Source of the DNA: Lineus longissimus
Taxonomy: Eukaryota > Nemertea > Pilidiophora > Heteronemertea > Lineidae
Assembly (NCBI RefSeq): GCF_910592395.1
Contig: NC_088326.1
Location: forward strand, 6,393,001-6,457,000
Direction: 5' to 3'
Length of the DNA: 64,000 nucleotides
Shown: positions 1-64,000 of the stretch, in pieces
How positions within the stretch are numbered: position 1 is the stretch's first letter
How the letters are laid out: the number at the start of each line of letters is the position of its first letter
Program-made: the position numbers and the translations under genes
The notes under the pieces: model-generated
The model's database searches: none
Seen by the model: only the letters and a program-made list of their open reading frames with translations
Told to the model about the DNA's origin: nothing

Positions 1-700
1 CCATGTTGCTATGCAAGCTTACCGTCAATACAGCTGAATACACCTAAATATAGCTGGTTCAGATCAACCTCCTACCCAGGTTCTTTACGAGCAGAAATTC
101 CAATGTTAAAATGACACGCGAGTTCCTGGAGACAAGGTTGGCTCTGGATATCCGTTCAGCACGGCAATATTAAATGTCCTATACACCATTCCAGAAATGG
201 GGCGCTGAGTGTCCGAAATAGTGATGTCATAAGGGGAAACTAGGCCTGTGGTGGAGGGACAAAGGAGATAGTCATGGTTGACCAACACACTTGGATGCCT
301 TTAATGACGGACAAGGGGGAAAAAGTTAGTTCCAATGCAAGCCACCAATTTCGGAAAGCATGTATAGGGGCTGATGTATTGGGGGGGGGGGGGGGGGAGG
401 GGGGGATGTCAAGGGGCGGAAGAGGGACTGAGTGACTGAGTCTAAAAAACTGCACATATGCGAAATTCCGATTGTTGACAGACTACCACATGACATCTGA
501 CATTGGCCACTAGAAGCTTGTTTGTCAATTAAATCTCCGGTCATTTTGCATGCTATGAAACTTCCGCGAGTCCTTTAAATATCAAAATCAATCGCGGGGA
601 CCAATCTTCAGTGGCCATGGCTGGGGGGGGGGGGGGGCACATCCTTCTACATACCGTAGCTGGGTATGGGAAGGCCGAGCTAAAACCTCTGCTGTTACAG
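1..700. other. non-coding lead region with poly-G tracts
   Basis: No gene is recognised. There are two long G homopolymers (381-397 and 623-637). Short reading frames over the first are low-complexity artefacts. The end, with a pyrimidine-rich stretch and an AG at 699-700, looks like a splice acceptor for the exon that follows. Confidence 0.5.
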
Positions 701-1352
701 CGGTAGCCCGGAGACCAGGATCATGGGATTCCGTATTTTAGCAAAATCCATAGCAACGATCGCGTCATCGAGCCATCGCGTCGTCGAGTCATCGAGTCGA
801 ATACCACAAGCCCCGCAGCTTTCCGTTGTTGGCTATTTGCCAATCATAGATGCAAGCCCAACTGAAATGGACACAGTTTACACTGTCTTGCTTAGGAGTA
901 CTGACATTGCTGACAAACTGGGTTCGCATTCCATTGTTGTGGTGTTTGATCAGGCCATTTACGCCAAGGCACAGGCTGTAAGGTGGCAAACAGAACTATT
1001 TCTGACGAGGACAGTTATTCGCCTTGGTGAGTTCCACACAGCCATGACATTTATGGCATGTATTGGAAAGCGCTTTGGAGCTGGTGACCTAAAGGATATC
1101 CTAATCGAATCGGAGATTTGTGCCCAAGGATCTCTGAATGGTGTGATCAGTGGTCACCATTACAACAGAAGTGTCAGGTGCCACAAGTTACTTTACGAGG
1201 CTTTACACAGACTTCGCTGGCAAGCATTCTTATCCACTCTCAGTGAGGACGAAGTGGAATCTGCCAAACGGATTGAATCTTCTTTACGGAGTGCTTTTCC
1301 AGACGTTGATTTCCATCTCATTGTCGATTCCGAAGAATTTGAAGATCTATAT
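701..1352 (+). CDS. 5' part of FEN/PIN-like nuclease-family gene, split by a retrotransposon
   Basis: This is the N-terminal part of a large coding exon. The frame is open from 684, an acceptor-like CTGTTACAG ends at 700, and the first ATG is at 723. It encodes about 210 residues before the LTR begins at 1353. The text (FDQAIYAKAQAVRW, then LGEFHTAMTFMACIGKRFG, then NRSVRCHKLLYEAL) matches the N-terminal half of a protein family I recognise as very common in cnidarian, mollusc and other invertebrate genomes and still uncharacterised. The native frame continues at 9919. Read through, the ORF ends at 1415 inside the LTR with 21 alien residues. Because family members normally have further N-terminal sequence, more 5' exons probably lie outside the window. 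The family match is from memory, not a search. Confidence 0.75.
1348..1352. repeat. target-site duplication TATAT, left
   Basis: The five bases TATAT directly before the left LTR are repeated at 9914-9918 directly after the right LTR. Five bases is a usual Ty3/Gypsy integration stagger. Confidence 0.9.
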
Positions 1353-1520
1353 TGTATCATATCTGGGACGCCAGAACAGCACGTGTTGGTGCTGCCCTCT
1401 GGCAATACGTTGTGACACCAGTTTGGTGAGCTGGTAAATAAAAGTAGTACCGTTTTGTGAACTCAAAACACGTGTGATTTCCCTTTTGTTGCGAGGCCCA
1501 AAGCTGGGAAATACCGCACA
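1353..1520 (+). repeat. 5' LTR (168 bp)
   Basis: It begins TGTATCATATC and ends ACCGCACA, identical to 9746-9913. The AATAAA at 1437-1442 could serve as the polyadenylation signal. The LTR is very short for Ty3/Gypsy. Confidence 0.95.
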
Positions 1521-1540
1521 TCTGGCGACCCTCGGCTTAA
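1521..1540 (+). promoter_or_regulatory. primer binding site candidate
   Basis: Two bases after the LTR the sequence reads TGGCGACCCTCGG. The leading TGG would pair with a tRNA CCA end. The tRNA species was not identified. Confidence 0.5.
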
Positions 1541-1744
1541 ACTCGACCTGGATGATGATAATAATGAATTTCACCTGAACGATTTCGATATTTATAGGCC
1601 CCTACATTTTCTAGGTGGCTGGAACTTTGTCTTTGAAATGGATGTCCTCACGCAGCGTCCTATGTAGTATGTTATACGATACACATACATGCTCTGGCTA
1701 TGTGTAATGTACAGTGATTGCGATAACATGACGCTGTGTCTACC

Positions 1745-2380
1745 ATGCATGTGCTCGTAGTAGGACATTCGTTTGTTCGCCGCTACAAGGAATATATGAT
1801 TAACTTTCATGGTTTGCCTCGGTGGGTAGGCACTTCTTTTAACTTTGGTCCTTATCTTGGAGTTCCCCGAGAGTATGTTCAAATTTGTGGCCGTGGTGGT
1901 TTAAAGATCGACTCTGAAGGGCGTGCATTTATTCGTACATTTATAGTGGCCAAACCTCCGGACCTTGTTGTTATTGAACTGGGTACTAACGATTTGGTAG
2001 ACGCCCACAATTTTTCACCTGAATATCTGGCCAGGCAACTAGTGGAATTTGCTCAGGAATTGGTCGATGTGTATCGTGTATCAGCAGTGGTCTTGTGTTT
2101 GGTAGTGGATAGACGGCAATCTCGACGTGGTCTTCACGTTGCACCAGATTTTTCTCAGAGGAGGGAACGCTTCAATTTTGCAGTCCGGTCAGCCCTCGCT
2201 GACAATCGTCGTATCATTCCGTTTAAACACGATCGCTCGGTGTTGGTTAATCTACAGGACCGGCTGTCGGGTGATGCCATTCATTTCACGTCTCAGGAGG
2301 GACTATCCCTGTATAACTTCAGCATGCGGCAAGCTGTGCTTCTCGGGATGAGGCGAGTGAGACGACTACAGCACAACTAA
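1745..2380 (+). CDS. SGNH/GDSL-type hydrolase encoded within the retrotransposon
   Basis: A protein of 211 residues from the first ATG (1745), lying between the 5' LTR and gag. It shows the SGNH-hydrolase blocks in order: VVGHSFVRR near the N-terminus (block I, nucleophile Ser in G-H-S), a Gly-rich GRGG segment (block II), ELGTND (block III, with the Asn) and GDAIHFT near the C-terminus (block V, Asp-x-x-His). The predicted role is an esterase/lipase-like serine hydrolase; the substrate is unknown. The length is typical of a minimal SGNH domain, and no signal peptide is seen. Esterase-like domains are known in ORF1 of CR1-type LINEs and in some tyrosine-recombinase retrotransposons; their presence in a Ty3/Gypsy element is unusual to my knowledge. 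The frame is intact, which suggests selection or recent acquisition. Confidence 0.85.
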   Translation: MHVLVVGHSFVRRYKEYMINFHGLPRWVGTSFNFGPYLGVPREYVQICGRGGLKIDSEGRAFIRTFIVAKPPDLVVIELGTNDLVDAHNFSPEYLARQLVEFAQELVDVYRVSAVVLCLVVDRRQSRRGLHVAPDFSQRRERFNFAVRSALADNRRIIPFKHDRSVLVNLQDRLSGDAIHFTSQEGLSLYNFSMRQAVLLGMRRVRRLQHN

Positions 2381-2834
2381 TGACTGATGGAGCTGCATCG
2401 ATACTGATATTTCATCATTGTGGACTGGTTTGGTTTGATTGATAATATTTGAAGTCATTTTGAACATTTTCTGCATCCGTTGTAAATTTGAAGAAATTCA
2501 TGAAAGTATTCTTATTATTTTTGTTTAGAAAGTGACATTGGAATGAACCACTTAAGTAAGAACTAAATTTTTACACAGCTCGATAATATTTTTGCATTGT
2601 CATATTACGGTACAACCAGCTATATTTTCTTCTTCAGGGAATGATCATGGTTGTGTGTACGGTGTATTGTGGATGGTGGTAAGAGTATTATGAATGTAAG
2701 GTTGTGATACTGGTAAATGACTGGGCTGCATGTCTGCCTGCCGACATCTGTTACAGTTGCACAGGTAGGCTCTTATTTTGTTTATCATTAGACTGTGTGT
2801 GTTGCAGACTTGGGTCTGATAATATAGCACAACC
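2381..2834 (+). other. spacer between SGNH ORF and gag
   Basis: AT-rich, with no convincing ORF. The gag start sits in a good context (CCATGG). Confidence 0.5.
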
Positions 2835-4361
2835 ATGGCAGATCAAGATGGCGAGGATGTAGAGGTGTACGAGGATGTGCAGGAGGATGTACCGGCTATG
2901 CAGGAGGGTATGCGACTACGACATCGACAGCTTCCTGGCGTGGTTCCTGTGATACAGCGACAGCGGGATCTCAATGGTGAGGATGGACCTAGGATGATTG
3001 CTCCACCTGCTTTAGGGCTGTTGGGAACTATAAGGAAGAAACTGGTAGATGTTTTTTCGGCCCTTTCAGTGAGTATAGCAGCAATAGGGAACAGGACATC
3101 CTATGAACAGGTACCCATGGAGGAGACCTATGCAGCTGCACCTTACCAGCGAACGTCAACACCTCGGAGCGACGCAGCAGCTGGTAACATGTATACCGGC
3201 TATGCACAATTGCCACCAGTTTTTCAGTCACATTCTGCAGACAACCCTGTTTCCGTAGCGACGGTACCTACTCCACAGACAGCATCACATGTTACCTTTG
3301 CTGATGTACATCAGAGTAAAGAGCATTTTCGACAGTTACCTCAGGCCGTACCTCGACAGGATGAGTTAACTGCATCGCCATCACTTCAACCCCACCCAGT
3401 CGCAATGACTCCCACTCGCCCATCTACTACAATGCCAGTATTAGATAACTTCTATGATGCTGTGGACACCACTGCCCCACCACCTGTGGTAAATAATTAT
3501 TCTAATTGTTCTTTTGGCGGCAAGGATGAATCGTTTGTTAAAAGGCGACGCCCAAAAATTCCTGCTTTTGATGACACGAAAACTGATTTTGAGGCCTACA
3601 TTGCCAATTTTAATGCTATTATCGTGGCTTGGACCAAGGAGGAAAAATTGACCGGCCTCCGTGAGAAACTTGAAGGCAAGGCTGCCAAGGTTCTAGCCAA
3701 CATGGACTTACAAGGCATACAGGTGACATTTGACTCCCTTGTCAAGGCTCTTGAGAAGCATTATGTCGGGGAACGTTCCCTGTGGATGACAAAACTTCGC
3801 GATACGAGGAGAGAGGAAGGGGAGACTCTGGACGACCTCTCTTTTAGGCTAAGTCTTTATTCCAAGCGTGCATACGGCACCCTTAAACCAGATCTTGGTT
3901 TGGAATTCTACCTGGCTCTGCGCGACACCCCCTTAGGTGATAAGCTATATGCCTACAAAGACAGACCCCTCGCTGAAATTTTGGACCATGCAAAGTCTTA
4001 TGAGAGTCACTTACTCTCTACCAATCAGTCGGTGTCTTCTGTTCCAGCTGACACTCCGGTTGTTGCGGCTTTGGGCCCAGACGCTAACAACAATGGACCG
4101 AAGGCGTCGTATCCATCTCGAAATGGAGAGAATTTCCCGTCTCGTGGTCGCGGACGTGGTCGTGGGGCTGGCAGAGGCCGATACAACCAGAATGATCGCC
4201 GGTTTTCTTCAGATGAGCGACGATGCAATATCTGCAACTCTGCAGATCATCTGTGGCGGGAATGCCCGTATGTAAAGCGCCACATGGATGCACAGATCAG
4301 AGCTGCTAGAGATGTTGGTCAGCCTTCAGGAACAGATGTGACTACGTCGTCAAACCAGTAG
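2835..4361 (+). CDS. gag: Gag polyprotein of Ty3/Gypsy element
   Basis: A 508-residue Gag. An acidic N-terminus (about 1-40) is followed by a Pro/Thr/Gln-rich region. The capsid-like core runs from about residue 235 (KRRRPKIPAFDD, then FEAYIANFNAII) to about 390. A Gly/Arg-rich RGRGRGRGAGRGR nucleic-acid-binding stretch follows, then one CCHC knuckle (CNICNSADHLWREC, CX2CX4HX4C) near the C-terminus. It forms the virus-like particle and binds element RNA. The frame is intact to TAG at 4359. The -1 frame of pol is open from 4310, so the two frames overlap by about 52 nt. Confidence 0.9.
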   Translation: MADQDGEDVEVYEDVQEDVPAMQEGMRLRHRQLPGVVPVIQRQRDLNGEDGPRMIAPPALGLLGTIRKKLVDVFSALSVSIAAIGNRTSYEQVPMEETYAAAPYQRTSTPRSDAAAGNMYTGYAQLPPVFQSHSADNPVSVATVPTPQTASHVTFADVHQSKEHFRQLPQAVPRQDELTASPSLQPHPVAMTPTRPSTTMPVLDNFYDAVDTTAPPPVVNNYSNCSFGGKDESFVKRRRPKIPAFDDTKTDFEAYIANFNAIIVAWTKEEKLTGLREKLEGKAAKVLANMDLQGIQVTFDSLVKALEKHYVGERSLWMTKLRDTRREEGETLDDLSFRLSLYSKRAYGTLKPDLGLEFYLALRDTPLGDKLYAYKDRPLAEILDHAKSYESHLLSTNQSVSSVPADTPVVAALGPDANNNGPKASYPSRNGENFPSRGRGRGRGAGRGRYNQNDRRFSSDERRCNICNSADHLWRECPYVKRHMDAQIRAARDVGQPSGTDVTTSSNQ

Positions 4362-7300
4362 GCCATGTCCCTGATCCGGAAGCACCAGGGCATGGCCGTC
4401 CAACTCGAAATGTTGCTTCTTTTGGTTCCAATCTTTATAGAGCATATTTGACTACATATCTGAATGGCCTACCTACTTGTTTTTTGTTGGACACTGGCTC
4501 AGTGTCGACTTTCCTTTCGTCGCGGGCCTATTTCAAGATACCCCGGAAATACAGACCACCACTTACAGGTTGCGATGAGGCTGTAACTATGGCAGATGGT
4601 AAATCAACTATGAGGATTCGGGGAAAGGTTTCCATGCCAGTTCGGATACACGATATGAAGTTTACTTTCGCCATGACAGTAGTGGATATGGATTGTATGG
4701 ACGGAATATGGGGCACAGATTTCATGTCAAGATTCAATTGTGATCTGAAGTTTGGTAGTGGCACTTATGTTTTTAATGGAAAGGAATATCCCATAAATGA
4801 CGTCAAACACAACTTACTACCTCATTCGGTTTGTCTTCTTAGGCCTGTTACTTTATCTCCGGGTGCTGAGATTGTCTTATCAGCAAAGTTAAATAGTCCT
4901 TTCCGTGCAAAACAGGAGGTAGTAGTGGAACCAAGCATATATTTTGTGCAGGAGCATAACATCTTGCCTGCCAAATCTGTAACTGTACAATCTAGGAAAC
5001 AGCGGCATACACCTATCCAACTTTTCAATCCTACGGCGGAAACGATTACCTTACCAAAGGGAGTGCTACTTGGCTATGCTTTTCCGGCAGCAGTGGCTGA
5101 GGCAGATCAACATTCCGAAAATTTGGAACATGTTATGGGAATGGAATCTGAGACGACTTCATCAGAATCTACTCCCCAGAGCTCCATGGATTGTTTTTCC
5201 GTGAGAACTCTGGAGGAGCTAGAAGAGGATATGCCTGAACATCTGATTGATCTGTATAAGAAATCAAGTGCTTCTTTGGATGTGGAACAAAAACACCAGT
5301 TAGCGTCACTTCTTCTGAGGTATGGCCCTACTTTTTCTTCATCACCAACTGATATTGGATCTACGGATATAGTGAGTCATGAGATAGATACTGGGGATGC
5401 ACGGCCTTTTCGACTGCCGCTCCGAAGGCAAGGTTACCAGAAGGAAAGAGAAATCCGAGCTGCGGTTCAGGACGGCTTACAGAGAGATGTTATGGAGGAA
5501 GCCAATGGCCCATGGGCGAGTGCCCCTGTTATTGTAAGGAAGAAGGACGGGACGAGTAGATTCTGTGTTGACTTTCGCAAGCTCAACTCTGTAACAAAAG
5601 TGGATGGTTACCCGATCCCAAGATTTGACGAGTGCATTGACTCACTCCACGGCAGTAACTACTTCTGCTCTTTAGACCTCCAGGCGGGATATTGGCAAGT
5701 GCCACTAAAATCGAAACAGGACCGCGAAAAAACAGCTTTTCTAACCAAGGAGGGGTTATTTCAATTTAAAGTTCTACCATTTGGCTTATGTAATGCTCCA
5801 CGTACATTTGAGCGCCTCATGGAGTGTGTGCTCAGGGGTTTACAATGGGAGAAATGCATCCTCTACCTGGATGACATCTTAGTGTATGGAAAAACGTTCC
5901 AAGAGACTATGCATAACTTAGAGTGCGTATTAGAGCGTCTCCATAAAGCTAAGCTTAAAATGAAGCCTGGAAAGTGCCTCCTTTTTCAAACTAGTCTCGA
6001 GTATCTCGGACATCAACTCTCTCCACAAGGGATTGAGCCACTGACCAACAAGATAACAGCTGTTCAGTCGTGGCCCTCGTTAGCTTCTGTACCTCGGAAT
6101 AAACTAAGAACGGAAGTAAAGCGTTTTCTGGGACTGGTAGGTTACTATCGTAAATTCATAAGAAACATGAGTGACATTGCGGCGCCTTTATACAACATTT
6201 TGAAGAAGGACAGTCCACTTATTTGGACACTGGATCATGAAAACTCGTTCAAGCGACTAAAAGCAGCACTCACTAGTGCACCTCTCCTGTCCTACCCGGA
6301 TGTCACCAAGGGTAATTTCATCCTCGACACGGATGCCTCCAACACGGGAGTTGGCGGAGTTCTTAGTCAAGTTCAAGATGGTAAAGAGGCTGTTTTAGGA
6401 TATTTCTCACATCTGCTTTCTGATTCCGAGAGACGTTACTGTATCACCAAGCGGGAATTTTTAGGGGTAATCAAGGCTGTACAGCACTTCAAACCATACT
6501 TATATGGTCAACGGTTTTTGATCAGGACAGATAATGCTGCGGTAAGCCATATGTTAACCCTAACAGATGCTCAGGAACAGATACAACGATGGCAGTTATT
6601 TATGTCACAGTTTACGTTTGATGTGATACACAGACCCGGACGTCACCATGCAAATGCTGATGCAATGAGTAGACTTTTCTGTCAACAATGTGGACGGACC
6701 GATGAGATAGACCCAGGGATAGATACAAGCATGTCCAGGGGCAAACCAAGAAGATTCCGTATCAAAGAATCTGTAGATGTTCCACCATGTGAACATACGC
6801 TACATACAGATGAGTCAGTGGAGGAAGAGGTCGATAGGCTTATGATGAGCTGTGCTGTAACTACCCGAGCTCAGGCCCTTGAAGCCATGGTGGAACAACA
6901 CAGACCTGCTGACCCGTCTGACCCCAACCTGGTCCCAGAGGTCGATCACCTGGTTCCACTGTCAGGAATGCACAATCTACAAATATCCGACCCTGATATA
7001 GCTCCAATCCTTCAGCTCAAGTTGAGTGGATCAGATTATCCAAATTATAGATGTATCTCAGGCGAGAGCCTCAGTGTTAAAACCCTTAGGCAACACTGGA
7101 GGCACTTGTTTGTGGATAATGGAATCTTATGTCGCAAATTGGACATCCCAGATAGACCAATGAGAATTCAGCTTGTCGTGCCGCGCACACTAAAGCAGTC
7201 TATTATGGCGAAACTACATTCTGATCCTTGTTCCGGACACTTGGGAACTTTGAAAACTGCGGAGCGTGTAAAGGCTAAATTTTATTGGGTTGGCTGGAGA

Positions 7301-8278
7301 AGAGATGTTGCCAGGTATGTTTCACATTGTGACGCGTGCAATGTTATGAAGTATCCGCATAAGAAGAAGAGGGTACCTTTGACCCAACAGCTCTTTGGGG
7401 AGGCCTTTGAGCGGGTATGTGTTGACATCATCGGACCGTTGAAGCAGACGCCTAGAGGCTTCCAGTACGTCTTAACCATGGAGGATACTTTTACAAAATG
7501 GGTGGAGGCTGCCCCTCTCAGGACATTGGAGACAACAGAAGTATGTAATGCCATTGTTAGCGAACTCATTTCACGGTTCGGTTGCATGTATATTTTGCAC
7601 AGCGACAGAGGCCCACAGTTTGTGTCCCAGCTGTATGACTCACTACTCAAGAAATTGGGGATTGATAGGAGTTTGACCACCCCATATAATCCAAAAAGCA
7701 ATGGCCTTGTCGAGAATTTTAACAAGATCTTGAAGTCTATGATGAAAACATATGTATACGATCACAAGGAATCTGTTGGCAACTGGGATGTGATGCTACC
7801 AATGTTCTTGATGGCATATAGGTCCTCGGTCCACAGTAGCACTGGGGAAACGCCACATTTTATGTTGACTGCCCGTGAGATGAAGACTCCTCTTGATCTC
7901 TTATATTCCAAACCATCGGAATCTCGGGAATCTGTTCCTACCTACATCAGGAACCTGGAGGATAGATTTCATAAAGCATATAGCATTGCTCGTGACCAGC
8001 TTCGATTAGCTCAGCGGATACAGAAAAAACAATATGAACCATCAACGTTAAAATATCAAGCCTTGAAACCAGGACAGTTTGTCTGGTACTTTAATCCCAG
8101 AAAATCGTTCAAGGGTGACAAGCATCTAGCCTGGAAAGGACCATATAGGGTAAAGGATATAGGTGATGATTTCACCGTAACACTTCAATTAGACTCTGAT
8201 GGGCATTTATACCGTACCCATCTTGATAAGTTGCGCCCTGCCCATGGAGTTACAGAGGAGAACTGGTCACCGAAGTGA
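4310..8278 (+). CDS. pol: Pol polyprotein: protease, RT, RNase H, integrase
   Basis: The reading frame is open from 4310 to the stop at 8276. There is no ATG near its start and it lies -1 relative to gag, so expression by programmed -1 frameshift is likely. Domains in order: aspartic protease with LLDTGS (GAC 4490); reverse transcriptase with the YLDD box at 5864-5875; RNase H with DTDASN and a later HHANADAMSR; integrase with an H-H-C-C zinc finger (7217-7345) and D,D35E residues at 7424, 7604 and 7712; then a C-terminal segment with PGQFVWYF and WKGPYRV, a GPY/F-type module. All catalytic positions are present with no stop or frameshift. Confidence 0.95.
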   Translation, partial: RCWSAFRNRCDYVVKPVGHVPDPEAPGHGRPTRNVASFGSNLYRAYLTTYLNGLPTCFLLDTGSVSTFLSSRAYFKIPRKYRPPLTGCDEAVTMADGKSTMRIRGKVSMPVRIHDMKFTFAMTVVDMDCMDGIWGTDFMSRFNCDLKFGSGTYVFNGKEYPINDVKHNLLPHSVCLLRPVTLSPGAEIVLSAKLNSPFRAKQEVVVEPSIYFVQEHNILPAKSVTVQSRKQRHTPIQLFNPTAETITLPKGVLLGYAFPAAVAEADQHSENLEHVMGMESETTSSESTPQSSMDCFSVRTLEELEEDMPEHLIDLYKKSSASLDVEQKHQLASLLLRYGPTFSSSPTDIGSTDIVSHEIDTGDARPFRLPLRRQGYQKEREIRAAVQDGLQRDVMEEANGPWASAPVIVRKKDGTSRFCVDFRKLNSVTKVDGYPIPRFDECIDSLHGSNYFCSLDLQAGYWQVPLKSKQDREKTAFLTKEGLFQFKVLPFGLCNAPRTFERLMECVLRGLQWEKCILYLDDILVYGKTFQETMHNLECVLERLHKAKLKMKPGKCLLFQTSLEYLGHQLSPQGIEPLTNKITAVQSWPSLASVPRNKLRTEVKRFLGLVGYYRKFIRNMSDIAAPLYNILKKDSPLIWTLDHENSFKRLKAALTSAPLLSYPDVTKGNFILDTDASNTGVGGVLSQVQDGKEAVLGYFSHLLSDSERRYCITKREFLGVIKAVQHFKPYLYGQRFLIRTDNAAVSHMLTLTDAQEQIQRWQLFMSQFTFDVIHRPGRHHANADAMSRLFCQQCGRTDEIDPGIDTSMSRGKPRRFRIKESVDVPPCEHTLHTDESVEEEVDRLMMSCAVTTRAQALEAMVEQHRPADPSDPNLVPEVDHLVPLSGMHNLQISDPDIAPILQLKLSGSDYPNYRCISGESLSVKTLRQHWRHLFVDNGILCRKLDIPDRPMRIQLVVPRTLKQSIMAKLHSDPCSGHLGTLKTAERVKAKFYWVGWRRDVARYVSHCDACNVMKYPHKKKRVPLTQQLFGEAFERVCVDIIGPLKQTPRGFQYVLTMEDTFTKWVEAAPLRTLETTEVCNAIVSELISRFGCMYILHSDRGPQFVSQLYDSLLKKLGIDRSLTTPYNPKSNGLVENFNKILKSMMKTYVYDHKESVGNWDVMLPMFLMAYRSSVHSSTGETPHFMLTAREMKTPLDLLYSKPSESRESVPTYIRNLEDRFHKAYSIARDQLRLAQRIQKKQYEPSTLKYQALKPGQFVWYFNPRKSFKGDKHLAWKGPYRVKDIGDDFTVTLQLDSDGHLYRTHLDKLRPAHGVTEENWSPK

Positions 8279-9745
8279 GTGAAGTTGGAAACTGGATTAT
8301 CCTACAAGTGGGGACCTACTTGGGCACGGTAAGGATGTCGACAGGCGAGACGTGACGCTTATGTTGTTGTGAAACTGTCTGTTAGTGCGAATTTTCTTGT
8401 ATAAATGCGATGTGCGATTCTGGTGTGCCTGAGGGTGTGACTAGGACCCTGGTCACCCCGTTTTGTATCACAAGTGTATTTTATCGTTTTAAACAGGTCA
8501 GTTTTTACTTCTCAGCCGATGCGTAATAATTCTATGCATCTATGGGTGCTCAATTTTATAGTGGCTTTGGAGTCGCAAAACGCGAGTTGGTAAAACACAG
8601 TGGTGTATTTTATAGGTAGAGACTCAGCGTGCTGGCCATTTCTTGAATTTGTGCGTCTTTTGGTGCCTGCTCAAATCCAGTTGTATATTGTGCCTTAATG
8701 TCAATAGCTCAGGGATGTTAGATCTCTATTGGTACAATCAGGGTAACACGATGAATGGTTTCCACTTCAATATTAATGGGTGCTCAGTGTTTTTTCATGT
8801 CACAGTGCGACATCTTACTAGAGATATTTCTGTTTCTTGTGTGGTGAGGACTACCCGTTTAGCTACTAGTTATTATGAACAATGTTGTTTCTTATACTGT
8901 ACATGGGTTGGCTGGATTGCTTTGCTGGTTAACGCCATGATACAGCGGACACTGAACTTTTGATACCAAATGTGTTTACTAGTAAATCGGAATTTTGTAC
9001 TGGTGGTTTGAACATTGTGTACATGTATCAATATTGTATACGTATTCACTGCTTGTGGTACTGCGTACCAAAGTGTTTTTGACGTGCTTTTTATTTGATT
9101 AGGAGTTTTGTTGTGGTATTCATTATGATATACATGTACTTGTGTGTGTTTTCGTATATGAATGAGCAAGTGGGTGCGACTAGAAACTGTCGGTGTGCTT
9201 TGAGGTTTTGTCTGCACGGAAATGTGGACGTGTTGTTTCATCACATGTTAAGCTACAGCTGTGGAGTGTTCAACTTATTAACCTGGCAACTTTCACGCAC
9301 TATCAGCATAAGCAACTGGGACCTTAATGTGTATTGGATTATGTGCATTGAGATGCCTTTTGATAGTTGCTTTTGCCTAAATGGTTATTTGGAGCCCCTT
9401 TGCCACTGACTGAAGCACTATTGTTCACTTTGTTTACATTTGTATTTTCTATCACACTTTATGTGCTAGGGACCTTTTGGGTGGCTTCTTCAGGCACTTC
9501 TACACCATTACATTATTTATTTATTTTCACTTTGGTTAACCATAGTGCTACAGTTTTTGTGTACCATGTGCATGGCCGAGCTAGTCAATTGGTCCTGGGG
9601 CATGTGACGTGAGTGTAGACTTGGAGAATCATGGTCGTGGGTACGAATAGTACTTAATTATTTGGTTTTGTTTGAAAACATGTTTATTGTTGTTTTGGTT
9701 TAAGCGTATGGCAGGAGCTATCATACGCTCATCCGAAGGGAATGG
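8279..9745 (+). other. retrotransposon 3' region, no env recognised
   Basis: A long GT-rich tract between pol and the 3' LTR. The short frames at 8643-8963, 9095-9409 and 9367-9612 are rich in Cys, Phe and Trp because of base composition and show no envelope features. A purine-rich GAAGGGAATGG directly before the LTR (9735-9745) is the polypurine-tract candidate. Confidence 0.6.
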
Positions 9746-9913
9746 TGTATCATATCTGGGACGCCAGAACAGCACGTGTTGGTGCTGCCCTCTGGCAATA
9801 CGTTGTGACACCAGTTTGGTGAGCTGGTAAATAAAAGTAGTACCGTTTTGTGAACTCAAAACACGTGTGATTTCCCTTTTGTTGCGAGGCCCAAAGCTGG
9901 GAAATACCGCACA
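9746..9913 (+). repeat. 3' LTR (168 bp)
   Basis: Identical by eye to 1353-1520, with TG and CA ends, followed by the second TATAT (9914-9918). Confidence 0.95.
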
Positions 9914-9918
9914 TATAT
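9914..9918. repeat. target-site duplication TATAT, right
   Basis: Second copy of the 1348-1352 bases. Removing the element and this copy puts the two host-gene parts back in the same frame. Confidence 0.9.
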
Positions 9919-12312
9919 CAGCAGTATGAAACGTACATTGCCGCCAACAACACCAACAGAACTTTCAAATTCTGGTCCTCGTACATTGGCATGGTTGAAA
10001 TCCTGTTGATTTTTCTCTGTGCCACACGTGAAGGGGACTGGAATCTTCATCTAGCTGCAGTCCGATCGATGGTGCCAGGGATGTTCGTCACAAACAGGGT
10101 GAACTACTCGAGGTATTTGCCAGTCTATTATCTCGAGATGTGTTCACTCCCTTCTACACACCCAGATGTTCACAAGGAATTTCTAAGTGGGGAGTTTGTT
10201 GTTCAACGTCAGCGTCGTTATGGCTTCGCACAAGTTGCGTGCGACCAAACAATAGAGCAGACCTGCAACAGGGACACTAAGACAAAGGGAGGAATGGTAG
10301 ACATCACTCGCAACAAGGGTGCATCCTATCGATGGATTTTGTCACAACCTGAGCGAGCGTCCATTACAAACCGCTGCTTTGAAATTGCTGGGAAAGGCCA
10401 GCAGTCCCGTACAAGAAAGGACACAGACACTGCTCATGCCATAAAAGAGGAGACTGCCATTGCCAGTGTGATCCGGACTGTCCAAAACTTCATGGATCCA
10501 TTCACACAAACAACCGATAAGTTGCTTCACATTGTTTCAGGCGTAGTCGTTGCTGACAAAGTTGCTGACGACATAATGGCTGCTGAGGAGAAGGGTGAAA
10601 TGGCATTCTCTGAATTCTGCCAGGATCGTCTCCTTAGTGATGTAAAGGGGTTCCATGACCGCATTAAAACCCCAAAATTGTCAACCTTTCAGGATGTTGG
10701 ACTCGTGCTGTCAAACAAAGTTCAAAGCAAAGCGACATTAATAAAGTCTGAGAGGCATTTGATGGCAAGGCTTGTTGTGATTGGGAGACAAAGAGGAATC
10801 AAGCTTGAAGACCTCCTTGTTTACACTCTAGGACCAATACCGCTACCCCTTGCCTACCCTGATGGTGGACTGGTGAAGACAAACAAGTCGACACTGATGC
10901 ACTATTTAGAGGATGTGACTCCCAACGTAGTAGTGTCAATCGTCCCTTCAGATGCCATCTGGATTCTTGATGCTATGGCTGTGCTGCAAATGATCCCGCA
11001 ATCGAAGATCCCAACAACATTTGGTCAGCTGGCCTCACTCTACCTGAAGACAATCGCTAGTGTTGCTCGCAGGAACAACACCAGGAGGCTACACCTTGTT
11101 GCGGACCGATATCCCACGATGAGCATAAAAAATGCAGAAAGGGCCCGTAGGACAAAGTCATCAAAGGCGACTGTTTCCCATACTGTCCAAATCTATTCAG
11201 AGGAACAAAAGGTCCCAATGCAGTGGAAGAAATATCTTTCTTGTGGACAAAACAAAGAAAACTTGATAGAATTCTTTGTCGAGTCGTGGTCGAAAGATGG
11301 CCGAGGACTTGAACTTGATTTAACAGTTGGCCATGGAGATCAATGCCATCAGTTCCAATTTCATGGAAATGAGACAGTACCCGTACCAATGATGACACCA
11401 GTGGACGAGTTGTTTTGCTCACATGAAGAGGCAGACACTCGCTTGTTGCGCCATGCATTGTTCGCCACTAGAACTACCGGTACCAAAGATATTGTAATTC
11501 AGTCTCCTGACACCGACACCGATGTGCTTGTTTTGGCCGTTTCAAAAAGCAAGGATCTGAACTGTAAGCTACTCTTTGAAACGGGAACTGGTAATGCTCG
11601 CCGAGTGTTGGATGTTGTGGCTATTCACGAGCACCTTTCAGGCATACACACCTCCATCCCAGAGGCGCTGATAGGAATCCATACATTCACAGGTTGTGAC
11701 AGCGTCAGTGCTTTCTTCGGAAAGGGAAAGCTGAAGCCTTTTAAGCTCTTAATCGCAGAAACAAAGTTCACAGAGCTGTTTGTGGGCATCGGTGCTTCGT
11801 TTGAGTTGCCACTTTCGGACCGCATTGAGGAACTAGCTGAAGAGTTTGTTTCATCTTTGTATGGCATAGTGTCGACAAAAATCAACTCAACGAGGGTCAA
11901 ACTCTTTAAAACTGGCAAACACATGGACGACACCCTCACTCCTAATCTTGACTCCTTGCTCAAACATCTCTTGAAGGCCAACTATCAAGCTGGCATTCAT
12001 CATCGCTGCCTGGAGTCAAACCCTGATGTACCAAGTCCTGATGGTCATGGATGGAGGGTTGAAGATAAAAATCTCAAAATCAAGTGGATGGATCTCCTCC
12101 CTGCACCTGACTCTGTTCTTGAGTTAAATAACTGTAAATGCAAGAAAAGCCAGTGCAAAACTAATGTGTGTAGTTGTGAGAAAAACAAACTAGAATGCAC
12201 AGATTTCTGTGAGTGTGTCAACTGTGACAACAGGGACAACCATAATCAAAGTCAAGAAGAGGTTAATGAGGATGATGAGGATGAAGACAGTGACAGTGAT
12301 GAGGGAGCTTGA
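9919..12312 (+). CDS. 3' part of FEN/PIN-like nuclease-family gene with CXC tail
   Basis: About 797 residues to TGA at 12310. The codon frame at 9919 is the direct continuation of the exon ending at 1352, and the first ATG here (9991) is internal to the protein. Motifs: IWILDAMAVL; then HLVADRYPTMSIKNAERARR (Asp then basic helix, as in XPG-N); then EEADTRLLRHA, SPDTDTDVLVL and FTGCDSVSAFFGKGK. The order Asp / Asp / E-E-A-D / D-T-D / G-C-D parallels the acidic residues and following helical turn of FEN1/XPG nucleases. This is my inference; a remote PIN-like fold is the cautious reading. The C-terminus has a clustered CKCKKSQCKTNVCSCEKNK motif resembling tesmin/TSO1 CXC zinc-binding repeats, then an acidic tail. 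The function of the family is unknown. Confidence 0.75.
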   Translation, partial: QQYETYIAANNTNRTFKFWSSYIGMVEILLIFLCATREGDWNLHLAAVRSMVPGMFVTNRVNYSRYLPVYYLEMCSLPSTHPDVHKEFLSGEFVVQRQRRYGFAQVACDQTIEQTCNRDTKTKGGMVDITRNKGASYRWILSQPERASITNRCFEIAGKGQQSRTRKDTDTAHAIKEETAIASVIRTVQNFMDPFTQTTDKLLHIVSGVVVADKVADDIMAAEEKGEMAFSEFCQDRLLSDVKGFHDRIKTPKLSTFQDVGLVLSNKVQSKATLIKSERHLMARLVVIGRQRGIKLEDLLVYTLGPIPLPLAYPDGGLVKTNKSTLMHYLEDVTPNVVVSIVPSDAIWILDAMAVLQMIPQSKIPTTFGQLASLYLKTIASVARRNNTRRLHLVADRYPTMSIKNAERARRTKSSKATVSHTVQIYSEEQKVPMQWKKYLSCGQNKENLIEFFVESWSKDGRGLELDLTVGHGDQCHQFQFHGNETVPVPMMTPVDELFCSHEEADTRLLRHALFATRTTGTKDIVIQSPDTDTDVLVLAVSKSKDLNCKLLFETGTGNARRVLDVVAIHEHLSGIHTSIPEALIGIHTFTGCDSVSAFFGKGKLKPFKLLIAETKFTELFVGIGASFELPLSDRIEELAEEFVSSLYGIVSTKINSTRVKLFKTGKHMDDTLTPNLDSLLKHLLKANYQAGIHHRCLESNPDVPSPDGHGWRVEDKNLKIKWMDLLPAPDSVLELNNCKCKKSQCKTNVCSCEKNKLECTDFCECVNCDNRDNHNQSQEEVNEDDEDEDSDSDEGA

Positions 12313-12746
12313 CATTTGATGGTGAACAAAAGTAACTTTTCATGGGTATTATCCCACAATCATCAAATAAGCCCCCGATATTTGATACCTGAGGAAGATT
12401 ACAAATGCAGTCCCTAAAATAGGAGTTTTTCTTGAAAATCTGGTAATCTTTGAGCTCCACTTCACTGGAAGTAATGTATTTTGGCACTTTCAACCCTATA
12501 ATGAGTTTGAAAAGATATATTTTAAAGGTATGACATAGGTTGCTAAGGGCAAATATGTCCTTAGCAACCGTTTGTAGGCAGTTGAGATAAAGTCACTTTT
12601 TTTCCTTAACAGGCAAATTTTGCAAGTGGTAACAGTTGAAATATTGTTCAGTACCTATGTATATTTACATCAAATAGTGCAAAAAATAAATAGTTACCAA
12701 GTGGACGCTACAAAAAAATTTTATTGAGCTTATTTTGGGGTCATGT
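12313..12746. other. 3' flank with short hairpin
   Basis: AT-rich with no ORF. A perfect 11-bp inverted repeat GGTTGCTAAGG / CCTTAGCAACC with a 10-nt loop lies at 12538-12569. It could be a 3' UTR hairpin or a repeat remnant. Confidence 0.5.
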
Positions 12747-13255
12747 CTACGGTGGCCCATAGAGGACATGCGTTTATTTTCAATATAATAGAAATTTTTT
12801 CTTTTTACAATGCATTTTTTTTTCTCTCGAATTACAACCGCCGTCGGATTTATTTCTCACCGCCGAAAAAATAATTTCCACCGCCGGGTAAAAAATGATA
12901 ATTCCCACCACCGCGGTGGAAATTAATATCGACCGCAGTGGAAATAATATCCACCGCGGTGGAAATAATATCCACCGCGGGAGCTAATTCGTTATTGACA
13001 CCGGGTGGATATTATTTCCACCGCGGTGGATATTAATTTCCACCGCGGTGGATATTAATTTCCACCGCGGTCGATATTAATTTCCACCGCGGTGGTGGGA
13101 ATTATTATTTTTTACCCGGCGGTGGAAATTATTTTTTCGGCGGTGAGAAATAAATCCGACGGCGGTTGTAATTCGAGAGAAAAAAAACGCATTGTAAAAA
13201 GAAAAAAATTCTATTATATTGAAAATAAACGCATGTCCTCTATGGGCCACCGTAG
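12747..13255. mobile_element. foldback/MITE element with nested CCACCGCGGTGG palindromes
   Basis: A 509-bp near-perfect inverted repeat: CTACGGTGGCCCATAGAGG on the left mirrors CCTCTATGGGCCACCGTAG on the right, with arms of about 240 bp. Next to the centre, a unit of about 22 bp containing the 12-bp palindrome CCACCGCGGTGG plus AAATTAATA is repeated several times on each arm. A 4-bp ATGT (12743-12746, 13256-13259) flanks both ends and is the likely target duplication. No coding capacity. The transposase family is unknown. Confidence 0.85.
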
Positions 13256-15370
13256 ATGTCTCATGGTCTATTACAACACCAATCCGAGGACCAGCATGAC
13301 ATGTCGTTATAGGGCTGTCAAGACTCTGTAATGATGTCACCGAATCAATACGGGTTCGCTGTTCTTTAGACAACCAGATAATGCGTATTCTACCGTATGT
13401 CTGGATGAAGATGATTTGGGGACAAGATTTTCGGTCGCGGCTGGGCTGAATTTCGTATCAATGCTATCAGGGTCAAGGTCACGCGACACGAAAAGCGGTT
13501 GCGTTAGTGTTAGTGTTAGCGGAACGATCTCTTATCCTCTCCAATTCTAATCAATCACTTTAACCATTTATACAGTACATTGAAGTTTCAACCACTCTCT
13601 TGCAGTCATCAATCACTAGCTCAGGTAATGAGGTCCGCGAATGCTATTTCACTGTACTTTGTACATGTGTATTAAACATTGACATACCAATGATAGCCGC
13701 TTGACTATTCACTGCCATTTCTCAACATAATAGTCGTTAGCCGGTTTGATTTGCATTTGTGATAAGAGCAAAAACAATGGTAGTAATGAATTGTCAAGTC
13801 AGGCAAATACCGAGTGTTTTGTTGGCTTCACGAGACTTGATGTAACCTTATATAACTCGGTTAACAGGTTGCCACTTTATCACAGAGCACTGACACTGAT
13901 AATCGATAGTATTCACCGATGGCAACACCAAGCAGCCCATCTTGCTTGTAGATAAATAGTTCGTGAGGCGGAATTACAATGTAACATTAGCTCATTGTTA
14001 CTAGTGGCATAATTTGGTAGGTCCGTGGTCCCGCTATTAACACAATCGTAGTTATAACTCCCAAGCTTCTTCGTCCGGCCAATTAAAGTGATTGAATATT
14101 GACAAAAGCGTTACCAACTTTATGCAGTTGTTCATCTGTGTTATTTGGTAAGTCAATAGCGGATGATAAAAACATATTGAGTATGAATCGTCATACTCAT
14201 TAAATCATTATTATCAGACAAACTACTCTTCCACTGAAATGACAAGAAATCAGGGTAGCATTTGGTTGATATAAGTGACTGGAACCCGTCTAAAGTGTGT
14301 AAGATAAAATGAGAAGTGGCTAATAGAGTTAAGGTTTCATAAAATTGACTTCATCAAAAATGCTTTTGCACAATATTCGCAAAGCAAGATGGCGGTCACC
14401 AGAGCATTTTCCAACTCGACATTTTATTTCGAATGGATACGTCTTACATGTTAATAATGTACAATTTCTGAATTAGAATTGCTATGAAGAGACTAACAAT
14501 TTAGAAACTGTTTTCAATCAACGAAAAAGAAAAGAAAACGCTGCTATTATAGCATTAGCTGAGTTTGCCTTTCAGTTCATCTGTACCTGGCTACGAGGGA
14601 ATATTAACAAATTAGCAACTTATCTTTATTATAGCAATGTTTTTACTGCACTGATTGCTATAAAATACGCGACAATAATTCAGCGTGTCTACACGGACAC
14701 TGTCAAGACCGATTTTCTTTGACAATAGCCTATGCATTTGTGTTGTTAACGTGCCCAGTATATTGTAAAAGTTGCATTGAGTGTCCGCCGCTCAAATCGA
14801 AATTGGCCTGGTGAAAAAATTAAAAATTGAATTGAATTAGTTCGTAGGCTGTTTTGTAAAGAAAATAGTAGGCAATCGGGCGAGTTTTTTTTCATGGGCA
14901 AAAAGCAACTATCCGTGTCGCACATAACATTAGAGTGGTACGCGGTTCGTATTTACTAACGCAGTTATTATGTTTGCATATCCGACGCTAACTACGCGGT
15001 CTTTTCCGCTTAATTGGCCGACTTTACAGTATGTTGTGACATTGCCTCGGGGTTTGGAATCATGGAAGTTCGGTACGAGATTTATGTTGCTTGAGACCCA
15101 TTTCTTTGGCGAAGATACTAGCATACCAGTTTTACCGAGAGCGGGATTTCTTAGCATCACCAGTCCCGGTGACGTTGCGATAGCCACGTTCCATGACGTC
15201 CAGGCAGCCGGTTACCAGGCGACCCGTTAACCAGAAGTACAAAAGTTCTATGAATATGCCATTGAAGCAGAGTCTCCTGCGTATAAGTCAGGGTCCGTCC
15301 ATTTATTAACCCCTTAAGTCCCGAATAGTAAAATAAAGGGCGAGGCAAAAACGCTCTAGTAATGAGTTTA
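13256..15370. other. AT-rich non-coding stretch
   Basis: I see no gene, RNA or element that I can support. Short reading frames at 13746-13955 and 14970-15230 have no recognisable protein signal. Confidence 0.5.
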
Positions 15371-15371
15371 C

Positions 15372-15650
15372 TATAGGCTACTGGACACCTTTGTGGAATC
15401 TTACTTGCCCTGTCAAACACACTAAGGTACAAAGGACCACGGCTTTAAGACACATCCGACTCACTCTAGAATATTTCATACCTTGTACATGTATGTGTTG
15501 TGACGAAGAGCCAGGAATTTTAGTTCCTTGAAAGCCTCGCAGGTTCATCCAGAAATACAATCTTGGATTCTCCCCGGAATCGAACCGTGGCAGCCAGCAG
15601 TGTTAACCACCAGGCAGGCTATGAGGCTCCTGGAAACACAGGACGACATG
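15372..15650 (-). repeat. tRNA-derived SINE
   Basis: On the minus strand a tRNA-like head (about 15572-15640) carries an A-box-like TAGCCTGCCTGG and a B box GGTTCGATTCC. A body follows containing GTGGTCCTTTGTACC and GGCAAGTAAGATTCC, a motif set typical of marine-invertebrate SINE cores. The head does not fold into a full cloverleaf, so this is not a tRNA gene. A second core fragment lies at 59950-60020. Confidence 0.7.
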
Positions 15651-16940
15651 TAAAATATTCTCTGCGATTGGAAGGAAGACAAAATGAGCATTCCATTCTG
15701 CATTTAAAAACATCTGCTAAGAGGGCATTTTCAACTGCAGCGAGGTTGAACGATTATTGACATGTTATTGCCGTTACTAAATGCCACGTTTTTTGACGAA
15801 TTTTTGCCCCAAAAATCTCCCGCTTTTCACGGGAATAATACAACGGTTTAAACAACTGAAACCTGTTTTATACTACCCCCGACAAGACATGAACAAAAAA
15901 AGAATCAACTTGTACCAATAATTTGTAGATATCGGTCCCAATTTTTTTGTAATAATCCCATGATTTCTGAACACAAAAATACTAATGAAATTCAAGTACA
16001 GTAGAACCTCCCGAAGGTGTCCTTAAGGACACCTTCGGGACTGGCAAGTGCTGTCCTTAATAGAGAGGTGTTCTAATTAGAGAGGTCAAATTGAATAGAA
16101 ACTACCAATTTGGGACCAAAACTAGTGTCCTTAATAGAGAGGTTGTCCTTGATAGAGAGGTGTCCGCTAAGGGAGGTTATATACATTTTTGAGGTCGTCA
16201 TCAGAGAATCCCGACGCACCACAGACATGGTCAATAGCGTGCCCCTTCATGTGTCATTGCGAGCGAGCTTATCCGCCACCCCTATGTATTACCATGAAGC
16301 AAACATAGTACTGCTAACAAACATAGCAGATCATTGACGGGTTTTTATAACCGATTTAAAACTCAATTCTTAACAGCCATGACAACACCCTGGCCTCATA
16401 TACTCTATCTCCGGATCTATAACATCAGACAAAGAAAAGTCACTAGGCCCACATTAATGGTGAATATTCATGACCCTAGCAAAAGCCTATTATAGAGCAA
16501 GGCCCATCAGTTATACCTGGTCAAATAGCAGAAGTTGAGGTCTAAGCCTAGGATGGTCAGTGTTGATAACGACAGCCTTCTTAGGTCATTATTTCATGCA
16601 TCAACCAACCAGAAATAAGCAGGTAATAATTTTAAGTCGTGTTGAATATTGAATGACTGGTTCGGGGTAGAGTTATCTGGTTTCATATTTCCAGAGATAG
16701 AGTATATACATTTTATCCTAAGTTTTATTCATAACAATCGTTATGTCGTAATTCGATCAGTTGCTATTTATATATACATGTATTGTGGCAGATATGGTTT
16801 CCCGAGGCATAATTTCAGTTTGAACAGTGGTGCTGTCTGCCCATTAACGCCCATTTTAACAGAACTATTTAGTGCCTGGGCCTGCACAGGAGTCACAACG
16901 CGTTCCACATCTTCGTGATATCGGGAAGCCATATCTCAAA
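15651..16940. other. non-coding; contains a pogo/Tigger-like terminal fragment
   Basis: TACAGTAGAACCTC at 15997-16010 is the same start as the Tigger-like element at 57152. It is followed by a perfect palindrome (16009-16040) and by repeats of the phrase TTAATAGAGAGGTGT up to about 16170. No opposite terminus was found nearby. The rest shows nothing recognisable. Confidence 0.55.
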
Positions 16941-17070
16941 ATGGAAATACCTATTAAACAATTGAGTGGAAAACGAGGGGTTATTGGAGTCCTGGTAATC
17001 TGCCTACCGCTCCTCTGCATTAGTTACCACAGCGCTCAATTGGCAGTGAAGCAGCAGTTTCGAGTGTCAG
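16941..17070 (+). CDS. candidate first coding exon of carbohydrate sulfotransferase (signal anchor)
   Basis: ATG at 16941 encodes 43 codons: a short basic/polar cytosolic end (MEIPIKQLSGKRG), a hydrophobic segment (VIGVLVICLPLLCI) and the start of a stem. This is the type II Golgi membrane layout of carbohydrate sulfotransferases. It ends at a strong donor, CAG|GTAAG (17071), in phase 1. The catalytic exon at 25050 needs phase 0, so at least one exon whose length is 2 modulo 3 must lie between, and I did not find it. The assignment to the 25 kb gene is by position and topology only. Confidence 0.55.
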
Positions 17071-18104
17071 GTAAGATTTCTCGGGTTGAGCATAATAGAG
17101 GCACCATCATTTTAACTCGAAATTGAAATACTAAAACAATTATAACTCCTTCAAGATGAAGTGAATACACATTCAAAACATTGGAGGCTATTTTCTGAAA
17201 AACAAAGAACATAGGAGTTCTAATTGCTTTCATATTTCAAGTTCAAGCCAAAATGCGGCTGCCTATGGTCAACCCTTTAGCAATTACTCTAGTGCATTGG
17301 TTGAATATTTATAAATGGTCATTTCACAATGTTTCAGATAGCTCATGCAAGGGAGCCTCGCGACGTCATACCTACTGCTGTTCAATTTTGTGGGAAATGT
17401 TTTATTGGATATAAGACAATTGATATTGGATTGATATTCAGGTTGATTCAAGTTTAATATCTTCTAGGGCCCGGCTGTCATGGTTGTTCAAAATTAGTTT
17501 TGTCACTAACGCTGGCGTTAACTTAACTTAACTAAGCGTTATATCCTTCAGTTAAGTCCATTTTAGTTATTCGAACACATGCGGTACATTTACATATAAG
17601 TTGTGCAGGTGCAGGCAACAAAGAATTTGGAAAACGTGTAAGGCATTCTAACTGGATACACACTCTGTTAGATAAATCTGCAGGACTATAAAATACTTCG
17701 TTACGGAAGGCGATGTCATATGCCACATTAAATAAACCCAATAAATACACACTTCACGAGACACAGGGGAAAAGAATGAGACCCTTGAGTCTCTTAGCGT
17801 TATCATGTCTCTTACAGCTGCAGCCAGATTCTGCGGGTCAGGGACCGGTGCGTGTGTCACAACGTCAACAAGTTATTTCGCTAGGAACGTCAACCATTCT
17901 AGAGTAATGTGTGACAGTTTTACCGACGCTGGATCTGCTAACTTCAAGCACACTTTTTGCATCAAGGTTAACAATTGGATTGGCATTCTCAGTGAAGGGC
18001 GGATCTAAAACGATATGAAACGGGATTGCAGTTGTACTTCGGGGGGCATGTTGCTACAGAGGGACAGGAGATAACAATGGTTCGGTTCTGAAAGGTATCT
18101 ATAT
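17071..18104. other. intron-like AT-rich stretch
   Basis: Nothing recognisable. It probably lies within the sulfotransferase intron. Confidence 0.4.
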
Positions 18105-18487
18105 CTTAATAGCGGAAGGGGGACGAATAAAGTCACACTTAGTGGCGTTGGATCGCCTTGAAATTTTGCATGAATAGTGGTGACACCTTACCCTGATGCA
18201 ACGTCTTGGTTTTGTTCAAAAATTTACTTCAGCGGAGCAGTAATTAGTGTTTTTAATCACCCCAGAGGGAGGGCCATCGAAAGATGGATCACTCACTGCA
18301 ATGACTTATCAGTGGGTGGAGAGCGATGAATTCAGGAGCCCTCTACCTGACCTCTTCCATTCATCCATTGTCACCTGGTCTTCGGCATTTCGCGGGGAAA
18401 GAAATTGTAAACAAACGCATGTGTGCAGTTCAAATGTAAACAAAAATGTAATTTTGGTACTTTTGGTTGCTGGACTTGGGTTTTCCC
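18105..18487 (+). repeat. dispersed 1-kb repeat, copy A, left part
   Basis: It matches 51720-51870 and 57320-57480 (GGACGAATAAAGTCAC, CTGATGCAACGTC, ACTTCAGCGGAGCAG) and 52085-52195 and 57685-57785 (AAACAAACGCATGTGTGCAG). The middle (about 18260-18380) has diverged from the other copies. It is cut at GGTTTTCCC and resumes at 19483. Confidence 0.8.
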
Positions 18488-19482
18488 TAGTCTTAAAACT
18501 TAAGACGATAAAAGAAAAAAATACTTCAAAGAAGCTTTCTTTTACCGTATAACTATCTCATCAGCGGCCATTACTCAGAAAAAACGTATTCGTATCGAGT
18601 ACGTAATAAACACAGTGCATGCGCTAAAACCATAACATGAATTGCTTTTAAAACACTACCATGTTAACAAGTACCCTTAGCGGTCGATGAAAAACATATT
18701 TTAAAGCCAAATCGATAGGCGGAAATTAGTTAAAATCTCAAGTGAATTTGGAGGCCGTTTCGAAACCAACTTGATTTCGAAGACGGCTCCTTTCAGACAG
18801 TCTAAAAATAGCTTTAGAGATTACATCTCCTCGCGAAAACATGTCATTGCATGTTACATGTGTAAACCACTGACAACAACGGCGCCATTTTGTGCAAAAT
18901 GGCGCACTTTTTAACCTCGTCAAAATTACCGTGACGAAAAAAGAGCATCAAGATTTATTTTCTTATCTTTCTGAAATTACAAAAGAATATCATCAATCAC
19001 CAATGGAATGACCCTATTGAGAAATTTGATGTAATTTTTGTTTTTATTTAATCGTTATCGGTCACCTCCTCACATATTGCTGCCAGAGGTGAAAGACTTG
19101 GGTGAAGAACGACTCTCTGGTGAGGAGACTGATAACTGCACGTGACAATAATATTGACGGTGGAAGATGCCGGCTTTGCGATTTTCTCGTCAATAATGTC
19201 CAAATATGACTTTATTTCTTAGTTGATTTCGAATTTTTGCATATAAACACTGTACAGCTACATAAAGAATACATTAATTTGGTAAATTATGTAGATACAT
19301 GTTCACTTTTTATAAAATTTGCACATAGTCGTAGCGCTTTTCCGGAGCGTTTTTCCGGGTTCTTTGATATGCAAATGTACATTTCCACGTGCTTTCATCT
19401 ACGCGGTATTTCTGATATCCTTGCATCACGTGGCGTAAATCCGATTGTCTCAGCAAATATACGTCGATGGTTCATTCGACTA
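18488..19482. mobile_element. 995-bp insertion with 9-bp target duplication
   Basis: This segment splits the dispersed repeat. GGTTTTCCC occurs at 18479-18487 and again at 19483-19491, and uninterrupted copies at 52185-52200 and 57772-57786 have it once. The insert starts TAGTC and ends GACTA, with only weak inverted similarity beyond that. No transposase was seen. The duplication size fits Mutator-like elements, but the short termini leave the class open. Confidence 0.65.
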
Positions 19483-20066
19483 GGTTTTCCCGCAGTAAGG
19501 AGCTGGGGTCAAATTGGTGGTCTATTGTTTATGGGTGCTGTGTTAGCCAATGCTAGCCCTTGATTATCAAGGGATTTTCAAATGAAGGTTACCATGGTCT
19601 GTTTATGTGCTCACCACAGCTTCCAATACTTGATGTATCTGAAGAGGCACTCTGAACTTGGCATGGCCTTATCCAGGAGCTGCTCACGGTGCTGAACTTC
19701 TAGCTTGCCTGTCGACTAAGTTCCCTGCCCGAGATCATGCTACATGTAGGAGGAGCACGCACTTTAAAGTTATAGTACATGTAGTGATAGTGCAATTGGT
19801 CCGAGCCATTTGGAGGCCGATATGTGAAGGCCTATCTGGGTTCTCCTTCTTCTCCGTATAAAAAGGGGCATATTGCTGACTAAGGAACGAGGCATATTCA
19901 CATTGCCTCATCATCTCTATCGGACCAATTGATATACTTTTATGTGCACGCATACAGCACGCCACAGGGTCCGAGTCTGTGGAATGGTTGGTTTAATTTG
20001 TCTCTTCGATATTGCTCCTTTGATATTGCATTAGATTTTCATTGCAATTCAATCTATTCAAGGTAT
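19483..20066 (+). repeat. dispersed 1-kb repeat, copy A, right part
   Basis: It matches 57779-58359 almost throughout, including the TATA-like CCGTATAAAAAGG and the end CTATTCAAGGTATA. Together with 18105-18487 it makes one copy of about 970 bp. The TATA-like box could reflect a promoter-bearing element such as a solo LTR, but no boundary is proven. Confidence 0.8.
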
Positions 20067-20639
20067 ATTTTCCTTACGCATTTCCTCCAGGCCAATAGAA
20101 ATCTGTGCTTTGATTTATCTGAGAGATCCCAGATTATCCCAGATTGCGGACCCATACAGGACAGACCCAAGCAGGATTTTAGACTTAACGCTCTTTTGAT
20201 TAATAATACTCAAGCCGCATTTAAGCGGCGTGCACTCACTGATCGGTTTGCAATTTGCTATGAAAAATAGCCATAATATATATAAGTTCTGAATAATGGC
20301 AATGTTGTGACGGGCGCATACAGGTATATAATAATCATAAGACATTTCAAAGGTTTAAGACAAAGGGAATTTCTAACAATCTTGGGACGGTTATAACTCG
20401 CACCATTTTGCGCTTGCTTATAAGCCGAAACAAGCTCATTATTGGCAATTGAACCATTTTCTGATATCAAAAGCCAAGAAATCACTCGACTGTCGAATAC
20501 CCCACACTTTTAACCGTTACGTTACATCAAATTAGCGAATTTTCAATATAACCAAAAATCCGATTTCTCAACATGTTAATGCTTGACCACAAAAGTAGAG
20601 ACATTGTGAAGCTTTTCAGATGTTTTTCGTTTTTTACAA
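20067..20639. other. non-coding
   Basis: No supported feature. Confidence 0.4.
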
Positions 20640-20903
20640 TGAATGCGAAATTGAACTTGCTATAAAACTCGTTGGAGTGGGTCAAAATTGATAAAATATA
20701 ATTATCCCATCAGATGACAACAATGGAACCATATGATACCCTTAGTCCATATTAGGCAACGACAACGAATGCGAAATTGAATGCGAAATTGGACTTGCTA
20801 TAAAACTCGTTGTAGTGGGTCAAAATTGATATAATATAATTATCCCATCAGATGACAACAATGGAACCATATGATACCCTTAGTCCATATTAGGCAACGA
20901 CAA
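20640..20903. repeat. tandem duplication, about 139-bp unit, two copies
   Basis: GAATGCGAAATTG at 20640 and near 20780 opens two copies that both run through CCCATCAGATGACAAC to GGCAACGACAAC, with few differences. Confidence 0.85.
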
Positions 20904-22133
20904 CATAATAAACTACTAACCACAAAAATATGTGAAAATGTGGAGAAGAAAGACGAGTCAGTGCCATCAATATTTCGCAAAACTCTCAAACAGCAAAAGA
21001 CGAAACATGACTTTATCGTTTTTTATACCAATGTTGTCTTTGCCACAATATCGTTATAGTCTAATAGAAATCAGTAAATTTGAAACCAGCGTTTGCTTCA
21101 GAACAGAACATTTGTAATGGCTATGTTTAGCTGATCAAAGAATTCGTTCAAGTTCCAGTTGTTCGGAATTGGCTTGAGCCAATGCGTGACCTGAGAGAGC
21201 TCTGTCCGAACGTGCGTTTCGAAAAGGGCGGTGGCTTTGATTCCTATAAGGTGTATGCGCCGAAAGACAAGAAGATTTTGGGAAGAGTTGATGTTTATTC
21301 ATGTTTGGATTTCGTCTGCTTCTACAAAATGGGATGTTTGGTTTGCTTGTATCTCCTCAATATTGGCTACATATATACCATAACTTAGGATACATACTGT
21401 AAATTCAAGAAGACAACACCACTTCATTAACAGCCGGTGTCGCCACCCCTGACTCATAGGGTGGCGAACAGAGCTGTTGAGAAGGCCGATCATTGGCTGG
21501 GATTCCAGAGAGGGTTGTCCAGGCCTCATATCCAATATGCTTCAGTTTCGAGTCCAATCCTTATTTGTCGGGTTGTTGAAACCGATTCGTAGGTCTCCTA
21601 TGAGTGGGATAATGAATCAGGGCCTTCGGCCATTGTACTGAGTGTCCCAGAACATTTTCAACTAATCGTCATTGGTAGTGTAAAGGGTGTGCAAGTGCTA
21701 ATGGCTGATAGTGTACAGGGTGTCCATGAAAAAAGTCCAACTGACTCATTGGCTTCTGCTGGTTTTTGGGACTGACCTGCCCTTTCAAAGAGAGGCACTG
21801 CTCAGGGAGGTAACGGAGCATGTCTTCGGGTCTTATCATCCCTTACCAGCCTCGGACTTTCAAAGATACTTTGCAGTGCGAAATTAGTAAGAATTAGAAG
21901 TTGTGCCGTCACATAGTCTTGAGACAAAACCGAACATCCTTCTGAACGTACAGTCTTGTTCGAAGTGATCAGTGACTAAAAAAGAACGATGCAAATCCCG
22001 ATTCAATTTTTTTTCAAAGCTAAAGATACACACTTTTAGATTGTCCAGCGTTCAGAATCGTACCCACAATCATTCACAACAACCACAGTCAATTCTAGTC
22101 CATCACAATGTCCTCCTCGACTACATTCACGAA
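20904..22133. other. non-coding, repeat fragments
   Basis: No gene is supported. A phrase near 21225 (CGGGCGGTGGCTTTGAT-like) recurs near 30860, so this is repeat DNA and not an exon. Confidence 0.4.
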
Positions 22134-23115
22134 CTATGGTCCATCCACGGCAGCCTCCCCTTCTTCCTCCAAGATAGCCTGTGGTCCAGGTTCGATTGGC
22201 CTTGGTTGAAACGATGCTTCAAAGCCGTTGACGATAACGTCCTTATCAACACCATCCGAGGCATCTTTGATGATGTTGGTCACGTCTCTCAGGCCGATGT
22301 GAAGGTAGTCTCCTCGTTCGTGCGTGTGGTCCTTCTTCCGTGATTTCCATTGTCGCCGTACGTGACATTTGAAGGACTTCATGACTGCAACGTCTAACGG
22401 TTGTAAGAGAGATGTGAAACCAGCAGGTACGTAATCCAGGCTGCCTCTCATGTCGCGGACTCTCGTCCGGAAGTTCTCTCTCAGGTGGACCCGATAATGA
22501 TCGACGATTAACAGGAACTGGTCGGCCTCGTTGTTGGTGACGTGGGGTGATAGGACTTCATCTAACCAGTGGTGCGCCGTTTCCTCCCTCATCCAAACAA
22601 TTTCCGATTGGGTAATCTTCACATCTGCAGGTGAGCTGTCTTGGAGGGCTGCAAACACCCGGATGAAACCTATTCTGGGGAAGGTGATGTGCGCGGGCAA
22701 CATTGCTCCAGAGGCTGCGATGCAGAGGGTGCATCCCAGCTTGGTATTGGACCTGGATGATCGGACATCTCGTGGTGTTGACCGTGTACATGGTTCTCAT
22801 GTCAAACAGGACAAAGGTTTGGTCCATGTCAAAGAAGAACCGCATCTGTATATTAAGACGATCGATAGTCCAAGTAACCGCATCTCGGAAGGTCTGGATC
22901 CTTGCAGCAGCATCAGCGAGGACGGTCGTTGTATTCTTGGTCACCTTCCTTAGGGACACGTGGCGCTTCTTCATCAAGCACTCCATCCAGCCTATGGATG
23001 CGTTGAAATCCCACAGCTGAGGGCGACAATGCTGAATCCCTTCTCTGACATCTTGGGCCAACTCATTCCACCAGCTTTGCCACGTTTTTCTCCGGAATTT
23101 CGTGACTACTATCAT
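22134..23115 (-). pseudogene. decayed pogo/jerky-type DDE_1 transposase
   Basis: Two minus-strand frames overlap: 23115-22558, then 22703-22134. The first has RRPQLWDF-like and ASIGWMECLMKKRHVSLRK (end of a CENP-B-type DNA-binding domain), then MRFFFDMDQTFVLFDM with the first catalytic Asp. The second has LLIVDHYRVHL (second Asp) and VPAGFTSLLQPLDVAVMKSFK (third Asp), the usual DDE_1 pattern. The frame changes between them, so at least one frameshift is present. The N-terminal DNA-binding domain is incomplete. No termini were found. Confidence 0.85.
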
Positions 23116-25049
23116 TGCCTGAATCTCATTTTGCTTTACTAATGCAAGCGTTCGTAGATTTTCCTTCAGAGTTTCAATAAGGACTTTTTTGTTTTGGGGG
23201 TTTGGATCAATCTAAAGTGTGCTTCAGTTTTATGAGACAACCTGTATAAACGGTCGGCGAGTGGCCTTACCATTTACGTCTTTCCACATGCGCACTCATC
23301 GACCAAGTAGGCCCACAACACTTCGAATCAAGAGGGCTGCGGTAATTAGTGGTTTAGAGTAACCGTGACAGCTAGGCTGAGCCGTCACTATTAACCGACC
23401 GACTGCAAGGGCCAACGAAGTCACTCATTGGTTACCTCTGGTGAATAGACTCGGGAGAAAAGGCCGGGCCTTGAATATCCCGAAGTGGTGTTATTCTCCC
23501 GAACATACAGTATTTTCTTTCTTTAAATCCATACTGCTTTGTTGTGTAATTAAGACATAAAGTGTTTGAATTGATTAATTATGCTTGTTTTTGTTTTTGA
23601 TTAAAGATTAGGGCCTACTCGCTATCCGCCATTAGCCTGTAGTTGCTAATCCATTTGCTCTACATCCTAGGTTTCAACGATATTTATCGTTAGACGTCCT
23701 GATAAGAGAGTTTCGTTGTCTCGATCACACACTATTTCCTCCTCCATATCATTCCATGTTTTAAAAACCACTCGAGTATCAACCTCCTTATCATTCCATG
23801 TCAATAACGCATGCGTTTCGACGTCTTTATCGTTCCAGAAACATTAAGCGCCGCCAAACGCCAGCTCATTCCAGACAAAAAGGTTCGTATCTGATGGTTT
23901 ACCACGTCAGCCCGTTTTATAACGGAACATCCCATTGTAAATAATGTCCAAATCATGTTTCTGGCTGATCATTACTAATGACTGAAAATATGGCCAGGAC
24001 TTATTTCAAACGTCCATTCCATTTTAAACAGTTTCTATCATCAAAGTTTTGTGAAACAGCCTGGAAGTCATGGTAGTAGACATGGGAGATAGAAGACCGT
24101 GGAAAAGAAGTCAGCCTACCTAACCAGGAGGTTCCTACTGAGGATCATCACTGGTTGTCTTTGTGTCCTTGAGCAAGATATGCAAGCATATCATTGAGCC
24201 AATCATCAAAAGTAAAGCCGAGTCCTTATACGTGGTGCCATTGCAAGGGTTAGCAAAATACCCCATCTATAGTAATGAAATGCATGAGTAGCTTGCAATG
24301 GACTCTACATCTGGCACAAGAAAGAGTCACTAAGGCCAATAAACTCAATTGGCGCCTAACTTTACTAAGGGCAAGTATAAATGCTTATCCAAACTTGGGC
24401 GAGGACTACTCCCTGGAGAATAACACCTCCGAGTGCAGAGCGAGCCCTTAAGAAACAGAAAAATATACCTTTGGTCGGCGAATACAGGACTTGTCGAAAT
24501 TATGGTACCCATGAGTGCAGTACCAGTTACGGGGAGCGTTGAGATACGCCTCCGGCTGCCTTGCAGAGGCAATGTTATTGCTTGGTAACTTGAAATTTCG
24601 GATTATTTGCAATTTTCATGATCAAAGTTGTTGAGAGAAAACAACCTAGCAGATCGTACTGATCACCACTTATATATCTTGATTCAATCATGTCTTTCTT
24701 GATTCAATCATGTCTTTCTGGCGTTCGGTGAGCAGCCAATATTTTCTTGTGCATTCTGTCGTAGTTGGTACGGTTACGCAATGCATTCTAGCCTTGATGT
24801 GTCATTGCACAGGAGTCACATCCCAATGCACGTATTTTCCAATTATAAACTGCCTTGGTGAAACCGGCTGGGGAGGGGGAGCTGAACTTAACCCCCCCCC
24901 CCCCCCCCCCACACACAATTGAACACTGTCAACAGCACTCCAGGTAAACACTACTGCTAACATCTCCTGTATTCGCCGGTCCGAACTAGCTTCACCAAAG
25001 CTATTGATTCTCCATGCTCATGTCGGTGATTTTCGTAATTCTTTTTCAG
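23116..25049. other. non-coding; intron upstream of sulfotransferase exon
   Basis: No gene is supported. A duplicated phrase TTGATTCAATCATGTCTTTC lies near 24680-24720 and a poly-C tract at 24890-24910. Confidence 0.45.
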
Positions 25050-25919
25050 GGAGACACCAAGAATCAGGAGATTATAATTTCAGAACGGGTGAAGGCGATG
25101 AATGACTATTGCAATACTTTGGACCAACAAATCCTTCAAAAAACTGTTCACGGAAAAAACTCTCCTTACTTTCATTTATACGTAGATGATAAACATAAAT
25201 TCATATTCTGCACAATTGCGAAAGTGGCGTGTTCGAACTGGAAAAGGCTGATGCTCGGATTAGCTGGATTAAAGGACCCATTTAGACGCCGCTCGATTCA
25301 TGTTCACGATGACCCCGAGCTTCTACATATGAAATTATTAAGTTACAGTCCAAATGAAATAGAATACAGGCTGAAACATTACACCAAAGCAATCCTTGTC
25401 CGTCATCCATTGGAGCGGACGATATCAGCATATCGAAATAAATTTAATGAGTCATCAGGTCGAACACCATCTAGCAGGATATACAGACCAAAGATTATCA
25501 GAAAATATCGTCCTGATTTACCTGAGAAAGCTATACGAGAAGGAGCACGAGTGACATTTCAAGAGTTTGTTCGTTACCTCACACATCCGTTAGATTTCCC
25601 GGAACTTGAGCCATGGGATCATATGAACGTACATTGGGAGCCCTACATTACATCTTGCGACCCATGTGCTGTGCGTTATGATATTGTTGCAAAATATGAG
25701 ACACTTGACGAGGACGTAAGTTTTATCCTGAACAAAATTAACGCCTCAGATATGATAAGATGGCCGAAGCGGAGCGAGTATTACAACAAAATACCAACAT
25801 CACAAATTGTCTCGGAGGCACTTAAAGATATTTCGTCCGAGAATTTAAAGGCTCTTAATGCTATTTATTACCATGACTATAAAATGTTCGGTTATGAATT
25901 TCAAGAAAAAGAATATTGA
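25050..25919 (+). CDS. carbohydrate sulfotransferase, catalytic exon (CHST8-14 type)
   Basis: An acceptor TTCTTTTTCAG at 25039-25049 opens an exon of 289 codons plus stop. The family moves sulfate from PAPS to hydroxyls of Golgi glycans. The 5'-phosphosulfate loop is FIFCTIAKVACSNWKRLM, and the 3'-phosphate site is KAILVRHPLERTISAYRNKF, both classic for the Sulfotransfer_2 / HNK-1-chondroitin 4-O group. Later, DIVAKYETLDED and the C-terminal YHDYKMFGYEF fit family ends. The upstream residues encoded from 25014 are intronic. Which sugar is modified cannot be told from this reading. Intact. Confidence 0.9.
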   Translation, partial: GDTKNQEIIISERVKAMNDYCNTLDQQILQKTVHGKNSPYFHLYVDDKHKFIFCTIAKVACSNWKRLMLGLAGLKDPFRRRSIHVHDDPELLHMKLLSYSPNEIEYRLKHYTKAILVRHPLERTISAYRNKFNESSGRTPSSRIYRPKIIRKYRPDLPEKAIREGARVTFQEFVRYLTHPLDFPELEPWDHMNVHWEPYITSCDPCAVRYDIVAKYETLDEDVSFILNKINASDMIRWPKRSEYYNKIPTSQIVSEALKDISSENLKALNAIYYHDYKMFGYEFQEKEY

Positions 25920-26640
25920 TAATGGCCAGGCCCGTTGATTTTAAAAGAAGTATCTTGACCGAGAGAACTGGGATAAGTCATTATGAACTTCTGCAAGCAA
26001 GCCTACACGGGATAGATCACTTCGTAAATCGAACAGCTACTTTAATATTTTGAGTTAAGATCTTCCTCAGTTTTGTGTACATGTGATATTTAACTGTACA
26101 AGCCCTTCGGCGATAATGGCTCACTGTGAGAAATGATTGCTATAATGTTGTCAACAGGGACTGGACCAATTGGTTCACTTACTGAATCCAAGATGGCGGA
26201 CCACCAGACTAAAATGCGAGTACTAATTGAAGAGCTTAGAAGTATAATCAGGCTAAGGCACATTTTAAACCCTATATTTGGAGAAAAATGCAAAAATATG
26301 AAAAAAATCTTCACATTCCCTGGAAACACGCAAGTGATGATTTCTAGATATCGCTGAATCATTAAGAGGCACAGATTATATGTGTTGAAAGCATTTGCTT
26401 CTTTAAGGGTATAAATACTGCAAAATGTGCATAAACCAAGAAGGGTTGTTACAACTAGTTACACTACGGACTTAGTGATAAGGCCTCGTCCCATCGCCCT
26501 TACCGGCCACTACGACAAGTCAATACTCTTGCTGATGATTCGTCATTATTGGTCGTCGCAAAAACAACGAATTGACACAGATATCAACTAGGTCAACCAA
26601 TCACGCGGTAGTCTGGCGGACACACCTCCACGACACACTT
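25920..26640. other. 3' flank with Tigger-like fragment
   Basis: 26155-26235 resembles the left end of the Tigger-like element (CACTTACTGAATCCAAGATGG, compare 57213-57233). No other feature is supported. Confidence 0.5.
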
Positions 26641-27381
26641 TATGTGACTTAGCATGGTGTCCCTGATGCGGCCACTAAAGACATGATGACGTAGATTGCC
26701 ACAACAAACTTGTGGTGTGAAGCTATATTGCAATAAAACTTGCAAAATATGTTTTGAATAACCTATTTTATTGATTTATGTCAAGAAAATATAATTTTGA
26801 TAACTTTGAAACCTGGTGGACGCTGGTGGACGCTGTTTAGGATGTCCGGCCTATACGTATACGTTGACTTCAGAATTCACCGGCCATCCGCATCAGGCTG
26901 CAAGTGCAACTCTGTCAGTCAGTGTCACCCAAACCAGGTCATACCAATGCTGCCAGCGATTCACAGACAACTAATTGACACTTCGATGAGTATTTCCATC
27001 ACCTCGACATCTGAAAACTTACTGATTTTGTACGGAAAGCAAGCAGTGAACGATGTAAACATTAATGGATGACGGGAATTACGGTGATTACCTCGTTCCG
27101 AATGCTCACCATAAGCTTAGTTGCATACAGTCATACACCTGCAATACTTCATCGATCCCAGGTTGATTATCGGCTACTGTAGCATATCATTATCACACCC
27201 CCGGATCAAACCTTACTAATCAAACCTGAAACTATCGAACTGCCACGATACTATGTGACTTAGCATGGTGTCCCTGATGCGGCCACTAAAGACATGATGA
27301 CGTAGATTGCCACAACAAACTTGTGGTGTGAAGCTATATTGCAATAAAACTTGCAAAATATGTTTTAAATAACCTATTTTA
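26641..27381. repeat. unit with 130-bp direct terminal repeats (LTR/TRIM-like?)
   Basis: 26641-26770 and 27252-27381 are near-identical 130-bp direct repeats (TATGTGACTTAGCATGG ... AACCTATTTTA) flanking about 480 bp that recur at 28731-29175 plus 30102-30154. Each repeat has GCAATAAAAC, a possible polyadenylation signal. The layout resembles a miniature terminal-repeat retroelement, but the second copy of the interior lacks the direct repeats, so a nested or rearranged origin is as likely. The interior has a short GTGGACGCTG tandem (two copies here, three at 28780-28803). Confidence 0.6.
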
Positions 27382-28730
27382 AGCGCGCAGCAGAAAAGCC
27401 GAAGGCCGAAGTCTTTTCTGCGAAGCGCTTCTATGGTTAACGTGCATACGACGTCATCCAATGTAAACAATGTTTCTCAAGTCCATGGATTCGTTTCAAA
27501 TGGCTTAAATTTGACTTAAAATGGCCGCCAGAAGAGATAAACGCGCGAAAGTAGCAATTCGACTATTCTGAGCTCCGAGAGAGAACCACACGATTATTCT
27601 CACTGTTTTTTAATCAAACTTCAAGTTCTGGGGGGTTCGGGGGGGGGGGATTTCCCCCCGACATACACTGTTTTGATTTTTGAGACTTTAGTAATAATAT
27701 CCAAAAGACGCTTAAAATGGATATAATTCCGAATAATCAAGCAAAAACCGGGCAGGTGTTTCGAGAAAAAAATTTTTTGTTGAGATTTCAATAAACCTTT
27801 TGAACGAATTCCACATGGGCCGTGGTGGGATCCGAAGACACCTTAAGGAGGAATGTATGTTTTTATGGGGTACTATTGGTTTTGCAGATCTTCTGGTTTT
27901 TTCTAACGAACAATCAATATTCGCTAGCAGGCTTTTTAAGCTCCCAGGTATGAGGAGGGTTCTATGTTCCTCAGGTTCTTTGTTCATCAGTCTGGTGTTC
28001 CTCAAGATTCAAGTGTCTTCCAGTCTCTTGGCCTGCAAAAACCCTTGCCAACCAATTTTTTATGCATTAACCATTCGACAACATGTTGGTGGGGGAAAAA
28101 CCTGATCCCTGACCCCTTGAATTGATTGCTCAGGTACGACCACAAGCAATTGTCTCAAGGAAGCCACCAGTACGACCTCTTGGCAGTCTTGCCAATATCA
28201 TGCCAGTGAAAAGGAAGGGTAATGATGGTTGAGGGTTGGAGTTAGGGTACCATCAAAGGAGTACCTCTTCCTCGCTCTGGGTTAAACGTGTTAAAGGACT
28301 GCACCATCATGAAGGTTTGGGGGTTCCACTCGAGCGCCCCGGGGTAAGCAGTTTGGAAGGACTTATCGAGAGGCCAATAGGGGGTTGAGGGCCCTTCCCC
28401 CAATGCACTGGCTAAAACATATCAGAAGGACAGGGGTTGGGGGGGGGGGGGCTCTCCATGTCGACAGTTGCGCGAGTTCAATAGAGCTTGCACTTTACAT
28501 TAGAATCTGCCAGAGTGCCAGACTACGATAGTCCGGACACATTTCTTTGCCGGTTATTATGATGATGGAGTTGAGTTACTGCTAAAGAGATAAACGGAGA
28601 AAACTGTCTATCAAAACAAAAAATTGGCGGAAGGAACTATAGCAGGTTCCCAACCAGGGGGTTTGGGGGGGTTTCCCCCCCAACCTAAAGGCGCTGCGCG
28701 CTTACTAGGGCACTGCACTGATAATATTAT
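27382..28730. other. non-coding with G/C homopolymer-rich repeat pieces
   Basis: Two similar G-then-C hairpin motifs occur near 27630-27660 and 28660-28685, with GCGCGCAG near the start and GCTGCGCGC near the end. They may be the ends of one degraded element. No ORF is convincing. Confidence 0.4.
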
Positions 28731-29175
28731 TGATTTATGTCAAGAAAATATAATTTTGATAACTTTGAAACCTGGTGGACGCTGGTGGACGCTGGTGGAC
28801 GCTGTTTAGGATGTCCGGCCTATACGTATACGTTGACTTCAGAATTCACCGGCCATCCGCATCAGGCTGCAAGTGCAACTCTGTCAGTCAGTGCCACCCA
28901 AACCAGGTCATACCAATGCTGCCAGCGATTCACAGACAACTAATTGATACTTCGATGAGTATTTCCATCACCTCGACATCTGAAAACTTACTGATTTTGT
29001 ACGGAAAGCAAGCAGTGAACGATGTAAACATTAATGGATGACGGGAATTACGGTGATTACCTCGTTCCGAATGCTCACCATAAGCTTAGTTGCATACAGT
29101 CATACACCTGCAATACTTCATCGATCCCAGGTTGATTATCGGCTAATGTAGCATATCATTATCACACCCCCGGAT
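28731..29175. repeat. second copy of 26769-27250 interior, left part
   Basis: Almost identical to 26769-27207. It is interrupted after CCCCCGGAT by the 29176 element and resumes at 30102-30154. Confidence 0.85.
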
Positions 29176-30101
29176 GCGAAATTTTTTTCTGCAGGATACT
29201 TCTGGCATAGTGTACATCTGACAGCCAATCAGAATTCAAGGCAAGCACGTGTCTTTGTTGACATCATCTTTCCACATGGCGCAATAATGTCAACAATGCC
29301 ACGTGTTCTGATAATCTTGGAAAGAACAAGTTAGCAAATGGTTAGAGGAGTATATTAGCTAAAATATATTTATTTGCAGTATCTTAACATGTATTTTCAT
29401 TGTCGAGTGGACTGTATTTATTGGACTTGTCTGTTAAAGGCGCACTGTGCTCGGCAAAATAGCCGAGGTTGAATGTTTATCTGTCAACCGTGTAACTAGT
29501 TCTGCTGCATGTATATGCATAGGTGACGCCACCATTCAATTTATTTTGTTTGCTTGTCAAAATGTGTTTTATACAATGGCCCTTCAACAATGTTCAAACT
29601 ACCAAAATCAACAGCAGACATCGGATACACTGTCCCTTTAATAATTATCAACATTGGCAACACTGTCAGTGTCACTGCCCCTTAAAATTTCACAAATCGC
29701 GAGACATCGGATACACTGTCCCTTTAATAATTATCAACATTGGCAACACTGTCAGTGTCACTGCCCCTTAAAATTTCACAAATCAATGCATGCACTGCAA
29801 TGTAGCGATCAGATCAGCTGATGCCTCTTTTGTACGCATAATATCATCAATTTTACAATGAATCTGTGCAATTCATTCCTAAACACGACGACACAAACCT
29901 TGAGTTGTGCATAATTGGGGTCAGACAATGAACTATTGTCACATTCACAGTTGAAGTGGCACTCGGCATGCGACTCGGTATCGTCCATTGTATTTGCATT
30001 ATCATGCATAAATAAGCAGTGTGACGTCAAAGATCGCGCCAATTGTGATTGGCTGTCAGATGTACACTGTGGCAGAAGTATCCTGCAGAAAAAAATTTCG
30101 C
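29176..30101. mobile_element. 926-bp Mutator-like MITE
   Basis: Terminal inverted repeats of about 60 bp (GCGAAATTTTTTTCTGCAGG ... and its complement at 30075-30101) are flanked by a perfect 9-bp duplication CCCCCGGAT (29167-29175, 30102-30110). The copy at 27199-27207 preserves the empty site with a single CCCCCGGAT. The interior has two direct copies of a segment of about 80 bp (29618-29697, 29705-29784). No coding capacity. Long inverted repeats plus 9-bp duplications are Mutator-superfamily traits. Confidence 0.88.
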
Positions 30102-30154
30102 CCCCCGGATCAAACCTTACTAATCAAACCTGAAACTATCGAACTGGCACGATA
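30102..30154. repeat. second copy of 26769-27250 interior, right part
   Basis: It matches 27199-27250 to the end GCACGATA. Confidence 0.8.
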
Positions 30155-33100
30155 TTCGTTCTTTTCTTTAAATATTTGTCGATGGAATCAAATGGAATCA
30201 AATGGAATAAATTGTTTGTGGCCGATTTGCACTACTCACACGCGTCCAAAAAATCAACATTTGGCGAATGTACTCGATTTGTTGGAACATAGTAAGCTCG
30301 TCCCCTTGTACGAATGTACGTACATATGACCATAATAAATCAATATGAATAACACCCTGGAAAAGGGGCGTGGCAAAATTACATGGAAAAACGAAAAAAA
30401 CAGATATATACGATGGTTTGTTGTCCAAAATCACTTCACGAGACACACCTATGATGCCAAACACAGCCAATGATGCCGATTGCGCCCGAATCGGTCAGCC
30501 CTTATGGACAAACGAGGTTATCGCAAAATGAGGTTAAAAAACCCATGCAACTTTAATGGTCACTATAGACAGTGAGCCAATACTTTTGGATACACAATCA
30601 CAAGTTCATGTGCCATTTAATTGTATACGATTCTTGTTCATTTTCTTTGGATCGTAAACCAGATTTTTCCATGAATCATGCCGAGAATGTACACGACGAG
30701 TGTATGGAACTGCCTTATTATTTTGATCTTAACTAAAAAACACAATAAACTGTTAAGTGTAATCACAGATTTAAAAAAAATAATTTTTCTGCGTTTTTAT
30801 CATTATCAGAGTCTTTCAACATAAAGAGATAGAGCTGTCCCATCGCGCATCTTTCGGAACGGGCGGTGGCTTTGATCTTGAGACCATGCGTTCGCTTGTT
30901 GCCTGACTCTTTATCGAAAGACCCTGATCAAATTAACTAATTAACGGAAGCTTCGCAATCACTTAAATGGAAATTCGCACCCTGGACAAACTGTTACTTG
31001 TTGCATTTTTATTGAATTCTTATTGCAATAGCATTCTATATTGTTGTCATGATGAATACTGATTCGTAATATCCTTTGTCTGAGAGTGTGCTCTGTCCTA
31101 CTTGTCTTCACAAGGAACAGCCGCAAGGTGAGCAATTAAAAATCTTAAATTGGAGGAGGAAACTAAATGGAATCATGAAATCAAATGATCGGTGACAGCT
31201 TGTGCGGGTATCGCCAGGAAAGTTGAACGACGAAAGCCACGGCCCGAGACAGTCTTCTTATCTGCTGCATTAACGGGTGTTTCCTTTATGTAATATTGGC
31301 GTAAAAAGTCTGTCTATGACCCATCAGAAGCACACATTTTTTGAAGGAGCTACTGACCAACATAATCTAGGTACGTTCGACGTTAGTAGCCGCAGTTATT
31401 TTTTATATCAGGCACCGAGCCTGTGGTGGTACTCCACCAACCAAAAGAAACTGGTACAGAAACTTACGCGCAACTGACGCGAACTTGGGATGTTAATTGT
31501 GATTTGGACTGTAAAAATCCGCCCCAGGGTTTAGTACTCAGCTGGCACCCTCTATTCCTTGGATCGGGTGTCCGATACTTTTTACATCACCCCTATTGAT
31601 CGAGCTGACCCATTTTTAAATTTGGGATGGTTTGACGCAACGTCTAAAAGAAGCGTGAATTAAAAGTTTTTAACGAACGATTTTGATAATGCTCCGAGTG
31701 CCTAGCTGCCCCAGACCCTGCTGATTGGTAGGTGATAAATCTTGAAACCAGTGAAACCTTGAAACCAGTGATAACCCTTGGAATCAGTCCTAAAAATGCA
31801 TAAAAACATGAAATAATGCCATTTGAACCTAAGGTGGTTACGAATCAATATTTGAAGCTTATTTTTACATGATCAGATCGGAATTTGATGGTAGTTTAGA
31901 AATCAGTCGCATATCCGATTCAATAATCTATATTTTAGAACAACCCAGTCATACCTCGCCTCCAGTGTACATTACTGATCTCCCAAATATAGGCACGCAC
32001 GTCTCGACACGCCCACCACACACCCATAATATGGACCAATCAGCGCTCCGCTTACTACGCCACCACACGGGGCCTATTTGAACTACGGAGCGATGTGATC
32101 ATACAGGGTGATACAGAGAAGATTGACTACATCATGCAGTACCGGCTGGCACTTATCCGTAGAAAGGTAGATGAGGTTTATTACCGAAGGTTTTAGCCAG
32201 GTTTGGAGATGAAAAATGAATAAATTCCTGCGCTGTGAGCGATTTCGTACATATTCATGTACACATCGAGGGATGTAGAGATATTTTCGTGATGTAACCA
32301 GTTCTAAGCAGACACATTTTTTAGTGATTCCCGTGTTCATGTTTGTCATATCTACTGAGCTTTATCAGAGCATTATATATACAAATGATTCTTCTAATAA
32401 AAACGTTTTATTTTAGTATATGGAATACAAAACAATCACAAAAGCATACTTTTGCTTTCATCAAAGAGCAATAATTAGATATATGCAAATGGCGGACCGT
32501 CATGAATATAAGTTTATTTTTTAACGACAACAACATATTTCCAATGCATTCAATGATGACGTCATCCTCCACAAAAATGTTGATTCTGGAACTACTGGCA
32601 AATTGCTATCAATGGCTGGGACGAGATTGGCAGTTGGGAGGGTATAAATCGTGGAAGGAACGCGCCCGATTTCACGCGGTACTTGCACAGTGATTCCGCG
32701 GTTTAGTACTGACTATTCCAAGGTTTATCACTGGTTACATGGTTTCACTGATTCCAAGCTTTATCAACTACCCTGCTGATTGTATAGTTTTCTGGAGGAG
32801 TGCCCTTTTTTAAATGTCACTGTCCCAGACCCTGCTGATAATGGATAGTTTTCGAGAGGAACGCACTGTGGCGAAGTGGCATTTTCTTTTCTTTTTGGAC
32901 ACCCTGTAGCCTATTTTAAGGTAGGCCTATATTGGTAAGCTGGTTGCGGTTAAGAGTTCTTATGGCAACATGACTTATGTGCTTATTACATCAATAATAA
33001 ACTTTCCTATAAAAAATTATAAAATTGTGCTTTAGAAGTTGACTCTCTGGTACATGTAGGAACACTGTTAGGTGATTCAGGAGGAATAAGGATTCAACTA

Positions 33101-33658
33101 GGCCTGCTGTGATTTGTGCTGGGAACTCCCTGTTATGAAATGTTTTGGGGTATGAGCTAATGTGGGGTGTGTGAGCAGAAGGCAAGTACTTTTGGAAGTC
33201 ACCGAGGACCGTGCAGGACCTGTTTTACGGAAGGAGCTCCGACTGATATCCTGGCGTTGGTGCCGTACGAGTCGTCGTGAAACGCGGCTAGACCACTGTG
33301 TTCCGTTGATATCCTTTTCTATATCTTCCTGCCTGAGGGCATACGGGGTCGAAGCGACCCAATTCCTGCACTGTATCTCGTCGATGTTCGGCCGGCCGAA
33401 TGTCATCCCGTTTTTCTAATAATTCGTTGCTCACACCCCCACCGGAACTGTCCCTTTGATATCTACTGAACGTTGAACATTGTCGTGAGTAAGATTCCTT
33501 TTGCTGAACACTGAACACTTATCTCTGTAAGAATTTTTGGACTGTTGCTAGAAATAGTAGTAACGTGCTTCTATGAACTATAATTCTATACTATACTATA
33601 ATGAATTGTTATAATTCTTGCCCGGAGGTACCGATAGCCTTGATGCACTTTGTCACAC
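30155..33658. other. non-coding; scattered diverged satellite units
   Basis: Single diverged copies of the 62-bp satellite phrase (CCCAGACCCTGCTGAT) occur near 31710 and 32770-32870. No gene is supported. Confidence 0.45.
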
Positions 33659-34150
33659 GCACTTTTTAAATGTCACTGTCGTAGACCCCAGCTGATTGGA
33701 TACTACTTTTCGAGTAAAACGCACATTTTAAATGTCACTGTCGTAGACCCCGGCTGATTGGATACTACTTTTCGAGTAAAACGCACATTTTAAATGTCAC
33801 TGTCGTAGACCCCGGCTGATTGGATACTACTTTTCGAGTAAAACGCGCATTTTAACTGTCACTGTCATAGACCTCGGCTGATTGGATACTACATGTACTT
33901 TTCGAGTAAAACGCACATTTTAAATGTCACTGTCATAGACCTCGGCTGATTGGATACTACTTTTCGAGTAAAACGCACATTTTGAATGTCACTTTCGTAG
34001 ACCCTGGCTGATTGGACATACTTGTTTTCGAGAGAAACGCACTTTTTAAATATCACTGTCCGAGACCTCGGCTGATTGGATACCAGTTTTCGAGAGAAAG
34101 GCACTCTTTAAAATGCCACGGTCCCAGACCCCGGCTGATGGATAGTGTTG
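33659..34150. repeat. 62-bp satellite array, about 8 copies
   Basis: The unit contains AAATGTCACTGTCGTAGACC, GGCTGATTGGATACTAC and TTTTCGAGTAAAACGCAC. Copies begin near 33659, 33721, 33783, 33845, 33911, 33973, 34036 and 34100. Divergence rises toward the right end. The units are contiguous with no variable spacers, so it is not a CRISPR array. Confidence 0.9.
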
Positions 34151-34977
34151 TGTTATGAATGTTTTTGGTCACCCTGTGCAGGACCCCCATGACCCCGGAG
34201 AATTTGTCGGTTCTCAAACATTGTCAAAAGGATGATGGCGAGACAACCACACTCAGTCTATTAAATGGATTGGGATTTATTATTTCTGGGATTCGGCATA
34301 TGTCTACCAACACCAACACCAATACCGGTACTGCCCCTATCAAATGATCTGCGACCCACGGTCAAAGTGGAACGAAAGTCCATCACCACGGCTCTTACAG
34401 TCCATAAGCAAACTCGCACAGTGCCGAAATTAAAATTCAATTTCAGACACTGGAATTGGTAAAATTCCGCCATCTTGGATATCGGCATCCTGAGATTCAG
34501 GTGTTTTCAACACTGCGTCACCACCACTTCAAACTCCAAAGTCTTATCCAGGCCTAGTAAGTGCCACCTTCTTTCATAAAATGGCTTGTTTTATAAATAA
34601 ATAACAAAATATGATCTTTGTAAATAAAACCCGAGATGTTCTGGTGTGTTTTTACGTGAATTTATTGCAAACTATCAATGCAGCGTAGTGCAGTCATCGT
34701 GTTCTCGGGCGTAGTGGTGATGCGATAGCCTCTTTGCAATTGTAAAGATTCTTTACATTTCCACATGCGCGGTACTGCTTTTCAAGATGGTGGCAATTTA
34801 GCAGTGCTAGAGCCGTTGTTTAGGAACGACATCAGCGCCTCTAGTGTCAAGATTGAGTCCATAAGGTCGACTCCCGGTACAAAATAAGATAAAACTCCAT
34901 GTCAATGGTCGTAATCACAAAGAATTTCTAGGCCTGGTGCACATTGATAGATATCGCTAATTACCCCAGCAGTAAAA
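34151..34977. other. non-coding
   Basis: No supported feature. Confidence 0.4.
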
Positions 34978-35588
34978 TAGGCCTAGATAGTGACCCGGGT
35001 CGCTACGTAGCGATTGTTTGGAGATAGCTTTGTCCCGCTGTAACATCTGTGGTTGTTCCCCATGTTTCAGTGTTTCCAAACAATAGGCAGCTAGAGAGAC
35101 CATGACTTTTCAATAGGGGGGATACACAGAAAAACTCGTCAATCTATTTTTGAGCGTTCCCAAACAATGAGGGGAAACACTCAAAAACAGAAACACTCAA
35201 AAACATTACACCGGGGCGCTACGTAGTGGCCCGGTGTGCAAGGGATAGTAGTCCTAGGGCTGATAGTCCGTGTAACAATAGCCCGCATTGCTAAATGTTT
35301 TGGTTAGGGTTAGCGGTACAATAGATCATGCTGCTTAATTGATCAAATACAATGCTACCGGACTATGGCTCCAGGGGGACTATATCCGCTGTCACACCGG
35401 GACAGATTGTTTGGAGATAGCATTGTCCCGGGGCGCTACGTAGCGGCCCGGGAAGGGTAGGATGGTGTTGGCGTTATACCGGGCCGCTCCGTGATAGGTT
35501 GTCGGGAGATTGCGTTGTACCGGGGCGCTACGTAGCGGCCCGGGTAGGGTTGGATGAAGTTTGCATTATACCGGGCTGGTCCGTGATA
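34978..35588. repeat. GC-rich repeats built on palindrome CGCTACGTAGCG
   Basis: The 12-bp perfect palindrome occurs at 35001, 35434 and 35526, with a one-base variant at about 35216. The last two lie in a 92-bp tandem unit (35408-35588) that also shares GTTATACCGGGC and GTCCGTGATA-like text. GC content is much higher than in the flanks. Confidence 0.75.
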
Positions 35589-35784
35589 TGTTGTTAGGAG
35601 GTTGCGTTATTGTTATGATATTACCTATTACTCGTTATACTAACCATACTAACCGTATACCTTATATAGCTTGCTAATCATCACGTGACCTGTATCTTTA
35701 TATATCTTAGTTACTTTAATAAACTGGCTTATACCTGTCGACCGTTGTGCGTGTTGCATCTATGCCTGAGCAAGAAACAGAACA
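35589..35784 (+). repeat. candidate 5' LTR of second Ty3/Gypsy element
   Basis: The segment ends ...AGAAACAGAACA and is followed at 35785 by TGGTGACAGAAGTGG, a typical primer-binding site. It contains TATATAGC and AATAAACTGG. No 3' LTR exists in the window, so the left boundary is a guess. Confidence 0.5.
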
Positions 35785-35853
35785 TGGTGACAGAAGTGGT
35801 CACTCTTCGACGATCATAACGTTCTTAGGGTGGACTATCAGTATTAATGGACT

Positions 35854-38640
35854 ATGTCATCCGATGACGAGACAGAGGAGGAAAACACGGGCCCACAAAT
35901 AGTCATGGCAGAACGTCCGAATCTCAAGCCGCCGGCACCTCTTGCTCTAACGGGGAATATTTCGGCGAATTGGAGGCGATGGAAGCAGAAATTTACGATA
36001 TTTCTAACGGCATCACGGATAACGGAGGAACCTATCAAGGTCGCTCTTCTTCTCCACTCAATCGGAGATGAAGGACTGGAAGTTTTCAATTCATTTGGAT
36101 TACCTGATGATGTCGAATACGCCCCGCTTATTAAAAAAATCGAGGTATATTGCACGCCTCAGAAGAATGTAACATTTGAACGCCATAGATTCAATTCAAG
36201 GATACAGCAGGAAGGCGAGTCCTTTGACTGTTTCCTCACGGATATAAAAATAAAAGCCAAGGACTGTGAATTTGACACTCTAAGAGACTCCTTAATAAAG
36301 GATCGCATTGTATTTGGCATACGAATGGATCGCACGAGGGAACGTCTGCTTAGGGAGAAGGAACTCACCCTCACCAAGGCGATAGATATATGCCGGGCAG
36401 CTGAGTTAACCAAGGAACAGATGAGTTCGCTGTCTAACGGACAGCAGCGTGATGAACAGACTGACAAAACAGTAAATGCAGTAGGCCGACAAGGATACAA
36501 CAAAGCCGCCTCGGGTTATCATAACCAATCAACGTATAAAGGCAGCGGCCCCAAGTGCGGGAATTGCGGGACTTTTCATCAACCACGGCAATGTCCTGCC
36601 TATGGCAAACAATGCAAGGGTTGCAAAAGGCTAAATCACTTCATCCGCTGCTGCAGGTCAACCAATAAACCAGTCCACAGCGTAGAGGAGGAGGACGATG
36701 ACGGTACGTACGAGTCTTTGTTCATTGGCAGCATCAATCAGTTAAAGGGAACAGACGAGTCTGATCAACAATGGCTAACGAAACTGAAAATGGGTCAGCG
36801 GCAGGTTTTCGTGAATTTGAAGATAGATACGGGAGCACAGGCCAACGTGCTGCCGTATAACCTATTCAAGCGGATCTGTAACAAACGAGATCTCATAAAA
36901 ACGAAAATACGGTTAACCACTTACGACGGAACACAGCTACCGGTGGCAGGGAGTTGCAGGATTCGATGCATATACAAGGATAACACGTTTTACGAGGATT
37001 TCGTAGTAGTGGACAAACGCAGTGATCCGGTCCTCGGGCTTTGCACGTCTGTCAAGATGAATTTGCTTCAACGTATCGATGCGCTTAATAGGCCTACGTC
37101 CGATAGTGAATGCATACTCGACGAATATAAGGATATATTCGAAGGTCTTGGTTGTCTAGATGTGCCAGAGCATCATATTGAAATTGATCCATCAGTAAAA
37201 CCAGTGATTCATGCGCCGAGGAAATTTCCCATTGCAATGCGGGATAGATTCAAAACTCAACTTGATCGATTGGTTGGTATGAATGTGCTCAAAAAAGTGG
37301 ATGAGCCCACTGATTGGGTAAATTCAATTGTGTTAGTTGAAAAATCAGATAAATCGCTACGTATTTGTTTAGATCCGAAAGATTTAAACACTGCTGTGAA
37401 ACGGGAGCATTTTCCATTGATCACATTGGATGAAATAAGCACTAAACTCGCTGGGGCGAAGTACTTTACTGTTCTTGACGCGTCCAATGGATTCTGGCAA
37501 CAAAAGTTGGATACGGAAAGTTCTATGCTCACAACATTCAACACATGTTTTGGGAGATATCGCTTTCTCCGTCTTCCGTTCGGAATCTCCTCGAGTGCTG
37601 AAGTGTTTAATAAAGCAGTGACGCAAATTCTGGAAAATTTGGAGGGAGTCATCAGCTACATCGACGATTTGTTAGTCTGGGGACGCACGAAAGAGGAACA
37701 CGACGAGCGACTTAGGAAAGTATTGGATCGCCTACGGGAGAAGGGGTTAAAGCTCAATAGACGCAAATGCAGAGTTGGACTCTCAGAGGTTGTTTACATA
37801 GGAGGATTACTAAGCGCAGATGGGGTCAAACCGGACCCGCAGAAAGTACAAGCAATCGTGGATATGCCTCAACCAGATTGCAAGGCCGCATTACGCAGAT
37901 TTCTAGGATTAGTAACATACTTTGGAAAGTATTTGCCGAACTTGTCAGACATTACGTCACCGCTCAGGCAGCTTCTTCCAGAAGATGCTGAGTGGGCTTG
38001 GCTGAAACAGCAGTCCGATGCTGTAGCGCAATTAAAAACAATGTTGACAACAGCACCAACGCTGAAATTCTATGATGTAACAAAACCAGTGACATTGACA
38101 GTTGATGCATCTCAGAAAGGACTAGGTGGCGCCATTTTGCAAGATGGGGCACCGATAGCTTATGCGTCAAGGGCATTAACGCCAACCGAACAGCGTTATG
38201 CCCAGATTGAAAAAGAAACATTAGCAGTTGTGTTTGGGTGCGAGCGTTTCCACCAATTCTTATATGCGCGGAATTTTGACGTCGAATCAGATCACAAACC
38301 ACTTGAGTCAATTCTTAAGAAACAACTTGGGCAGGCACCGCCCAGAATTCAGAGATTTCTACTGAGGTTGCAAAAGTACACTTTCAACTTGCGTTTTGTG
38401 CCTGGTAAGGAAATGTATGTAGCTGACGCGTTAAGTCGAGCATACTTGGAGGACTCAGATCGTGATAATGAACTCTCACAGGAAGCCCAATTACAAGTTC
38501 ATGCGCTAGTGTCTAGCTTACCAATAACCGCAGGAAAAGCTGATGAGCTAAAACGTGAAATACAAACTGACTCTGAATTGCAGACATTGTATAAAACTAT
38601 AGAATCAGGTTGGCCGGAAAATTGTTCTGAAGTTCCAGAT
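35854..38640 (+). CDS. Ty3/Gypsy Gag-protease-RT-RNase H, truncated before integrase
   Basis: ATG at 35854, about 929 residues, no stop. Gag-like region about 30-190 (WRRWKQKFTIFL), Cys/His knuckles from residue 235 (CGNCGTFHQPRQC and CKGCKRLNHFIRCC), protease IDTGAQANVLP (Asp about 325), RT with YIDDLL (Tyr 602), RNase H with TVDASQKGLGG and PGKEMYVADALSRA. After the residues that normally link RNase H to integrase (LYKTIESGWPEN), the text changes at about 38640 into a kinase. Integrase and the 3' LTR are missing. Gag and Pol share one frame here, unlike the 1.3 kb element, so this is a separate lineage. It is cut short by deletion or recombination but otherwise intact. Confidence 0.9.
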
Positions 38641-39502
38641 GTCGTGATACTTGTCCTGAAGGAAGCTAGGCTTATTTGTAGCCACAGACATGACAACATC
38701 GTCAAGTTCTTAGCCTTTAATGAACGATCTTCGTCGATGCTGCTGGAGTTCATGGAGTTCCAGTTCCAGTTGCTATCGATTGACAAGCAGCCTATAAACA
38801 ATCTTGGGGAACTTCTACAGGAATGTGACGATCTATGTGATTTCGAGAACTTCGAGCATATGCAGGGCTTTATCATGAAGGATGTTATATCAGGATTGGC
38901 CTATCTACACAGAAGCAATGTTGTGCACAGGGACTTAAAACCTGACAACATCCTTGTGTCCAACCAACATTTTTTAAATCCAGGTTCCTGCACGAAAGAC
39001 CTGTGGAATACATGTCCAGTGATTGCGAAGCTGACAGATTTCAGTGAGGCTCGGTCAGACCTCATACAAACGTTTCAACTATCGCGGAATACTCGAAAGC
39101 TTGTCCGAGGATCAGCGGCTTTTATGGCGCCGGAGGCCCTGCTGGAGACCCTTGTCACTGCAAATTTAGGAGATTTGAAGAGAATGGACATCTGGTCATT
39201 AGGCATGGTTGCACATTCCATGTGCAATCCAGACTCAAGCTTCCCTTACTGGAAGGAAGTGGAAGAATCAGGAGAAATGAATCAAAGGAAATCTCTGGAA
39301 CGTCACATGATGAAGAAAAGGCGACCATGCAATCTTCCGAAATATGAACTGACCCGGAAAAGATATTGGGATCCGGTTCATGAGGTTTTCCTGATTTGCT
39401 CGGTATTTGACTCAAAGGAAAGGCCGAGTATTGAAGATGTTCAACGAATCTTCAGCAGAAAGATTACTCCTAAGCCTGAAACAGATGACGATAGAGGAAC
39501 CG
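38641..39502 (+). CDS. protein kinase catalytic domain fused in frame to the retroelement ORF
   Basis: The reading frame continues from RNase H into a eukaryotic-type kinase. LKEARLICSHRHDNIVKFLAF is the alpha-C helix with its Glu. LAYLHRSNVVHRDLKPDN holds the catalytic Asp (residue 1027 of the ORF) and Asn, LTDFSEAR holds the metal Asp (1062) with DFG changed to DFS, and GSAAFMAPEALLE is the APE motif. DIWSLGMV and KERPSIEDVQRI complete the C-lobe. The Gly-rich loop and the Val-Ala-Ile-Lys strand are absent, replaced by retroelement sequence, so this exon alone should not bind ATP normally. It ends at a donor ACCG|GTAAGT (39503) in phase 1. Probably the first native exon(s) of the gene were lost to, or lie upstream of, the retroelement. 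Confidence 0.88.
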
Positions 39503-40482
39503 GTAAGTTGCTATTCATCAAAATTCCCATTTTACATTCTACCATTCAAACACAGCGGTTATCTTCCCCATTTATCTCTTGGTAGGAGCTTCTGTACACA
39601 TGTACATCAGCTCTTTTTACCGTCCACCTAATTCCAGGGGCCTGACATGCTGTGCTGGGTACTTGGTGAAAGTGGTTGGTTGACTTTGGTGATCCGTAAT
39701 TTTGGCATGTGCAGGTTTAACATTGCAGCACCCACCTTATTTTCTGAAGGAAGTCAGCCACGGGGGTGTGGCACTGGGGTCTTTATCTCCATAGACAGTC
39801 ACTATTGTTTTGGTGGCAGAGGGACCCATGCCATCCTATTCCTCTGACATACATAGTAGGACACGCAGATGCAGGGTCCATATGCCTTGATGCTCAAGAT
39901 AGGCTGGTACTATAGCAACTGAACAAGTGCGACCTCCTCTCTAAAATAGACACTCTCAGCGATCAAATTCACACAAGGGTATGCAATTATCTGTGGTTTT
40001 TCCAAACATTTTGTTCTGAAAATGAATCACATCGCGGATACTATAGGAAGTGATACGATAAACGGTATTTATGGGTGGTACATCTCCGCAAAATTAGACG
40101 TTCCCTCTCAATAAACAAATCACTAGGTATAGCTTAATCTGAACGCGTCCATAACTCAAATAAACGTTAGGTGACGCACTGCTAGTTTTAACAACGGAAA
40201 GAGAGCAATGTAAACAGCCTGAATTGGAACTTACAATCAAAACCTCTGTCCATGCAATGCACCGAGAAGAAGCATGTTTCAAACAACCAGCCAGGATGAA
40301 AGACTAGCTGGAATTTGGGTGGCGCCACTGTATTTTCCCCCAGCTCCTTCAGTATTGAACCCTTGGAACCAACACGTATATCATATTTCTCAATTGAAAC
40401 AGTCTAGTCAGTGATTGTACATGTACATGTATGTTCCATGTTGCATAAATGATAGATAGCAATACATTCATTTCATTCATAG
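39503..40482. other. intron
   Basis: Between donor 39503 and acceptor 40481-40482 (CATTCATAG). Nothing else recognised. Confidence 0.6.
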
Positions 40483-42576
40483 AACATGAGATGACATCAA
40501 GCCACCCTAATGGAGAATCAACCGGTAGTCAACAGAATGCAGACAATCTTCGACTAGAATTGGACTCGACAGACATTAGCAAGGTCGACCACCAAAAGTA
40601 AGCCTTTCCTAGGGGTTATCTAATTTTGAAAAATTGATTATATTTTATTTAACATTAAGCCAACTTCTCAGAGTTTTGTTATTTTCTGGTCATCCTAGAA
40701 AATAACTAAGTGGTCAAAGTCTGGTTCTTTTCTGATAGCCTACTTAAAAAACAGTACCGTATAAAGAAAAGAAAAAATTCTAATTTCAGATTGTCAGAGC
40801 CTAATGTTGATGAAGACCATCAAGGAAGTCGCAGTGCTGAAAGTGTGTCAACCGGCAGTGGAAGTTTAAGAGAGGTAAGGAAGATTGGCCATTTACCTAC
40901 TAGGCGTAGTTGCCATGAAATGAATTTGCGGCTTGATTTCCACACCTGATCATAAATTTTGTTTGCTCTCAAATTGTGCACAATCATTTGTATCTGTATG
41001 GTCAGTGACAATTCATGAACACTGTGGTCAACTACACATAGACGCTAGGCGTTTACCGCATAGTTGAACTTCCGAAAGCAGATGCTATATTTGTCAAAGC
41101 ACATTTTGGTTGCCTTTGCTGCCCAAATCAATCAATTAACACCGGGGTCTCGATTTTTTTATACTGGGTAACCAATTCTTTATCTTGCGTGACATTCTTT
41201 AAGTCATTCTATCTTGTAATAAATTCTAAACGCGATGTAACCCTTGCGTTGAAAAAAAGGTCTGTCTTTGGAGAAATAGGGACATTTCCAGCATTCAGTC
41301 CCAAAGGGAAGAATTCAGGTACAAATGAAACATTTTATTGTGGGAAATTGTGTGAAGTTTGAAGGTTTTGCTGAGATTTGAGGCAGAAAATGTAAAGAAT
41401 CTTTAAAAGTCGTACACCCTAGACGCCATCAACTTTTGTCTAACTTCACAACACAATGCACTCGATTCACTGCAAGTAAGCAAGTCGGAATTGCGTCAAT
41501 GCGAGTGAACGCCTGGCAAGTATCTGTACGTTGACCACAGTGATAAATCTTACACCAGTGTACATTTATATTATGTTATCATTTTTAATTCATTGTGAGA
41601 GACATGCAATATTTCACTGAATAAGCTCTGCTTTAAAGGTCACACGAAAATCGTACAAACTTTTGTTAGAAGTCCGTCTATCCACTTGGTGGACATCCTT
41701 TCAACAAAATAGTGCGCCAACTTCAGACATTGGCCCCAAGTATTGGTAAATTGGTCACATAATTTATTTTTAAGGACAACAATGACTTTGAAGAAATACC
41801 GGACGTCATCCATCAGCCTAGACAAAGACATGGACGAAAGCCTTATCAAGTAACGTAAGTACAATACGTAAACCTATTAGCCAATCTCAGCTGATCTGAA
41901 AATATGATCGATACCGAAATGTGACCAACGCCCTTGCAATTGGCTCACCGATGGTATGATGTCAGATGATTCATGGGTTGGCCACCAGGACGAAAGGTCA
42001 AAGATGAAAATTTGCATTTTCTCCTTTACGGGTCCGAAGAATAGGAGAAAAAATATGATAATGTACTTCTACTAATGGTACATCGCATATCCTCCGATTT
42101 TTTATTTGACCTAAAACTTTAGAACAGAATATATACGATTACTCACGAAAAATTTGAAAAATATATGGTACTTGGTAGGTTTTCCAATATTTATAGCAAA
42201 GGTACAATATCCTCCGCATTTAAATTCTTTCGACCTAATTTTCCAGGTCGCAGGGTCAAGGTCAGATAATTTTGTCCTTAAATGTCCTTAGACAACTCTG
42301 CCGCCCATGGCAAAATGAAGTACAGTTGGTTCAATGTTAATTCTGGATTTATTCCAACTTAAATGTGCCAACTCGTAAAGTTGACCATTTGTCCATCAGA
42401 CGTCCTGTTTATTAAATTAACCCTATTTTTCCTCCTCCTGGCTCCTCAAATAGAGGGGGTAGACCCAGAGACTGTACACCGCACCTTATTCAGTATTCTT
42501 TAGCATACCAAATTTTGTTTCTGCTTTCAGAAAGTCACTAACAACTGTGCCACATGAACCAAAAGACCAAATATCG
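40483..42576 (+). CDS. four small linker exons of the kinase-peptidase-transposase gene
   Basis: Predicted exons 40483-40597 (115 nt), 40790-40874 (85 nt), 41775-41854 (80 nt) and 42531-42576 (46 nt) each have a pyrimidine-rich AG acceptor and a GTAAG or GTGAG donor. Starting from phase 1 at 39502, the phases run 2, 0, 2, 0 with no stop. The encoded text is Ser/Asp/Glu-rich and disordered (for example SAESVSTGSGSLRE and DNNDFEEIPDVIHQ), as expected for an interdomain linker. Intron 41855-42530 holds a degraded repeat (GGTCAAAGATGAAAATTTGC-like) related to the 50.3 kb repeats. The joins are predictions, but the consistent phase is strong support. Confidence 0.7.
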
Positions 42577-43592
42577 GTGAGTAAGATATTTCATTTGTTT
42601 GTGGTCTTTTCTTCCTTTTGAAAGGAGCAGTGTATGTGTTGCAGAAAACTGTAAATGAGAGGGCCGCTATTTAGAAAAACCCATAGGGCACCTTGATTGA
42701 CAGTTGAAGACTCATGACATTTACCATTGACCATCTACTCTTAGAGTATAGAAGGCGTCAAGTGTGGCCTGAGCTGGATTTGAAACGTTATTTTAGGGGC
42801 CTAAATGTTTGGTTCATAAATAGACTAATAAGAGATGACAAGAGCAATGCAGGGTGTGGCTTATGCCCCCGACCTGGTCCAGAAAAGATGTGCTTTTCTA
42901 AAGAAGACAAATGTAGACTATGTTATGTCCCATCATTAGATGCATCCAACACGAACATTTGGTTGAGCTGTTTCCAATGATTAGGGAGAAATTGCACTGA
43001 CTTTGTTTCCACATCTAACCCTGGTCCTCTTGTGGCCAAACGATGGATCGTACAAGACCGAAACTTAGTGTCCAAGTCAATGTTGTTACCTAGAGGTACA
43101 TATGTATCAAATTTGGTCTCAATAGCTTCATTGGTTGTAAAGAAATGAAACTTCAATTCAAATTCAAATTCGTAAATTCAAGTACACTTTGACCTCTGTG
43201 ACCTTGAAAAGTAGGTCCATTAGATGGCGGATATGGTGCAAAGCTATTGTGTCACACATGTGTTGGACAGGGTCAGAGCTGGCTGTTTACCGTCCCTTTC
43301 GGGGTGGTCGGGTCTGAAGGGGTTAAGAGTACTTTAAGGTTGATGATATCAGATTGCGACTGCCCTGCTTCAACTGGCGATTCCTTGCTAGAGATGGTGA
43401 CCATGAATGACTCTGGTGTCAGATACATCCTCCCTGAGGCCGAAAATTCCTGTAGATTGCACTTGAAATTGCCACCATATGAGAATCATACAATATTCGC
43501 CATCACTTAAAGCAGCAGTGTACTGCCTGAAGTTATGCTGGTGACAAATTAGTCAGTTTGTGCTTGAATTTTTATTCTATCTCTTTTTGCAG

Positions 43593-44223
43593 GATGATGA
43601 GGAGGGATATGCAGTATTGGGAGACTTCCACCAGGCCTCTGACTTGATATTTAATGATGCATTTGCCGGTTCTCAGTGCACTTCCATGAGTGTGATGGCA
43701 ATTGTACTTGCCCTTCTCAAACCACCTGAGAATTGGACGAAGTTTACTCTTCACCAAGTGCTCATTGCGGGACACCGGGCACATGCGGAAGCACTGGAAC
43801 GTCTCGGATGGCCAGAGAATAGGACAGACTTGACAGTAGATATTGATGAGATTTCCGAGATCCAGACTGGTACTCTAGATGAACAGCACATACAAGCCAA
43901 CATTGGTGTGTTAACAGAGCCACAATTCGGTATGGAGATGAAGGGTTTAATCAATGAGCAGGTGCAGGAGGAGGCGGATGTTTCACACGTGCTGAGAGTT
44001 GGTGACCGATCCAACGCAATATTGCCAGGACGGAATGGAGCATGGTTTGTTTTTGACAGCCATGCCTGCCAAGCAAAGGGCATGTCCGACCCAGATGGAA
44101 GTGCAGGTTTGATAGTATTCCGATCGAAACAGAAGCTCATTCAACACCTCACAAGACGATATCCTGATGACGGGCAGCAGATAGATCTGTTCAAGGTTAA
44201 TGTGCATAGTTTGGCAGAAGAAG
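43593..44223 (+). CDS. papain-like cysteine peptidase exon (C76/herpes-tegument DUB-like)
   Basis: Acceptor CTCTTTTTGCAG (43581-43592) and donor GTGAGT (44224). It enters in phase 0 and leaves in phase 1, 210 codons. Near the start GSQCTSMSVMAIVLALL offers the candidate nucleophile Cys (TGC 43677) at the head of a hydrophobic helix. Later NGAWFVFDSHACQAKGM gives Asp-x-His (GAC 44055, CAT 44061), then SAGLIVFRSKQKLIQHL. This Q-C ... strand-D-x-H layout is that of papain-fold deubiquitinating peptidases of the herpesvirus tegument type (MEROPS C76), relatives of which I recall from Helitron- and other transposon-encoded proteins. Ubiquitin-chain cleavage is an inference. It lies between kinase and transposase in the predicted gene. 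Confidence 0.7.
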
Positions 44224-44648
44224 GTGAGTAATTGTCAAGAATGGAATGAGTGGTGGTCAATGAAGTGATAACGATTTACCATATAGTTTTTTAAACACTG
44301 GTAATAAATGGATTAAAAACGCAGCACACTGCAAAATCTAGCTTGCAGCTATTAATTGAAAGGGGATGTACAAATATACTAAAATTGCACCAATAATCAT
44401 CGTGATGAAGAAACAAAGAAAAGTTCCAACTCTGACTAGGACTCTAAATCCACGACTTCGACAACACTGCCTCGCACGAATGTACCAACGCCTTAGCCCT
44501 CTGAGCTAAATCGCCATTCTTAAAAAGAATGGTCATTTATTGTCGAGGCAACCATTTTCAGTTGACTAAGGTGTCTTTCAACCTAAGACGGTAGGCCTAT
44601 CAAAAGAAAACCTTTTCAGAATTCTCAACAGAAACCATTTGCTTTCAG
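44224..44648. other. intron with tRNA-like SINE remnant
   Basis: On the minus strand, 44430-44516 contains a tRNA A-box-like TTTAGCTCAGAGGGCTAAGG but a poor B box, so it reads as a SINE or tRNA pseudogene. Confidence 0.45.
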
Positions 44649-44711
44649 TTATTGGTCGTAGAGATGACAGAAATGAAGGAAACTGCAGCAAGAGAGATGA
44701 AACATCACCTG
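44649..44711 (+). CDS. cassette exon A (63 nt), duplicated
   Basis: Acceptor TTTGCTTTCAG and donor CACCTG|GTAAG. The length is a multiple of three, so it can be included or skipped without changing frame (phase 1 in and out). It is nearly identical to exon B at 45335, including about 25 nt of upstream intron. Confidence 0.6.
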
Positions 44712-45334
44712 GTAAGATTATTTTTTGTTTTAGATTTAGATTTAGATAGCATTTTTGATGTTAACATGAAAACCTGGAACGTCCCCTGTCTTTGGTTGAT
44801 GGTACCACAGAAAATTTGCGTCTGTCAGACCGCCTGAGATAGAAGATGGAATAAATAAAACAACATGGGTGTCTTCCCTACCTTTGACGAAGGTGTCCCA
44901 TAAAATTCATGTCCACGAAAAAGAGCGGTTCTAGAAATTAAGATTCAAACACTAAGATGGTTGCCTGGCCGACATCTTGGAATTTGGGTCGGAACCCAGT
45001 CAAAGATACCACAAACAATTTTAAAGTCTAATGGGCCACGGGTTCTTTTTAAAGGTCAGGTTCTTTTTAAGGTCGGAATTCATAAACTAAGACGGCTACC
45101 AGGCGGCCACTTCGGATTTTGAATTGGATACAAAATCAGTATGTAATTTACATTTAGGTAGTCGATGGGATGCCTAAAAACTGAAGTAGACATGCTGGAT
45201 TACTTCACTTTTGGGCAGAGGGTGAAAGTGAAGGCTGAAAATTGATAGGGAACATTCAATGTGCTAGGGCAACACCCCATAGAAATTTCCGGTGGGGTGC
45301 CTATGATTTCTCAACAGAAACCATTTGCTTTCAG

Positions 45335-45412
45335 TTATTGGTCGTAAAGATGGAGGAAATGAAGCAAACTGCAGCAAAATATATGAAACATCACCTGGCT
45401 TTGTCAAAACAG
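45335..45412 (+). CDS. cassette exon B (78 nt), duplicated
   Basis: Same acceptor and first 63 nt as exon A with seven substitutions, extended by 15 nt to the donor ACAG|GTAAC. Also a multiple of three. Both cassettes are open in the phase that links the peptidase exon (ends in phase 1) to the transposase exon. Confidence 0.6.
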
Positions 45413-45685
45413 GTAACATTCTTTTTGTTATGATTTTTGCCACATAGCACTCTTGTTGTTAACCCTTTCAGTGTCGATGTCAACCAATTTCCAGCCCTTT
45501 GACCCTGACCAGAAAATGGACGTGGGGACATGTTTTTCACCCCCAGTGCTGCCACCAGTCGCAGTGGAAACAGGCCTTAATGCCAGCGTCAGTGAATTAC
45601 ACCGATTGTGCAACTGGGCCCGGTAGTTTAGGCAGGGCCTGCTTACCTACCTATAGTTCTTATCATATAAGTTCACTTTTTTCAG

Positions 45686-47562
45686 ATGATCTCCTGATAT
45701 CGTCTATTGACAGCACAGATGAGACTGCTACAAAACCGAAGAAGAAGAATAGGTATAGAAAGGACCAGTATGATCTAATACATTGGGCAGAGTGCCAGCC
45801 ACGAAAGGTAGAGGAACTTCCCCATGATATTGATGGGTTGAACACGTACCATGTTCCTTGCAGTGACAAGAAGGTTATGATGAAGGTCTCCAAAGATGGT
45901 AGACCATGGGCACGTTACTGTCTAAGTTCAAGAAAGGGATTTTCAGGAGAGCGGAGACTTGCTCATTGCAAGGGATCCCCAATATGTGTGAATGGGGAGT
46001 GCCAGTTTCGGCAGATGTATGGCAGCCAAAATCGAAAACAATTTAAGAAGGAAAGTGACACTCAGGTGTGTTATTCCTGCGGTAAACCTGCTGAGAGTGT
46101 TGAGTGCCCAGCTACAAAGATTTGGGAATTTCGCAAGGACTTTGTGACAATTATGCACACTGGTACACATACATGTGTAGCCACAAAACCCAAGATTTCG
46201 TTGGATGTCATTGAAAAAGATCTGAAGCAAAATCCAGGTATCACTCCAGGTAAAATAGTTTCATCAAAAATGATGAACCTCATGTCCTCAGAAAACTTTC
46301 AATGGGAAAATATAGAGGAAGTCGCAGAACAATACACTGACCTTAAGCGAATGCACAATGTTCGGCAGAGACTGAAAGCTGACACGTTTCCGGGCGGTGA
46401 AAATTTTGAAGCACTAGCCGCATTTAAACATAAATGCGATGAGAAGGACCAGTTTTTCATCTTCCGCATGAACAACAGGGCGTTCAATGGTGAGCATTCT
46501 TACGTGTTCAAATCAAGCAAAGGGATGGTCGAACTGATGCTGGCGATGGACAAAGATGGGGGAGGTGTGCTTTCCCGAGAATATGCCTATGTTGACGGAA
46601 AGCACGACCATTGTAAAGGATTTGTCACTCTGACCCTTTGGGTCTATCACCCTGTCATGCGAAGATTGGTACAGCTAGCCATCTGTGACACAGAAAAGGA
46701 GGACACCACAAATTTACGAACATTCTGGACAACCATCAATGCGATGGTCGCAACAGCAACTGAGACTGACAAGAAATTCAACCCTCACGGATTTGTGGCT
46801 GACGAGAACCATGCCAACTGGCGCAGTATTGAGCAGGTTTATGGGGAGGATGGAGTGAAAAGAACAGTCTCCTGTGAATTTCATTGGAAGCAGAGTGTTC
46901 ATCGGCAGGCAAAAAAGATGCCATCACATCAGGTCGGTGAATTCACTGAAATAACAAACGAAATGCTTACCGCTTTAACCATTGCTGACTACAATAGTGC
47001 CTGCGCCAGAATGACAGAGTTCATGAAAAGTGGCGTCACGGAAATTGAACATTGGTTCAACTGGTGGCATAAAAGACGCAGCCACATCTTCAGGGCATTC
47101 AAGCCAAGTGACGCACCATCATCCAACCTTGCTGAAGTCGGTCATGCCAAGATGAGCAGTATCGGGAAAAAAAACATGACGCTTCTTGACGCAGCCAAAG
47201 AAGATGTTATCGGAGCGATCCGTCAAGAAGCGGAGATCAAGGGCTTCTACGAGGGAAGATGTCCTGGGGGTCGTGGTCGATCTACAAAGCAGAAGAAGGC
47301 TGACCAGTTCAAGGCAGATAAAAAAAGAGTTGCTGCCTTTTCTAAAGAACTGGACCGAATTTATGTGCCGGAGAGCGGTTCTCATCGCCCTACAGAACAG
47401 GGACCTAAATCTAAACGCCGAAAGAAGTCCCAAGTTTCCAATACGCCAAAAGAGCAGAGGCAAAGAAATGAACCAACTCAAGAACAAGGCACGGCCACAA
47501 CAAAAAAGGATGAACAGCCTGTTTGCGTATGCCTTGCTACCTTGGTAATGAACCTTCAAACA
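45686..47562 (+). CDS. MULE-type DDE transposase with GCM/FLYWCH-like zinc finger
   Basis: The exon starts after TTTTTTCAG (45677-45685). With the G carried over from 44223 it opens in frame and encodes about 626 residues up to the MITE. The N-terminal third has spaced Cys/His residues (HCKGSPICVNGEC, CYSCGKPAESVEC, HTGTHTCVA), like WRKY-GCM/FLYWCH DNA-binding fingers of MULE transposases. The DDE core follows: YVDGKHDHC (Asp 46594), HGFVADENHANW (Asp 46801), the MULE C-x2-H signature SCEFHWKQSVHRQ, and SSNLAEVGHAKM (Glu 47134). A Lys/Arg-rich region follows, with a possible nuclear signal SKRRKKS. All three acidic residues are present. The ORF upstream to 45499 is intronic. The final 90 residues are encoded beyond the MITE at 48182-48454. 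Confidence 0.85.
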
Positions 47563-48172
47563 GGTAACCGGAAAAACGCCGACCGACCGACCGACCGACC
47601 GACCTACTCGCCGACTCTGACAACCTCACTTACGGCATCCCATTCGCGCCTCATAGCCCGGTAACCGGAAGAACGCCGACCGACCGACCTGCCAACCTAC
47701 TGTCATAGTGCAGTATCCCTTTCGCTTCTCTATAGCACATGTATCTGTGTAGTGCCCAGCGCAATGGACGTGATGGAGTCCGACGTGTCTGACAGCAGCA
47801 TCTCCAGTCAATTATACCGGGAAAACGAGTTCACGCGGTAAGGAACTGATAACGATACTCTAAAGATATGCTTTGTCTACATGGTCGGTGGATATCAAAA
47901 CATGATTTGGGCCTAATTATGCACTGTAGTTTTTCTACTCGAGTGTCTCGACCGATGCAATGCATGAACTGCAACGCGCAACATGCATTTGTTGTCATTT
48001 GACCAGCGCACGTGCGCTTGTTTACAATTTCATTTCACGTGACCTGCTATCGTGGATTGGAAATATCACATTGACTTATGAGACCTGTGACTCAACTACG
48101 AAACTCCTTGGGTTGGTAGGTCGGAAGGTCGGTCGGTCAGTCGGTCGGTCGGTCGGCGTTTTTCCGGTTACC
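47563..48172. mobile_element. 610-bp Mutator-like MITE with (GACC)n termini, inside the transposase exon
   Basis: It starts GGTAACCGGAAAAACGCC followed by GACC repeats and ends with the exact inverted form. A perfect 9-bp duplication CTTCAAACA flanks it (47554-47562, 48173-48181). The terminal motif also occurs once more inside (47660-47690, one base changed), as if an element had inserted near its own end. No transposase is present. It introduces a stop (47662-47664) and cuts off the last 90 residues of the host ORF. Confidence 0.92.
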
Positions 48173-48181
48173 CTTCAAACA

Positions 48182-48454
48182 TGCTATGGGTGCAAGCATC
48201 AATTTGCAGACAAGTATAAAAAGCCACCAAATGATGTAATTCTCAAAACATTCCTGAAGAGGACATACATGGTTAATGGGGAAGAACGCGTTACTTCCAA
48301 GACTTCTGCAACATACTTCCATTTGAACATCAACTGCGTTAGGATGGTGAAACCCTACAGTCAAATTAGTCAAATTGTTGTACATGACGAGGTGAAACCT
48401 GATTTATCTGAGGGACACAAGAGAGTTCTCACCAAGTTTGGCGTGCACCTTTAA
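48182..48454 (+). CDS. C-terminal part of MULE transposase gene, beyond the MITE
   Basis: It continues exactly the frame that stops at 47562 once the MITE and one 9-bp copy are ignored. It encodes 90 residues to TAA, starting CYGCKHQF and including KPPNDVILKTFLKR and TYFHLNINCVRM, a Cys/His-containing tail I recognise from related invertebrate MULE proteins. The apparent start of this ORF upstream lies within the MITE and is not real. Confidence 0.8.
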   Translation, partial: CYGCKHQFADKYKKPPNDVILKTFLKRTYMVNGEERVTSKTSATYFHLNINCVRMVKPYSQISQIVVHDEVKPDLSEGHKRVLTKFGVHL

Positions 48455-48490
48455 TAATTCAGTTTTCAAACAATCTAACCTGTCACTCGA

Positions 48491-48771
48491 GGTGCCCCCC
48501 ACAACAGAAGTCTGACACCGCATAAGTCTGACAAGGGAGATATCTTTTCTGACCTTTTCCCATAAGTCCGTCACACAACAAGTCCGACATTAAAGAAAAA
48601 GGTATCACAAGTCCAACTTCCCATAAAGCCACTATCCAAATCCCGATGGATGCTCTGTTTTTTGACATATGGGACGTCTGGTCAGACCTATGATACTTTT
48701 TTCTTGAATGCCGATCGGACTTGTGGGGTGTCAGAAATATGATGTTTCAGACTTATGGGGAGGAGGGCACC
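48491..48771. mobile_element. 281-bp MITE with 9-bp target duplication
   Basis: It begins GGTGCCCCCC and ends GGAGGGCACC, is flanked by GTCACTCGA on both sides (48482-48490, 48772-48780), and lies 27 bp after the transposase stop codon. The phrase ATAAGTCTGAC and variants recur in both orientations within it. Confidence 0.82.
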
Positions 48772-50084
48772 GTCACTCGACTAGAAAGGAAAACACACTG
48801 GAAAATTTTGTAGTCTGTGTACCGAATTTTTGAACTTGTTGTCCTTAACTGCCAGTCAAATTTATTTTCATTCCAATACAAGAGATGCTAAAAATGCTTC
48901 TCGACCTATGACAACAGGTGAGCACATGGTCCCACTTGACCATTTTATTGTATTTCACCTTGTAGTGCGATATCTATTCATGCATGTTTACTGTTGTTCG
49001 CAAGTACGATTCATCTAATACATGTGTTTCTGTCCTGATAGCAATTTTGCTCAAAGGTCAATGCTGTTTAGAGAGCATGGCCTGGTCAATTCATAATTTT
49101 GATTGTACATTGTATTTTGATTGTATACCGGTAGCTATATATCATGCCAAGGCTACTATTATCTCGATCAATCCCATGTCATGCATGTTGCCTGACTATG
49201 CCTACTGGACATTTTTAGCATAGTCTATATTGGGTTGTTCACTTTCCAACGTTTTCACTAGGTTGCTAAGAGTACTCTTTCCCTTAGACCCCCCACCCCG
49301 GCCCTCATAAAGAGTAGGCCCCCTACGGTAAAAAAATGTTGATTTTAGAGTTCTAGATTCTAGAGTTTACAGTGAGCTTGACCACACACATCCCCGGCTC
49401 CCAAGAGCGCATACTTTAAAATACCACTTAGCTGGCACATTCTAATCAAACTGAGTCCAACTATAGGGTAGGGTAGATGAGCAATGCAAAGAACAGCCCA
49501 GGTTAAAAGGATCAGATCTGATTTTGCCCTGGGCTCTTCCGTTGTCGCATTGTCAAATTGTCCGAACGCCTCAATTCCAAGGGCCAAATTCATGCATGCA
49601 AGTATGATTGATAAAGCTGCCGATCGGTTAGGGCCTATTAAAAGAATGTGTTGACTTTTTTGGTCAAATGATAACTGGTGTAAAGGTTTCAAGTGTCCTG
49701 GGTAAAGTGTCCTATGAACAATAGCTTGGCACTGATATAGAGTTAGGTTTGGGATCAAATAGATTTTGTAATATTCAAAATACATGCATGCTGTATTTTG
49801 GACGAAAGCGCGACAAAGGCAACAAATCGCGTCCGTGGGTATAAGCCTTTACTGTAGTTTTAAGTCTAATTTTAAGTTCTTTGGCACTATCCTAGAATTT
49901 TTCCCACGTTCCGGTTATGGGTGGTTTCTAGAGAGTTGAAGTTGGATGCTGTCTAGATAAATGATTTAAGAAAGCCAGGAATTCCATTGCATATTTCAAT
50001 ATTGGGTTTCTTGATCTGTTTTCATCACATTTTGTGCATGTTACGTAAGCCCTATAGTATTTTTAGCATAAATTACCTTTTTAG
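48772..50084. other. non-coding
   Basis: No gene is supported. Confidence 0.4.
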
Positions 50085-50133
50085 CTCACCTCTTAGCAGA
50101 GGTGAGCTTATCCCATACCGTGGCGTCCGTCGT

Positions 50134-50177
<44 letters not shown>

Positions 50178-51719
50178 CGTCGTCGTCCGTCGTCCGTTAG
50201 CAGGGCACGTTTCGTAACTGTTAGAGCTATTGAGTTGAAACTTGGTACACATGTACCCTTATGTAATGACACCTTGGAGACCAAGTTTCGGTCCGATTCG
50301 TTTCATGGTTTGGCCACCAGGGGGCTAAACGTTAAAAGTGAAAATATGCAATATCTCCCTTAATAGTAGTCGGGAAATTTTGAAAAAAATATGGTAGGTA
50401 CTTCTAGCAAAGGTGCATCATATATCCTCCGGGTTTTTGATTTGACCTCCTTTTCAAGGTCACAGAGGTCAAAGTTTGCTGATTCACTGAACAGTAGCAT
50501 GTTTCCTATCTATTTTAGCTAGAAGGTTTTAAACCAGTGTGGACATGTATCTGGGGATTCTCTATTCCACCCCTAAAATTTCGGCCGTTCGGACATCGAA
50601 TATGGCCGCCAGACAGCCATCTTGAAAAATAAACACAGTACTATTACTCCGAAACTAATGATCGGATTGCAACCAAATTTGATCTGGATGTATATCTATT
50701 TACTCTCTACTAAATCCTTGATTTTTTAGCTCAGCTGACAAAGTCAGCGAAGCTGGTAATATTACTAAGGGAATGGTGTCCGTCCTGCCATCCTTCCATG
50801 TCAATTTTGGGCATTTTGTAACTGTAGGACCTAGGCACTTTGTTGACGCTGCTAAATTAGGAGTAGCCCAAGGGGAACTCAGAAACCAAAAATCAGCACG
50901 ATCCGACCTACATTCGGCGAATGAGGTCATCGGGAAGTTTAAACTTCTTTCCTTTACACGTCCGGCCACAGAGGAAATATTGTTTTCAAATCTGGCCGAA
51001 TATTTTTTAATAATTTTTCATTTTGACTTGTAATGGAATTAGTTTAGTTTTCACCGCCAGTTGGCGCTACAGGCACATTTGACAGATTTTTGGACGATTC
51101 AAAAGCCCGGGTTATGACGTATAGTTGCGCAGTTGTATTCTGCGCATTGATTGAATTGGCCAGGGAACCAGACTATATTTCAGCATACCCACTGTGACCA
51201 ATGTAAAGATGGAAGATTGATTTTGCAACAAGTAACCAATTTTCTGCTAAAAAGTATTCAAGTAGGCGATATTATCACTAGTTCCTTTCAGTGGGTAGTC
51301 CTAAGGTCTTAAGGGAATACTTTCAGAAATTAGTTCTTGAAAATTTGGCCACAATTCTGTGAAAACGATATCGGAAGTGCACGCTCTGTTCGCGATGTAT
51401 TTTGAAGTGGAGAATTCCCACAGTATGTGCAGTGAATCGGCATGATTCTGTTTGCATATTAGTTTTTAGTACCACGATTCTTACATGAGTAAAAAGTAGA
51501 CGTTTTAAGCAACACAATAATGTTACTCCTATAAAAATTGATTGCAAATTGACGGAGCTACGGCATTCTGTTCGGCAATTGTCAGCGCTGATAAAATACA
51601 TTGCTAATCCATGCCTTGAATGCATGCCAAATGGCACACTTTAAAAAGCGTTCATTGGACAACGTAGGGAATCACCAGAAATGACGTCATCGCTGGTCTA
51701 AAATCTTCTATATAATAAT
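50085..51719. repeat. marine-invertebrate interspersed repeat with (CGT)n
   Basis: It opens with the hairpin AGCTCACCTC ... GAGGTGAGCT (50092-50110), then ATACCGTGGCGTCCGTCGTC and a (CGT)n microsatellite (50127-50203). Diverged text with CCACCAGGGGGC, TTTGACCTCC and AGGTCACAGAGGTCAAAG follows. A second, related start (TTTTTTAGCTCAGCTGAC) is at 50725. Such repeats are common in mollusc and brachiopod genomes from memory. Confidence 0.65.
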
Positions 51720-52285
51720 ATAAGAAGGGGGACGAATAAAGTCACATTCAGAGGCGTTGGATCGCCTTGAAATTTTGCATGAATGGTGGTGACACCTTAC
51801 CCTGATGCAACGTCTTGGTTTTATTCAAAAATTTACTTCAGCGGAGCAGAAATGAGGGATTTTTAATCGGACACTGTCAATTCTCCTTACCACTCACAGA
51901 AGCCAAGCCATTGCTGTTAAGTTATGGAGGGGCTTAATCAATTACCTGCACTCCCTGTGGGGTGAATAACATTACCTTTTGAACAGCTGGCTGTAGGGGG
52001 ATGATTGGAACAGCCGGTATACCTGCTGACCTGAACCCAGATAAATGTTATTTTCAATCCACGATTGCAGGTCACCTGATTTTCGAGATTTCGCGGGAAA
52101 TTGTAAACAAACGCATGTGTGCAGTTCAAATGTAAACGAAAATTTATTAATTGTATTTTTGGTACTTTTGGTTGCTGGACTTGGGTTTTCCCGCAGTTAG
52201 GAGCTGGGGTCAAATTGGCGGTCTATTGTTTATGGGTGCTGTTTTAGTCAGAGGTAGCCCTTGATTATGAAGGGATTTTCAAATA
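51720..52285 (+). repeat. dispersed 1-kb repeat, copy C (5' half)
   Basis: It shares the left half with copies at 18105 and 57320 and ends near AAGGGATTTTCAAAT. It includes an uninterrupted GGTTTTCCC site, the pre-insertion state of the 18488 element. Confidence 0.8.
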
Positions 52286-53595
52286 TGAAAACGACGCTTT
52301 GTATTGTAAATTCCAATCACCTGCAGGACAGGTCAATTTCTCTCAATAAAATTAATTTTGTTGACTCCTGTAATCTCTACCTTATCAAAAAAAAGACAGT
52401 GGTGTTAGTCCCAAACTGGTCATTTCTATTTATTTTGACCTCTGTTAAATCAGGATACCTCTCAATTACAGACATCATTTTGTATGCTTGTGCTGTACAA
52501 CCCAGCCTGGACATACCACAGTTGTCCATGGAGAAGTCTCATCCTCTCTGACACTTCTTTTCTGTAAAGCTACCGATACAACATACTGCACTAGGGATAT
52601 CTTCCGTTGCCTCCTGTAATATTTACATACCATGGCTGATTAGTTCAATCATATTTCATCAAGCTGGCAGCTCTGCATTCGAAATTTTAGTGGTATAACG
52701 TGTTCTCTTGACCTTCAAACAGTAGTGTAAAGCTGATATTTACTACTTTACACCCTCAGTCCTATGTTATTAGGTGATCCAGCTGAGCGCCAGGCCCTTG
52801 GGCCTCTTGTTATCAAATGTGATAGCCAATATGGGTGCCAGGCGGGCATTTTGAAAAATTCTTATTTTGGCCACCCGGGGGCCAAATTTAATGTACAAAG
52901 TTAAAATGTTTGATTGCTCGTTTAATAGTGGTCTGATTTTCATAACATTTTTATGGTAGGTACTCCTAGCAAGGATACATTTCATAAATGTGAGTTTTTG
53001 ATTTGACCTACTTCTCAAGGTCACAGAGGTCAAAGTTTTCCTATGGCACCGCCATTTTACAATGACGGCACGTTTTGTCACTGCTTTAGCTACAGATCCC
53101 TAACTTGGTACGAATGTACCCCTATACTCTTAGACTAAACTGCAGTCTTTTTCTGATTCTCAGTTTGGCCAGCAGGGGCCCAAATGTTAATAGTGGCCTC
53201 TCCCCTAAGGTTGCCTTGAAATGCTGCTAAGTGGGATGTCATAGTCTAAGCCTAGGCAAATGCAGGATTAATTAACCTCTACAGAGCCCTAGGAATTTCA
53301 GATGATGGTTGTTTCTTGTACTAGACACAAGCAAACAACATAATTATCCTATTCCTAAGCATTTCCATAATGGGTCATCTGTAAACCAAAGGACTTTTTT
53401 TTAAAAGAAAGGTGTGTTGATACTGATGACTTGTTGCATGGAATTGCTTATTTGTTCTTTTGGTAGGCATGCCTTGCATGTTTTGCTGCTTCAAGCTTTT
53501 GTTCTGCTGCTGTTTTAACGATTGCACTAACCTGCAAATGTCTGTTTTTTGTTCCTTGTTCATTTGTTGGTTGTGCATTGTCTTCCCCTGCCCAG
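52286..53595. other. non-coding, continuation of interspersed repeats
   Basis: GCCAGGCCCTTGGGCCTCTT near 52790 is an end motif of the repeat family at 50085; CCACCCGGGGGCC and AGGTCACAGAGGTCAAAG recur. No gene. Confidence 0.5.
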
Positions 53596-53642
53596 GCTGA
53601 TGACTTCCTTTTGGAGGAGCTTCAGTCTGTCATCAATGTTGT
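53596..53642 (+). CDS. candidate small exon of unidentified gene
   Basis: Acceptor TTCCCCTGCCCAG and donor GT|GTAAGTAT bound 47 nt encoding ADDFLLEELQSVINV and two bases of the next codon. It pairs in phase with the candidate exon at 54882. The protein was not recognised. Confidence 0.45.
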
Positions 53643-54881
53643 GTAAGTATACGGAAGATGGCAGGTTGTAGTTGGCTCTCAGGTGGAACAGCACATTAAC
53701 CAATAACTAAACGAGCCGAAACACAAATTTCATAAGCTAAGAACGCTTCCTCTGCAAGAAATGTGTGGTGACATCCCTTAGGTAGCAGTTGCTTGGAATA
53801 TATCTGTTCCACCAATTGTGGAAAGATTTTAACAGAAAGCAATGTGAAATTTGTGTCCCTGGGTTTTCCATTGAATCCATTCTTTCTTTTTATTGATGTA
53901 AAATGTCACTTTTGCCACATGAAATGTAATCATACATCGTTTTGTAGATTAGCCTGAATAATCTACATCTTTTTAATTGAGAAGGAGTGTGTAAAGATGA
54001 AGGACTGGCTGGTTGGGCCAGTGTGCGAAGAATTTTGACTGCATGCCTGCACATTTGATAAAGCAGTTTAAAAAACCAATCTTTTCAAGGGATAGAAACA
54101 CGGGGAAGGACAACATGAGGAAATATACCCGTTTTCTGTTTTTCCCACAGCGCAGCAGTGGGCTTCACGTCACAGTGTATGGGAGTCACTTGATCACTTG
54201 ATTACTCGATTGACGGGACAGTGTATGCGAGTCACTTGATCACTCAATCATTTGATCATGGGACATTTCGCTTGTCCGCTCGATAACTTTTAAAGAACAA
54301 GTGAATATTTTCGATTTATCTTTTGTGCATGTATGCTCTGTCAGTAGACATGGTTTCCTTTCGAAATCCGACCCAATGTGGTTCATGGTTTAGCTGCCGG
54401 GTGCGCTTTGTGTAGAAAAAAAGTGCCATATAGGTCCCTTAGTGAACGTCCGTTTTTCACCAAATTTTCAAGGTAGGCTTTACTGGTGATACCACACAAT
54501 ATATCATATGATTTTTTGATTTTATTGATTTTTCTGTCCTATCAAGGTTCTTCACTGATGTCACATAATGACGTCGACAATGGTTCTGCGCAGCCATTTT
54601 GGCTGTGAACGTAAAGGAAAATGCATTGGCAGGTGGCCCGTCTAGTTGTTAAAACGTCACGTCGTGACATCACGTGAAAAACCTTGGAGACTGCCTTTAT
54701 CCAAGGAAATCAGGAAAGGACATGTGGCCCCCTTGACTATCAAAATGGTTTCCTTAGACATTTTGTGACATGTTTTGGTAAAGATTCTGTTATTTGTTCC
54801 ATTCATAATCTAATGGAAAAGTGATTTGGAATGTGACATTATTTTGGAGAAAAAACGTTACATGTGCAATGCCTTTCTCAG
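53643..54881. other. intron-like stretch
   Basis: A strong acceptor-like TTTTTCCCACAG lies at 54141-54152, but no exon is convincing there. Confidence 0.4.
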
Positions 54882-54918
54882 TGCAAACTTCATCACCATC
54901 GGGAAAGACGGCAGCCAG
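54882..54918 (+). CDS. second candidate small exon of the same unidentified gene
   Basis: Acceptor GCCTTTCTCAG and donor CAG|GTAATA bound 37 nt that complete the split codon from 53642 and read ANFITIGKDGSQ, ending in phase 0. No further exons were found in the window. Confidence 0.4.
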
Positions 54919-55756
54919 GTAATACAGACTTTGTTTTCGATATTACTGGAGCCTGTGAAGTTCATCGAATAAGCCTGCTTTACACTACACTCTGCACCCT
55001 GCCTCTTGGAACTGTGGTGTGTATCATCCTCTCTTCAGACTCAGAAATTGAATTGGATTGACTGCAGTAGCCATACAACCAGCACAACAATGTGACGGTG
55101 GTCTGTATGTGCTATACACTTCAGGAATAATTACGCTGTGGTCATTTGTAAAAACATCAAAAATTAAATTACGAAAAGAAAGACATGACCTATTTACAGG
55201 CCACCGTAGAATAGGTTAAAAAAGTGCCAAAGTAGTGTTGTTGCCAGCTTGCCACTGCTGAAGGCTCACACTTTCGCAGTGGTTAGCACAGTATATGAAA
55301 AGTGGCAGGATAACCACTGCAAGAAGAGTGTACCTTTACAGAAAACAATAGTAGTCCATGAGCAATGCAATGGATTTACAGATATTAATAAAAGTTTATG
55401 AGCAATGCAATGGATTTTCCATCAAGCCCTGTACCAAACTGATTGTTAGAGAATACATTGATGGTGAAGGAAGGAAGAGGAAGGAAAGAGGACAACACAA
55501 GTAGTTATTTCACCAAGGTGAACTTGGAGTCTTGAGTGCAGGGACTTTTACAGGCATCTTCGAGGCAGGATGGCGTGAGCAGCAGCCAGCTGTACCGCTA
55601 CTCCTCTGTTAGCTGAAAGAAATAGTGAACTGATGCAGTTATTTTCTAATGTGTACTGCACAATTGTTCTCTGTCAGTTCTCTTGTCAATCTAGCTAGGC
55701 TATTGCCAGTGACATTGCAAAGAGCACCCCACACTAGTATGATTCTTCTTCTTATT
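54919..55756. other. non-coding
   Basis: No supported feature except a TTATTATTATT tract at the end, next to the LINE. Confidence 0.4.
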
Positions 55757-56920
55757 ATTATTATTGTCAAACTGCATTTGACACTGTGGACCATTCCAGA
55801 CTACTTCAGAGACTTGCTGCTATGGGTGTTACTGGCACAGCACTGGCATGGGTTTCGTCTTATCTTGATAACAGATCACAAGAGGTATGCATTGACGGCA
55901 AATTGTCAAGACCTAGTCCTATCAAGTTCGGTGTTCCCCAGGGTTCTATACTGGGACCAGTACTTTTTACTGTCTACACTACCCCAGTTGGTGGAATCAT
56001 CCGTAAGCATGCCATTATGTACCACTTATATGCTGATGACAGTCAATTGTATGTGGCCTTCACTATAACTGAGATTAGTACCACCTGCTCCAAGATCTCT
56101 AATGCTGTCCACGATTTAAATCTCTGGTTGGTCGACAACTTTCTTAGCTGTAATGGCGACAAGACCGAGATTCTGCTAATCTGTTCCCGCAGGTTCAGCA
56201 GCACTATTAATCTCCCCGCCATCCGTATAATTGATGCAAATGTATATTCTTCTGTTTCTGCAAGAGATTTGGGTGTGATCTTGGACCGTGATTTCAATTT
56301 CAAAGAACACATTAACACCTGTGTATGGGCCACCAATTTTCACATTCGTAACATCGGGAAAATCAGAAAATATCTAACTCCAAATACCACCAGGTTATAT
56401 GTCCAGGCTCTTGTAATATCTCGCCTGGATTTCTGTAATTCCCTTTTCCTTGGTTGTCCCAATTCAACAATTATACCCCTACAGAAGGTACAAAATTCTG
56501 CCGCTCGCCTAATTACCAAGACCAAGAAACGATCTTCCATTTCCCCAGTACTCAGGTCTCTACATTGGCTTCCTGTGCAACAGCGCATCAAGTACAAGGT
56601 TCTCCTTCTTACTTACAAGTGTCTTCACCAACTTGCTCCCCAATACCTTTCAGAACTTCTCTCCGTTCATACCGTTTCTCGAACTCTGCGCTCTTCATCG
56701 GCCGTTCTTCTGTCTATCCCAAAGACCAATGTCATGTCAGTCGGTGGTAGAGCATTTTCAATTGGAGCCCCTCAGCTGTGGAACAAACTTCCTTCAACTG
56801 TTAGGAACTGCAGCTCTCTGTTATCTTTCAAGGGACAACTCAAACATTTGCTTTTTAAAGAGGCCTATCAAGCGCTTTGAGCGGCCAGTTAATGGTTGGA
56901 TACTGCGCTATATAAGACTC

Positions 56921-56955
<35 letters not shown>
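55757..56955 (+). mobile_element. 5'-truncated CR1/L2-type LINE with (ATT)n tail
   Basis: An open frame to 56880 encodes the C-terminal half of a non-LTR reverse transcriptase: AFDTVDHSRLL, FGVPQGSILGPVLF, YADDSQLY (YADD box) and the long C-terminal segment with DLGVILD, SRLDFCNSL, LHWLPVQQRIKYK and LWNKLPSTVR. The 5' part (endonuclease, ORF1 and first RT blocks) is missing. The 3' end GCTATATAAGACTCG followed by (ATT)n is typical of CR1/L2. The surviving frame has no stop, so the insertion is fairly young. Confidence 0.88.
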
Positions 56956-57319
56956 CAGAATTTATTGTGACCTAATCCGAATATCTGCTCTAGGGCACTT
57001 TACAAAGATAAAACATACATTGTACACAAATATTGAAAAGGAATTTCACACAAATATTACTTTAAAAAGCTCTGGATAATAAATGCTTGTAAACATGAAA
57101 CATTATAATAGCTTTTAAAAAGTAAGGTATTGGCTGATTTCTTGTTATATACAGTAGAACCTCGGTAAGTGGACCACCCAAGGGACTGGACCAAGTGTAG
57201 ACGAGGTGGTCCACTTACTCAATCCAAGATGGCAGACCAGACTAAAATACAAGTAGGCCTGCTATTTATGTGGGCCTACATAAGTACATAATATGCCAAT
57301 TATCTATATCATAATACTA

Positions 57320-58359
57320 TAAGGCGGCTCGCTAAAGTGCCATTTGGGGGTCGTGTTTCGTCTCGAAATTTTGCACGTTTGCAGGTGATATGTTATCCTG
57401 ATGCAACGTCATGTTTATTTTCGGAAATTTACTTCAGCGGAGCAGTAATGAGGGATTTTTAATCGGACACGGTCAATTCTCCTTCACTCACGGAAGCCAA
57501 GCCATTGCTGTTCAGTTATGCAGGGGATTAATGAATCACCTGCACTCCCTGTGGGGTGACTAACACTACCTGTTGAACGGCTGGCTGTAGGGGGATGATT
57601 GGAACAGCCTGTACACGTGTTGACCTGCTGAACCAAGGTTAATGTTATTTTCAATCCACGATTGTAGGTCACCTGATCTTCGAGATTTCGCGGGAAAGAA
57701 ATTGTAAACAAACGCATGTGTGCAGTTCAAATGTAAACAAAAATGTATTTTGATACTTTTGGTTGCTGGACTTGGGTTTTCCCGCAGTAAGGAGCTGGGG
57801 TCAAATTGATGGTCTATCGTATATTGGTACTGTATTAGCCAGAGCTAGCCCTTGATTATGAAGGGATTTTCAAATTAAGGTTACAATGGTATGTTTATGT
57901 GCTCACCACAGCTTTCAAAACTTGATGTATCTGAAGAGGCACTCTGAACTTGGCATGGCCTTATCAAGGAGCTGCTCACGGTGCTGAACTTCTAGCTTGC
58001 CTGTCGAGTAAGTGCCTTGCCCGAGATCATGCTACATGTAGGAGGAGCACGCATTTTAAAGTTTTAGTAGTGATAGTGCAATTGGTCCGAGCCATTTGGA
58101 GGCCGACATGTGAAGGCCTATCTGGGTTCTCCTTCATCTCCGTATAAAAAGGGGCATATTGCTGACTAAGGAACGAGGTATATTCACATTGCCTCATCAT
58201 CTCATTCGGACCAATTGATTTACTTTTATATGCACGCATACAGCACGCCACAGCTAGGTCCGAGTCTGTGGACAAATGGTTGGTTTAATTTGTCTCTTCG
58301 ATATTGCTCCTTTGATATTGCATTATATTTTCATTGCAATTCAATCTATTCAAGGTATA
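57320..58359 (+). repeat. dispersed 1-kb repeat, copy D (most complete)
   Basis: It runs from the AATTTTGCA...CTGATGCAACGTC block through GGTTTTCCCGCAGTAAGG to CTATTCAAGGTATA without interruption and serves as the reference for copies A and C. A TATA-like CCGTATAAAAAGG lies at about 58140. Confidence 0.8.
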
Positions 58360-58414
58360 GCCCATTTGAACCTGCCTGCGCCACGGGTACAATGCTAGTA
58401 CATGTATATTAAAC

Positions 58415-58459
58415 CAGAGTCTTTCTATACAATATACTATATTGTATAGAAAGACTCTG
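58415..58459. repeat. long perfect hairpin
   Basis: CAGAGTCTTTCTATACAATA is followed by a 5-nt loop and its exact complement. It lies 56 bp after the dispersed repeat. Confidence 0.8.
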
Positions 58460-59708
58460 ATTAAACATATCAAAAAGTTTGTTTCATTTACGGAGCCAAC
58501 GGTGGCGCCATCTAGTGTAGCGCAACATAGCGCAATGCATTTCTATTCATGGACTGGAGCGGGGGCCATGCACAGCTAGAACACCCCTCAAAAGGCATTA
58601 TTAAAACCGATAAAGTTTCCCATTAGAAACTGTTTTATTGATTCGAAGACATATACTTTACAATCATAAAGATTGCACGTACAACTGATACGAAATTAAT
58701 GTGTCATTTTGCTCCCAAAGTTGCATGAATTTGGCCCAAAACCATGGAATCCCCGGGGTTTTCCCGGCCTCAAGCGTTTCCTTTTAATGGGCCGTCCGCG
58801 ATTAGCATCGGATAATTAATATTCATGAAATTGATTTCCCGGGAAGGCATACCCGTTTGTGATTGAATAAGGGATTCGTGTGTCATAATAGCGGTTTCGA
58901 GAATTGACAGAAATAGCTGGCCTGGTTTCCAGGATGCGTGGCCGCTGAAAGCGCTGCTAGTGCTGTTGCTGTACATGCATATTCCCAATATTCCTGGAGG
59001 CAATATTGCGTGACGTCACTTAAAAAGCATCATGGCGTACTTCACTGCCGAGGAAGCAAATGTGATCATGGAAATTGGGTCGGAAAGCGCTGAAAATGTG
59101 TTGATTTCGTTCAATGTTTCGATTTTTTCAAACAACAGTGTTTATGTCATTGACTCGATTTTTTTGGCATCGTCGATATTTGATTCAAACATGTTCTTTC
59201 GGCCTTCGATGTGGCGACACACTCGTTTCGCCCAGTCCACGCGTCTAAAAATAGCTCGGTGGCTTACGTCATTTTGGCGCGAAATGTGAATGAAACAACA
59301 GGGGCGAAACCTTTTGATATGTGCATGGTGTTTCTCAACAACAACTTATCATCTGTAACCAAACTGTTCTAATTGAATGAATGCAAATTATTGGTATTGT
59401 CTCTGCTGCATTGTTGCCTAAGGTGCCAATTATTACTAATTATCGCTAATTAGAGATGACACATGCCCTTGACGTTTGTTGCCTGTCCCACTTAATCTGA
59501 GATCTTGGTCCCACTGGTCCACTTAGGATGCCCATTTTGGACTTTGGGACTGGCAATTTGAGGTGGTCCGGTCCGGATACCGAGGTGGTCCACTTACCGA
59601 CGGCCAGTTAATGGAAATCAATGATAAAATATTCGGGACTGGTCCAAAGCGATCCACTTAGGTAAGGTGGTCCACTCACCGAGGTGGTCCACAATCGAGG
59701 TTCTACTG

Positions 59709-60869
59709 TACATGGAGACTGGAAGATTGTCTTACGGCCAAGGGCCACACAGTATTTCACCAAGCATCACCCTTTCAAGTCTTTATGTGGTCCCGAAATG
59801 TTAAGCACTCATTCCGTCCTGGTTTCCCAGTTAATTGTTTCCAGTTTCTGTTATGATACAGTACTTAACAATCATCAATTAAGGCCAAAGGCCTTTTTGT
59901 TTACTGGTGTTTTGGCCGGAGGTTTGGAGTCTATATGCTACTGTCATCTATGTGGGGTCTTTTACTTGCCCTGGCATAGACACTTAAAAAGAAGGGACCA
60001 CAGGTTTTAGTCTCATGTGACAGACCCTCTATATCTGTATGTCATATTGAGCCTCATTGGGCACTGGTGCAGATTTAGGGGGCAAAAGGGATGTAGCCCC
60101 CCTTTTTTTGGGCAACCAACCATTATCACCCTTTCAGTGCTGGTTTTTCGTCAAGAAAAGATCCCCCACACTTCACAGACCACAGAAAAAAACCTGGTGA
60201 ACAACCCTCCTACAAGTCCACAACAGCAGCAGAGCCATCTATACTAAGGCTGATGAACTACACTACACTGTTCAGGCCTGATTGGGCCCCAAAAGTTAAA
60301 AACTGCCCCAAAATCCCACAATCCAATTGATTTGCAAAGGAAAGCTTTTACTTCACTGCGTTTTCCCATAAAATGCTACGAAAATACATTAGTCTGCAAA
60401 TATCAGATTTCCGATACTGTGCTGTGCCTACATTATTGACACTCACTCCACACCGCTTTTCCCAATTCCTGCATATAAGCAGTTGCATTTCTGTAGATTC
60501 TGTTTCTAGTCTAGTTCTTCTAGACCACCGGTAGTAAATTTAAATGCACGTTCTGGATAGTATTGCATGTGCGTGGAGATCATGCACTCCTTCAACAGCA
60601 TTTGAAATGTCTATTTTGAAAGTCAATGGGATGACATGGGGAAAATAAAGAACTTTGTAAAAACAAACAAAATTTCTTCCAATATTTGCCCACTCCACGT
60701 ACAATTTCCAAGAAAGTCCGACTAAAAAGTGTCCTCTTCATCCTTTCACAACAGCTAAACAAAGAAAACAAAGAAAAAGGAAATCAACAATTCATCTCCA
60801 TTTTTAAGCTTTATTTTGTCGCTACCATGTCCTCAAACACAAATCAGTTTCAAAAACTTATGTGATATA
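59709..60869. other. non-coding with SINE core fragment
   Basis: 59950-60020 (TTTTACTTGCCCTGGCATAG, AGGGACCACAGG) resembles the SINE at 15372. Nothing else recognised. Confidence 0.5.
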
Positions 60870-61265
60870 AATGTAGACATACTGGCCATTGTTATGCGAA
60901 CGAAATTACAAGTAATGTCATAATTATCATGTCTTTATAACAATTCAAACAAGCGTTATCTTATGTTGTCAGCACTTGCATATCTCCAATAACTAAAACA
61001 TCAGTCCTCCACAAAGACAGATTAATGAAGAAAAACTACCCAGTGGGCATTGTTATGCCAACAAACAAGGGTTATCTGATATTGTCACCACTTACATAAT
61101 GTCCAATAAACTAAACCATCAGTCCTCCACAAAGACAGATTAATGAAGAAAAACTACCCAGTGGGCATTGTTATGCCAACGAAATTACAAGCAATGTCAT
61201 AATTATCATGTATAACGATTGAAACAAGGGTTATCTGATATTGTGACCACTTACATATGTTATAT
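60870..61265. repeat. tandem repeats of about 125 bp in 3' flank of OB-fold gene
   Basis: CATCAGTCCTCCACAAAGAC and AAAACTACCCAGTGGGC occur twice, and AAGGGTTATCTGATATTG and GGCATTGTTATG-like phrases recur across three partial units. Confidence 0.8.
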
Positions 61266-61266
61266 T

Positions 61267-63930
61267 TTACATGAAGCTCAAAATGATTTTCTCCTGCACA
61301 ACCACTTGGACTGTTGATGGTACTTGTAAATTGGGAATGTCACAATCACTCCCAGACACATACGTTTCGGTTTCTCCATCTCTCACCACCAAGAATTCCA
61401 TAGTGCCTCCGCTGAGTTCTTTCATTGCAATGACCTCAAGCGTCACTTCCTCACTTTTCTCACTGACCTGAAAAAAAATTGAAGAATCACTCAGTCCTAT
61501 GTTATCATCATTTGAAGCAATTAAGCTGGCGTGTCCTCAATTCACATGCAAACAATGCATTATCCATCTATACTAGAATTTCCATTAAAATGATCCAGCA
61601 TGTAACTTCTGCAAATGACTTTGGATGCAATTTTTAGATTCCAAATTCAATCTTTCTTCAGTATATTTTCAAACAATTTCGAAGACCTGCAGTGATGAAG
61701 TAGGAGCCACCATATAAAGACAAAACAGACGTCATTGATTAATCTCTATAAATAGTGCATGCAAATTAACGAAAGAACACATCACAACATTTCACATCCA
61801 AAAACAGACTACTGGTCAAAATACTCAGTACATGTTTACACCACAACAATGAAAATGAAAGGAATGAAAATAAATATCCATCCAATGCATAATAATTACC
61901 CCTTTCACACCCTTCTTTTTCCTACTTGTGCACATTTTTAGTTTCTTGGGTATCCCAAGCTTCTTCTTGAATAGTTCTAATACTCCCCCCTCCTTAAACT
62001 TACTTCAACTACAGTTTCTGTGAATCCCTAAACTTACTTCAACTACAGTTTCTTTGGTGTCTTTCACAGAAGTGTACTCATGAAACTTGTCCACTTCCAC
62101 GCCTTTGATAACTGCATATTTGTTGACATCGTCCTCAGTCAGCATGTCCGAATTGTCACCCCAACACTTCACCAATAACGATGTTGACCCATCAGACACT
62201 TTCACATCCCTGCGGCACCAATTAGGTCCTGTCTTTTTGGGGGAAACCTGAAATTGAATAGATTGATGACATAAATATAATAGTAATACCTATTTACATT
62301 TTTAACACTAAAAAAATTAGGCTCAGTAGAGTAACCTAAACCAAAGCTATTATTTTATTTGGCGCGAGTCCTTTAGCAGTTAGTACAACAACATTAGTCC
62401 TAAGACAAGGCTATGACAAAAAGAGGAAACCACAGTAGTCCTGTCATAACTATCTGTCTGGTCCTGTTCAGAACCATCCTCTTTTCTGTACAGCGAAATA
62501 GCTAATTTGGCCATCAAGTCATGGTCATGCCCCCCACAGGTGACCACCGAAAAACGTCCAAATGGGTCATTTGCCCCCCCCCCCCCCCACGCACACAATA
62601 AAACATGGAAATTAGCAAAATCTTACTCTATGAAGAAGCAAAATCTAAGCATTAGCTAACAAAGTTTCAGCAATTCACTATCAGAGATGAGAATCAGCAA
62701 GTTACGAAAATTCCACAAGATATGAAAGATATCATCGTAAAAATACTGCAATAGGAAATTTGCAATGATTAGATCTTCTTCTACTTTTGTTTTATTCACT
62801 GAAATCACCTAACCGGCAAAACACATTGTGCCAGTATCCAAGGCACCAAAAGCAACTGTTTAGGTCACTTAACTGACTTACCGATTGCACAGTCCCTTCC
62901 AAAGATACCCTGCGCCTCTTCGGAGATTGCATGACTTCTGGCAGTGATACAAAGGGTGGGTTGAAAAAACAATGTTCTGTATCATTGTTGTAGACAAAGG
63001 CAGCAGTAGGGAAAATCTGAAAAAGCACAATTTCATGTACAGGTTTACGTTTGTAGCTATGTCTGTATGAATTGTACAAGTATCAATTGTCACAGAACAT
63101 CATGTCTCTGTATATACATGTACTATTCATTTGGTGGGCTATGGTTTTATAACATGTAAAAAGAAACTAGAACTTGGCTCAATGTCCTTTTGCATTACAT
63201 TATAGCGAATAGCTTATAATTGGCCAATAGTTTATGCTCACCACCTTATATATTGCCACCTTTAGAATTAAAATACGTAGCCACAACATAAGTACTAGAG
63301 TAGGCCATCGCCATTGAATAAACCTGGCACTAACTTTCATTTTGCAATTTACGAATTGCCTGTTCGTTTTGCAATTTACAAATGGCCATCGACGATGTTC
63401 CTTCACTTTTTTGCATCACCTCAGCGCCACCCGCGAGCCCTAATTGTATTACGCTAGGTTGATTGCTGCCAGAATGTTTTCCCGCCATAAAAGTATGACG
63501 CCGCTACTACGTTACACGTGGACTCGTGTCAAAAACTTTTATTCGTACTACGACATCTGTGTTGGTGGGTCTTTTCCCGTAATAGGCTAGCGCCAGGTTA
63601 ACCACTTCACGTTTTCAACTGATACAAATAAAAAATACGGCAAGCGGTTTAATGAAAATTCAAAACTGAATACATGTACAATGTACTTACTTTACTGGAT
63701 TGTTGTAGCCGCATGGATTTCCTTTCCTCGGTAATGATTCCGTCAGTAACCATGACGAACGCGTCTGCTTTCAATAAAGAACAGTTGACTGACATGGGCC
63801 AATACACATTGTACGCATGTTCATCTCTGCCTTCGATAATGACAGACGCCATGTACGTCTTTCCAGCACACGTCGGCGTTCCCAGTATTTTAACTTTGGA
63901 CACATTCCTTATTCCTTGTGAAGTGGCCAT
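61267..63930 (-). CDS. RPA-like OB-fold protein, complete four-exon gene
   Basis: Exons on the minus strand: 63930-63691 (ATG, 80 codons), 63016-62882 (45), 62247-62038 (70) and 61467-61267 (66 plus stop). All have GT-AG borders (donors GTAAGT, acceptors TTTCAG-like), and every intron is phase 0, giving about 261 residues. Exon 1 has KADAFVMVTDG and a basic end, and exon 2 carries SPKRRRVSLEGTVQS with a possible nuclear signal. Exons 2-3 read SLEGTVQSVSPKKTG, then DVKVSDGSTSLLVKCWGDN and VDKFHEYTSVKDTKETVVEV, the strand pattern of an RPA70-type OB fold that binds single-stranded DNA or a protein partner. The function is otherwise unknown. Confidence 0.75.
61996..62053 (-). repeat. tandem duplication containing the exon 3 splice donor
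   Basis: AAACTTACTTCAACTACAG (plus strand) occurs at 61997 and again about 33 nt later at 62030. Each copy includes the same exon end and GTAAGT donor, so two donors compete. Using the distal one would add residues and then read toward a stop near 62005. Confidence 0.75.
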
Positions 63931-64000
63931 AGTTACGCGTATTAATGAAACTGAGTCAGTACAGGTCCCCTTTTTAATTTTGTGAGTGATCTGGCGAAAA
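63931..64000. other. 5' flank of the OB-fold gene
   Basis: Upstream of the ATG. Too short to define a promoter. Confidence 0.3.

Follow-up and report, generated by a model that had tools for sequence, protein, structure and literature searches.

A broken copy of a transposon that combines a protein kinase, a VTD deubiquitinase, and a transposase is present in the window (i.e., the entire 64,000-nucleotide stretch of Lineus longissimus DNA analyzed). This copy (38650..50082, + strand) belongs to lineage A and is missing both termini. The locus is very probably a degraded MULE whose gene would encode, from N to C terminus, a kinase, the VTD, a DDE-type transposase, and a zinc-finger-like domain, with one linker before the VTD and another after it. 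The three-part gene is not one freak locus; it represents a family of Mutator-like transposons in this genome. The same parts are conserved in the same order in four diverged lineages (A, B, C, and D), and lineage B elements have ends with target-site duplications (TSDs).

The exons for the kinase, the cysteine peptidase, and the transposase are ordered on the plus strand between 38650 and 48454, as the first-pass annotation had described. Across 38650..50082, the window copy has 98–99% identity to the C15 and C8 copies, introns included. The exceptions are a MITE, a 1.2 kb deletion in C15, and a deletion of about 0.07 kb in C8. Outside this interval, the C15 and C8 copies extend further and the window copy does not; its lost ends were not found elsewhere in the window (by BLAST of the lost 5' part for that side). 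The gene start had initially been placed in the open reading frame from 35854. That frame corresponds to a Ty3/gypsy gag-RT-RNase H fragment (35848..38642, +) with Pfam matches to RVT_1 and RT_RNaseH, and it is fused in frame to the kinase exon. Because of these matches, and because likeness to other transposon copies begins only at 38650, the fragment is not part of the gene.

In the exon model, for which splice sites were picked by eye, the kinase exon (38650..39502, +) is followed on the same strand by four linker exons at 40483..40597 (phase 1 to 2, open in frame), 40790..40874 (phase 2 to 0), 41775..41854 (phase 0 to 2), and 42531..42576 (phase 2 to 0). The last of these encodes KS..VP.EP and has a similar exon with equal phases in lineage B. 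The VTD exon (43593..44223, phase 0 to 1) precedes two further linker exons (44649..44711 and 45335..45412, both phase 1 to 1), which are near-duplicates within a 94-nt direct repeat (90%); the former has a counterpart in lineage B. The phases after successive exons are 1, 2, 0, 2, 0, 1, 1, 1, a series that contains the 1,2,0,2,0,1,1 reported previously. The supposed last intron is a 610-bp MITE (47563..48172) with 53-nt inverted arms (91% complementary), inserted in the transposase exon of this copy alone and missing from the C15, C8, and C6 copies. It is flanked within the coding sequence by a 9-bp TSD (CTTCAAACA at 47554..47562 on the left; 48173..48181 on the right). The window copy is considered broken because the kinase N-lobe is gone, DFS replaces DFG, and the last domain is split by this MITE.

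The encoded kinase is predicted to be a Ser/Thr-type protein kinase. The window exon, within its long open reading frame, matches Pkinase with an E-value of 3.6e-23 (profile positions 44–257 of 263). The C-lobe motifs had been noted at first, and what had been missed is the absence of the N-lobe, including the glycine loop and the VAIK lysine, together with the DFS. A motif scan and BLAST of the lost 5' part did not find the N-lobe elsewhere in the window. At the corresponding sites, GRGTYG, VVVK, and DFG are intact in the kinases of C8 and C15, and the complete set of Gly loop, Lys, HRD, DFG, and APE is found in the C8 copy (lineage A) and in C6b (lineage B), with Pkinase E-values of 1.3e-33 and 2.7e-35, respectively.

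The peptidase is a VTD, a putative deubiquitinase similar to the herpesvirus tegument domain. The window exon alone gives a weak match to Herpes_teg_N (E 0.013 with 15.6 bits, under the cut-off of 25, in one scan, and E 0.0099, likewise under the cut-off, in another), and a PDB search with this single exon yielded no match. All 13 family members match Herpes_teg_N at E 1 or better (best 7.1e-13). The profile built from 13 sequences matches the zebrafish Helitron VTD structure 8add (E 3.3e-19), and also 6ppb (1.4e-4), 8adb (9.6e-4), and 6w2d (1.8e-3), and its match to M48 2j7q reaches only E 0.69. Among the 13 sequences aligned, out of 16 loci cut out, Q14, C29, D155, and H157 are invariant, which accords with the Cys ... 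Asp-x-His exon noted at first and points to a VTD/C76-like peptidase. We presume that Q14 has a role beside C29, D155, and H157. The Asp-x-His motif of VTDs is described in PMC9741609. The same genome also has VTD open reading frames with OTU (L021) or DUF6570 (L023).

The transposase exon (45686..47562, +) encodes a Cys/His-rich N-terminal part and a DDE-like core, the motifs of which we take to be VDG, FVADENHA, CEFH, and NLAE. When a three-sequence profile was compared with five PF10551 MULE open reading frames of this genome in hhalign, the score was 42.8 (E 2e-4) with a probability of only 47%; the best of 60 column shuffles reached 21.3. As a positive control, the single lineage C transposase scored only 23.6 (E 0.057) against the five-frame MULE profile. 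This lineage C protein matches PF10551 at 21.1 bits (E 4.3e-4), under the cut-off of 27.6, and a 46% relative in a three-domain locus at C1:11.20 Mb exceeds that cut-off with 29.9 bits; the lineage C transposase is predicted to be a MULE-type DDE enzyme. Unlike MULEs such as Muta1, the A-type transposase escapes the Pfam MULE model, and NCBIfam likewise gave no MULE match. For the DDE MULE core proposed at first, the profile comparison thus gives a match to the PF10551 frames at that probability and Pfam gives no transposase match, and the label of a GCM/FLYWCH-like finger found no confirmation in Pfam or NCBIfam.

The transposases of lineages A and B are 58.5% identical. Those of A and C have no kinship detectable by BLASTP (in which lineage B was used) or hhalign (E 0.24). 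For the window transposase taken by itself, AlphaFold gave a model too poor to use (pLDDT 35.8), and a PDB search returned nothing relevant. Among viral contigs, 43 pattern matches to relatives of the A/B/D transposases were obtained, and none was confirmed. The C-terminal Cys/His domain (48182..48454, +; CYGC...YFHLN..C), which ends with the stop, has a 58.9% identical counterpart in lineage B, where it runs on directly from the transposase, and a domain of lineage C is related to it (E 1e-4). Pfam identified no helicase or Rep domain (Helentron RepHel) in the A and B open reading frames scanned.

The splice model and the degree to which it is conserved support one predicted transcript and one predicted protein spanning all domains. 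The phases before and after the VTD, as well as after the two later linker exons, are equal in lineages A and B. Nonetheless, the kinase and the VTD-transposase could be two genes within one transposon, the kinase gene lying apart and upstream, because the linkers before the VTD are weakly conserved (16 of 65 aligned positions between A and B), the linker exons between kinase and VTD number four in A and two in B, and the phase at the end of the kinase exon is 1 in A but 2 in B. The kinase–VTD distance of 1.3–4.7 kb agrees with two genes, as does the kinship of the kinase, which is unlike that of other parts (kinase identity is 40.6% for B–C and 33.4% for A–B; VTD identity is 60% for A–B). However, linker exons with good splice sites hold one frame in both lineages, which also have the KS..VP.EP exon in common, in each case with phases 2 to 0. 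We regard two separate genes as unlikely and favor the single-gene reading.

Lineage B is the best preserved, with three copies of 10.7–11.7 kb and a gene model of seven exons and zero stops that gives one conceptual protein of 1370 residues. The ends are GAGGGTTTC.../GAGTGTTAC..., and all three copies have TSDs, namely AAAAATAAA (9 bp), ACTGTTGG (8 bp), and TTCCAAAG/TTTCAAAG (8 bp, one mismatch). The inverted arms are about 400 nt in C6b and 368 nt in C8b (94% in both), the ends of C6b contain arrays of 18 and 27 units of a 21-bp repeat, and the right array of the C13 copy is reduced to a stub. MULEs are characterized by terminal inverted repeats of >100 bp, frequently accompanied by subterminal tandem repeats, and by TSDs of 8–10 bp. 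Lineage B is a DNA transposon with MULE termini and TSDs. The terminal inverted repeats and 9-bp duplications that the first-pass annotation proposed to look for are present in lineage B (8 or 9 bp) and absent at the window copy. For lineage A, a single left end was identified in C8 and a single right end in C15, their terminal motifs being alike in kind; no complete element with both ends was found, and no end was found in the window.

The suggestion of a large transposon is supported by the near-identical copies on different contigs and by the inverted terminal arrays and 8–9 bp TSDs of lineage B. A family of host genes that expanded through segmental duplication or, as was also suggested, a domesticated transposase gene would be compatible with the multi-exon structure, with the long flanking and intron sequences that lineage A copies have in common, and with the lower number of replacement than silent changes per site in five of six comparisons between lineage B copies (on 1–10 changes each). 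However, lineage B similarity stops at the inverted termini with flanking TSDs in all three copies, and the window and other lineage A copies have no deficit of replacement changes and bear a stop, a deletion, or insertions. A host gene is very unlikely and was rejected in favor of a transposon.

A replacement deficit among lineage B copies is also expected of active transposons. Between lineages A and B, the proportions of changed silent and replacement sites are 0.816 and 0.455 for the kinase, 0.499 and 0.218 for the VTD, and 0.843 and 0.262 for the transposase. MULEs pick up gene pieces (PMC6431247 and PMC5225508), and the kinase and VTD might be such host gene pieces, captured recently and passively as in Pack-MULEs. 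However, both are complete in the better copies with their catalytic residues kept, both are only 33–60% identical between lineages and, from A to B, have changed less at replacement than at silent sites, and the elements bear their own transposase. Such capture is highly improbable and was also rejected.

A VTD search of the same genome gave 23 rows, among which 13 rows at 12 loci have at least 36% identity (two rows at C6:8.977 Mb were counted as one locus). A related kinase lies 1.3–4.7 kb upstream on the same strand at 10 of the 12 loci, for which the chance expectation is about 0.0004 per locus, and is missing at the other two. All 12 loci have a transposase match downstream (four in A, three in B, one in D, and four in C), although only as fragments at the lineage C locus C6:9163486. 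The three-domain order first noticed in the window thus recurs on seven contigs and in all four diverged lineages. While the window does hold a nested gypsy fragment and MITE, the fact that 10 of the 12 VTD loci, spread over seven contigs and four lineages, share this order on one strand makes it extremely improbable that a kinase, a VTD, and a transposase from unrelated elements came to lie side by side by chance, and this explanation was dismissed. At first sight, the region C6:9154001-9174000 resembled an element of the CACTA type that includes a kinase and a VTD, but the VTD there is followed by lineage C MULE fragments. Given these fragments, the kinase and a Transposase_21-like open reading frame upstream may be nested neighbors.

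Among known systems, Muta1 of Aedes aegypti, a MULE, is similar in its long inverted termini, short subterminal tandem repeats, and 8–9 bp TSD, and probably also in its transposase with a MULE-like core, but is 3.2 kb in size, whereas lineage B elements are 10.7–11.7 kb with kinase and VTD added (PMC5225508). The VTD Helentrons of zebrafish and other animals have a deubiquitinase of this family too, in which Cys and Asp-x-His are likewise conserved, but are rolling-circle elements with RepHel and no DDE transposase (PMC9741609, the main text of which lacks the words kinase and MULE). VTDs in Helitrons (PMC9741609) and Ulp1 in MULEs (PMC2836005) have been published. The Ulp1 MULEs of lancelet, hydra, and plants and the OTU/Ulp1 Ginger1 elements likewise combine a DNA transposase gene with a ubiquitin/SUMO-type protease, but one of another family (PMC2836005; 'kinase' has zero occurrences in its main text). 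No paper was found that describes a MULE carrying either a kinase or a VTD, consistent with the initial remark that MULEs with an extra peptidase are known and those with a kinase and a C76-like peptidase are not. The deubiquitinase domain of the herpesvirus large tegument protein (peptidase C76) is homologous and shares the Asp-x-His motif, but is a piece of a virion protein and not of a transposon.

Since they are kept in four diverged lineages, the kinase and deubiquitinase probably serve the element. That they are accessory parts for manipulating the host is a tentative proposal, as is the initial idea that phosphorylation and deubiquitination are coupled to DNA transposition. The VTD might deubiquitinate host factors or the protein that the element itself encodes; ubiquitin removal by Helitron VTDs has been proposed in print (PMC9741609). 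Phosphorylation by the kinase might act on the transposase or on a host factor involved in repair or silencing, and excision would thereby be tied to a permissive germ-line cell state. It is conceivable, though somewhat doubtful, that these elements form an old and wide animal MULE clade in which the N-terminal kinase-deubiquitinase cassette, exchanged among elements that have two barely related transposases, acts as a dedicated host-control module, so that phosphorylation and ubiquitin editing by the element itself would license transposition.

Cut-and-paste transposons are usually viewed as minimal, consisting of a transposase and ends. The DNA transposon here retains two putative signaling enzymes, a kinase and a deubiquitinase. 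It may provide a tractable system for asking why VTD-type deubiquitinases occur in both mobile elements and herpesviruses, and whether transposons phosphorylate host proteins.

The order kinase, VTD (herpes-tegument-like deubiquitinase; peptidase C76-like), and transposase recurs in the Lineus longissimus genome. In a search of 391 Mb (30 contigs), these domains share a strand and follow this order at 10 of the 12 VTD loci of at least 36% identity among the matches listed, the arrangement for which the first-pass annotation had proposed a search. They represent four diverged lineages of probable Mutator-like transposons (MULEs): A (C20, which is the window copy, C15, and C8:13.57 Mb), B (C13, C6:11.38, and C8:15.20 Mb), C (C1:14.20, C14:10.29, and C1:11.20 Mb), and D (C6:8.97 Mb). 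For this count, lineage C transposases were matched to loci by eye; kinases and A/B/D transposases were taken from the combined tables. C6:8.96 (lineage A) and C6:9.16 Mb (lineage C) have VTD and transposase pieces and no match to this kinase among the matches listed. The VTD exon query returned at least 23 rows: four at 97–100% identity (lineage A, window included), three at 58–60% (lineage B), six at 36–56% (five loci of lineages C and D), and ten at 22–25%, six of these in ORFs of >1000 residues. Two of the ten ORFs were scanned in Pfam and contain Herpes_teg_N with OTU (L021) or with DUF6570 (L023); we take both to be Helentrons. An NPGP motif, presumably 2A-like, precedes the VTD domain in L021–L024. 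The kinase, A-type (A/B/D) transposase, and lineage C transposase queries returned at least 25, 20, and 40 rows, respectively.

Other kinase matches, for example those at C1:14.33, C11:5.56, C13:8.16, and C8:15.83 Mb, have no adjoining VTD among the matches listed. On C3, a kinase (10327449–10328267) and a C-type transposase (10320157–10321938) share one strand with no VTD between them among the matches listed; C3:10320157–10328267 may be a relative whose VTD was lost or exchanged for something else. A different kinase (23–26% to kinases A and B) in L043:188–6829 (C6:9.154–9.161 Mb) is upstream of a Transposase_21/DUF4218-like ORF on the same strand (both matches below the cut-off), and this stretch is possibly a CACTA-like element likewise bearing a kinase.

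The window copy had been described as a single gene from 35854. Its kinase, VTD, and transposase exons do follow in order on the plus strand, but the part up to ~38642 belongs to a retrotransposon. The long ORF (35848–39585) consists of a Ty3/gypsy gag-RT-RNase H fragment identified in Pfam (35848 to ~38642), followed by a kinase without its N-lobe (Pkinase positions 44–257). Because the element common to other copies starts only at 38650, their in-frame joining is, on this sequence comparison, an accident. The 64 kb of the window yielded no second full LTR copy. Further exons of the splice model, with sites picked by eye, are 40483–40597, 40790–40874, 41775–41854, 42531–42576, 43593–44223 (VTD), 44649–44711, 45335–45412, and 45686–47562 (transposase). 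The modeled phases (1, 2, 0, 2, 0, 1, 1, 1) keep a single frame open throughout and include the claimed series 1,2,0,2,0,1,1. A 94-nt repeat (90% alike) contains two of the small exons, and ~7.7 copies of a 62-bp unit form an array at 33657–34144. A 610-bp MITE (47563–48172; 53-nt inverted arms, 9-bp target duplications) interrupts the reading frame of the model; it is missing from the remaining lineage A copies, and the coding sequence is unbroken there in lineage B. Since its left border reads ACAG/GTAACC, the MITE could be removed by splicing as an intron.

Terminal inverted repeats with target-site duplications, for which a search (with 9 bp) had been proposed, were located in lineage B (8 or 9 bp), with both ends and duplicated flanks, whereas no lineage A copy with both ends was found among those compared. 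Lineage B copies measure 11730, 11541, and 10680 bp between termini, which read GAGGGTTTCTTTTATGCG and, inverted, GAGTGTTACTTTAGTGCG; each runs into a 21-bp repeat array, the right one being reduced to a stub in the C13 copy. The flanking target sites are AAAAATAAA twice, ACTGTTGG twice, and TTCCAAAG versus TTTCAAAG. These ends, arrays, and flank duplications agree with MULE hallmarks as given in the available text of one source, i.e., TIRs >100 bp, subterminal tandem repeats, and 8–10 bp TSDs (PMC5225508). The lineage A ends, GAGTGTTGCTAATATGCAAG on the left (C8 copy) and GAGGGTTTCTTTTCTGCAAG, inverted, on the right (C15 copy), have 20-bp arrays and are of the same kind.

The peptidase assignment was borne out. 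Residues H13-Q14, C29, and D155-S156-H157 are invariant among 13 aligned VTD sequences (from 16 extracted loci, without L018, L020, and L024), and the Asp-x-His layout is known for VTDs (PMC9741609, available text). The VTD profile matches the zebrafish Helitron VTD (8add; E 3.3e-19), two herpesvirus tegument proteins and 8adb (E <0.002), and M48 (2j7q) only at E 0.69. The proposed kinase matches Pkinase, but the window copy is truncated: it lacks the glycine loop and lysine, and reads DFS at the DFG site. The glycine loop, lysine, HRD, DFG, and APE are all present in the C8 copy (A) and C6:11.38 Mb copy (B); HRD, DFG, and APE were seen in the portion of the lineage C kinase read. The A/B/D transposases have no Pfam MULE match. 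Their three-sequence profile aligns in hhalign with a profile of five MULE ORFs from the same genome (E 2e-4, score 42.8, probability 47%), centered on D372 and a C396..H399 motif, against scores of ≤21.3 for 60 shuffles, 16.9 for the reversed profile, and 11.8 for an unrelated profile; a positive control, a single lineage C sequence against the same ORFs, scored only 23.6. The lineage C transposase matches PF10551 (Pfam MULE transposase) at a score under the cut-off, which relatives of it exceed. Neither sequence nor profile comparison matched the A/B transposases to that of C, yet the C-terminal domain of A matches that of C (E 1e-4).

The lineage B model (C6:11.38 Mb copy) has seven exons, 1370 residues, and no stops. 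Compared with a composite A protein (C8 kinase exon plus the remaining window exons), identity is 35.0% (116/331) in the kinase, 24.6% (16/65) in the linker, 59.5% (122/205) in the VTD, 27.7% (13/47) in the second linker, 58.5% (352/602) in the transposase, and 58.9% (53/90) in the C-terminal domain. Between kinase and VTD, A has four linker exons and B two; the two lineages differ in the phase at the end of the kinase exon (1 in A, 2 in B), and their phases are equal starting with the exon that precedes the VTD (0, 1, 1, 1). Changed silent/replacement sites are 0.816/0.455 in the kinase, 0.499/0.218 in the VTD (window 43593–44223 versus 19557–20184 of C6b, the C6:11.38 Mb copy of B), and 0.843/0.262 in the transposase. 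The VTD exon alone has unsaturated silent divergence and looks younger than the neighboring parts. By identity, the B kinase stands closer to that of C (40.6%) than to that of A (33.4%, across a longer stretch), unlike the VTD and transposase of B, which are close to A. Together with the low silent divergence of the VTD exon, this hints that modules were exchanged between elements. Copies within one lineage differ by ~1%. Lineage A comparisons show no deficit of replacement changes; five of six lineage B comparisons do (1–10 changes each), which might fit a lineage active until recently.

According to the available text of published sources, Ulp1-type proteases occur in MULEs of lancelet, hydra, and plants, OTU and Ulp1 in Ginger1 (PMC2836005), and OTU and VTD in Helentrons (PMC9741609). 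In the literature searched (subscription papers and Repbase lay outside it), no kinase or VTD in a MULE appeared among the papers listed. Part of this finding may already be known, because cnidarian genes in which a VTD is joined to transposon-associated domains, there unnamed, are mentioned in the text seen of PMC9741609. For Helitron VTDs, that text suggests prevention of proteasomal degradation of transposition proteins; for Ulp1 and OTU domains in transposons, DNA repair factors are the targets suggested in the part available of PMC2836005. The L. longissimus elements would be cut-and-paste MULEs whose own protein supplies ubiquitin-removing and phosphorylating enzymes. By analogy with Helitrons, we favor a VTD that would protect transposition proteins from the proteasome, and a kinase that would act on a cell-cycle or silencing factor, a tentative pairing that falls somewhat short of probable.
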